Shown piece by piece: positions 1-31,970 of a DNA stretch of 31,970 bases. Origin of the DNA: a virus. The notes under the pieces are model-generated. The model had not been told where the DNA came from. It ran no database searches and saw only the letters and a list, made by a program, of their open reading frames with translations. Position numbers and translations under genes: made by a program. The stretch is taken from positions 1-31,970 of IMG/VR virus record IMGVR_UViG_3300020470_000114. One strand, 5' to 3'. The first letter of the stretch is position 1, and every line of letters begins with the position of its first letter.

Positions 1-83
1 TTATCGAACGCTCCAGCAGAATCATCAATAGTAACAACTGTACCTGCGTATGCTTTGTAAATAGCTTCGTGATCTAAGGCCAT
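1..83 (-). CDS. XkdW-like small tail-region protein, N-terminal part
   Basis: Only the first 27 codons are in the window; the gene runs off the left edge. It starts MALDHEAIYKAYAGTVVTID, a beginning I associate with short XkdW-like proteins that follow tail-fibre genes in many marine phages (recognition from memory). The start at 83 is the only ATG and has no clear Shine-Dalgarno sequence. It lies 32 bases behind the fibre-like gene ending at 116 and is read in the same direction, so it is probably co-transcribed with the fibre genes. Function unknown. Confidence 0.6.
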   Translation of the reverse strand, partial: MALDHEAIYKAYAGTVVTIDDSAGAFD

Positions 84-115
84 AGTGTTTTACTTTTAAT
101 TATAGAAGATAGCCA

Positions 116-733
116 TTAAGCTGCTACCTCCGAAGCGGTAATAGAACTAACGACCATTCCACTCCTTACGCTATCTGTACCATCAGACGTACGATTTACA
201 ACTAGTTCACTACCGCCCTCACCTCTATAAACTTGAATTTTATAAGTATGAGTACCTGCACTGGGGGTGTCTAAAAAAGTAAAACCATTTACCCTTAGTT
301 GATTAACTCCTCTTTCTGTATCAAAATAAAAACCAAATGTTGCTCTTGATCTGTTACTACTTGCATCTCCAATAAATATTGCTGTATCTGACCCGCCAGT
401 AGTTCTAACTAAACGTGCAACCGCATAAGTATCAGCAGAACCAGATATAGAAAGAACACCCTGTAAAAGGACTTTATTAGATCCTGTAGTGGTAATTGAA
501 GCAGATAAACCAGTAATATCTGTAAAAGTTTGATAAGCTGTAGTGGTAAACGTATCAGTTTTTGTTGTTGAAACAACTTGAAGGATATTCCCTGCCTTTG
601 GGTTTGTTGTTGTTAACATTGTTCCATCAGCAGTTGATGGTACTGTAATAGTTCTATTAGAAGCAGGGTTACTGGATGGTGCAGCGATACTTACGCTGTT
701 TCCTCCCGAATGTTTTAACTTAATTGAACTCAT
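116..733 (-). CDS. Fibre-like structural protein (205 aa)
   Basis: No enzymatic motif is visible. The N-terminus (SIKLKHSGGNSVSIAAPSSN, then an ITVPSTADGTML-type stretch) is a short beta-rich adaptor common in marine phage fibre and appendage proteins. The remainder is Ser/Thr-rich beta sequence with the look of a jelly-roll (C1q/TNF-like) head: alternating hydrophobic strands such as KVLLQGVLSI and HTYKIQVYRG. It is the most distal complete gene of the tail-fibre group and its start codon overlaps the stop of the upstream gene (ATGA, 730-733), so the two are translationally coupled. I infer a receptor-binding or decoration role from context; the true function is unknown. Confidence 0.6.
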   Translation of the reverse strand: MSSIKLKHSGGNSVSIAAPSSNPASNRTITVPSTADGTMLTTTNPKAGNILQVVSTTKTDTFTTTAYQTFTDITGLSASITTTGSNKVLLQGVLSISGSADTYAVARLVRTTGGSDTAIFIGDASSNRSRATFGFYFDTERGVNQLRVNGFTFLDTPSAGTHTYKIQVYRGEGGSELVVNRTSDGTDSVRSGMVVSSITASEVAA

Positions 734-1044
734 GGTTTAGGATACTTGTCTTTTGTTTCTTTGATTTTAGCCTTCCAAGCATTAACACCTGAATGATAAA
801 TCAAATCCAACTGGTCGACCACAGAAGGATATTCTTCTGCTCTTTTCTCTTTATACTCATTCGCATTTTTCCAAGCTATATAAGCTGCATTTAATTCATC
901 ATCAGTTGGTTGCTTATCTTTATTAGCAGAATCCCATTCAATTATTTTATGAGGTGTACAACTTTGATTTAATTTATAACGATTAGTATGTTTATTAAGT
1001 TGTAATAAAGCTAAAGCAATATCTGTAGTTGAGTTTATTGCCAT
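730..1044 (-). CDS. Small tail-fibre-associated protein, possible tail assembly chaperone-like
   Basis: 104 residues, soluble, Lys/Glu-rich. The C-terminal half (YPSVVDQLDLIYHSGVNAWK) matches the pattern 'YPs..dQLD.lyh.g...Wk..I...K..yP' found in small proteins located beside tail-fibre genes in many phages and often described as tail-fibre assembly or chaperone-like; this is family recognition from memory. The start is well supported: AAGGAGG sits shortly upstream of ATG, inside the end of the preceding gene, and the stop overlaps the next start (ATGA). It lies between two fibre-like genes, which fits an assembly helper, but no direct evidence of function is visible. Confidence 0.55.
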   Translation of the reverse strand: MAINSTTDIALALLQLNKHTNRYKLNQSCTPHKIIEWDSANKDKQPTDDELNAAYIAWKNANEYKEKRAEEYPSVVDQLDLIYHSGVNAWKAKIKETKDKYPKP

Positions 1045-1046
1045 GA

Positions 1047-1631
1047 TTATGCCTCCTTATAAATTTGTACGACTGTATATAATTCTGTAGTACCAAAATT
1101 TGATCCAAGTCCATATCCATATGTGGCATTAGTAGAATCACCTTGATGTCTTATTTCATAATCTGTTGCTGTACTAATTGTAACTCTAGCTCTTACAACA
1201 CTTACAGTATTAACAAGATTTGTATTATTAGCATACATACTAGTACCAAAAGCTATATCAGCTTGAGTTCCTGATGTCTGATAAAGTTTTGCCATATGCC
1301 GATTTACTTTATATGCTGGTGCAGATGCTTCAATAAAATAAGTACCAGCTTGTAACGTAAACTTATTGCTACTAATAGAAACAATACCATCAGGGTCAGC
1401 AAGTTCTGTATTTAAATCTCTTGTGTACCAAGCTCCTTCGGTAAATGTACCTCCATCAACATCATTTGCTTTTACGTCCCCAATAATTGCATAACTTGTA
1501 AAAGTTTTAGACCCTATCTTTGGTGCTGTAACTGCATCAGCAGCAAGCATATCTGTATCTACTATTCCGTCAGGTAAACCTCCTACGGAAACTCCTGTAA
1601 CTGTTCCTGATCCGTTGATTGCAATAGGCAT
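1047..1631 (-). CDS. Fibre-like structural protein (194 aa)
   Basis: Starts MPIAINGSGTVTGVSVGGLP, the short beta adaptor typical of marine phage fibre proteins, followed by a 'DGIVDTDMLAADAVTAPKI' linker of the same type as the Asp/Ala-rich repeats in the neighbouring 751-residue fibre. The C-terminal two thirds are beta-rich (FTLQAGTYFIEASAPAYKV, then TELYTVVQIYK at the end) and resemble a C1q/TNF-like jelly roll, a common fold for receptor-binding tips. It begins 3 bases after the large fibre gene stops and ends 3 bases before the next start, so it belongs to the fibre operon. Which of the three fibre-like proteins binds the host cannot be told from sequence alone. Confidence 0.6.
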   Translation of the reverse strand: MPIAINGSGTVTGVSVGGLPDGIVDTDMLAADAVTAPKIGSKTFTSYAIIGDVKANDVDGGTFTEGAWYTRDLNTELADPDGIVSISSNKFTLQAGTYFIEASAPAYKVNRHMAKLYQTSGTQADIAFGTSMYANNTNLVNTVSVVRARVTISTATDYEIRHQGDSTNATYGYGLGSNFGTTELYTVVQIYKEA

Positions 1632-1633
1632 AA

Positions 1634-3889
1634 TTAAACGACTGTGTAAACGCTAGTAGAACTGATAGTTAAAGTAACTCCATCATTAATAGTTACTGGG
1701 CCTGCACTCATACCATTAGTACCTGCTGCAATCGTATGTGATGCACTAATAGTAGCACTATTTTCGTATATAGCACCACCAGCTACAGTACTTGATATGG
1801 AGTTTGTTGTGACTGCTGTAATCCTTCCTTGTGCATCTACAGTAATAGCTGGAGCTAAAGTAGTTGAACCATAAGTACCAGCCGTTACAGATGTATTAGC
1901 AAGTTTGTCAGCAGTTACAGCGTCATCTGCAATCTTAACTGTAGTAACATTACCATCAGCAATCTTAGCAGTCGTTACTGCTTGGTTTTGTATCTTTGCT
2001 GTAGATACTGTATCATCTCCTGGTGTTGGAATACTTACAGCAGAACCAGATTGAGTTATAAATACACTTGCCCCTGTTGGTAAATTTGTACCAAAGATAA
2101 TAGTATTAGCATCAACCAATGCAAAGCCTTCAGCTGGTGCAGATGTACCTGTATTTGCTTTTTGTATAACACCATTAACACTTACAATTAATTGAGCTGC
2201 ATTAGTTACACTAGCTGCTGATCCAGAATTACTACCTTCTCTAAGATCATAAGTTGCGATACTTCCATTAATTGTTGGAGCACCTGAACCTCCAGCAGGG
2301 CATAAGAATAAGAATTTAAAATCACCAGTAGATGTAACTTCTTTAAAAGCTGATGTAGTGCTGTCATAGACTTTCATCTTGTCAGCATTTTTATCGTAGA
2401 TTAAATCTCCTTCATCATTATTAGAAGTCGGCTCTCCTGTCGTTACCCGATATCTAGCAGCAAAATCATTAATATCATTACTAAGACTTAAGAGATCAGC
2501 TTCTTTCAAAGTTGCTTTATGGTAGTTATATATCTGACCAGAGCCAGTTGAACTAACCATCATTGCTACTCCAGCATCAACAGTAGAGCTATTAAAGTTA
2601 CTAGCAAAATTATTAATAGTAACTGTAGATCCACCAACAGTTCTTCCTGTTGTACTTGTACCTGATCCATTTACAACAAGTCCACCTGCATCAGCAATAC
2701 TTATTACAACACCTGCTGCTGGTTGTGTATTAGGAAAAGCTGCATCTGTAGCTATAACTTCTAATCCACCAATAGGTGCTATCTGTGCTGCTACATAATC
2801 AACAACAGCACCAGAAGTAGGGAACTTTGTATCATCATCAGTTAAAGTGGTCTGTTTTGCCATGCCATCTAACTGGTTAAGATCAGCAAGATCAGCAGTT
2901 AAAGCTGTACTATCAGCTAACTTAGAAGCTGTACCAGATTGCATACCTGCAAGAGTTGTTAACTCCGCATCTGCTATTTCAGAAGTTCCTACAGAGTTTG
3001 CTTGTAGGTGTTCTGATCCAATAGCATTGTCGGCTATCTTTGTACCATCCACACAGTCAGCAGATAGGTGAGAAGTATCTATACTTCCATCTACCAATTC
3101 ACTACTATCAACTGAGTTTGCTGCAAGGTGACTAGCATCAAGAGGACTACCAGCTATAAGACTTTTAATTTCTGATACTGTTTGATCTGCAGTTGCATTA
3201 GCTTCTATTGCATTTAACTTCGTATGATCTGCGTCTGTGAATACATTTGAATCTGAAGCAGACTCTACAAGAGTTCTTATTTCAGCAGCAGTTTGGTCAG
3301 CAGTTGCATTAGCTTCTATTGCATTTAGTTTAGAATGGTCTGCATCAGTAAACACGTTGCTATCACTAGCACTTTCGACTAAAGTTCTTATTTCTGCTGC
3401 GGTCTGATCTGCTGTAGCTGATGCTTCAATAGCATTTAGTTTAGAATGATCTGCGTCTGTAAAGACATTACTATCGGTTGCTGCTTCTACTGCTGCTCTA
3501 ATTTCTGCATTTGTTTGGTCTGCTGTAGCATTTTCCTCAATAGTTCCTAACTTATCTATAATCTCTTGTTGAGCAAATAAAACCTGATCTGCATTTGTAT
3601 CTAAGTCTGTTTCTGTAAGAACAGAACCATCTTGGAAATCTACTTTCTTAGCAGAGATATTTGTATCTCTTTGGAATTTAATAGCAACACCATTACCAGG
3701 TTCATTACCACTGGTAAATGTAATTTGTGTTGCACTGGTAAATGTGTAGTGGGTAGTAATGGTTTTTAAGACACCACCGACAGTAACATCTACTTCTGCT
3801 TCTGATAGATAGGAAAAGGAAATGCTAAAGGGACCAGCAGTACCATTACCAGTATGGTTTGTAAAAGATGCAGCAGTGTTAGTAGCCAT
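1634..3889 (-). CDS. 17: T7 gp17-like tail fibre protein
   Basis: 751 residues. The N-terminal 80 or so (TAGPFSISFSYLSEAEVDVT, then an ITTHYTFTSATQITFT-type stretch) match the T7 gp17 N-terminal domain that anchors fibres to the tail tube. After it come a coiled segment, three copies of a 37-residue repeat plus a partial fourth copy, Asp/Ser/Ala-rich linker repeats (DSSELVDGSIDTSHLSADCV type) and a beta-rich C-terminus. T7 gp17 is 553 residues, so this fibre is longer and repeat-extended. It is preceded by the giant internal virion protein (2-base gap), the same order as gp16-gp17 in T7. The C-terminal tip shows no recognisable chaperone or hydrolase motif. Confidence 0.85.
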   Translation of the reverse strand: MATNTAASFTNHTGNGTAGPFSISFSYLSEAEVDVTVGGVLKTITTHYTFTSATQITFTSGNEPGNGVAIKFQRDTNISAKKVDFQDGSVLTETDLDTNADQVLFAQQEIIDKLGTIEENATADQTNAEIRAAVEAATDSNVFTDADHSKLNAIEASATADQTAAEIRTLVESASDSNVFTDADHSKLNAIEANATADQTAAEIRTLVESASDSNVFTDADHTKLNAIEANATADQTVSEIKSLIAGSPLDASHLAANSVDSSELVDGSIDTSHLSADCVDGTKIADNAIGSEHLQANSVGTSEIADAELTTLAGMQSGTASKLADSTALTADLADLNQLDGMAKQTTLTDDDTKFPTSGAVVDYVAAQIAPIGGLEVIATDAAFPNTQPAAGVVISIADAGGLVVNGSGTSTTGRTVGGSTVTINNFASNFNSSTVDAGVAMMVSSTGSGQIYNYHKATLKEADLLSLSNDINDFAARYRVTTGEPTSNNDEGDLIYDKNADKMKVYDSTTSAFKEVTSTGDFKFLFLCPAGGSGAPTINGSIATYDLREGSNSGSAASVTNAAQLIVSVNGVIQKANTGTSAPAEGFALVDANTIIFGTNLPTGASVFITQSGSAVSIPTPGDDTVSTAKIQNQAVTTAKIADGNVTTVKIADDAVTADKLANTSVTAGTYGSTTLAPAITVDAQGRITAVTTNSISSTVAGGAIYENSATISASHTIAAGTNGMSAGPVTINDGVTLTISSTSVYTVV
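3172..3533 (-). repeat. 37-residue (111-bp) tandem repeats inside the tail fibre gene
   Basis: Three full protein repeats and a partial fourth, each of the form ATADQT-EIR-V--A-DSNVFTDADH-KLNAIEA, in frame within the fibre gene. At protein level copies 2 and 3 are nearly identical, whereas the DNA differs at many synonymous positions, so the duplication is old or has been kept divergent at the DNA level. The predicted structure is helical or coiled shaft; copy number could change fibre length. Confidence 0.8.
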
Positions 3890-3891
3890 AA

Positions 3892-6800
3892 TTAATACTC
3901 GACAGATTCGATTGCTTTTCTAAGCAGATTTCTATACTCTATTGTACTCTGTTCTTTGGCTTTGCCATGTTTGAATAGAAGGTCTTTATTTAGTATCAAA
4001 AATTTATCTTTAGCTAAAACCTTAAAATCGTTGTTTATCTCTCTAAACCCTGGAGTACGACCATCTCCGTCTAAGATGGCATCTACAATGTCTGGGTGTG
4101 TTCTCCAAGGTTGCTTTACGTCTTTAATAATCTCATAATGAGTTTTGAACCAAGGTGACTTCATATATTCCAGCATTGTTTTTTCAAGTGTTTTACCACT
4201 ATATCCTTTCTCTCCTGGCAATTTGCGATTAATATCAATCGTATTTGTTATATATTTTAAATCACTTATATTTTGTGTATTTAATTCTATGGGTTTTATT
4301 GGCTTCCCAGACTGACCTGCTATAGATCCTCCAAAAGTACTTATTGTATCTGTTGGTTCTGAAACCCCCTTACCTATTTTTGCAAAGACTGAAAGTATAG
4401 GATGATTTTTACTTTCACTAACTTCAAACCAAGTAAGTAGATCGAGGCCAGGTCTTTGTCTTTTAAATATAGGTTTATTGGTAATATGTTCTCTCATTGG
4501 AGGTAAGTTGTTGTTCCAACCCAAAATAGTTCTTGTTGATTGATTCAACATTTTGTTTGCGATTGCTAATCCTTCATCTCCTTTATATACATTTTTATCA
4601 AGTTCAAGTTTCCATTGTAAGGCTTGATCTGCTGATATGCCTGTCCAATCTAAAAGACCCATATCAAATAGATCACCTGGTAAATTTTTTGCTTTTGAGG
4701 TGAAACCACTGGCAGGTACGTTTGCTGCAACTTGACGAGCAAGGTAATTTTGAGCACGTTTAGGTTCGTAAATTAGTTTTGCAAAATCATTTATACCTTG
4801 TAGAAACAAACGATCAGTTATATTTCTTGCCCCTGATACAACATAATGTAGTAAGGCTTGATCTACTTCTCCATCTCCAAGTAATGTAGCAGCTTCATAG
4901 GTATCTGTATAACCCATTAAAAGACCAGAGATAGGATCTAATCTTGTAAATGAATAATATTTGACTTTAGGATTTCCATCTTTTCCTATGATTGTTTCTC
5001 CATTCTCATCTTTCTGTATAAAACCAATACTGTAAGGTCTCCAACCTGTATCCCATTTCTCTCTCCAAGCCTCTTTATTAATAGGGCCACCACCTGTTAA
5101 ATGGACATCACTATTGGGATCTCCAAATCTTTCCATTTGATTCCAAACAAAAAAACCTGTAAGCAAGGACAATGTAACTCTTCCTCTTAATTGTTTTTGA
5201 AGTAGAGGAGAACCATTTACATAATCGTTATAAAAACCTGATATAACTGGTGATTGTCCTAAGAATGGAGTTCTTTGTACCTGTCTACTCAAAAGGTTCT
5301 TTAAAATTCTTACAAAAGGAATATACCTTCTTACAGGAGGAAGTTTTGCCGACCCGTCTGCCAACCATTTTGTTACGTTATTTAATTGTCCACCACCTGT
5401 AAGATCTTCAGAGAAAGTACTTCTCTTTGCAAAATCTTTTACTGTTTCATACAGTTCTATTGCCTCTTTCTTTAATCCTGGTTCTAATGAGTTTATTCTT
5501 TTAGTAGTTTTAGTAGCAAAAGTCTCAATAATAGTTTCTGCTTGCCTATTAATATAATCTCTTAATTCTTGTCCTCTAAGACCTTTACGTATTCCCTGTA
5601 GAGTTGCCCCACTATAGGCGGAGGCGTTAATACTTAAACCTTGGAAGAAAGCATCTTCACTTGTTAGAGCTTTGTAAGGAGTCCTTATGACATGCTTTCC
5701 AAATCCGTTGACAAGATTTGCTAAAACATTATCACCATCCATAGCGAAGGCAATTCTATCTTTAAAATCATCAAGCTTTGATGCACCTGTAAAATAGTTA
5801 CTTTCTAATTTAAAAGATTCCATAGCACCTTTTAAAGCAAAATCAAATCCTGTAAGAAGATTCCACGAATGGTTGATTGCCACTGTGACTTCTGTTGGAT
5901 TAGTTAAGTTTTTAGGATCTAAATACAATTCTGCATTAGCAACAATACCTTCTATTCCAGATGAAATCATATTGACAAGATGTGTGTCAGGACCATATAA
6001 AATAGCACTTAGCCAAACTTCGTTTATAACTCTGAATGGTCTGTCGAGTATATCTCCATTTGCAATGTTTGCTAATACTCCATATTTAATTATCTTATTC
6101 ATTTTAGTATAGTTACCATCTACTCTTTTGATAGTATTGACAAGCTTGTTAAGAGTCTTAGGATCTCCTGTCTCGTTGTATATTTTTAAAGCATTATTAA
6201 TTGCATCAGAAATTTCTACTAAATCTTTACTTGCTATATTTGTTGATATTGAAATACCTCCACTTTTTAATTTCAACCAATCTTTTTTTTGTATTTCAGT
6301 TAAACTATTCCATTTGTCAGGAGTCATATCTGCAAGACCTTCTGTTGGCATTTGCATAATGGCAAGACCTGATCCTTGATCTGACCTTATAGGGATAGCA
6401 TCTGCTAAAAATTCATCTAGTTTTGCTATCTCATCAATCAGGTTTCCAACTAAAACAGTTACTTCTTTCGGATCGTTTTTAACATTCAGTGCATTTATAA
6501 GTTTTTGATTAACACCTAAAATATTATTGTTTATGCCAGTAATTTCTAAGGCTATAGCCAGTTGAAATTCATCTGAAGGATTTAGTTTTCTATCTCTCGC
6601 TACTTTATTTACAATCTCTTTAAAATTTGGTTCATTCCTAAGTTTTATTGCAGCGTCTAAAGTCTCAGTTCTGCTTTTGATAGAAGTATTTATTTCCCCT
6701 TTATTAATTAAATTCTTTACTCTTGCCTCAGTAAAAGCAGCATCACCTACCTGATTTGGATTTATTTGTGGCTTGTCTTTTGTTTTTGTACGAAATTGAT

Positions 6801-8760
6801 TTAGGTCTACTTTTTTAATATCGACCTGATTTGAAGGGTCGAAATATATTTTTACTGTATGTAGTCTTTTCCCTTTACCTGCTAATCCTCCTCCTTGATG
6901 AATAAATCCTCCAAAACCTTCTTGTTGTAACGATTCAGTAAAGGTAGCGAATATATCTGCCGTAGTATTGGCACTTAATTCATTAGCATTAGAAACTAAT
7001 TTTATTTCATTATAAATTTTTCCAATACTTGGGTTAGGACCTAAGTTATCTAAAGCTCTATCGACAATATCAATAGTTTCATACTCACCAAAACTGAAAA
7101 GTTCTCGTAGTTGATCTAAACGTTCTGGTGTAGCAGGTGCATCTAAATCAAAAAACGTTACAGGTTGTTTCTCTGTAATTTCATAGACAATCCCTTCAGT
7201 TTCCTGACCTTTTATTTTGTTTTTCTTTTTATATTTAACAGACGTTACCAAATCATCTGTTACATATAATCCATCACCATATAAATTTTCTACAGCCCTT
7301 CCGAAAGTATCACTTTCGTTAAGAGTAAATTCTTGACTAGCACCATGATAAAAAACATTTTTTCCTCTAGTGTCTTGAATATTAAAATTGTCTTGATCAA
7401 AGGCATCATCAATTTTCGTTACCTTTTTATTTAATTTTTTTTCTTCTACATCTTTAATCTTTTTTAAATCCTTAAGCATCTTATTAACATTCTTCCTGTC
7501 AGTTTTTGACAAGTCTGCATCTATTTCTGCTGCTGACCTACCTACATATTTTGTAAGAAAATCGGAAAAGAGATCTAAAGAACCTTTGAATCCTCCTCCA
7601 AAGAGCGTACCAATAGATAAGGATGTAATAATCTCTTCTGCATTAGGGGGTCTATTCTCCTCTATTAAAGTTCTTATTGTTGTTTCTGCTGACGTTGTAA
7701 AACCACCTTGTAATGCAGCGTTTCTGATACCTTGTAAACCTTTAGCTTCTGTAGTAAAGGGAATAGCACCTGCAAAAAAGGAAGCAAGCTTTTCCCCTTC
7801 ACTGGTCTTACCTTCTTGACCAATATTGACAAGTTGTCCTTTTCTTATTTGTTGTGCTTCTTCATTTAATAAATAATTTCCTATACCATTAGTAATTGCA
7901 TACAAAGCAATACCAGGCCAACCTGCTTGTAACATAGGAGAAGTACCTATACCAAGAGCTATACCGCCACTAACTTCGTAACCAAAACTTTGTAGTTGAT
8001 TAGCAAAGGGGGATAAATTACTTTTTTCAGGTATTGTTATATTGTCTTTATGCTGGTTATAAAAAGTATTTAAGCCTGTTTGAAATTCTTCACTTTCTAC
8101 AACTTCTAAAGGGATTCTACTTTCAATAACATCATCAAAAGAATAACCTGTTAATTCCTTAAAGACGTTATCTAACTTTATTCTTGTTTTAGGTTTTCTT
8201 GAAGGAGATCCTTTTGTAATAAATTCATAAACACCAAGATACTTTAAGGTGTTGTCGGTTACTTCTGGTCTTTGTTTAGTTAGTATGTTCTGACTAGCTA
8301 CAAATAATTCAGACTTGTTTAAATCTGCATTAACCCAAGAATCATCACTTAATAAACCTTGACGATCTTTTAAAGTAGAAATAATATTTATTTTATCTTC
8401 TTCTGGTAATTCAAAAAATTTAGATAAGTTAGTTTTAAGATTCCCAGATACATCTGTATATAATCCACTGCTTTGATTAGTTGGATCTAGTGTTTCATTA
8501 ACAGTAGAGTTTAAGGGTTCTGAATTGTTATTATTAATATATTCAAAAATTGATGATTGAAATTGTGGAAATCTTTCCACTAAAGAATCATTTAAAGCTA
8601 AAAATTCTTCAGCATTATTAAAGCCTTGGTTAAAATCAGTAAAGCGTTTTGGTATATCAAAACCTAAATTCGTGTCATCATTCTCAGAATCAGGCCCCAT
8701 TTGATAAAAATCTATGAGTTCATTGCCCTCATATAAGTTAGCTAGTTTTGGTGTAGTCAT
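3892..8760 (-). CDS. 16: Giant internal virion protein (T7 gp16 position) with ART-like domain
   Basis: 1622 residues, the largest gene in the window, in the gp16 slot between the gp15-like protein and the fibre gene. T7 gp16 is 1318 residues with an N-terminal transglycosylase; here that domain is absent and sits in the upstream neighbour. Residues about 263-300 are Gly-rich and hydrophobic (possible membrane segment). Residues about 465-650 look like an ADP-ribosyltransferase of polyvalent-protein type: VFYHGASQEF (469-478), GDGLYVTDD (495-503), GFGGFIHQGG (615-624) and VKIYFDPSN (637-645). The C-terminal third (for example PPVRRYIPFVRILKNLLSRQ) resembles cyanopodovirus gp16 C-termini. By analogy with T7 it would be stored in the head core and ejected into the host. 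Internal virion role is well supported by order; the ART assignment is by motif only. Confidence 0.8.
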   Translation of the reverse strand: MTTPKLANLYEGNELIDFYQMGPDSENDDTNLGFDIPKRFTDFNQGFNNAEEFLALNDSLVERFPQFQSSIFEYINNNNSEPLNSTVNETLDPTNQSSGLYTDVSGNLKTNLSKFFELPEEDKINIISTLKDRQGLLSDDSWVNADLNKSELFVASQNILTKQRPEVTDNTLKYLGVYEFITKGSPSRKPKTRIKLDNVFKELTGYSFDDVIESRIPLEVVESEEFQTGLNTFYNQHKDNITIPEKSNLSPFANQLQSFGYEVSGGIALGIGTSPMLQAGWPGIALYAITNGIGNYLLNEEAQQIRKGQLVNIGQEGKTSEGEKLASFFAGAIPFTTEAKGLQGIRNAALQGGFTTSAETTIRTLIEENRPPNAEEIITSLSIGTLFGGGFKGSLDLFSDFLTKYVGRSAAEIDADLSKTDRKNVNKMLKDLKKIKDVEEKKLNKKVTKIDDAFDQDNFNIQDTRGKNVFYHGASQEFTLNESDTFGRAVENLYGDGLYVTDDLVTSVKYKKKNKIKGQETEGIVYEITEKQPVTFFDLDAPATPERLDQLRELFSFGEYETIDIVDRALDNLGPNPSIGKIYNEIKLVSNANELSANTTADIFATFTESLQQEGFGGFIHQGGGLAGKGKRLHTVKIYFDPSNQVDIKKVDLNQFRTKTKDKPQINPNQVGDAAFTEARVKNLINKGEINTSIKSRTETLDAAIKLRNEPNFKEIVNKVARDRKLNPSDEFQLAIALEITGINNNILGVNQKLINALNVKNDPKEVTVLVGNLIDEIAKLDEFLADAIPIRSDQGSGLAIMQMPTEGLADMTPDKWNSLTEIQKKDWLKLKSGGISISTNIASKDLVEISDAINNALKIYNETGDPKTLNKLVNTIKRVDGNYTKMNKIIKYGVLANIANGDILDRPFRVINEVWLSAILYGPDTHLVNMISSGIEGIVANAELYLDPKNLTNPTEVTVAINHSWNLLTGFDFALKGAMESFKLESNYFTGASKLDDFKDRIAFAMDGDNVLANLVNGFGKHVIRTPYKALTSEDAFFQGLSINASAYSGATLQGIRKGLRGQELRDYINRQAETIIETFATKTTKRINSLEPGLKKEAIELYETVKDFAKRSTFSEDLTGGGQLNNVTKWLADGSAKLPPVRRYIPFVRILKNLLSRQVQRTPFLGQSPVISGFYNDYVNGSPLLQKQLRGRVTLSLLTGFFVWNQMERFGDPNSDVHLTGGGPINKEAWREKWDTGWRPYSIGFIQKDENGETIIGKDGNPKVKYYSFTRLDPISGLLMGYTDTYEAATLLGDGEVDQALLHYVVSGARNITDRLFLQGINDFAKLIYEPKRAQNYLARQVAANVPASGFTSKAKNLPGDLFDMGLLDWTGISADQALQWKLELDKNVYKGDEGLAIANKMLNQSTRTILGWNNNLPPMREHITNKPIFKRQRPGLDLLTWFEVSESKNHPILSVFAKIGKGVSEPTDTISTFGGSIAGQSGKPIKPIELNTQNISDLKYITNTIDINRKLPGEKGYSGKTLEKTMLEYMKSPWFKTHYEIIKDVKQPWRTHPDIVDAILDGDGRTPGFREINNDFKVLAKDKFLILNKDLLFKHGKAKEQSTIEYRNLLRKAIESVEY

Positions 8761-8766
8761 TTTTAG

Positions 8767-11223
8767 TTAATTTTTTGGTAAGAATTTTTTGTATTTACCG
8801 CTTTTAAAAGTAGCCCAATCGGTAAACTTACCACCTGCTCTATCGTAAAGTACCTTAGCTGCCTTAGCATTAATTAAAGGATCATAAAGTTCTTCATTCG
8901 ATTCTATCCCGAATTGTGGTCTACGTTCTTTTCCTACCATATAACCAGGAGTATCTTGCATATCAATTTGCCATAGACCTAATGAAAACTCATTTTCTTT
9001 ATTTCTATCTAAACCAGATTGAACAGTATCTATACCTGCTCTACCACTAGATTCTGCTAAAGCTATAGCAGCAGCAATTCTTGCGTCTTTTGGTGGAAAT
9101 CCTACCTCTAATGCAAGCCTATAAAGTGAGTTATAAGTAAAAGGTTTTGTTATATCTATCTCTTCAAGAACACTTTTGTTTTTAGAGATCGGCATTATTA
9201 ATTCTTGTCCTATCTTAAGAAGGTCACTATCTAAACCATTTGCATCTTTAATAGCTTGTACTGTTGTACTGAATTGATCAGCCAAACCGAATAAGGTATC
9301 TCCTTTTTCAACTGTAACTGTTGTAGGTGAATCACCACTGAAGAAACCAGGCTCGTAGTCTTCTTTCTTTATATTTTTCCTTTTAGTTTTATTTAGGGGA
9401 TCAAGTGCTGTATTATCACCTCCTTCCTCGACAACAACCTCATCAGAAATATAGATCTCGCCACTTTTTTTATCTTTGTACGCTGTCTGTCCATCTATTG
9501 TTATTTGTTCATAGGCATCATTTCCACTTAAAGTTTTAAATATCTTGCTAGGTAAAGTTATAGAGTTATTATCGTTATTGTTATCAGACCCACCTTGCCA
9601 TTTTTTAATTTTTGAAACTGCATCATCCTCTGCGTTTTTTAACCATTCAAAAATATCTTTTGCACTTCTTTTATCGAATTTACCATCATTATTGTCATCT
9701 GTGAAAAAGACATATTCTTTATAATCTCTATTTAATTTCCTTTCTAAATTCAACATAAATTCTGTAGGATCTTTTCCATCTTTAATCTCCTTCCATATTT
9801 GTGTCAAAGAGTCGTATGAAGGGTTTGCTTGTTTTCTTAGTCTTTGAATTATTGCCTTGACTTCTTGTTGCCCACCATCTGTCTGACCTTTTCTACTTGA
9901 TTCAATTTGTGACTTAATAATGTTGTTTATAGCCTCTTCGTTGTCTGTTAATGGTCCTAAAGAATTTAATATCTTTCCCCAAGCCTTAGCTGCTTCTAAG
10001 GGTCTTCCCAAGTAAGTTCCTTCAGTAAGCTCGAAAGAAAAATCTTTAAGAACTTGTTGCCTTTCTGGTACAAAAATATCAATTTTCTCATCAATCCAAT
10101 CTACGTCTACACCATTACTAACTCCGAATTGTCTAATCCTTTGTATAGTGGCATATGGCAAATCACCTTCTTTATTCCCTAGTTCATTTACGAGTAATAA
10201 TATTCCTGTTTCTACTTTTTCTTGTTTATTTTTACTATCAATTTTATCAATCGCATCTTGATCTTTTATATGCTTAATAGTCTGTTTGTGCATTTCACTT
10301 AAGAACTTAGGATGTGTTTCAAATATGCTTGCTCCATTAGGACCATATTTAATACCTCTCATCATTTCCAAAACATTCTTAGATCCCTCAAGCCCATCAA
10401 CAGTATATGCTTCATCTCTTAAACTAAGTGTGTAATTCAATAAGGCATCAAAAAATTTATTCTCATTATCTTGAGTAATTCCTAATAAAACTTTATTATC
10501 AATAAAATCATTAATTTTATTAATTCCAGTATCTTTATTACCTGCACGATAATCTCCATAAGCACTTGTAATAATTGCAAAAGACTGTTTTTTTAATCTA
10601 TTAAATTTATAAGTATTGTGTTTTTTAATATGTTCTGTAACTATTTTCTCTGTAATCTCACTTTGTTTAGGATAAAAATTATCTATTACATAATCTTCAT
10701 TTAGTCCCTGAGTTAGATTTCCAGCTATAGTACTTGTTTCTGATAAAAAGTCTTGAAACTCTGGTGAGTTAACAGGGAAATGAGTTATTGGTACTTGTAT
10801 CTCTTTATTATCTTCCGTTGTAATTGTGTATTTCTTGTCGTTATATAAACCTTGAACTTGATATGAAAAATCATCTGATATTAATTGGGTTTTAACTTTT
10901 TGATACTCATCATTTGCAAAAATACTTCCACCTATTAATTGATTAGCGGCTTTATTTCCATCGGTTTTACGAATATCTTTAGTAACATTTTTAAAACCAA
11001 GTTTTGATTCATCTAAAGCTTTTCTTGCACCTTTTCTTCTTTCTTCCTTTGCTGCCTTCTCCATTTTTTTATAAAGGAATTTCTGCAGAGTAGGATTAAT
11101 GTCGGATAATATATTTGATAATACTTCTATATCTGATATTGGTTGATATTGAGGAGGTGCTACAAAAGTATCTACAGGATTTGCAGAAGATTTAAAAGCT
11201 GTACTTTGAAAACTAGATGACAT
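8767..11223 (-). CDS. 15: Internal virion protein (T7 gp15 position) with LysM and lytic transglycosylase domains
   Basis: 818 residues. The N-terminal 600 residues are helical and Lys/Glu-rich, as expected of an internal core protein. An EF-hand or dockerin-like loop DDNNDGKFD lies at 509-517. A LysM peptidoglycan-binding domain covers about 634-680 (VTVEKGDTLFGLADQF, then a QAIKDANGL-type stretch). The C-terminus (697-810) is a lysozyme-like transglycosylase: AAIALAESSGRAG with candidate catalytic E724, and SLGLWQID at 747-754. In T7 the transglycosylase belongs to gp16, so the muralytic activity is placed in a different core protein here. It would open the peptidoglycan as DNA enters. The gene begins 2 bases after the gp14-like stop and ends 6 bases before the giant gene, in the gp14-gp15-gp16 order of T7. 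Confidence 0.85.
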   Translation of the reverse strand: MSSSFQSTAFKSSANPVDTFVAPPQYQPISDIEVLSNILSDINPTLQKFLYKKMEKAAKEERRKGARKALDESKLGFKNVTKDIRKTDGNKAANQLIGGSIFANDEYQKVKTQLISDDFSYQVQGLYNDKKYTITTEDNKEIQVPITHFPVNSPEFQDFLSETSTIAGNLTQGLNEDYVIDNFYPKQSEITEKIVTEHIKKHNTYKFNRLKKQSFAIITSAYGDYRAGNKDTGINKINDFIDNKVLLGITQDNENKFFDALLNYTLSLRDEAYTVDGLEGSKNVLEMMRGIKYGPNGASIFETHPKFLSEMHKQTIKHIKDQDAIDKIDSKNKQEKVETGILLLVNELGNKEGDLPYATIQRIRQFGVSNGVDVDWIDEKIDIFVPERQQVLKDFSFELTEGTYLGRPLEAAKAWGKILNSLGPLTDNEEAINNIIKSQIESSRKGQTDGGQQEVKAIIQRLRKQANPSYDSLTQIWKEIKDGKDPTEFMLNLERKLNRDYKEYVFFTDDNNDGKFDKRSAKDIFEWLKNAEDDAVSKIKKWQGGSDNNNDNNSITLPSKIFKTLSGNDAYEQITIDGQTAYKDKKSGEIYISDEVVVEEGGDNTALDPLNKTKRKNIKKEDYEPGFFSGDSPTTVTVEKGDTLFGLADQFSTTVQAIKDANGLDSDLLKIGQELIMPISKNKSVLEEIDITKPFTYNSLYRLALEVGFPPKDARIAAAIALAESSGRAGIDTVQSGLDRNKENEFSLGLWQIDMQDTPGYMVGKERRPQFGIESNEELYDPLINAKAAKVLYDRAGGKFTDWATFKSGKYKKFLPKN

Positions 11224-11225
11224 GA

Positions 11226-11960
11226 TTACGCTATTTCTGAGGTTAGACCAGCATAGGTCAACAGACCTTGAGCAGCAGTGTTAAGAAGAATCGACCCTAG
11301 TGTGGGGACCTGATTATAAGCTTGGTTAATATTACTTGTTAGTTGATTACGTCTGTTACTCTTCTGTGCAAGATACCCTTTAATATCTCTACCATACTGT
11401 CGTGTGTCTGATTCGTTTGTTTGGTTGATAGCTTCTCTCAAGTTTGCTGCTTGTCTATCTTGATCAGCAAGTAATACATCAACAGCAAGACCTGAACGTT
11501 CTGAAGCAATAATTTTGCTTTTGGCTTGTAATGATTGTATATTGGCTGCAAATTTTTCCTGTGCTCTTGATTTCTTTGTTTCTTTTAGTCTTTCAGATAA
11601 CCCATCCATTTGATTTCTAAAGGCATTTTCTGCTGATTGGTTGGCTATTAATGATGATTGATAAATTTGATTAGCTGTCTTTTTTGCCGCAGCTTTTTGC
11701 ATTAACCCTGTCCCTGCCTGAAGCCCTAGAGAGGCAAGAAAAAGGTTACTAACTTTTGTACCAAGACCAAATAAACCTGTTGAGGTGGCCGCAGTAGTTG
11801 CTGCGGTTGCACCAGCACTAGCGAATAGGCCTGTAGGAGCTACAAATGCTGCAGGTGCAGCTATGCCTAAAGTAGGTGCAGCAGCACCAAAAGCAGCAGC
11901 ACCCGCACCAGCACCGGCAGTGGTTCCAGCAGCGACAGCAGGGGCAGCAAAAATACACAT
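11226..11960 (-). CDS. 14: Internal virion protein, T7 gp14-like
   Basis: 244 residues. The first 90 residues are very Ala/Gly-rich with small hydrophobic stretches (AAPAVAAGTTAGAGAGAAAF), consistent with membrane insertion on ejection, the role known for T7 gp14. The middle (about 110-210) is a long charged helix with many Gln, Lys and Glu, including SAENAFRNQMDGLSERLKET and ERSGLAVDVLLADQDRQAAN, characteristic of phage 'virion core protein' families; T7 gp14 itself is 196 residues. It sits between the gp13-like GNAT protein and the gp15-like protein with gaps of 0-2 bases, the conserved order of the ejection-protein genes. Confidence 0.8.
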   Translation of the reverse strand: MCIFAAPAVAAGTTAGAGAGAAAFGAAAPTLGIAAPAAFVAPTGLFASAGATAATTAATSTGLFGLGTKVSNLFLASLGLQAGTGLMQKAAAKKTANQIYQSSLIANQSAENAFRNQMDGLSERLKETKKSRAQEKFAANIQSLQAKSKIIASERSGLAVDVLLADQDRQAANLREAINQTNESDTRQYGRDIKGYLAQKSNRRNQLTSNINQAYNQVPTLGSILLNTAAQGLLTYAGLTSEIA

Positions 11961-12413
11961 TTAAGCGATCCTCAGAAATTCATAAAAGGGTTTATTCTGC
12001 ATACCATATTGTTCGTGATATTGAATAAAGGTAAATCCAAGAGATTTTAACCACTTGATAGCAGAAGTATTCTCTGCATATACAAAATTATATAAGACTT
12101 TATAAGATTTCAACAGATTATCTACCCATTTCCTACCTTTTCTTATCAGTTGTATTTTATATTTATTATTCTCAAATAATTTATCAGTCGCAACCATCCA
12201 TATAACACCACCAGAAACTACTCCACAAAGACCTATAGGTTGATCGTTATCGTCAGCTATAGCCATATTTACATTGCTACAAATATAAGTAAACTGTAGA
12301 GCTTGTAGTGGTTCTTGTCCTGACTGATAGTAAGCTTCTAACTTATCAACTTCTCTCATGTTGTTAGCTACATATCTAAGATCTTGTAGGCTTGCTTTTC
12401 TTAAATGACCCAT
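11961..12413 (-). CDS. 13: GNAT-fold internal virion/assembly protein, T7 gp13 position
   Basis: 150 residues with the strand-helix layout of a GCN5-type acetyltransferase: an early LRKASLQDLRYVANNMREVD segment, a central strand GLCGVVSGGVIWMVATDKLF and a C-terminal YAENTSAIKWLKSLGFTFIQ motif typical of GNAT proteins. The usual acetyl-CoA loop Q/RxxGxG/A is weak (LIRKGRKW), so catalysis is doubtful. Genes at this place in T7-like marine phages (T7 gp13) encode similar GNAT-like proteins needed for virion assembly. The start overlaps the stop of the tail tubular B gene by one base (TAATG at 12413), which indicates coupling to tail and core protein production. Confidence 0.7.
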   Translation of the reverse strand: MGHLRKASLQDLRYVANNMREVDKLEAYYQSGQEPLQALQFTYICSNVNMAIADDNDQPIGLCGVVSGGVIWMVATDKLFENNKYKIQLIRKGRKWVDNLLKSYKVLYNFVYAENTSAIKWLKSLGFTFIQYHEQYGMQNKPFYEFLRIA

Positions 12414-14866
12414 TACACTCTCCTACTTCTCATATGGAACATAGCTTCATATTCAGCACTAGATAATTGAGTAGGCAAGAACGTGTCATTTTTAACATCT
12501 ATATCTACTCTATCTGCTCTTGACATTATTGGCACTCTAAACGTACCTGTTTCTAAATTAATTTGTCCTATAGCACTAGAAGCTGCACCTAATAAACGAC
12601 CAGTAAATTTATGTGTAGACGTATCTCTATTCTCAGGTGTTACTTCTACTTTAAAGAATCCTGTGTCTTCAAACTTTATATAGAAATGATGTAGTTGTAG
12701 ACGGCCACTTATATATTCACTACCTGCTTGTCCACTCGTACCTGCAGTTAGTCTTTGAGAACTAAATCTGTAGTGCATTTCATATGGTTCTCCAATAATA
12801 AATTTACTATTTCTATAATCTCCATTAGCTGTAATTGTAGATGTAGATCCATCAGTGGAATTAGATGTCGTTATTACTTGTCCAGGCTTAAGTGTTTTGG
12901 TATTGCCTTGTGTATTAACAAATGTACTTGTCTCTCCATTAGCAAGGTATCTACCAATTACATTCATACTTGCTCTTAACCTATAAGGAACAGTGAATGT
13001 AGTTACATCAGTACTAGAGTTATATGCGACAGAAACACCTGTAGTTGCTTCTGTGACTTTATGATCTAAATGATATTGAAAGTCTGCATTAGCTTCAGTG
13101 AAGTCTGTTTCAAAAGGTATTTTTTCAAGTGTTACTTTATTAGCTTCTTCTATTACTACAAACAAATCAGTACCTATAAAATCTACATTTTTAAAAGACC
13201 TATTGCTATTGATAGTAAAAGTAAACCAACTGTTTAATATCTTCTGACCTTGATTACCATACAACCATCTGTTGACGTATAGCTTATTAGGATTATCTGT
13301 ACCTAATAAAACCAAAACATCTTGGTTATTAGATACTGCCATTTGAAAAATATTACTGGGGATCAATCTTGGTACATGAATAGTAATGTTAGCAGCATCT
13401 TTTATCTGTTCTCCTTGTGTTATATATTCTCTAATACCAGCAAAAGATCCTTTCTTAGTTAAGAAGTAGATACTAGATCCAGAACCTACAGGTTGTGCGT
13501 CATCACTACTTTCAAATTCAGTTGCGACTATTACGTTAGCTGTTTTAGGAGTAAGGTTATCTGCTGAACTTGTTAATACAAATTGCGTTTGGTCTGAGAA
13601 CAATATCAACTGTTCTCCCATAGTTACTGCGTGTTTTAAAATAGCGACTTTTGTATGTGAAGCAGCAACGTCTATAGGTTCACTATCTAAAACTGATATA
13701 ACAGTCTCTGGAAAGAAGTTAAAGAACTCAGATACACGACTAAGAATGACATTATCCCCTGCCAGGAATCCAAGTCTATTTCTAAAAAAGAATACGTTAT
13801 TAATTTTATTACCAATGAAAGAAGGATCTGGTGCTGATACAGCATCACCGACTGTTCTTTCTCCCCATTTAGGTAATACATAGTCAACACTAGATATGGT
13901 GTATGTGTCTCCATCTACCTTTGCAAATCTAAAGTTACCATCTGCCTGACGTACAAGAACGTGTGGCATTGTTGCATAATCAAATTTAAAAGTAATACCT
14001 GGTGCTACTGTTTCTTCCCATTGTCCTTCTTCAAAAGTACCACCATTATTAGTAACAAATTTCACATAATAGTTATCAAAGTTAGTATCTTCATCTCCCT
14101 TGACTTCTACTACATAACCATTAGGTGAAACAGTTGGCAGGTCAGTAAATCTTTGTACTGAATCCTTAACGATAGTCATCTTGGTATCACCCTGAGTATC
14201 GCTACCATCTATAGAGAAATTAGAATCATCATTCTTCTTGATATATAAAACAGGACCATTACGAGCAATAGTAAAACCAGTTAATGCAGAATCTAAACTG
14301 TTCTTTAAATTAGTAGCTACTGTATCTGTGCTTAATGGGTCATCTCCTGTAGTGTCATCAGTAACTGTATTACCATCAACAGTAACCGAATAGGTTGTTT
14401 TAGATGTTGCTTGGTTTATAAAGACTATTGCTTTAGTTCCTGTCCCACCACTAGCAGTAGTATCCATTGCTGCTGTAATGCTTGTATTAACGACAAAGGT
14501 ATAGTCAGCAATAGTTACAGTCTTGATAACACCTCTGGGATCAGATGTATTTAGGTATGTCGTTCCATCAGGTTTGTTTACAGTCTTTTCATTCCCTGCT
14601 AAATCATAAACCTTTACATTGCCGTTACTAAATATCGCTACATATTGTTCATTAGTATCTCTGTTTATAGTTTGTATATGAATATTACCTAAAGTAGAAG
14701 AACTAAGTGTTGTTACATATCGCAGACCAGATCTCTTTACTAAACCTATGACAGGATTAGAGTCGGCATTATCTTGTATATCAGCGTGATCAGCTTGCTT
14801 GGTTGAATCTGAAGACTGAGATATACCCCTTAATAAAGTTGGTATAGCTCTTGAGATAACACCCAT
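12413..14866 (-). CDS. 12: Tail tubular protein B (gp12-like nozzle)
   Basis: 817 residues, close to T7 gp12 (794). The N-terminus MGVISRAIPTLLRGISQSSD is the hallmark of this family ('..IpnLigGVSQQP' in T7), followed by a KQADHADIQDNADSNPVIGL stretch and PxxxLVKRSGLRYV. The middle has VSEFFNFFPETVISVLDSEP (T7: YSDYFNFF), also diagnostic. The protein forms the tail nozzle below the gp11 ring in T7. The gene lies 2 bases after the gp11-like gene and overlaps the gp13-like gene by one base. Identification is firm from sequence signatures and synteny. Confidence 0.92.
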   Translation of the reverse strand: MGVISRAIPTLLRGISQSSDSTKQADHADIQDNADSNPVIGLVKRSGLRYVTTLSSSTLGNIHIQTINRDTNEQYVAIFSNGNVKVYDLAGNEKTVNKPDGTTYLNTSDPRGVIKTVTIADYTFVVNTSITAAMDTTASGGTGTKAIVFINQATSKTTYSVTVDGNTVTDDTTGDDPLSTDTVATNLKNSLDSALTGFTIARNGPVLYIKKNDDSNFSIDGSDTQGDTKMTIVKDSVQRFTDLPTVSPNGYVVEVKGDEDTNFDNYYVKFVTNNGGTFEEGQWEETVAPGITFKFDYATMPHVLVRQADGNFRFAKVDGDTYTISSVDYVLPKWGERTVGDAVSAPDPSFIGNKINNVFFFRNRLGFLAGDNVILSRVSEFFNFFPETVISVLDSEPIDVAASHTKVAILKHAVTMGEQLILFSDQTQFVLTSSADNLTPKTANVIVATEFESSDDAQPVGSGSSIYFLTKKGSFAGIREYITQGEQIKDAANITIHVPRLIPSNIFQMAVSNNQDVLVLLGTDNPNKLYVNRWLYGNQGQKILNSWFTFTINSNRSFKNVDFIGTDLFVVIEEANKVTLEKIPFETDFTEANADFQYHLDHKVTEATTGVSVAYNSSTDVTTFTVPYRLRASMNVIGRYLANGETSTFVNTQGNTKTLKPGQVITTSNSTDGSTSTITANGDYRNSKFIIGEPYEMHYRFSSQRLTAGTSGQAGSEYISGRLQLHHFYIKFEDTGFFKVEVTPENRDTSTHKFTGRLLGAASSAIGQINLETGTFRVPIMSRADRVDIDVKNDTFLPTQLSSAEYEAMFHMRSRRV

Positions 14867-14868
14867 AA

Positions 14869-15477
14869 CTATCTAATTAATGCGTTTGCTGGTGAGTAAG
14901 TATTGAAGACACTTGTAAGACTAGGATCACCTCTAAGAAGGTTGTGATCTCCATTAGCCAAGTCTGTTTCCATCAGTATAGCTCTTGCTCTTACTTCGTC
15001 TTGTTGTGTATAAGTTCTTAATCCATCATCGCTCACTAATCTATCAACAAAGATACGAGCAGATTTAATTGTTATATATCTTCTAGCAGGTTCTGGGATC
15101 TCATCAAAGGTTCTGAAATAAACCACAGTACAGATAAGATCTTCATCAAAATCATACTTATTATTTAACCTGTCATATAGCTTTAAACCACGTTGTATTG
15201 CATCAATCGTAGTGTGATGATGAGTGTTAGGGTCAACTCTTAAGATGTCTGCTGAAAGGGCAATGTGATCAGATCCATCTCTAGTAAGAGTTACATCTAT
15301 TTCAGTATTAAAAGACCAACCTTCTGATTGAACTTCTTTGTTTACTTCAGTAAGAGTTGATTGTGCTAGACGAGCATCAACAGGAAGAGTACCTGTAAGA
15401 CTGTTGATAGGAGCTTCCCCTATGGCAGCCAACATAATGTTGATACTTTCTAGTTCAGTGGTTGCAGCTACAGTCAT
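14869..15477 (-). CDS. 11: Tail tubular protein A (gp11-like adaptor)
   Basis: 202 residues, similar to T7 gp11 (196). The N-terminus ATTELESINIMLAAIGEAPI and the segment VQSEGWSFNTE are family signatures (T7 has 'LaaIGe.PV' and '..GWsfN'). The C-terminal half includes PEPARRYITIKSARIFVDRL, also typical. It forms the dodecameric adaptor ring between portal and nozzle. In transcription order it follows the capsid gene and the 21-residue reading frame at 15481-15546, from which it is separated by only 3 bases, and it is followed directly by gp12, as in T7. Confidence 0.9.
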   Translation of the reverse strand: MTVAATTELESINIMLAAIGEAPINSLTGTLPVDARLAQSTLTEVNKEVQSEGWSFNTEIDVTLTRDGSDHIALSADILRVDPNTHHHTTIDAIQRGLKLYDRLNNKYDFDEDLICTVVYFRTFDEIPEPARRYITIKSARIFVDRLVSDDGLRTYTQQDEVRARAILMETDLANGDHNLLRGDPSLTSVFNTYSPANALIR

Positions 15478-15480
15478 GGT

Positions 15481-15546
15481 TTAGTACTTTTTAATTTTCA
15501 GTAAATCTCTATTACTTTTCTTCATTTTCTTTTTTGTCTTTCCCAT
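15481..15546 (-). CDS. Tiny basic peptide gene (21 aa) between capsid and gp11 genes
   Basis: The frame encodes MGKTKKKMKKSNRDLLKIKKY, 11 of 21 residues being Lys or Arg. A Shine-Dalgarno-like GGAGAA lies about 5 bases before the ATG, better than many real genes here. It fills the space between the hairpin behind the capsid gene and the gp11-like start. The composition suggests a nucleic-acid-binding or virion peptide, but such low-complexity Lys-rich frames also occur by chance in AT-rich DNA, so the call is tentative. Confidence 0.45.
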   Translation of the reverse strand: MGKTKKKMKKSNRDLLKIKKY

Positions 15547-15566
15547 AATGTTCTCCAAATGATAAG

Positions 15567-15596
15567 AGAAGAGTACCCATTGCTGAGTACCCTTCT
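15567..15596 (-). terminator. Hairpin directly behind the capsid gene (T-phi-like)
   Basis: In the transcript sense AGAAGGGTAC pairs with GTACTCTTCT (10 bp, one G-U pair) around a 10-base loop, starting 7 bases after the capsid stop codon. It is followed by a weak, interrupted U-rich stretch (CTTATCATTT). T7 has its main late terminator T-phi in this same spot after gene 10, which supports a partial terminator or RNA-processing element; the poor U tract makes full termination uncertain. Confidence 0.55.
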
Positions 15597-15603
15597 AAGT
15601 AAG

Positions 15604-16590
15604 TTAAGAAGCAGATAACTTGATTGTAGCTGCACACTCAGGTCTTAGGATTCCATGACCTAAAGCATACTTAGCAACCATCAATGTACCTTGATACATG
15701 ATTCCGTAGTCAGAACCAGAGATCTCAGTAGTCATATCCATTAGTTTAACTGTACCAACAGCAGACTTATGGAAGACAAGACCAATAGTTTTACTATCGT
15801 CACCAGAGTAGGTGTTGTTAGCTCCACTTGGGTTTGATCCTACGTTTGATTGAGGTACGTTGTTACTCATCATTACAGGAATACCTGCAATCTGTTGTAC
15901 ACGACCTGAAGCAAATGAACCATTACCTCCTGGGTTGTAGTCAACATCTACTGTTCTTGTAGCAGACTCAGCTAACTTGTAGTACTCAGCAGGTGGTAGT
16001 ACACAGAAACGATCTGTTGGAGGGATGTCTCTTTCATCAAATGCCTGTGCGATGTCATAGATAGCTGCTGCTAACTCATCACCAGTTACGTTTGCTGAAG
16101 CAGTATTACCATTAGCAAGAGTAGAAACTAATCCACCATTGCCACCTGTAAGAGTTGTTGAAGCTCTTGAAGCATTAGCAATTACCTTCGCTACGTTTTC
16201 ATCGTATTTTTTTGCGAGAGCTTTTCCTAGCTCATCAGCGTATGTAGCTCTGACATCGTAATGATTCATAAGCTCGTCAAGATTGCTGACGAAAGCTTGT
16301 GATATTAAAAGATCATCAATAGAAATAATCTTTTCATTTGCCAAGATCTGGTTAGCACCAACTAATGGTGTACCTGGGGTATGGTATGCAGCAGTTGCAG
16401 TACCTGTAACAGGAAACTGTGCTGACTTACCAGAAGTAATAGTACGAACTGAATGAAGTGCTTCGTTAAAGATGTTGTTTCTAGCAAAGGCTGTTAGAAC
16501 CTCACCAGAGAACACTTTCAGAAACAGGGCTTCGTAGTCTGTTCCACTATTATTTACCAGACCCAGGCGTGAAACTGTGGCGTTAGCCAT
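15604..16590 (-). CDS. 10: Major capsid protein (gp10-like)
   Basis: 328 residues (T7 gp10A 345). It has the HK97-type phage capsid pattern of T7-like viruses: an N-terminal arm MANATVSRLGLVNNSGTDYE, then ALFLKVFSGEVLTAFARNNI, SAQFPVTGTATAAYHTPGTP, and a central FDERDIPPTDRFCVLPPAEY. The C-terminus ends GILRPECAATIKLSA, as in many cyanopodovirus capsids. A strong Shine-Dalgarno (AAAGGAG, 8 bases before ATG) fixes the start and fits the highest-expressed gene. It is preceded by a 174-base non-coding leader with a candidate promoter and a shared 11-base motif, and followed by a hairpin. Confidence 0.93.
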   Translation of the reverse strand: MANATVSRLGLVNNSGTDYEALFLKVFSGEVLTAFARNNIFNEALHSVRTITSGKSAQFPVTGTATAAYHTPGTPLVGANQILANEKIISIDDLLISQAFVSNLDELMNHYDVRATYADELGKALAKKYDENVAKVIANASRASTTLTGGNGGLVSTLANGNTASANVTGDELAAAIYDIAQAFDERDIPPTDRFCVLPPAEYYKLAESATRTVDVDYNPGGNGSFASGRVQQIAGIPVMMSNNVPQSNVGSNPSGANNTYSGDDSKTIGLVFHKSAVGTVKLMDMTTEISGSDYGIMYQGTLMVAKYALGHGILRPECAATIKLSAS

Positions 16591-16662
16591 AATTTAAACT
16601 CCTTTGGATTGATTAAAATTTTTTGAAACTAACTCGCTTCTGTCCTTTCTCTTAAGTGTTAT

Positions 16663-16674
16663 CTGACGCATCAG
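16663..16674. repeat. Short palindrome in the capsid leader
   Basis: CTGACGCATCAG, with 4-bp arms around CGCA, lies 1 base beside the 11-base motif shared with the portal-module leader and about 70 bases before the capsid start. It could form a small hairpin at the 5' end of the capsid mRNA or be a protein site. Short palindromes also arise by chance. Confidence 0.35.
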
Positions 16675-16675
16675 G

Positions 16676-16686
16676 CACTTTTGATA
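16676..16686 (-). promoter_or_regulatory. Motif TATCAAAAGTG in the capsid leader, candidate phage RNA polymerase signal
   Basis: On the minus strand the leader of the capsid gene holds TATCAAAAGTG. The identical 11-mer occurs in the leader of the portal module (19771-19781) and I found no other non-coding copy in the window. T7 places its strongest late promoters before gene 10 and before the head genes, so this is a candidate promoter core or regulator site. There is no match to the T7 consensus itself. Confidence 0.4.
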
Positions 16687-16714
16687 TTTAGATTAAAGAT
16701 AAGTAGTTATTTAG

Positions 16715-16742
16715 AATATAACACCCTTATGCAATCTTTAAA
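16715..16742 (-). promoter_or_regulatory. Candidate sigma70 promoter before the capsid gene
   Basis: Reading the minus strand, TTTAAA, 16 bases, then TATATT preceded by TGT (extended -10). It lies 125-150 bases before the capsid ATG. The -35 matches TTGACA at four of six positions and the -10 at five of six. In AT-rich DNA such matches are frequent, so confidence is low. Confidence 0.3.
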
Positions 16743-16764
16743 CTATTTTTATTTTTTTCGATGA

Positions 16765-17574
16765 TTAACGACCAGTATTAAATACATCACTACCACCTAA
16801 ACGTCTTTGAACATCTTCGGTATAAGTAACGTCTTTACCATAGCGTGGATCAGACATAGCAGTAATTACTTCTGCTGTAGATCTGAATGGTGTAGGTCCA
16901 CTTTGAGAAGCACGACCTGTTACTAAGTTTGGTTCAACACCCATAGCGTTATTGTATTGAGAATAAAGACCTTGGACTGCAAGTTTAATTGCAGTTGCAT
17001 TTGCTGTTTCAGTTAAAGAATTAAATTCCTTTACTTCATTAGCAGGGAGATTTTCAACAGCCCATGAAACCATCTTACTGTAGGTTTCATCACCACCAAT
17101 AGAATCTTTAATTGCTTGTATTTGAGTAGTTGCTATATCTTCATTGGTAGCATTAGAAGTTCCTTTCAATCCATCAAGATAGGTGTCGATTACTTGTTTA
17201 GAAAACCCTGCTTTTTCTAATTTTGAATAGTCATCATTATTAATCTGACCTTCCTCTGTGAATCTTTTGGAAATGTCTTGAGCATCAATACCAACTTCTT
17301 CCAATATATTTGCAAGACCATCACCATAAAATTCTTTAGCATTAAATTCAGTATCGTTTGATTCTGTCTGCTCTTCTGTTTTTTCTGGTTGATCTTCTTT
17401 TGTTGATTGTCCTAGCTTACCTTCTAATTCTTTATAGCTGGCAGCTAGGTCTTCTACTGATTTAAACTTTCCAAGTATAAGGCCGTTCTCATCAGTTTCA
17501 TTTTTAGCAAGAGTTTCTAAATCTTGCTGAGACATTGGTGGTGTCTCTGTGACGTTTACCTGGGATGAAGTCAT
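16765..17574 (-). CDS. 9: Capsid assembly scaffolding protein (gp9-like)
   Basis: 269 residues, acidic and helical, slightly shorter than T7 gp9 (307). The N-terminal half is rich in Glu, Gln, Asp and Thr (LEGKLGQSTKEDQPEKTEEQ), followed by 'LIxGKFKSVEDLAASYKELE', the sequence seen in most T7-like scaffolds. The C-terminus (RRLGGSDVFNTGR) resembles the 'V..RL..SDVFS/N' end that binds the capsid protein in related phages. It helps the capsid protein assemble around the portal and is then released. The gene lies between the small 50-residue gene and the capsid gene, as gp9 does in T7. Confidence 0.88.
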   Translation of the reverse strand: MTSSQVNVTETPPMSQQDLETLAKNETDENGLILGKFKSVEDLAASYKELEGKLGQSTKEDQPEKTEEQTESNDTEFNAKEFYGDGLANILEEVGIDAQDISKRFTEEGQINNDDYSKLEKAGFSKQVIDTYLDGLKGTSNATNEDIATTQIQAIKDSIGGDETYSKMVSWAVENLPANEVKEFNSLTETANATAIKLAVQGLYSQYNNAMGVEPNLVTGRASQSGPTPFRSTAEVITAMSDPRYGKDVTYTEDVQRRLGGSDVFNTGR

Positions 17575-17583
17575 AAAATTTAA

Positions 17584-17736
17584 TTAGTTATAAGTCATTG
17601 TACGACCATTTTTAGTTTCGACCACTCTTGGACCTGTAGCTTTAGGTTCATCATTAACACCTAGTTTACTGACAACAGCTTTTGCTGGTTCTGTCTCAGG
17701 TGCTTTTGGTGCTGGATTAGGCTTCTTGGTTGGCAT
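17584..17736 (-). CDS. Small Pro/Lys-rich protein (50 aa) between portal and scaffold genes
   Basis: Encodes MPTKKPNPAPKAPETEPAKA and ends VVETKNGRTMTYN. The start is strongly supported: AACGGAGGAAACTA precedes the ATG, and the ATG lies inside the last 20 bases of the portal gene. The stop is 9 bases before the scaffold start. The composition (Pro, Lys, Ala, Glu) predicts an unstructured peptide. Short genes at this place are frequent in marine T7-like phages; function unknown, possibly head assembly or a minor virion component. Confidence 0.75.
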   Translation of the reverse strand: MPTKKPNPAPKAPETEPAKAVVSKLGVNDEPKATGPRVVETKNGRTMTYN

Positions 17737-19300
17737 TAGTTTCCTCCGTTAGTTGTTGTGCTTGAGCATTATTTTTAGGATCTAATAAAGGTGATCCTAG
17801 AGCAGCAGGTCCGAGATGTTGTATAAGCTGCTGCTGTTGCATCGCTTGCATCTCAGCCTGTATCTCTTCCTGTGTCTTTACTAGGTTAGCAGTATCTATA
17901 CCAATAGAATTTGCTAATCGTTTTATTGCTTCATCTACATTCATGTACTGTCTCATTATATCTGGACCTAAAGCTTGAGCTACTGTGCCGATAAACTCAA
18001 TAAGTTTATTACGATCATTACCTCTACCAAGACCTTGAACACCTGTTACAATTTTAGGTTTCACTAATTTCTCAGGTAACTTAGGAGCTTTACCAGAACG
18101 TACAAGCATATGCATCCTACGTTTTAGATATGGTAGCTGAAACTCTTGTGTCAGTATTGAATAGATACCACCTAAAGAGTTTTCTAGTTCATTAGCCATC
18201 ATGGTAACTTCTGCTGCTGTTACTCTTTCTGCATCTCTTTGAACGGACCTTGCCATAAGGAAGGCATATTCAAGTCTTGATTCAATTCGTTGTATAGCAG
18301 AGAAAGATACTTGGAAGTCTGAACCCTTACCTACTTGCATAACAGAAATATCTGCTGCATTACCTTCTCTTATTGCACCATTAGGAGCTTTAGCTAGTGT
18401 TGCTGCTCTTGTCACACCATTGGGATTAACAAGGAATATAGTCTTAGCTGATGCTGCTGCACCTTCTATGATCGCTTGCATCAAAGCTTCTAAACTAATT
18501 AAGTCTCCTCTATATTCTTCTACATATCCTCTTCCATAATCTTCTCCATCAATTCTTACAAACCTAAGAGTAATCCAGGGTGATACATCTACCTTTGATC
18601 TTCCATCAGTACCTGGTATCTTTTCCCCTTTACATTCTTGATACCATATAAAGTCATCATCAACTCTAGTGATATATGTATATATATCAATATCACTATC
18701 CATTGCCTTCTCATCATAGTTATCTTTCTTCTTAATCTGTTCTAAGAACTCTGATGGCAATGCGTTAGGGTGTATTGATTCCTGTGTAATAATTTCTAAT
18801 ACATTACCAACAGCATCTCTTTTACATACAAACTTTGATAGTGGATATACCTTCAGTCCATCATCGGTGAGATAGAGAAGAACATTTCCTCCAACGATCA
18901 GATGTTTTAATGCTTCAAACATTGCGACTCTATCGTTAGAAACTTCTATCTCATTCATTAAAGCTGTTTCTATTGTTCGCAATCCTTTATCTATTTCTGT
19001 TTCTAATCCTTCCTGTCCTTGTTTTAGCAGTTCAAGACTATCAATACTTAATTTAAAGAAAGCTGTTGATGGAGGAAGCAATGCAAATAAAAGTTTAGAT
19101 GCAAGACTGTTCACACCTCTAGCACCTACAGCTTGGAAAGGAGTTTTTATCTTTGCTCTTGTACCTGTTGTACTCTCAGGGATAAGACTAGGTATGGTTA
19201 GCTTTGATGATTCTTTTGCTTCTCTGTCAAAGGTAGATCTTGCACTTTGTAGTTGTGCATATCTACCAGCAGCAGTTTGTCCTTGTGTTGAATACTCCAT
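17717..19300 (-). CDS. 8: Portal (head-tail connector) protein, gp8-like
   Basis: 527 residues (T7 gp8 536). Signatures of T7-type portals are visible: YAQLQSARSTFDREAKESSK and TIPSLIPES near the N-terminus, then QAVGARGVNSLASKLLFALL and PPSTAFFKLSID ('..GA.g.nsLasKl...LfPp...FF.L' in the family), and a C-terminal Gln-rich helix (AEMQAMQQQQLIQHL). The dodecamer sits at one head vertex, nucleates assembly with the scaffold and docks the terminase and tail. No good Shine-Dalgarno is visible before the ATG; the stop of the 77-residue gene lies one base upstream, so translation is probably coupled. Confidence 0.92.
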   Translation of the reverse strand: MEYSTQGQTAAGRYAQLQSARSTFDREAKESSKLTIPSLIPESTTGTRAKIKTPFQAVGARGVNSLASKLLFALLPPSTAFFKLSIDSLELLKQGQEGLETEIDKGLRTIETALMNEIEVSNDRVAMFEALKHLIVGGNVLLYLTDDGLKVYPLSKFVCKRDAVGNVLEIITQESIHPNALPSEFLEQIKKKDNYDEKAMDSDIDIYTYITRVDDDFIWYQECKGEKIPGTDGRSKVDVSPWITLRFVRIDGEDYGRGYVEEYRGDLISLEALMQAIIEGAAASAKTIFLVNPNGVTRAATLAKAPNGAIREGNAADISVMQVGKGSDFQVSFSAIQRIESRLEYAFLMARSVQRDAERVTAAEVTMMANELENSLGGIYSILTQEFQLPYLKRRMHMLVRSGKAPKLPEKLVKPKIVTGVQGLGRGNDRNKLIEFIGTVAQALGPDIMRQYMNVDEAIKRLANSIGIDTANLVKTQEEIQAEMQAMQQQQLIQHLGPAALGSPLLDPKNNAQAQQLTEETNANQEA

Positions 19301-19301
19301 T

Positions 19302-19535
19302 TTATACAGGGTAATTTAAATTCCCAGATTGTACGCCAGGGTTTAGAGGTATTTGTAGAGATGATGTCCCAAGACGTTTTGGCTTTGGTTTTGTTTTTGT
19401 TTTTAGTTTGGTCTTCGGTTTTGTAGTTGTTCTATCATCACCAATGACAACTTTATCAGCAGTATCTTCGATAGCTGAATCTGCAGGTTCTGCTTTAGGT
19501 AGTGCTGGTGGTTTCGGTGGACTAAACAAACACAT
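19302..19535 (-). CDS. 7.3: Small tail-assembly-like protein, T7 gp7.3 position
   Basis: 77 residues: a Cys- and Pro-containing N-terminus MCLFSPPKPPALPKAEPADS, a very Lys/Thr/Pro-rich middle (TTKPKTKLKTKTKPKPKRLG) and a C-terminus SSLQIPLNPGVQSG. T7 gp7.3, which lies just before the portal gene, is likewise Lys-rich with a Ser-Leu and Gly-rich end. The resemblance in place and composition is good; sequence identity cannot be measured here. GGAGAA lies 8 bases before the ATG. Probably a minor virion or tail-assembly protein. Confidence 0.6.
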   Translation of the reverse strand: MCLFSPPKPPALPKAEPADSAIEDTADKVVIGDDRTTTKPKTKLKTKTKPKPKRLGTSSLQIPLNPGVQSGNLNYPV

Positions 19536-19537
19536 TG

Positions 19538-19741
19538 TTAATTCTCCAAGACTGATTCTGTGAGCATAGTTTCTTTTTGCCTTGCTTGTTGTTCAATAAG
19601 ATAATCGACAACAAACCTTTGCCCTGCTTTATACCATACTTCTCTATCAGATAAAGATAAATCAGGATGACGATGTGGAAAGATTTGATCTAAGGCAAAA
19701 ATCAATTCATCTGTAATAACTGGGAGTTTTTCAGATGACAT
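19538..19741 (-). CDS. Conserved small protein opening the structural operon (67 aa)
   Basis: MSSEKLPVITDELIFALDQI, then FPHRHPDLSLSDREVWYKAG and QRFVVDYLIEQQARQ. The 'FP...P....sdreIwykaGqr.VV.yL' pattern is one I know from small proteins located just ahead of the portal in marine T7-like phages; no function is known. It is the first gene after the terminator that closes the replication operon and sits behind a candidate promoter, so it begins the structural transcript. It is followed after 2 bases by the gp7.3-like gene. Confidence 0.7.
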   Translation of the reverse strand: MSSEKLPVITDELIFALDQIFPHRHPDLSLSDREVWYKAGQRFVVDYLIEQQARQKETMLTESVLEN

Positions 19742-19770
19742 GACTAAAACGATTTATATGTATTGTAGTT

Positions 19771-19781
19771 CACTTTTGATA
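19771..19781 (-). promoter_or_regulatory. Motif TATCAAAAGTG before the structural module
   Basis: Same 11-mer as in the capsid leader (16676-16686), same orientation, 30 bases before the first structural gene. It starts 4 bases downstream of the candidate -10 hexamer TATACT, so it would cover the start site of a host-type promoter, or be a promoter for the phage polymerase. Confidence 0.4.
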
Positions 19782-19785
19782 ATAA

Positions 19786-19814
19786 AGTATAGCAGGTTAA
19801 ATTTTATGTGGTAA
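19786..19814 (-). promoter_or_regulatory. Candidate sigma70 promoter before the structural module
   Basis: On the minus strand TTACCA, 17 bases, TATACT preceded by TGC (extended -10). It lies just downstream of the terminator of the replication operon and about 45 bases before the first structural gene, which is a sensible place for a promoter. Four of six and five of six matches to consensus. Confidence 0.45.
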
Positions 19815-19842
19815 GGTGAATATGCTTATCCAAGCAACTCGG

Positions 19843-19879
19843 AAAAACACTTGCAATGCTACTTGCAGGTGTTTTTTTA
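19843..19879 (-). terminator. Rho-independent-type terminator closing the replication operon
   Basis: An inverted repeat CACYTGCA/TGCARGTG flanked by A-run and T-run overlaps the exonuclease stop codon. In the minus sense the stem has one C-A mismatch and is followed by TTTTT; in the plus sense it has a G-U pair and a seven-T run, so it may work in both directions. It separates the replication genes from the structural genes. Confidence 0.7.
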
Positions 19880-20608
19880 TGGAGTCCAAAGAGATATTTC
19901 TCCTGTATTGTAATCAAAATCTCCATCTCTCAGTATTCTTGCAAGCTGTGCATTAAGAACAGCATCAGCAAAGTTATATTTCTTTTTTTCATAAGCAGCT
20001 ACTACCTTTTCCCACATCTGCTCAAGTGTTTTAGCTTCTCCTAATATTTTCTCTGCTGTTACTGGTCCTACTTTATCTATACCAAAGTAGTTATCTGTAC
20101 TGTCTCCTGTAAGAGCTTGTATCATCCAATGTCTATCAGCTTTACGTTTAGTTATTAGTTCTAAATCATCACCTGCCAGTAGGGTACAAGGTACAGATCT
20201 CATATCTTTATCGACTGAAACTATTATTGGGTTGTCGTATTGTTTAGATGTTGCAAGCAAAGCCATAACATCATCACCTTCAAGCCCATCAAAACTTTTT
20301 GATTCATATCTTTCTCTTACCTGTTCAATAATCTTACCAAGACCAAGAGGTTTTCTTTTGTTTTTTCTATTGGCTTTGTATTCTGGATAGATCGTATGTC
20401 TAAATGTTGGATATTGGGTAAAACACATGACAACATCTTTATCATTTTCAGCAATAGTTTGATAGTAAGAGACTCTACCATCTATCATTTCATGGACATC
20501 TCTTTCATCAGCATGAAGAGTATGTAAGTTATCATTCCACTTGATGTCTTGTTCACAAGCACAGCATGAGGAATAGATAAGCCAATCAGCGTCAATTAAT
20601 AAAGTCAT
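19877..20608 (-). CDS. 6: 5'-3' exonuclease (T7 gp6-like)
   Basis: 243 residues of the FEN/5'-nuclease superfamily. Metal-binding acidic residues are in place: D6 and D8 (LIDADWLIY), EGDD at 110-113, DKDM at 133-136 and TGDSTDN at 167-173, followed by the helix-hairpin-helix GIDKVGPVTAEKIL. The helical-arch basic stretch YKANRKNKRK lies at 77-86. In T7 the enzyme removes RNA primers and degrades host DNA for nucleotides. The start overlaps the primase-helicase stop by one base (TAATG), so the DNA polymerase gene that stands between these two in T7 is not there. The stop codon is inside the terminator hairpin. Confidence 0.9.
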   Translation of the reverse strand: MTLLIDADWLIYSSCCACEQDIKWNDNLHTLHADERDVHEMIDGRVSYYQTIAENDKDVVMCFTQYPTFRHTIYPEYKANRKNKRKPLGLGKIIEQVRERYESKSFDGLEGDDVMALLATSKQYDNPIIVSVDKDMRSVPCTLLAGDDLELITKRKADRHWMIQALTGDSTDNYFGIDKVGPVTAEKILGEAKTLEQMWEKVVAAYEKKKYNFADAVLNAQLARILRDGDFDYNTGEISLWTP

Positions 20609-22215
20609 TAGTTCCCGAAGTAAGTGGACATAGGTACTACAAGTCTTCCTGTCTTTTCGTCATACAATAATTTATCTACTGGTCCTGTCATTCCTGTGTG
20701 TCTATTCTTCAATACTCTTAACTGTAACTCTGCTCTCTCTGCATAACTTTCCGACTGCTGATTTCTTTCGGCACTAATACAAAGATCTGATAGCTGCAAT
20801 ATTCCAGAACTTCCTCTCAAATCAGAGGTACTTACAGTTTGTCCTTGTTCGTGCGAAAGTCCAGGAGGTCTTCTTAAATGACTGACAAGAATTAAACCTA
20901 TACCAGTAGATTCAACGACCTGTCTTAATTTTGTACACGCAATATCAATAGCACGTCTTTCATCTACATTATCTATACCAGAAACTACTATTGTCAGATG
21001 ATCTAGTATCACTACGTCTACACCTTCTGCTGTTGCAAGGTAGGTGATCTGTTCTATTAACCTGTCAGGGTCCATAGATCCAAAGTGATCATATAAGAAT
21101 AGTTTTTCTGTACCAAACAACCTGTCAAAAGATTGTTTCAATCCTTCTGTTTCTTCTAAATTCTCTTCAAGATGTAAAGGTCTATTCATTTCTACACCAA
21201 GTATTCCTTGCATTGTTCTTTGTACACTTTCTTCAAGAGCTATATAACCAACTGTTAATTTGTTTTTAAGAAAGTGATGTGCTAATTCTCTACAGATAGT
21301 TGACTTACCTGTACCACTACCTGCTGCTATTGTTATCATCTGGCTTTTACGAAAGCCTTTTGTAAACTGATCTAACATCGGGTAAGGGAAAGGACAAACA
21401 CTACTTGTACCTTTCTTTGTTAATTCTTCCCAAAGGTTAGAGGCATTAAGTATTCCATCTGGTCTAACAGGTGTTGCTTTCCATAAAAGATCTCTAAGTT
21501 CTTCCCCTTCTCCTGAGATGAGCATTTCATTAGCATCTTTTCTTGGGAGTCTACATATAGCTGCCTTACCAGGAGGTAAGATTTTAATTGCTTTTTCGGC
21601 AGCAGCCATGCCAGGCTCGTCACTGTCAAAACAGAGAACTATTCGTACAAATTGGGATAACCATTTTAAATTTGCAGCTATATATTTGTTAGCCGACTGT
21701 GATCCCGAAGGCAAACTTACTACAGGATATTTATTACCTTGCACTTGTGAGACAGACATACAATCTATCTCCCCTTCTGTGATGGTAACGAACATATTAC
21801 CTGTATTATGTTGACGCCATAATCGTTGACCCCATAGTTGTAGATCGCTGACATCTCCTAGCCAAATAAATTTTTTGTTTTGAAATCTTATATGTTGTGC
21901 TGATTGTCTACCTAACTTGTCTTCATAGGTAGCAACTTGTACTGGCTGCCCATTATGTTCTGAGATTCCATAGTTAAATAGTTCACAAGTTTCTTGTGTG
22001 ATATTACGTTTAGGTAATGCTTTTGGGTTGACAAATTTAAGTAATGGTTTCTTCACTGGTTTAACAAAAGACTTTCTGGGTTTATCTTTTTCTGGTTGCT
22101 GCGTGTAGCCACAACCAAAACAGTAACCATGACCATCATCATAGATGGCAAGGTTGTCCTTACTACCACACTCAGGGCATGGTTCTTTCCTTACATAATT
22201 GCTGCTGCTCTTCAT
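20608..22215 (-). CDS. 4: Primase-helicase (T7 gp4-like)
   Basis: 535 residues from the chosen start at 22215 (MKSSSNYVRKEPCPECG). A zinc ribbon uses C13, C16, C32 and C35. The TOPRIM primase core has TEGEID (146-151) and CFDSDEP (195-201). The RecA-type helicase has Walker A AGSGTGKST (298-306), Walker B VVILDHL (about 401-407), SHLRRP (445-450) and RGSSGILQLSD (467-477). An upstream ATG at 22278 would add 21 residues lying entirely in the endonuclease reading frame; T7 gp4 has its zinc site near the N-terminus, so I prefer 22215. Even so the gene overlaps the endonuclease by 44 bases. It unwinds DNA and makes primers at the fork. Confidence 0.92.
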   Translation of the reverse strand: MKSSSNYVRKEPCPECGSKDNLAIYDDGHGYCFGCGYTQQPEKDKPRKSFVKPVKKPLLKFVNPKALPKRNITQETCELFNYGISEHNGQPVQVATYEDKLGRQSAQHIRFQNKKFIWLGDVSDLQLWGQRLWRQHNTGNMFVTITEGEIDCMSVSQVQGNKYPVVSLPSGSQSANKYIAANLKWLSQFVRIVLCFDSDEPGMAAAEKAIKILPPGKAAICRLPRKDANEMLISGEGEELRDLLWKATPVRPDGILNASNLWEELTKKGTSSVCPFPYPMLDQFTKGFRKSQMITIAAGSGTGKSTICRELAHHFLKNKLTVGYIALEESVQRTMQGILGVEMNRPLHLEENLEETEGLKQSFDRLFGTEKLFLYDHFGSMDPDRLIEQITYLATAEGVDVVILDHLTIVVSGIDNVDERRAIDIACTKLRQVVESTGIGLILVSHLRRPPGLSHEQGQTVSTSDLRGSSGILQLSDLCISAERNQQSESYAERAELQLRVLKNRHTGMTGPVDKLLYDEKTGRLVVPMSTYFGN

Positions 22216-22636
22216 ACCAATCTCTAGGAATAGAGCCATGACTCCAGAGAAAACCATGCTTAGTTGCCCAAGCACCATAGGTTAAACTTCTTTTGCCACG
22301 ACTCAGTTTTGCTTTACTGTTTTGAAAACAGAATCGTATATCTAATTCGGGTCGTTGCGTCTTAATCGCAATATGTTTTCTTCTGTCTTCTTTCGAGAAG
22401 AAGCCCTTAGTTTCAATACAGATGCCGTTGTTAAGGATGAAATCAGGCTTATAAACGCAACTGATTTGGTAGCTAACATCAAGTGTTTCATAAGTATAAG
22501 GAACTTTATTTGCTTGTAATGTAGCTGCTATCGCAGCTTCAAACTTGCTTCTAAAACTCGTCTGCCCCGACTGTTTCAAACCCTGCCTTCTTCTTGGGTT
22601 TCTCTTCTGCGACTGCTTCCTCGGTTTCAAAGCCAT
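22172..22636 (-). CDS. 3: Endonuclease I (Holliday junction resolvase, T7 gp3-like)
   Basis: 154 residues (T7 149). Catalytic residues align by eye with T7: E33 (SFRSKFE), E50 (YTYETLD), D65 (YKPDFIL), and E75/K77 (GICIETKG), followed by RRKHIAIKTQRPELDIRFCF, very close to T7. It resolves branched DNA and cuts host DNA. The ATG start at 22636 lies 86 bases inside the SSB gene in another frame and gives a basic tail KPRKQSQKRNPRRRQ. An internal TTG (codon 20, behind GGCAGGG) is an alternative start that would remove most of this tail while keeping all catalytic residues. Confidence 0.9.
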   Translation of the reverse strand: MALKPRKQSQKRNPRRRQGLKQSGQTSFRSKFEAAIAATLQANKVPYTYETLDVSYQISCVYKPDFILNNGICIETKGFFSKEDRRKHIAIKTQRPELDIRFCFQNSKAKLSRGKRSLTYGAWATKHGFLWSHGSIPRDWYEEQQQLCKERTMP

Positions 22637-23174
22637 AGCCTACTGCTGTTTTAGTGTACTCGACATGATTATGAATAATCACAGCTTCTGGTTGAATCTT
22701 AATACCAACTCCAAAGCTAGGATTTTCCCAACCACTACATCTCATGTTGACTTGACCTGTAGTACCTGGGCCACACTTGTTTACCTTTTCCTTCTGCTCT
22801 TCTGACATAGGAGAACCATCGGCATTGAATAGAACAGGTGGTCTTTGTTTCCATTGAGTGCCGTCTGCTCTTACTCCACCACCTTTCATTTTGGTTTTTA
22901 CTCTAAAGTATTGTTTGCCATCAATCTCTTCAAAACCAAAAGGTAGCTGTGCAAGCTTGTACTTTTTATTTGGGTTTGCAATCTTTAGTTGGGTCTTCCA
23001 TCTTTCTAGTAGACCACTAAGTTGTTCTTCTATCTCTTGAGATTTCTCTGGCTCAATAAGACATTCAACCTGCCATATACCAGAGGCATCAAACTTAGTA
23101 TCAGGTTCTACTAACCATGCAAATTGAAATAGACATACTGGTGTTGTAATGTTTAAAATTTCTGATTTAATCAT
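22551..23174 (-). CDS. 2.5: Single-stranded DNA-binding protein (T7 gp2.5-like)
   Basis: 207 residues (T7 232). Internal signatures of the phage gp2.5 OB-fold family include FQFAWLVEPD near the N-terminus and a GVGIKIQPEAVIIH segment before the tail. The C-terminus is acidic and ends in an aromatic residue (FETVGADEF), the feature by which gp2.5 contacts the replication proteins in T7. It is the first gene after the RNA polymerase, then endonuclease I and primase-helicase follow, the T7 order (2.5-3-4). Its last 86 bases double as the start of the endonuclease gene. Confidence 0.88.
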   Translation of the reverse strand: MIKSEILNITTPVCLFQFAWLVEPDTKFDASGIWQVECLIEPEKSQEIEEQLSGLLERWKTQLKIANPNKKYKLAQLPFGFEEIDGKQYFRVKTKMKGGGVRADGTQWKQRPPVLFNADGSPMSEEQKEKVNKCGPGTTGQVNMRCSGWENPSFGVGIKIQPEAVIIHNHVEYTKTAVGYGFETEEAVAEEKPKKKAGFETVGADEF

Positions 23175-23183
23175 TTGGAAATT

Positions 23184-23258
23184 TCAGTTAGAGTTTTCTT
23201 TTAAATGCATCCATGTTGGATGTATCTCTGATCGTATCGTACTTTGTCCATCTGTCAT
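23184..23258 (-). CDS. Possible 24-residue peptide between RNA polymerase and SSB
   Basis: The frame reads MTDGQSTIRSEIHPTWMHLK and four more residues. It starts 9 bases after the RNA polymerase stop and ends 9 bases before the SSB start, fitting neatly in the gap, but no Shine-Dalgarno is visible and the composition is not distinctive. A CATCC/GGATG mini-hairpin lies within it. The gap may equally be a leader for the SSB gene. Confidence 0.25.
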   Translation of the reverse strand: MTDGQSTIRSEIHPTWMHLKENSN

Positions 23259-23267
23259 CTTTTATTG

Positions 23268-25661
23268 TTAACTAAACACATATGGTGCTAACAAAACTTC
23301 ACAGATATTAAAATCACCTAGATCTGGTGGTGTTGGTAATTTATTTGGTTTATCTAACTGCTGTACTGATTGATCATATAAATTATCAAGAATATTATCG
23401 GTGTACATTTCAACAAAAGATTCTTTCACACAAGAAATAAATTCTTCTATATCAGCAGCAGTCGAACCGAAACAATCATGGATGGTTGTAAAATTACTAA
23501 GACCTTTTTGTTTACTTTTTTGTAATGCTAAATGTACATTAGCAGCATCTAAACTATGAACAAAATTAGCAGCAAAAGATTGATTTGTCTTTCTTCTGTC
23601 GATCTCTTCTGTGTTAGTAGTAAGTGACAACTTTACAGTGCTAGTCCCTATCTTAGTCTTTATTTGTTTACTATTAAGCCTGAAATAATTCTGATTAATA
23701 TAAAACTTAGATGGTGTATTCCACTTCATAACTTTATTCTCATTACTAAAACATTTAGCAACGTCTGTTAAATATTGCATTACTATTGCAGACTTAGGAC
23801 AAACTTTATTAACAATAGATATTATTTTTTTAGCAAGAAAATAGTTATGACTGAAGCTATCTTTTTCCCAGGACAAATCTAAATTGTATTTATATATGTA
23901 ATCTTTTATTGCATTACTTATACCGAACAAAGTTCCACTATAAGGAATCATCATTATTGGTTTCTTTACCATCCTTCTAGTTATAAGATTTGCATGGGAA
24001 TACCAATCTATTGCTAACTGTTCATCACCCATTGCTAATTCTTCTATAAGTTCTGTTCTTACTTCATCGTATAAATCTTGTATGCCATCAAAGTTAATAA
24101 GATTTACTTTAGCTGCAAGATCATCATCACAAGTCATAGCTGCAAAGTGTTGATAGCCATTGTTACTACCATCAAGTAAGACAGGATGTTTACTTATATA
24201 CCCATAACCTTCATTCATAAACTTATGCCATTCAAAACACCAGGCAAGAAATTGGAAAGGTTCTTCTGCTTTACCCCATAGGTTGATAGTCGATTCTGGA
24301 TTAGTTGCTATTTGATTTGCTAATACTGCACCTTCAGTATTAGACCATTCAATACGTTCTTCATAGCTACACTTACTCATTCCCCAATGATTAGCACCTG
24401 CTATACCTAACCAATCCTTAGCCTTTTCATTCTTTACAGGCTTGCCTTCAGCAAATCTATGCAAGGCCCTAGCAAGATCATTACCTTGCGGATTAAAGGT
24501 AGCTGCTACTGGATAGATACGACCTGTAAAGTCTGCCTGATAAACGTGGTAAAAGGTTTCGTCTTTGTAATATAAAGCTGTATCTAATAAAGATAGGCAT
24601 TGAAATCTTTTAGCTCGGTCATGGGCATTTTGGTCGTGGATAATACTAGCTTCTTTTCTATACTTAAGTCTTGCATCTTCGTTCGTATCTATATCATGTG
24701 GTTTAGGCGGTAAAGGTAATGTTTCAGCATCAATCAAACAACCTATTTCTATACCTCTATCCCAACAGCTTTGAGCAATATCAAGAATATCTTGATTTAC
24801 TTCCCACTTCGTATCCTGTAGAGAATTTAGGGCTTGAAAAAATGCTATTGGTTTTCTTTCTTCTACTTCTCTGGCGTAGTCAAGATCTTTAGATTTAATA
24901 GCTTTAACGTGTCTTAATCTTTTAGTATAGAAACCACCATCAGTAACACTTATCCAATCTCTAGGCTTCTCCAGACAGGGCATATAGATAGGATAGGCAG
25001 CTAGCCTATTGCTTCTCTGTCTTTTTATCCATGCCATAGCCCCCTCAGTAAAATCAATATAGGCTTTTGTTTTATTGTTATATCCCCTAGTAGATAACTT
25101 GATCATTCCAACAGAATGAATCATTAGATCAATAAGTTTCATTCCAATTCGTAACTTATCTTCCTTGGCCCATGATTGAAAAGCAAAACCTTTCTTTCTC
25201 ATGTGACCCATCATCATATTTCTTCTGTATCTTGGGTGAGTTGTATCAGTTATATGTTTTCTTACAGCAGTAAAATGTTTCTCATCTTCCTGTTCAAAGA
25301 CACTAAATCTAAGTTCATCTTCTAGCAGATGACCTATTTGTAAGGCTGTTTGAGTGGCCGTCTTTACTTGTGAAGCACAATCTATTATCGCCTTAAAAGC
25401 AATGAAGCTAACAACGTCTATATCTGGGAACTGAGATAATTTAACAGCAGCTATTGCCTTTGGTCCTGGTGTACCTCTCCAAGACCTATCAATAAACTGC
25501 TGTATCTTTTCTGATAAAGGTAATAGACCTGCAATGATCATGCTCCTGGCATAATCATTCTCAGATTCTTTTCCCCTAGATATATTTAGTTGAACTTTTC
25601 TCTGTCGTAAGTCGTAACCACGACCACACATTTCCTGTTCTACTTGTTGTTGTTTACTCAT
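23268..25661 (-). CDS. 1: Single-subunit DNA-directed RNA polymerase (T7 gp1-like)
   Basis: 797 residues (T7 883). All key motifs are present: DFTGR (377-381, T7 DWRGR), LLDGSNNGYQHFAA with metal aspartate D497, the R562-xxx-K566-xxxxxxx-Y574 pattern of motif B (RRMVKKPIMMIPYSG) and HDCF with the second metal aspartate D729. It would transcribe the replication and structural genes from phage promoters. The shorter length is mainly in the N-terminal region. The start overlaps the end of the 45-residue gene by 8 bases, so synthesis is coupled to the early operon. No standard T7 promoter is visible in the window, so its promoter specificity has diverged. Confidence 0.95.
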   Translation of the reverse strand: MSKQQQVEQEMCGRGYDLRQRKVQLNISRGKESENDYARSMIIAGLLPLSEKIQQFIDRSWRGTPGPKAIAAVKLSQFPDIDVVSFIAFKAIIDCASQVKTATQTALQIGHLLEDELRFSVFEQEDEKHFTAVRKHITDTTHPRYRRNMMMGHMRKKGFAFQSWAKEDKLRIGMKLIDLMIHSVGMIKLSTRGYNNKTKAYIDFTEGAMAWIKRQRSNRLAAYPIYMPCLEKPRDWISVTDGGFYTKRLRHVKAIKSKDLDYAREVEERKPIAFFQALNSLQDTKWEVNQDILDIAQSCWDRGIEIGCLIDAETLPLPPKPHDIDTNEDARLKYRKEASIIHDQNAHDRAKRFQCLSLLDTALYYKDETFYHVYQADFTGRIYPVAATFNPQGNDLARALHRFAEGKPVKNEKAKDWLGIAGANHWGMSKCSYEERIEWSNTEGAVLANQIATNPESTINLWGKAEEPFQFLAWCFEWHKFMNEGYGYISKHPVLLDGSNNGYQHFAAMTCDDDLAAKVNLINFDGIQDLYDEVRTELIEELAMGDEQLAIDWYSHANLITRRMVKKPIMMIPYSGTLFGISNAIKDYIYKYNLDLSWEKDSFSHNYFLAKKIISIVNKVCPKSAIVMQYLTDVAKCFSNENKVMKWNTPSKFYINQNYFRLNSKQIKTKIGTSTVKLSLTTNTEEIDRRKTNQSFAANFVHSLDAANVHLALQKSKQKGLSNFTTIHDCFGSTAADIEEFISCVKESFVEMYTDNILDNLYDQSVQQLDKPNKLPTPPDLGDFNICEVLLAPYVFS

Positions 25662-25791
25662 ATTTCAACAACTTCCAATTGCGAATCAATAAATGTAGCT
25701 CATCAATTCTTTCTTCTGCATACTTAATACGTTCATCAATCGCCTTATTGCGATCATATCTGTATTTAGTTAAGTTAACGATTTCACCCAT
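25654..25791 (-). CDS. Small charged helical protein (45 aa) overlapping RNA polymerase start
   Basis: MGEIVNLTKYRYDRNKAIDE continues as RIKYAEERIDELHLLIRNWK, one long amphipathic, highly charged helix, perhaps a coiled coil. Its ATG lies inside the end of the zinc-ribbon gene (8-base overlap) and its end overlaps the RNA polymerase start by 8 bases. This double overlap is strong support that it is translated. Position right before the polymerase hints at a regulator or partner, but nothing in the sequence shows this. Confidence 0.7.
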   Translation of the reverse strand: MGEIVNLTKYRYDRNKAIDERIKYAEERIDELHLLIRNWKLLKYE

Positions 25792-26014
25792 TAGTTAAAT
25801 CCTCTACAATTTCATCGACTTGATCAGCAGCTAAGTCTTGACCCAAGCCATCATTATTAATTAGGGCATCTAAATCATAGAGGGCATACTCTCTTGTACT
25901 AAAAGTTTTACCACAATCTTTACAAGTTCTAGACCGCCATATATAAACAGCTTGTCTAGGTCTTGTTGTATTCACCTCAGTAGAAGTGCTACCACATTTA
26001 GGACATTTAATCAT
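25784..26014 (-). CDS. Zinc-ribbon protein resembling the NrdR N-terminal domain
   Basis: 76 residues. Four cysteines form a zinc ribbon: C4/C7 (KCPKCGS) and C31/C34 (CKDCGKTFSTRE). The spacing and the 'R.R.C..CGktFsTrE' pattern are those of the N-terminal ribbon of the bacterial repressor NrdR. The ATP-cone that follows in NrdR is missing; instead there is an acidic tail (DQVDEIVEDLTNG). It therefore cannot sense dATP like NrdR but could bind DNA or RNA polymerase. It sits one small gene ahead of the phage RNA polymerase, coupled by overlaps on both sides, a place suited to an early transcription regulator. Zinc binding is firm, the target unknown. Confidence 0.75.
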   Translation of the reverse strand: MIKCPKCGSTSTEVNTTRPRQAVYIWRSRTCKDCGKTFSTREYALYDLDALINNDGLGQDLAADQVDEIVEDLTNG

Positions 26015-26163
26015 TTAATTTCTCCTTGATACTTGGTCTCTAACTTATCCATAAGGATAGTCCAGGCGTCATATTCGCTAATATCCATAAGTTTTGCTAA
26101 CTCTTTGGATAAAACTTTTAAATGACTAGCGATACTATCTAGCGTGTAAGGATACTCACTCAC
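26011..26163 (-). CDS. Small early protein (50 aa) with GTG start
   Basis: Encodes (M)SEYPYTLDSIASHLKVLSK and then ELAKLMDISEYDAWTILMDK and LETKYQGEIK. GTG follows the upstream stop TAA directly, with AGGGGGG as Shine-Dalgarno, and the stop overlaps the next ATG (ATGA), so it is coupled on both sides. The protein is helical and mildly acidic with no motif I recognise. An alternative start at the internal ATG (residue 26) would give only 25 residues, so GTG is preferred. Confidence 0.65.
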   Translation of the reverse strand: MSEYPYTLDSIASHLKVLSKELAKLMDISEYDAWTILMDKLETKYQGEIK

Positions 26164-26370
26164 TTATCTACCCCCCTGGAATTGGATAGACGCATTGCGT
26201 AAAGACTCCCAATACATTCCATTACCATCATCATCAATTAAGATAATGGAATGTCTTGCAAGGTCTACACACACCTCTTTTATATATCTCCCCTCATCTT
26301 CATCATTTAAAAAGATACAAGATCCTTTTAAATATTCGATAGGGAAACTTTGGTTAAAACTTAGTTTCAT
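26164..26370 (-). CDS. Small early protein (68 aa), start set by the leader motif
   Basis: From the ATG at 26370 the protein starts MKLSFNQSFPIEYLKGSCIF and has a 'VCVDLARHSIILIDDDGNGM' centre with beta character. A longer frame begins at an ATG at 26400, but that codon lies in the loop of the hairpin GGTTC/GAACC that also precedes two other early genes; in all three, the CCCAGT box is followed by 12-15 AT-rich bases and then ATG. I therefore take 26370. Stop TAA is followed immediately by the GTG of the next gene. Function unknown. Confidence 0.65.
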   Translation of the reverse strand: MKLSFNQSFPIEYLKGSCIFLNDEDEGRYIKEVCVDLARHSIILIDDDGNGMYWESLRNASIQFQGGR

Positions 26371-26406
26371 AATAAAAAAATAACTGGGACTTAGGTTCAT
26401 AAAGAA
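26371..26406 (-). promoter_or_regulatory. Early-gene leader, copy 1 (hairpin plus CCCAGT box)
   Basis: On the minus strand: GGTTC-tttat-GAACC, five bases, CCCAGTTAT, an AT-rich run, then ATG at 26370. No Shine-Dalgarno is visible. The same arrangement precedes the genes starting at 26965 and 27494. It could be a translational operator or a promoter-proximal element. Confidence 0.55.
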
Positions 26407-26442
26407 CCCATTGAAAATTCAATTTAAAAAATTTTCAAAGGG
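26407..26442. repeat. Long A/T-rich inverted repeat next to leader copy 1
   Basis: CCC-A-TTGAAAATT, ten bases, AATTTTCAA-A-GGG: nine perfect pairs, one mismatch, then three G-C pairs. It directly abuts the leader hairpin, giving two consecutive stem-loops before the 68-residue gene. Confidence 0.6.
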
Positions 26443-26493
26443 TGCATTAAAAAATCGGGCCACGAATAATATAGGGCCATAAATAATTCCCAT
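26419..26493 (-). CDS. Possible 24-residue hydrophobic peptide
   Basis: The frame reads MGIIYGPILFVARFFNAPFE and four more residues, and could form a short membrane helix. There is no Shine-Dalgarno, and the frame covers the direct repeats and part of the inverted repeat, so the same bases may be purely regulatory. Kept only as a possibility. Confidence 0.22.
   Translation of the reverse strand: MGIIYGPILFVARFFNAPFENFLN
26457..26487. repeat. Direct repeats GGGCCAyrAATAAT, 17-base period
   Basis: Two 14-base copies differing at two positions start at 26457 and 26474. They lie between the terminator at 26523-26544 and the leader of the 68-residue gene, where an operator or promoter is expected. 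A TATATT hexamer (minus strand) sits between them. Confidence 0.5.
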
Positions 26494-26506
26494 ACCAACA
26501 GCAATA

Positions 26507-26544
26507 AGAAAAATAAAGAAAAAAGCCTAGTTAAACCTAGGCTT
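26507..26544 (-). terminator. Rho-independent terminator after the first early genes
   Basis: Transcript-sense AAGCCTAG-gtttaa-CTAGGCTT, a perfect 8-bp stem with 6-base loop, followed by TTTTCTTTATTTTT. The stem overlaps the stop codon of the 24-residue gene. This is the clearest terminator in the window; it divides the early region into a first unit (27494-26527) and a second unit leading to the RNA polymerase. Confidence 0.85.
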
Positions 26545-26601
26545 ATTGTTAAAGGTATGATATAGAACTGTTAAACATACCCAAGCAATTAAAAAAGTCA
26601 T
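26527..26601 (-). CDS. Tiny membrane peptide (24 aa) with a perfect Shine-Dalgarno
   Basis: Encodes MTFLIAWVCLTVLYHTFNNK plus PRFN. Residues 3-15 are hydrophobic with an aromatic boundary, followed by a polar tail, as in single-pass micropeptides. The ATG overlaps the stop of the upstream gene (ATGA), and AGGAGG lies 5 bases before it, an ideal site that serves no other gene. The stop lies in the terminator stem. The signals argue for real translation; I infer an inner-membrane location and possible host-takeover role. Confidence 0.65.
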   Translation of the reverse strand: MTFLIAWVCLTVLYHTFNNKPRFN

Positions 26602-26828
26602 AAGTCCTCCTCTGTCATATCTTCAGCTATACTCCAACCTATTGAATTTTCTTCTGGAAAATCTAATAGCTCAAGATTGTCTTCAAATTTTTCTTTTTTA
26701 ATATCAAGAGCTTTATAAGCCTTTAATAATTCCTTATTAGTTGCTTCCTGGTTAAACCAGATACGCTCTATTTCGGCACGCTTAGCAGCTTTTAATTCTG
26801 CCTCATAGTTGTATTTGTTAGAGGTCAT
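26598..26828 (-). CDS. Small acidic early protein (76 aa)
   Basis: MTSNKYNYEAELKAAKRAEI begins a charged helix; the C-terminus is strongly acidic (SIGWSIAEDMTEEDL). No known motif. It is coupled upstream to the 46-residue gene (ATGA at 26825-26828) and downstream to the 24-residue gene (ATGA at 26598-26601). The acidic end would suit a DNA mimic or protein-binding inhibitor, as in several early phage proteins, but this is only composition. Confidence 0.65.
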   Translation of the reverse strand: MTSNKYNYEAELKAAKRAEIERIWFNQEATNKELLKAYKALDIKKEKFEDNLELLDFPEENSIGWSIAEDMTEEDL

Positions 26829-26965
26829 TTTTTAGACCTCTTAACTACTTCCTGGGCTTGCTCTAAAGACATCCCACCTAACAAAGCCAGGTGAGGATTC
26901 TTTATTGTTTGTTTAGCTATTCTTAACTGGTGCTTTCTAGCAACAGAATTAAAAGAATTAGACAT
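26825..26965 (-). CDS. Small early protein (46 aa)
   Basis: Reads MSNSFNSVARKHQLRIAKQT, then IKNPHLALLGGMSLEQAQEV and VKRSKK. Basic ends around a short 'P..ALLGGMS.EQA' centre, a pattern I associate with small marine phage proteins of unknown function. No Shine-Dalgarno; instead the hairpin plus CCCAGT leader stands before the ATG. The stop overlaps the next start (ATGA). Too short for automatic gene calling but well supported by coupling and the shared leader. Confidence 0.65.
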   Translation of the reverse strand: MSNSFNSVARKHQLRIAKQTIKNPHLALLGGMSLEQAQEVVKRSKK

Positions 26966-27013
26966 AATTAATAATTAATAACTGGGCGGTTAAGGTTCAC
27001 TTGTTAAGAGAAC
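26966..27013 (-). promoter_or_regulatory. Early-gene leader, copy 2 (hairpin plus CCCAGT box)
   Basis: On the minus strand GGTTC-t-CTT-aac-AAG-t-GAACC (8 pairs, one mismatch), seven bases, CCCAGTTAT, an AT-rich run and ATG at 26965. Same layout as copies 1 and 3. Confidence 0.55.
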
Positions 27014-27018
27014 CCTTT

Positions 27019-27040
27019 AAAAGGCCCGTAGGCCCTTTAA
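27019..27040 (-). terminator. Hairpin with UACG tetraloop after the first early gene
   Basis: Transcript-sense AAAGG(G)CC-UACG-GGCCUUUU, seven pairs with one bulged G and a C(UACG)G loop, a very stable tetraloop class. It lies 14 bases after the stop of the 146-residue gene. The U run is only four, so it may be an attenuator or an RNA-stabilising end rather than a full terminator. Confidence 0.5.
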
Positions 27041-27053
27041 GGGATTGTCTAAG

Positions 27054-27494
27054 TTATTCCCCAAAGTAGAAACAACTACAGAACCATTCAAGAGCTTCTA
27101 TGTCATCTGTTATGTTGACGTTTAACCCTGCGTAGTGTGGATTAAGTTGTAAATTTTCCCAAGAGGTCCCCCAATCTTGATATTGAATTTCAATATCTGT
27201 AGGCTGGTTGTATTGGTCTAAGTCGCCTATAACCCGACACGCAGGCCCACCCCAAGAAAGTAGTATTTTAAATTCTTCAGGCTTTAAATCTGCTATAGAT
27301 TCAGGCGATGAATACCAACCACCTCTAAATTCAACAGATAAAGCACTATTTAAAACGCTTTCTCTTATCTCATCTTGGGCCTTGTAGTCATCATTACTCT
27401 CAGCTTCTTTATAGTTTCTATAATTTTCTTTGATAGATTCAAGCTGATTCATACAATTAGTTAAAGCATGATTTTCTTTTGTTGAAGTAATCAT
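27054..27494 (-). CDS. First early gene, 146 aa, family of unknown function
   Basis: The N-terminal 50 residues are helical and charged. The C-terminal part carries EFRGGWYSSPESIADLKPEE, then FKILLSWGGPACRVIGDLDQ and IEIQYQDWGTSWENL. I recognise 'GWY.p........eF.ILLs.GGPA.Ri.GeL......a.l.yQDWgTpW' from a widespread family on phages and plasmids whose role is not established. As the first gene downstream of the genome-end region it should be among the first expressed, the usual position of host-takeover or anti-defence genes (inference). It has no Shine-Dalgarno; the CCCAGT leader precedes the ATG at 27494. Confidence 0.7.
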   Translation of the reverse strand: MITSTKENHALTNCMNQLESIKENYRNYKEAESNDDYKAQDEIRESVLNSALSVEFRGGWYSSPESIADLKPEEFKILLSWGGPACRVIGDLDQYNQPTDIEIQYQDWGTSWENLQLNPHYAGLNVNITDDIEALEWFCSCFYFGE

Positions 27495-27538
27495 TTGATT
27501 AATTAGTTACTGGGCTAGAACTATTTGTAAGATAGTCC
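27495..27538 (-). promoter_or_regulatory. Early-gene leader, copy 3 (hairpin plus CCCAGT box)
   Basis: On the minus strand GGACTAT-cttacaa-ATAGTTC (7 pairs, one G-U), three bases, CCCAGTAAC, an AT-rich run and ATG at 27494. The 5' side overlaps a 14-base palindrome (27536-27549), so two alternative folds are possible. Confidence 0.5.
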
Positions 27539-27549
27539 TATATATAGGA
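27536..27549. repeat. 14-base perfect palindrome TCCTATATATAGGA
   Basis: Perfect dyad about 45 bases before the first early gene, overlapping the outer side of leader copy 3. A dimeric regulator site or the melting region of a promoter are both possible. Confidence 0.5.
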
Positions 27550-27640
27550 TAGCTTAGAGAAATAAGAGGTGGCCACCGATGAATAATAAATACAAATAAA
27601 CTTAACAATCTGTAACAAATAGCCCACAGACTCCCCTCCC

Positions 27641-27668
27641 TGTCCAGTTCTTTGTCCAATTATGTCCA
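27641..27668. repeat. Three TGTCCA boxes
   Basis: TGTCCA occurs at 27641-27646, 27653-27658 and 27663-27668 (TGGACA in transcript sense), spaced 12 and 10 bases. About one helical turn apart, so a protein could bind them on one face. Could be an iteron-like or packaging-related site. Confidence 0.4.
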
Positions 27669-27858
27669 AAACTTTATTAATAGACTCAAGAACCCTGTGC
27701 CTATCTGTGTTGTGGTGCTGTCTCTAGGACAGTACTACTAGATAAAACTATGAGAATACTAAGGATTTACAGAGAAAATCTCTTAGGGCATGGGTAAAAA
27801 TGAAAAACGCCATGCGTTTATTAACCATTCAAATTTTTGGGTCAAAAAGTTTTAGGTA

Positions 27859-27892
27859 TATCTATAGGTTACTTAGAGATAACCTATAGATA
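27859..27892. repeat. Perfect 13-bp inverted repeat, 8-base spacer
   Basis: Arms TATCTATAGGTTA and TAACCTATAGATA around CTTAGAGA. It is one of the longest perfect dyads in the window and lies in the presumed genome-end region; each arm contains CTATAG, as does the C7 block at 28041-28060. Confidence 0.7.
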
Positions 27893-27894
27893 AT

Positions 27895-27946
27895 TTATAA
27901 GATCTCTAAAGAACTGCCCAGAGATGTTCTAGAGGGAATCTTATAA
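27895..27946. repeat. Three-part long hairpin
   Basis: TTATAAGAT pairs with ATCTTATAA (9), CTCT with AGAG (4) and AGAAC with GTTCT (5), separated by small bulges, with an 11-base loop. It starts 2 bases after the 13-bp inverted repeat, so the two form a tandem structured block. Confidence 0.6.
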
Positions 27947-28040
27947 ATATATTCTAGGGTAGGAAGCTGAAGGATGTTATTCTGTGTGGGATTCTGTGAC
28001 TATATAAAATTCTTTGGGATCTGTGGATAGAACCTAACGA

Positions 28041-28060
28041 CCCCCCCTATAGTCCCCCCC
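28041..28060. other. C7-TATAGT-C7 block (G-quadruplex-capable on the minus strand)
   Basis: Seven C, TATAGT, seven C. In transcript sense this is G7-ACTATA-G7, able to give four G3 runs with short loops. ACTATAGGG is also identical to the initiation region of T7 class III promoters, but the upstream recognition part is absent. It starts 22 bases after the large terminase stop. Confidence 0.6.
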
Positions 28061-28081
28061 AAGTTTATCCAAGAGTAGTAC

Positions 28082-29803
28082 CTAATAAGAATTACTTATA
28101 AAACCATCGGAGGGGGTATTAGAATTGCTTATCTGTTGAGGGGTCATACCTAATGCAGATTGAGTGATGGTGTTATTAAGAGAAGATCCCCAGTTATCAA
28201 GGTGAATAGCTAGTAATTCATCTTTACGAGATCTTATATTTCTATCTTCATCAGCAGACATATATTCAGTCCAATAGGCAACTGCTCCTGATAAGGCATC
28301 TAAGATGTCATCGTGTACGAGAGAGCCTCTGTGTTTAGTTATACGAGACATTTGATAGAAGAGTTGAAGTTTTAGTTTTCTTTCTGGAGCTTCGTTAGGG
28401 TTAGATCTATAGTCTTTTTCTACTACTTTTTTGTCGATTATTAGTCTGTGGGAGTTCATAACAGGTTCTAGGGTGTCTATTATACGTAATTCTTTGGTTT
28501 TATTGTTTCTAACGTCTTGTACTTCGCAAGGATGATACCTCATAAGGAAAGGTTTTAGGAGTTCAGCGAACATACCACCGCCCATATTGGATTCTACGAG
28601 GATAGTATTTACTTTATTTGTCTTGGCTATTTTAGATAATGTTGTTAAAACAGCGTCAGAGTACCCACCATTTAGTCCCCCTGCGTCAGGAACGTATAGA
28701 TTACCATTTAACATTTTGACTACAGCGTAACCTGTAGCGTCTTTACCCTTACCAGAGGGGTCAACGAACATAACAGAGCCTGTATATTCAATCCAATCAC
28801 CAAATTGTTGTGCAGGTCGATAGAAATGGTCTCCGTTAAACCCTACACAGGGTAATTCCTTGATGACATATTCGGGAGAGGAAGACCAGATTACTTTTTC
28901 TGGAGCATGATCAGGGTTAACTGAAGATATTATTAGGTCTGATAGTTTTAAAGGGTATCTATCCTGGTCAGATAGGCTAGTGTCTAGCATAAACTGTAGA
29001 GAGAACCCAGAACGGCCATAGGAAGCCTCACGTTCCATTAGATCTATGGAAGAGAATCTTTCTGGGTCAACAGGATCTTTAGGCTTTACAAGCTCTTCTG
29101 CAAGCTTCTCAGCTAATTTAGGAGCTAATCTATCTCCGTAGTTATTTTTAAGGTCTGGATAACGTGCAGTCCAAATACGAGTCGTATATCCACGTTCTTC
29201 TAGGGTTAGATATAAGGATTGTTCAGTTTGTGGTGTGCCGAGAAAGGTAATTTTGCCGTTAGGTTTTAAAATTGCATCAAATTCTTTAACAGCTTCACTA
29301 AGTTTGTCTCTCATTGGTTGGGTAAAGCTGTTATTTGGTACTTCTACGTCATCTGCAATTACCTCATCTGCTCTACTACCAGCCATTTGTCCTAAAACAC
29401 CTTGAGATTTTACTGAAGGAGCGTGGTCAGCGTGTGCAGGTCCAACATCAAAACTTATTTTACTGTTCCTTTGAGAGTCATCTGGGCGTAATGGAGCTAA
29501 TATTGGCATCTCGTTTATAAGACGCATGGTAAAGGTAGAGAAATTATCGGCTCTATCCTTACTTGCAGAGACAACAAGAAACTTTAGTTGTGGATTCATC
29601 CGTAGTTTCCACACAACATAGGTAGAAGTTATCCAACTCTTACCTACGCCTCTAAAGGCTTGTATGATCTTTCTGCGAGGTCCATGCTGTAAATACTCAG
29701 CAATGTCTAATTGAACTGGTGTAGGGTCAGGTAGGTTAAGATGACGCCAAGTTATGATTAGAAAGTATCTAAAGTCTTGTAATTTTTCAGGTAATGGTTG
29801 CAC
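28082..29803 (-). CDS. 19: Terminase large subunit (DNA maturase B, gp19-like)
   Basis: 573 residues (T7 586). ATPase Walker A AFRGVGKSW (49-57) and Walker B with DD at 151-152 and E154 (IADDVEVP); coupling segment FLGTPQTEQSLY. RNase H-like nuclease: D348 in FVDPSGKGKDATGYA, E404 in ILVESNMGGGMF and D498/D499 in HDDILDAL. Similarity to T7 gp19 is evident over the whole length (e.g. RGVGKSWITS, VSASKDRADN, ISFDVGPAHADHAPSVKSQG). The start codon is GTG, one base after the small terminase stop, so it relies on coupling; no in-frame ATG precedes the conserved N-terminus. It pumps DNA into the prohead. Confidence 0.95.
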   Translation of the reverse strand: MQPLPEKLQDFRYFLIITWRHLNLPDPTPVQLDIAEYLQHGPRRKIIQAFRGVGKSWITSTYVVWKLRMNPQLKFLVVSASKDRADNFSTFTMRLINEMPILAPLRPDDSQRNSKISFDVGPAHADHAPSVKSQGVLGQMAGSRADEVIADDVEVPNNSFTQPMRDKLSEAVKEFDAILKPNGKITFLGTPQTEQSLYLTLEERGYTTRIWTARYPDLKNNYGDRLAPKLAEKLAEELVKPKDPVDPERFSSIDLMEREASYGRSGFSLQFMLDTSLSDQDRYPLKLSDLIISSVNPDHAPEKVIWSSSPEYVIKELPCVGFNGDHFYRPAQQFGDWIEYTGSVMFVDPSGKGKDATGYAVVKMLNGNLYVPDAGGLNGGYSDAVLTTLSKIAKTNKVNTILVESNMGGGMFAELLKPFLMRYHPCEVQDVRNNKTKELRIIDTLEPVMNSHRLIIDKKVVEKDYRSNPNEAPERKLKLQLFYQMSRITKHRGSLVHDDILDALSGAVAYWTEYMSADEDRNIRSRKDELLAIHLDNWGSSLNNTITQSALGMTPQQISNSNTPSDGFISNSY

Positions 29804-29804
29804 C

Positions 29805-30032
29805 TTATCGTTCTATAACAGGTATTACGTCTAAATCTGGTAAGTTTGACATAAGATCTTCCATAGGATTCTTTTCTGTTGGTATGCACTCTATGCCATT
29901 ATCTTTAAGAAGTTGTCTTGCTACGTTTAAATCACCTGGTTTTGCTTCTCCACAATTTATTCTCTCCAATAATTCTTTTATAAGAACTGTTTGAAGATTT
30001 TCTAATAGTTCTATCTTATTTGCTTTTTCCAT
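29805..30032 (-). CDS. 18: Terminase small subunit (DNA maturase A, gp18-like)
   Basis: 75 residues from the ATG at 30032 (MEKANKIELLENLQTVLIKE). 'LLERINCGEAKPGDLNVARQLLKDNGIEC' is the recognition helix segment shared by small terminases of cyanopodoviruses. A TTG at 30074 extends the frame by 14 residues, but that stretch (LKKGILVSTNILH) does not look like the family. It recognises concatemer DNA for packaging. It ends one base before the GTG of the large subunit. T7 gp18 is 89 residues. Confidence 0.82.
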   Translation of the reverse strand: MEKANKIELLENLQTVLIKELLERINCGEAKPGDLNVARQLLKDNGIECIPTEKNPMEDLMSNLPDLDVIPVIER

Positions 30033-30077
30033 ATGTAAGATGTTGGTTGAAACTAATATACCTTTTTTTAACAAATT

Positions 30078-30299
30078 ATGCCTAATAACCTAATAGGTCA
30101 GCGATTTAAAGTTAATGAGCGTGTAACAAGAAAAAATTATTCTGTTATAGCTAATAAATATTCTAAAAGATATGGCAACATTACTGAAATCATTGAAAGA
30201 GAAAACAGTTTAGGTAATAAAATGTATTACTACAAGGTGTTATGGAGTGATGACAGATCATCTGAACACGCTCAACATAGCCTTGAATCTGTCGAATAA
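30078..30299 (+). CDS. Small basic protein on the plus strand (73 aa)
   Basis: One of only three plus-strand genes here. It reads MPNNLIGQRFKVNERVTRKN, then YSVIANKYSKRYGNITEIIE and YYYKVLWSDDRSSEHAQHSL. 'F.VneRV.RK.YSVIANk.SkRYG.It.I.eR.N..G.k.YYYKVlW.D.RSSEHAQH' is a pattern I recognise from marine podoviruses; the fold is probably SH3-like. No function is known. Its start is 45 bases from the minus-strand small terminase start (divergent), and its last 42 bases overlap the end of the minus-strand 107-residue gene. No Shine-Dalgarno seen. Expression from the opposite strand suggests separate timing or antisense control. Confidence 0.7.
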   Translation: MPNNLIGQRFKVNERVTRKNYSVIANKYSKRYGNITEIIERENSLGNKMYYYKVLWSDDRSSEHAQHSLESVE

Positions 30300-30581
30300 A
30301 CTTTTCTTTTTCTTATATTTCTTTTTTGGTTTTAGATTTTTTGTGTAGTGATGGTAAGCCATCTCATATTTTAGTAACTTCGTTTCAGTTTCCGAAATAC
30401 GTTGAATAGCAGCTACGATTAACAAATCTTGTAATTTATTTTCTTTTACTAAATTAAGACAATATTCTTTCATTACAAAGTTTGGTAATTCCTGTACCTC
30501 TCTTTTTTTTATTTCTATTTCAAGTTCTATTTCTGGTGGTGGATTGCCTATAAGAACATTGAAAAACTCTTTATGGTTCAT
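30258..30581 (-). CDS. Unknown protein (107 aa) with basic C-terminus
   Basis: MNHKEFFNVLIGNPPPEIEL, then a long helix (LPNFVMKEYCLNLVKENKLQ, SETETKLLKYEMAYHHY) and a Lys-rich tail KPKKKYKKKKSLFDRF. The start overlaps the stop of the 53-residue gene (ATGA at 30578-30581). Its 3' end overlaps the plus-strand gene by 42 bases. The place between membrane/lysis-like genes and the small terminase corresponds to the T7 18.5-18.7 neighbourhood, but no signal peptide or spanin feature is visible. Function unknown. Confidence 0.6.
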   Translation of the reverse strand: MNHKEFFNVLIGNPPPEIELEIEIKKREVQELPNFVMKEYCLNLVKENKLQDLLIVAAIQRISETETKLLKYEMAYHHYTKNLKPKKKYKKKKSLFDRFKAMLSVFR

Positions 30582-30739
30582 TTACCTGGGAAGAGTGCTT
30601 TCTCCAACATATCGCATAATTTATCATCAACATCATTGTCTGTTTTCTCAACACAAGCACGAACAAGGTCCAAAGCAAGTTGACGAATTGCTTTAGATCT
30701 AAGAAAGGTGAGAAGGATTGGTTTTAATAGGGCAACCAT
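30578..30739 (-). CDS. Small helical protein (53 aa) upstream of the terminase genes
   Basis: Encodes MVALLKPILLTFLRSKAIRQ, then LALDLVRACVEKTDNDVDDK and LCDMLEKALFPGK. The first half is an amphipathic or membrane-associated helix; the form 'L.P.LL.fl.SK..r.L..dLl....e.TDN.vDD......L.P.k' is one I know from marine podoviruses next to holin-like genes. It is missed by length filters but supported by the ATGA overlap with the next gene. Role in lysis is possible from position, not shown. Confidence 0.65.
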   Translation of the reverse strand: MVALLKPILLTFLRSKAIRQLALDLVRACVEKTDNDVDDKLCDMLEKALFPGK

Positions 30740-30788
30740 AAAAAATAATGATACTCTTTACATTATGTACTTATTTGCTAATTTTGGC

Positions 30789-30840
30789 TTGACTCCTTAA
30801 AGAAGTCAATAAGCCCTATTCTCCCCAAGTAGGGCTTTTT
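30789..30840. terminator. Tandem hairpins after the 76-residue gene, probably bidirectional
   Basis: A first stem TTGACT(C/T)C with 8 pairs lies at 30789-30809; a second, AAGCCCTA/TAGGGCTT (8 pairs, 11-base loop), lies at 30811-30837. The T5 run is on the plus-strand side, so the second is a good terminator for plus-strand transcripts coming from the gene at 30078; on the minus strand it follows the stop of the 76-residue gene directly but lacks a long U tract. Confidence 0.65.
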
Positions 30841-31069
30841 ATTTTCTAGGCTTTAATTCAACTACAGCAAGTTCTACTTCTTTTAATCTATGAAAAATTT
30901 CTCTCATATCATCGTGCATAATTTCGATTTTATCTGAAAGTAATTCAACGGCAGTTGTATTTCTTACGAGATCATCTCTTGATTGTCTTCCTCTATAAGA
31001 AATTGAGCCAACTGAGACAAAGCAAGCTGTTAATAAAGCTCCTCCCAATGCTGCTGTTAGTTCTATCAC
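30839..31069 (-). CDS. Membrane-anchored coiled-coil protein (76 aa), holin/spanin-like position
   Basis: Residues 2-24 (IELTAALGGALLTACFVSVG) form one membrane helix; residues 33-72 are a heptad-like charged helix (TAVELLSDKIEIMHDDMREI and on). Similar small proteins precede the packaging genes in cyanopodoviruses; annotated there, if at all, as holin-like. Start is GTG with AGAGGA upstream. It diverges from the plus-strand gene at 31088 with only 18 bases between the start codons. Hairpins follow the stop. The lysis role is an inference from topology and place. Confidence 0.65.
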   Translation of the reverse strand: MIELTAALGGALLTACFVSVGSISYRGRQSRDDLVRNTTAVELLSDKIEIMHDDMREIFHRLKEVELAVVELKPRK

Positions 31070-31087
31070 TTTCCAAATCCTCTATTT

Positions 31088-31519
31088 ATGCCTATTATGA
31101 CAGAAAAAAAGTGTATGGAAGAACCTAAAAAGAAAAATCCTTTTCAAAAACTCAAAGAAAGCATTAACGATAAAGATGAGCAATTAGCCTTTATCTCAGT
31201 CGTAGTAAGGCTTGTCGTTGTTGCATGGAGTGGCTTTATAGTTTCTCTAAACTACATTTCAATCCCAGGCTATAGCAACGAACCCAAAGATATAACTTTT
31301 CCTGCTTCTCTTCTAACTGGTGCGTTAGCTAGTTTCGGTCTTGAAGGTGCTAAGAAACGTGGTGATGGTACTTATAAGCCAGAAGATAAACCACTAAATA
31401 AGAAAGAAGTAGAGGCGTTATTAGCTACACAGTCAGGAGGTTATCAAACAATTAGAATAGAAACACCCATCAAGATTCTTGGTGCGGAAGTTGTAGACAA
31501 AAAAGACAACAAACAATGA
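31088..31519 (+). CDS. Two-helix membrane protein (143 aa), holin-like candidate
   Basis: A polar N-terminus (MEEPKKKNPFQKLKESINDK) is followed by a hydrophobic helix at about 33-57 (LAFISVVVRLVVVAWSGFIV), a short loop, a second weaker helix at about 70-86 (FPASLLTGALASFGLEGAKK) and a soluble charged C-terminus. I recognise the 'NPF.KlKE.INDKDEQLAF.S...RL' family from cyanophages; function unproven, topology compatible with a class II holin. The first ATG (31088) has no Shine-Dalgarno; ATGs at codons 4 and 10 are alternatives. The stop overlaps the next start (ATGA at 31516-31519). Confidence 0.65.
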   Translation: MPIMTEKKCMEEPKKKNPFQKLKESINDKDEQLAFISVVVRLVVVAWSGFIVSLNYISIPGYSNEPKDITFPASLLTGALASFGLEGAKKRGDGTYKPEDKPLNKKEVEALLATQSGGYQTIRIETPIKILGAEVVDKKDNKQ

Positions 31520-31970
31520 AAAAATTAATTCCTTTCTTATTTTTAATATCAGCACCAGTTTACGCTGATATAACGCAAAAGTTCACAACATCTGCACAGA
31601 TAAGTGTAGATATGCCATATAGTGTTACTAATAAGTTAGGCACTACATATAGTATAAGCGGTAATAACATCACACCATCGGTGACGTCAGGAGGATCAAC
31701 CACCTCCAATGCTATCGGTGGATTAAATATTGGAAGTTTAACTGCTGGAGTGCCAGCTATGATTCAAACTGATAAAGCCGTAACAACAGCAGGGTCAGCT
31801 TTTTCTCTTACAGAAGCGGTGACAATGGGTGACGTAACACCATCAGCAATAACACCATCGTCAGGAATAGCAGCATTACCTCATCTTGGTGGACAAACCA
31901 CAGTAGGAAGCGGAGGGACTCTAGGTTCTGGAGCAATGACCAGTTTATCGTCAGGGGTTACTACCTGTTC
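31516..31970 (+). CDS. Secreted Ser/Thr/Gly-rich protein, 3' end outside the window
   Basis: The first 151 codons are present and open. The N-terminus MKKLIPFLFLISAPVYADIT is a clear signal peptide (two Lys, hydrophobic core, likely cut after VYA). The mature part is low-complexity and beta-prone: 'TPSVTSGGSTTSNAIGGLNI', 'VTPSAITPSSG' and repeated VGSGG/LGSGA. The start overlaps the preceding stop (ATGA). A signal peptide on a lytic podovirus protein implies export to the periplasm or surface of the infected cell. I recall similar signal-peptide proteins in cyanophages; none has a known function. Confidence 0.65.
   Translation, partial: MKKLIPFLFLISAPVYADITQKFTTSAQISVDMPYSVTNKLGTTYSISGNNITPSVTSGGSTTSNAIGGLNIGSLTAGVPAMIQTDKAVTTAGSAFSLTEAVTMGDVTPSAITPSSGIAALPHLGGQTTVGSGGTLGSGAMTSLSSGVTTC

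Follow-up and report, generated by a model that had tools for sequence, protein, structure and literature searches.

Absence of a DNA Polymerase Gene between Primase-Helicase and Exonuclease in a T7-like Virus Assigned by Sequence to the MPP-C Cyanopodoviruses

The linear IMG/VR virus record of 31,970 bp analyzed here over its full length (the window) is probably a nearly complete genome and carries a T7-like replication module in which the primase-helicase gene is followed directly by the exonuclease gene, with no DNA polymerase gene in between. It is almost certain that this gene is absent and that the virus belongs to MPP-C. Defined by P-SCSP1 and P-SCSP2, this lineage of cyanopodoviruses was reported as abundant and as devoid of both DNA polymerase and auxiliary metabolic genes (Cai et al. 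2022, ISME J, PMC9860041); the lack of a DNA polymerase in the group was already published in 2022, and most of its biology is in print as well. New here are the extent of the clade, a single loss of the gene, the lack of a clade-wide replacement gene, the loss of the helicase tail, the association with a mini-NrdR protein, and a high-GC branch. As a whole, the observations are best explained by one deletion of the polymerase gene in the MPP-C ancestor, with the genome being copied by the host Pol III together with the phage helicase-primase and SSB, a reading to which we assign a probability of roughly 0.7.

Gene Content of the Window and the Helicase–Exonuclease Junction

On the minus strand, the stop codon of the primase-helicase (TAA, 20610–20608) and the start codon of the exonuclease (ATG, 20608–20606) overlap at base 20608 as TAATG. 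The plus strand reads ...ataaagtcattagttc... at 20600–20615, i.e., ...AACTAATGACT on the minus strand. The family A polymerase model DNA_pol_A (PF00476) had no match anywhere in the record, and no polymerase was found among the window proteins by Pfam (20 proteins) or PHROGs (30 proteins). The first-pass annotation had held from the sequence alone that this locus leaves no room for a polymerase, and both the junction and these null searches bear it out. Its statement that the other replication genes are retained (RNA polymerase, SSB, endonuclease I, primase-helicase, and exonuclease) also agrees with the Pfam and PHROGs assignments (Table 1). A polymerase gene elsewhere in the genome was found neither in the window, nor in the complete genomes of P-SCSP1a and P-SCSP2, nor in 42 related IMG/VR records. 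The DNA_pol_B, Pol III alpha, and Prim-Pol models had no match in the window or in 13 near-complete relatives; the DNA_pol_B_2 search matched none of the controls and is uninformative.

Table 1. Features of the window, with their positions on the 31,970-bp stretch.
Feature	Position	Strand	Evidence
Tail fibre, N-terminus T7 gp17-like	1634–3889	-	PF03906
Tail tubular protein B	12413–14866	-	phrog_457
Major capsid protein; 92% identity to P-SCSP2, 50% to P-SCSP1	15604–16590	-	phrog_267
Portal (head-tail adaptor)	17717–19300	-	phrog_449
5'-3' exonuclease (T7 gp6-like), 243 aa	19877–20608	-	PF02739 (N domain) and PF01367 (C domain) over cut-off; 58–63% identity to MPP-C exonucleases
Base common to helicase stop TAA and exonuclease start ATG (TAATG); DNA polymerase locus of other T7-like phages	20608–20608	-	sequence; gap comparison
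Primase-helicase (T7 gp4-like), 535 aa from conserved Met	20608–22215 (listed ORF to 22278)	-	DnaB_C/Toprim/Helic-prim_T7_N
Endonuclease I (T7 gp3-like)	22172–22636	-	PF05367, E 2e-35
Gene	22551–23174	-	phrog_112, E 2e-14; alignment
T7-like RNA polymerase	23268–25661	-	PF00940, PF14700; 46% identity to P-SCSP2
NrdR-like zinc-ribbon protein, 76 aa	25784–26014	-	PF22811 over cut-off; profile search
Terminase large subunit	28082–29803	-	PF22530, phrog_38
Terminase small subunit	29805–30074	-	PF11123, phrog_891

Since similarity to the relatives begins at Met 22215, the helicase probably starts there and not at 22278; the 21 codons upstream of this Met in the 22278 ORF overlap endonuclease I and are probably untranslated. 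Pfam and PHROGs also assign an SSB, a scaffold protein, tail tubes, and internal virion proteins. No auxiliary metabolic gene (psbA, hli, mazG, rnr, talC, or thyX) appeared among the Pfam and PHROGs matches of the window, the psbA family being absent.

Several features outside the replication module were also observed. For an early protein of 146 aa (27054–27494, minus strand), the fetched loci contain homologues in P-SCSP1a and G004 alone, and Pfam, PHROGs, NCBIfam, and PDB gave no match. Directly past the terminase stop, paired G-runs (GGGGGGGACTATAGGGGGGG at 28060–28041, minus strand) are kept in the near relatives L043, L015, and L044; in their place P-SCSP2, G029, G025, and G038 have CACTATAGGAGA, which resembles the T7 promoter core. 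Judged by its sequence, this site may be a phage promoter or a genome-end signal. A search of the intergenic regions for phage promoter motifs yielded nothing above shuffles. Residues 440–720 of the 1622-aa virion protein were considered as ADP-ribosyltransferase-like and dropped, as this region lacked sequence homologues both in the fetched loci and in PDB, and its predicted fold was unusable (pLDDT 38).

Relationship to MPP-C and Other T7-like Phages

The window carries the hallmarks of the Autographiviridae, namely a single-subunit phage RNA polymerase, T7-type terminase, portal, capsid, and tail tubes. The family A polymerase that typically lies between helicase and exonuclease in this family is absent from the window and also from MPP-C, which GenBank places in the family. 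T7, P-SSP7 (MPP-B), and Syn5 (MPP-A) share with the window their gene order and their replication and structural genes; unlike the window, they have a family A DNA polymerase gene in the interval from helicase to exonuclease, and their helicase tails are acidic and end in Phe. The next closest helicases (43–46% identity) belong to Autographiviridae of Pelagibacter and Roseobacter (HTVC025P, HTVC109P, and CRP-125), a group in which, in contrast to the window, all tested members have a polymerase.

The nearest named phages are the Prochlorococcus phages P-SCSP1 and P-SCSP2 and the fragment MedDCM-OCT-S08-C159. Like the window, P-SCSP1a–u and P-SCSP2 (OM416763–OM416780) have no DNA polymerase, an exonuclease directly after the helicase, and a T7-like gene order (RNA polymerase, helicase, exonuclease, portal, capsid, tail, terminase), and no auxiliary metabolic genes were found in these isolates either. 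Their helicases and exonucleases share 58–63% and 59–63% identity, respectively, with those of the window. MedDCM-OCT-S08-C159 (GU943031, Jalkavirus S08C159) is a 10-kb fragment with the helicase–exonuclease junction of the window and no polymerase, although it represents another species (helicase identity of about 60%). Complete MPP-C genomes measure 37.3–37.9 kb and the relatives of the window 31–38 kb.

Sequence comparison makes the window a new member of MPP-C with a mosaic genome. Its SSB and helicase are closer to those of P-SCSP1 (56% and 62% identity) than to those of P-SCSP2 (26% and 57%). The reverse holds for RNA polymerase, capsid, portal, and terminase, with 46, 92, 78, and 79% identity to P-SCSP2 and 26, 50, 49, and 52% to P-SCSP1. 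At the DNA level, merely 5–33% of the window aligns with P-SCSP1 or P-SCSP2. P-SCSP2 has an integrase, whereas none was found in the window. In P-SCSP2, an unannotated endonuclease I gene was also detected (L001, 5209–5628, plus strand; PF05367, E 6e-37); this contrasts with the 2022 paper, which states that P-SCSP2 has no recognizable endonuclease (PMC9860041).

The host of this ocean virus is probably Prochlorococcus. The GC content of the window (35.7%) is compatible with a high-light Prochlorococcus; no host marker was found in the window. Host assignment via cellular genomes was rejected, as the clade turned up in just one marine MAG (bacterium TMED161), on two of its contigs.

Extent and Single Origin of the Loss

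Scanning IMG/VR with the helicase gave 80 loci. All 62 loci with a helicase identity of at least 58% (L012–L073) have no polymerase beside the helicase, and at 50% identity or below the polymerase is present in every locus that reaches past the helicase gene. Over whole records, DNA_pol_A was matched in 0/42 IMG/VR clade records and 0/3 GenBank relatives (P-SCSP1a, P-SCSP2, and MedDCM S08-C159), and in 19/19 controls (5/5 outgroup records and 14/14 GenBank relatives). Two further scans supplied a wider control of 157 helicase loci, of which 146 have a polymerase and 11 end less than 1 kb past the helicase; none shows a polymerase-free helicase–exonuclease junction. For 57 polymerase-less loci, the helicase-to-exonuclease gap ranges from −79 to 881 bp (10 bp or less in 48 of them), whereas for 115 polymerase-bearing loci it is at least 1,732 bp, with a median of about 2.6 kb, so that the two ranges do not overlap. 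P-SCSP1a, P-SCSP2, and MedDCM-OCT-S08-C159 have a direct junction of the same kind as the window.

Some polymerase-less relatives carry other genes at the junction: a close relative has a Mom-family DNA modification gene between helicase and exonuclease (L014, 3058–3753, plus strand; PF25680, E 4e-42), and NrdR-like zinc-ribbon genes are found there in L027–L030 and L032. Separately, the cellular contig L177 encodes a T7-like helicase and SSB, with neither a polymerase nor an exonuclease detected within 10 kb, and is possibly another incomplete replication module.

In maximum-likelihood trees of both helicase and exonuclease, all polymerase-less phages, the window included, form one clade with support of 100/100. 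The lineage of polymerase-lacking cyanopodoviruses that the first-pass annotation suggested for this window is MPP-C (PMC9860041). The capsid (MCP) tree supports the clade at 90/89. Support for the whole clade is weak for the terminase (TerL, 62/71), the RNA polymerase (56/20), and the portal (20, quick tree), although none of the trees speaks against it; in the RNA polymerase, capsid, portal, and terminase trees the window groups with the P-SCSP2 relatives (starred). Because the helicase and exonuclease trees unite the polymerase-less phages, one ancestral loss of the gene would be the simplest reading. Within the clade lies a branch of 57–64% GC (G006, G007, and G013; loci L027–L033 and L035) that none of the published isolates represents and that does not carry psbA. 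Judged from GC content alone, its host is possibly Synechococcus/Cyanobium.

Helicase and SSB Tails, Primase Residue, and Clamp Motifs

In T7, gp4 and gp2.5 contact the polymerase through acidic C-terminal tails, both of which end in Phe. The primase-helicase of the window has a short, non-acidic C-terminus (...TGRLVVPMSTYFGN), as do those of the clade in general, with a charge of −2 to +2 over the last 15 residues and a terminal Phe in 1/58 distinct proteins. Among the polymerase-bearing helicases (144 loci), the tail charge is mostly negative (neutral or positive in 17/144) and 95/144 end in Phe. The SSB retains its terminal Phe in all 60 clade SSBs. The proposal that both tails may have acquired new partners has accordingly fared differently in its two parts: the helicase has lost its acidic tail, whereas the tip of the SSB is unaltered. 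Since the clade is one lineage, the change in the helicase counts once; as a single evolutionary event, it is suggestive and not proof.

Lys122 of the T7 primase is reported as essential in a passage of PMC9198812 citing Lee and Richardson 2001. The equivalent position of the window helicase (20611–22215, minus strand), residue 108, is His, as in 80/80 polymerase-less helicases, and is Lys in 53/55 relatives of the first sample. In the wider control, His also occurs in 22/146 polymerase-bearing phages, so that this substitution was rejected both as a mark of polymerase loss and as a sign of an inactive primase. The remaining catalytic residues of primase and helicase that were checked are conserved.

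No clade-specific beta-clamp-binding motif was found in helicase, exonuclease, SSB, endonuclease I, or RNA polymerase; there is thus no sequence sign of Pol III recruitment in these proteins. Two candidates were discarded: the exonuclease end EISLW fits only a relaxed pattern (8/14) and lies within an LW motif common in polymerase-bearing phages, and QLSMVF (residue 6 of the 22278 ORF) falls in the probably untranslated extension.

A Mini-NrdR Protein in the Clade

The 76-aa protein of the window is an NrdR-type zinc ribbon without the ATP-cone. In profile searches, NrdR-like proteins were found in 30 clade records or loci, such as L027 (11605–11808) and L001 (648–869), and in 0/24 polymerase-bearing genomes; some of these 30 represent one and the same contig in overlapping copies. 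P-SCSP1 and G013 have no such protein. In the high-GC branch, the NrdR-like gene lies between helicase and exonuclease, the usual place of the polymerase gene. No paper on phage NrdR zinc ribbons was found in the literature searched. The phage of the window carries no reductase, and a role of the mini-NrdR in freeing the host ribonucleotide reductase is speculation.

Which Polymerase Copies the Genome

Because the polymerase is the one T7 replisome gene that the phage lacks, we infer that it needs and uses a host polymerase, unless an unknown one exists. Indeed, the MPP-C phages P-SCSP1 and P-SCSP2 replicate on Prochlorococcus MED4 without a polymerase gene (PMC9860041). Pol III would be the likeliest choice since it is the replicative enzyme of the host and is used by other phages, such as SPP1, for which host Pol III use is cited in PMC9860041. 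In the proposed scheme, the common ancestor of the clade would have lost the family A DNA polymerase gene once, by a deletion between primase-helicase and exonuclease. The phage would load its own helicase-primase and cover single strands with its own SSB, DNA would be synthesized by the host Pol III holoenzyme, and the phage exonuclease and endonuclease would process primers, branches, and host DNA.

Recruitment of host DNA polymerase I into an otherwise unchanged T7-style replisome is the chief alternative to Pol III, though an unlikely one. Pol I belongs to family A, like the lost gp5, and was put forward by Cai et al. (PMC9860041); the C-terminal Phe of the phage SSB is, moreover, of the T7 type, in which it contacts gp5. 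However, this SSB tip is kept in polymerase-bearing phages too and is hence non-discriminating, host Pol I is a repair enzyme, and the helicase has lost the tail with which its T7 counterpart docks on gp5, which argues against unchanged docking. A wider host-replisome strategy appears improbable as a complete scheme. Here, the helicase C-terminus would be remodelled for the Pol III holoenzyme, the mini-NrdR would lift NrdR repression of the host ribonucleotide reductase and thereby supply nucleotides, and the strategy would extend to hosts of the high-GC branch.

It is very unlikely that a highly divergent or novel DNA polymerase is hidden in an unassigned gene, perhaps that of an injected internal virion protein. 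Cai et al. left this possible (PMC9860041), and annotation is poor for the large internal virion proteins (818 and 1622 aa). Yet what Pfam and PHROGs match in these proteins is domains of virion or lytic type, and P-SCSP1 and P-SCSP2 show no conservation of internal virion proteins (PMC9860041). Furthermore, none of the genes without an assigned homologue occurs in each of the four subclades while being absent in polymerase-bearing phages, so that a polymerase hidden throughout the clade is unlikely.

There is hardly any chance that the gene sits in a part of the genome missing from the record. The record is linear without end repeats, and comparison with G004 and G029 suggests that it is incomplete by an estimated 1–4 kb. 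This missing part would be the tail-fibre/lysis region, however, and complete or longer relatives have no polymerase either (P-SCSP1a, 37.8 kb; P-SCSP2, 37.3 kb; G004, 35.3 kb; G029, 36.3 kb; G038, 37.6 kb). Finally, an assembly artefact fusing helicase to exonuclease, conceivable for one metagenomic contig, is refuted for practical purposes because isolate genomes from culture are among the 57 loci that carry the same polymerase-free junction.

Implications

T7 is the textbook case of a self-sufficient replisome, and the clade represents a natural T7 replisome minus its polymerase in one of the most abundant phage groups of the ocean. With a clean single loss and the other replication genes retained, the identity of the host substitute for gp5 becomes a testable question. 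The sampling extends the clade past the published Prochlorococcus isolates and confirms that surveys based on the polymerase overlook phages of the MPP-C type. If true, the host-replisome strategy would reach beyond Prochlorococcus to the hosts of the high-GC branch.
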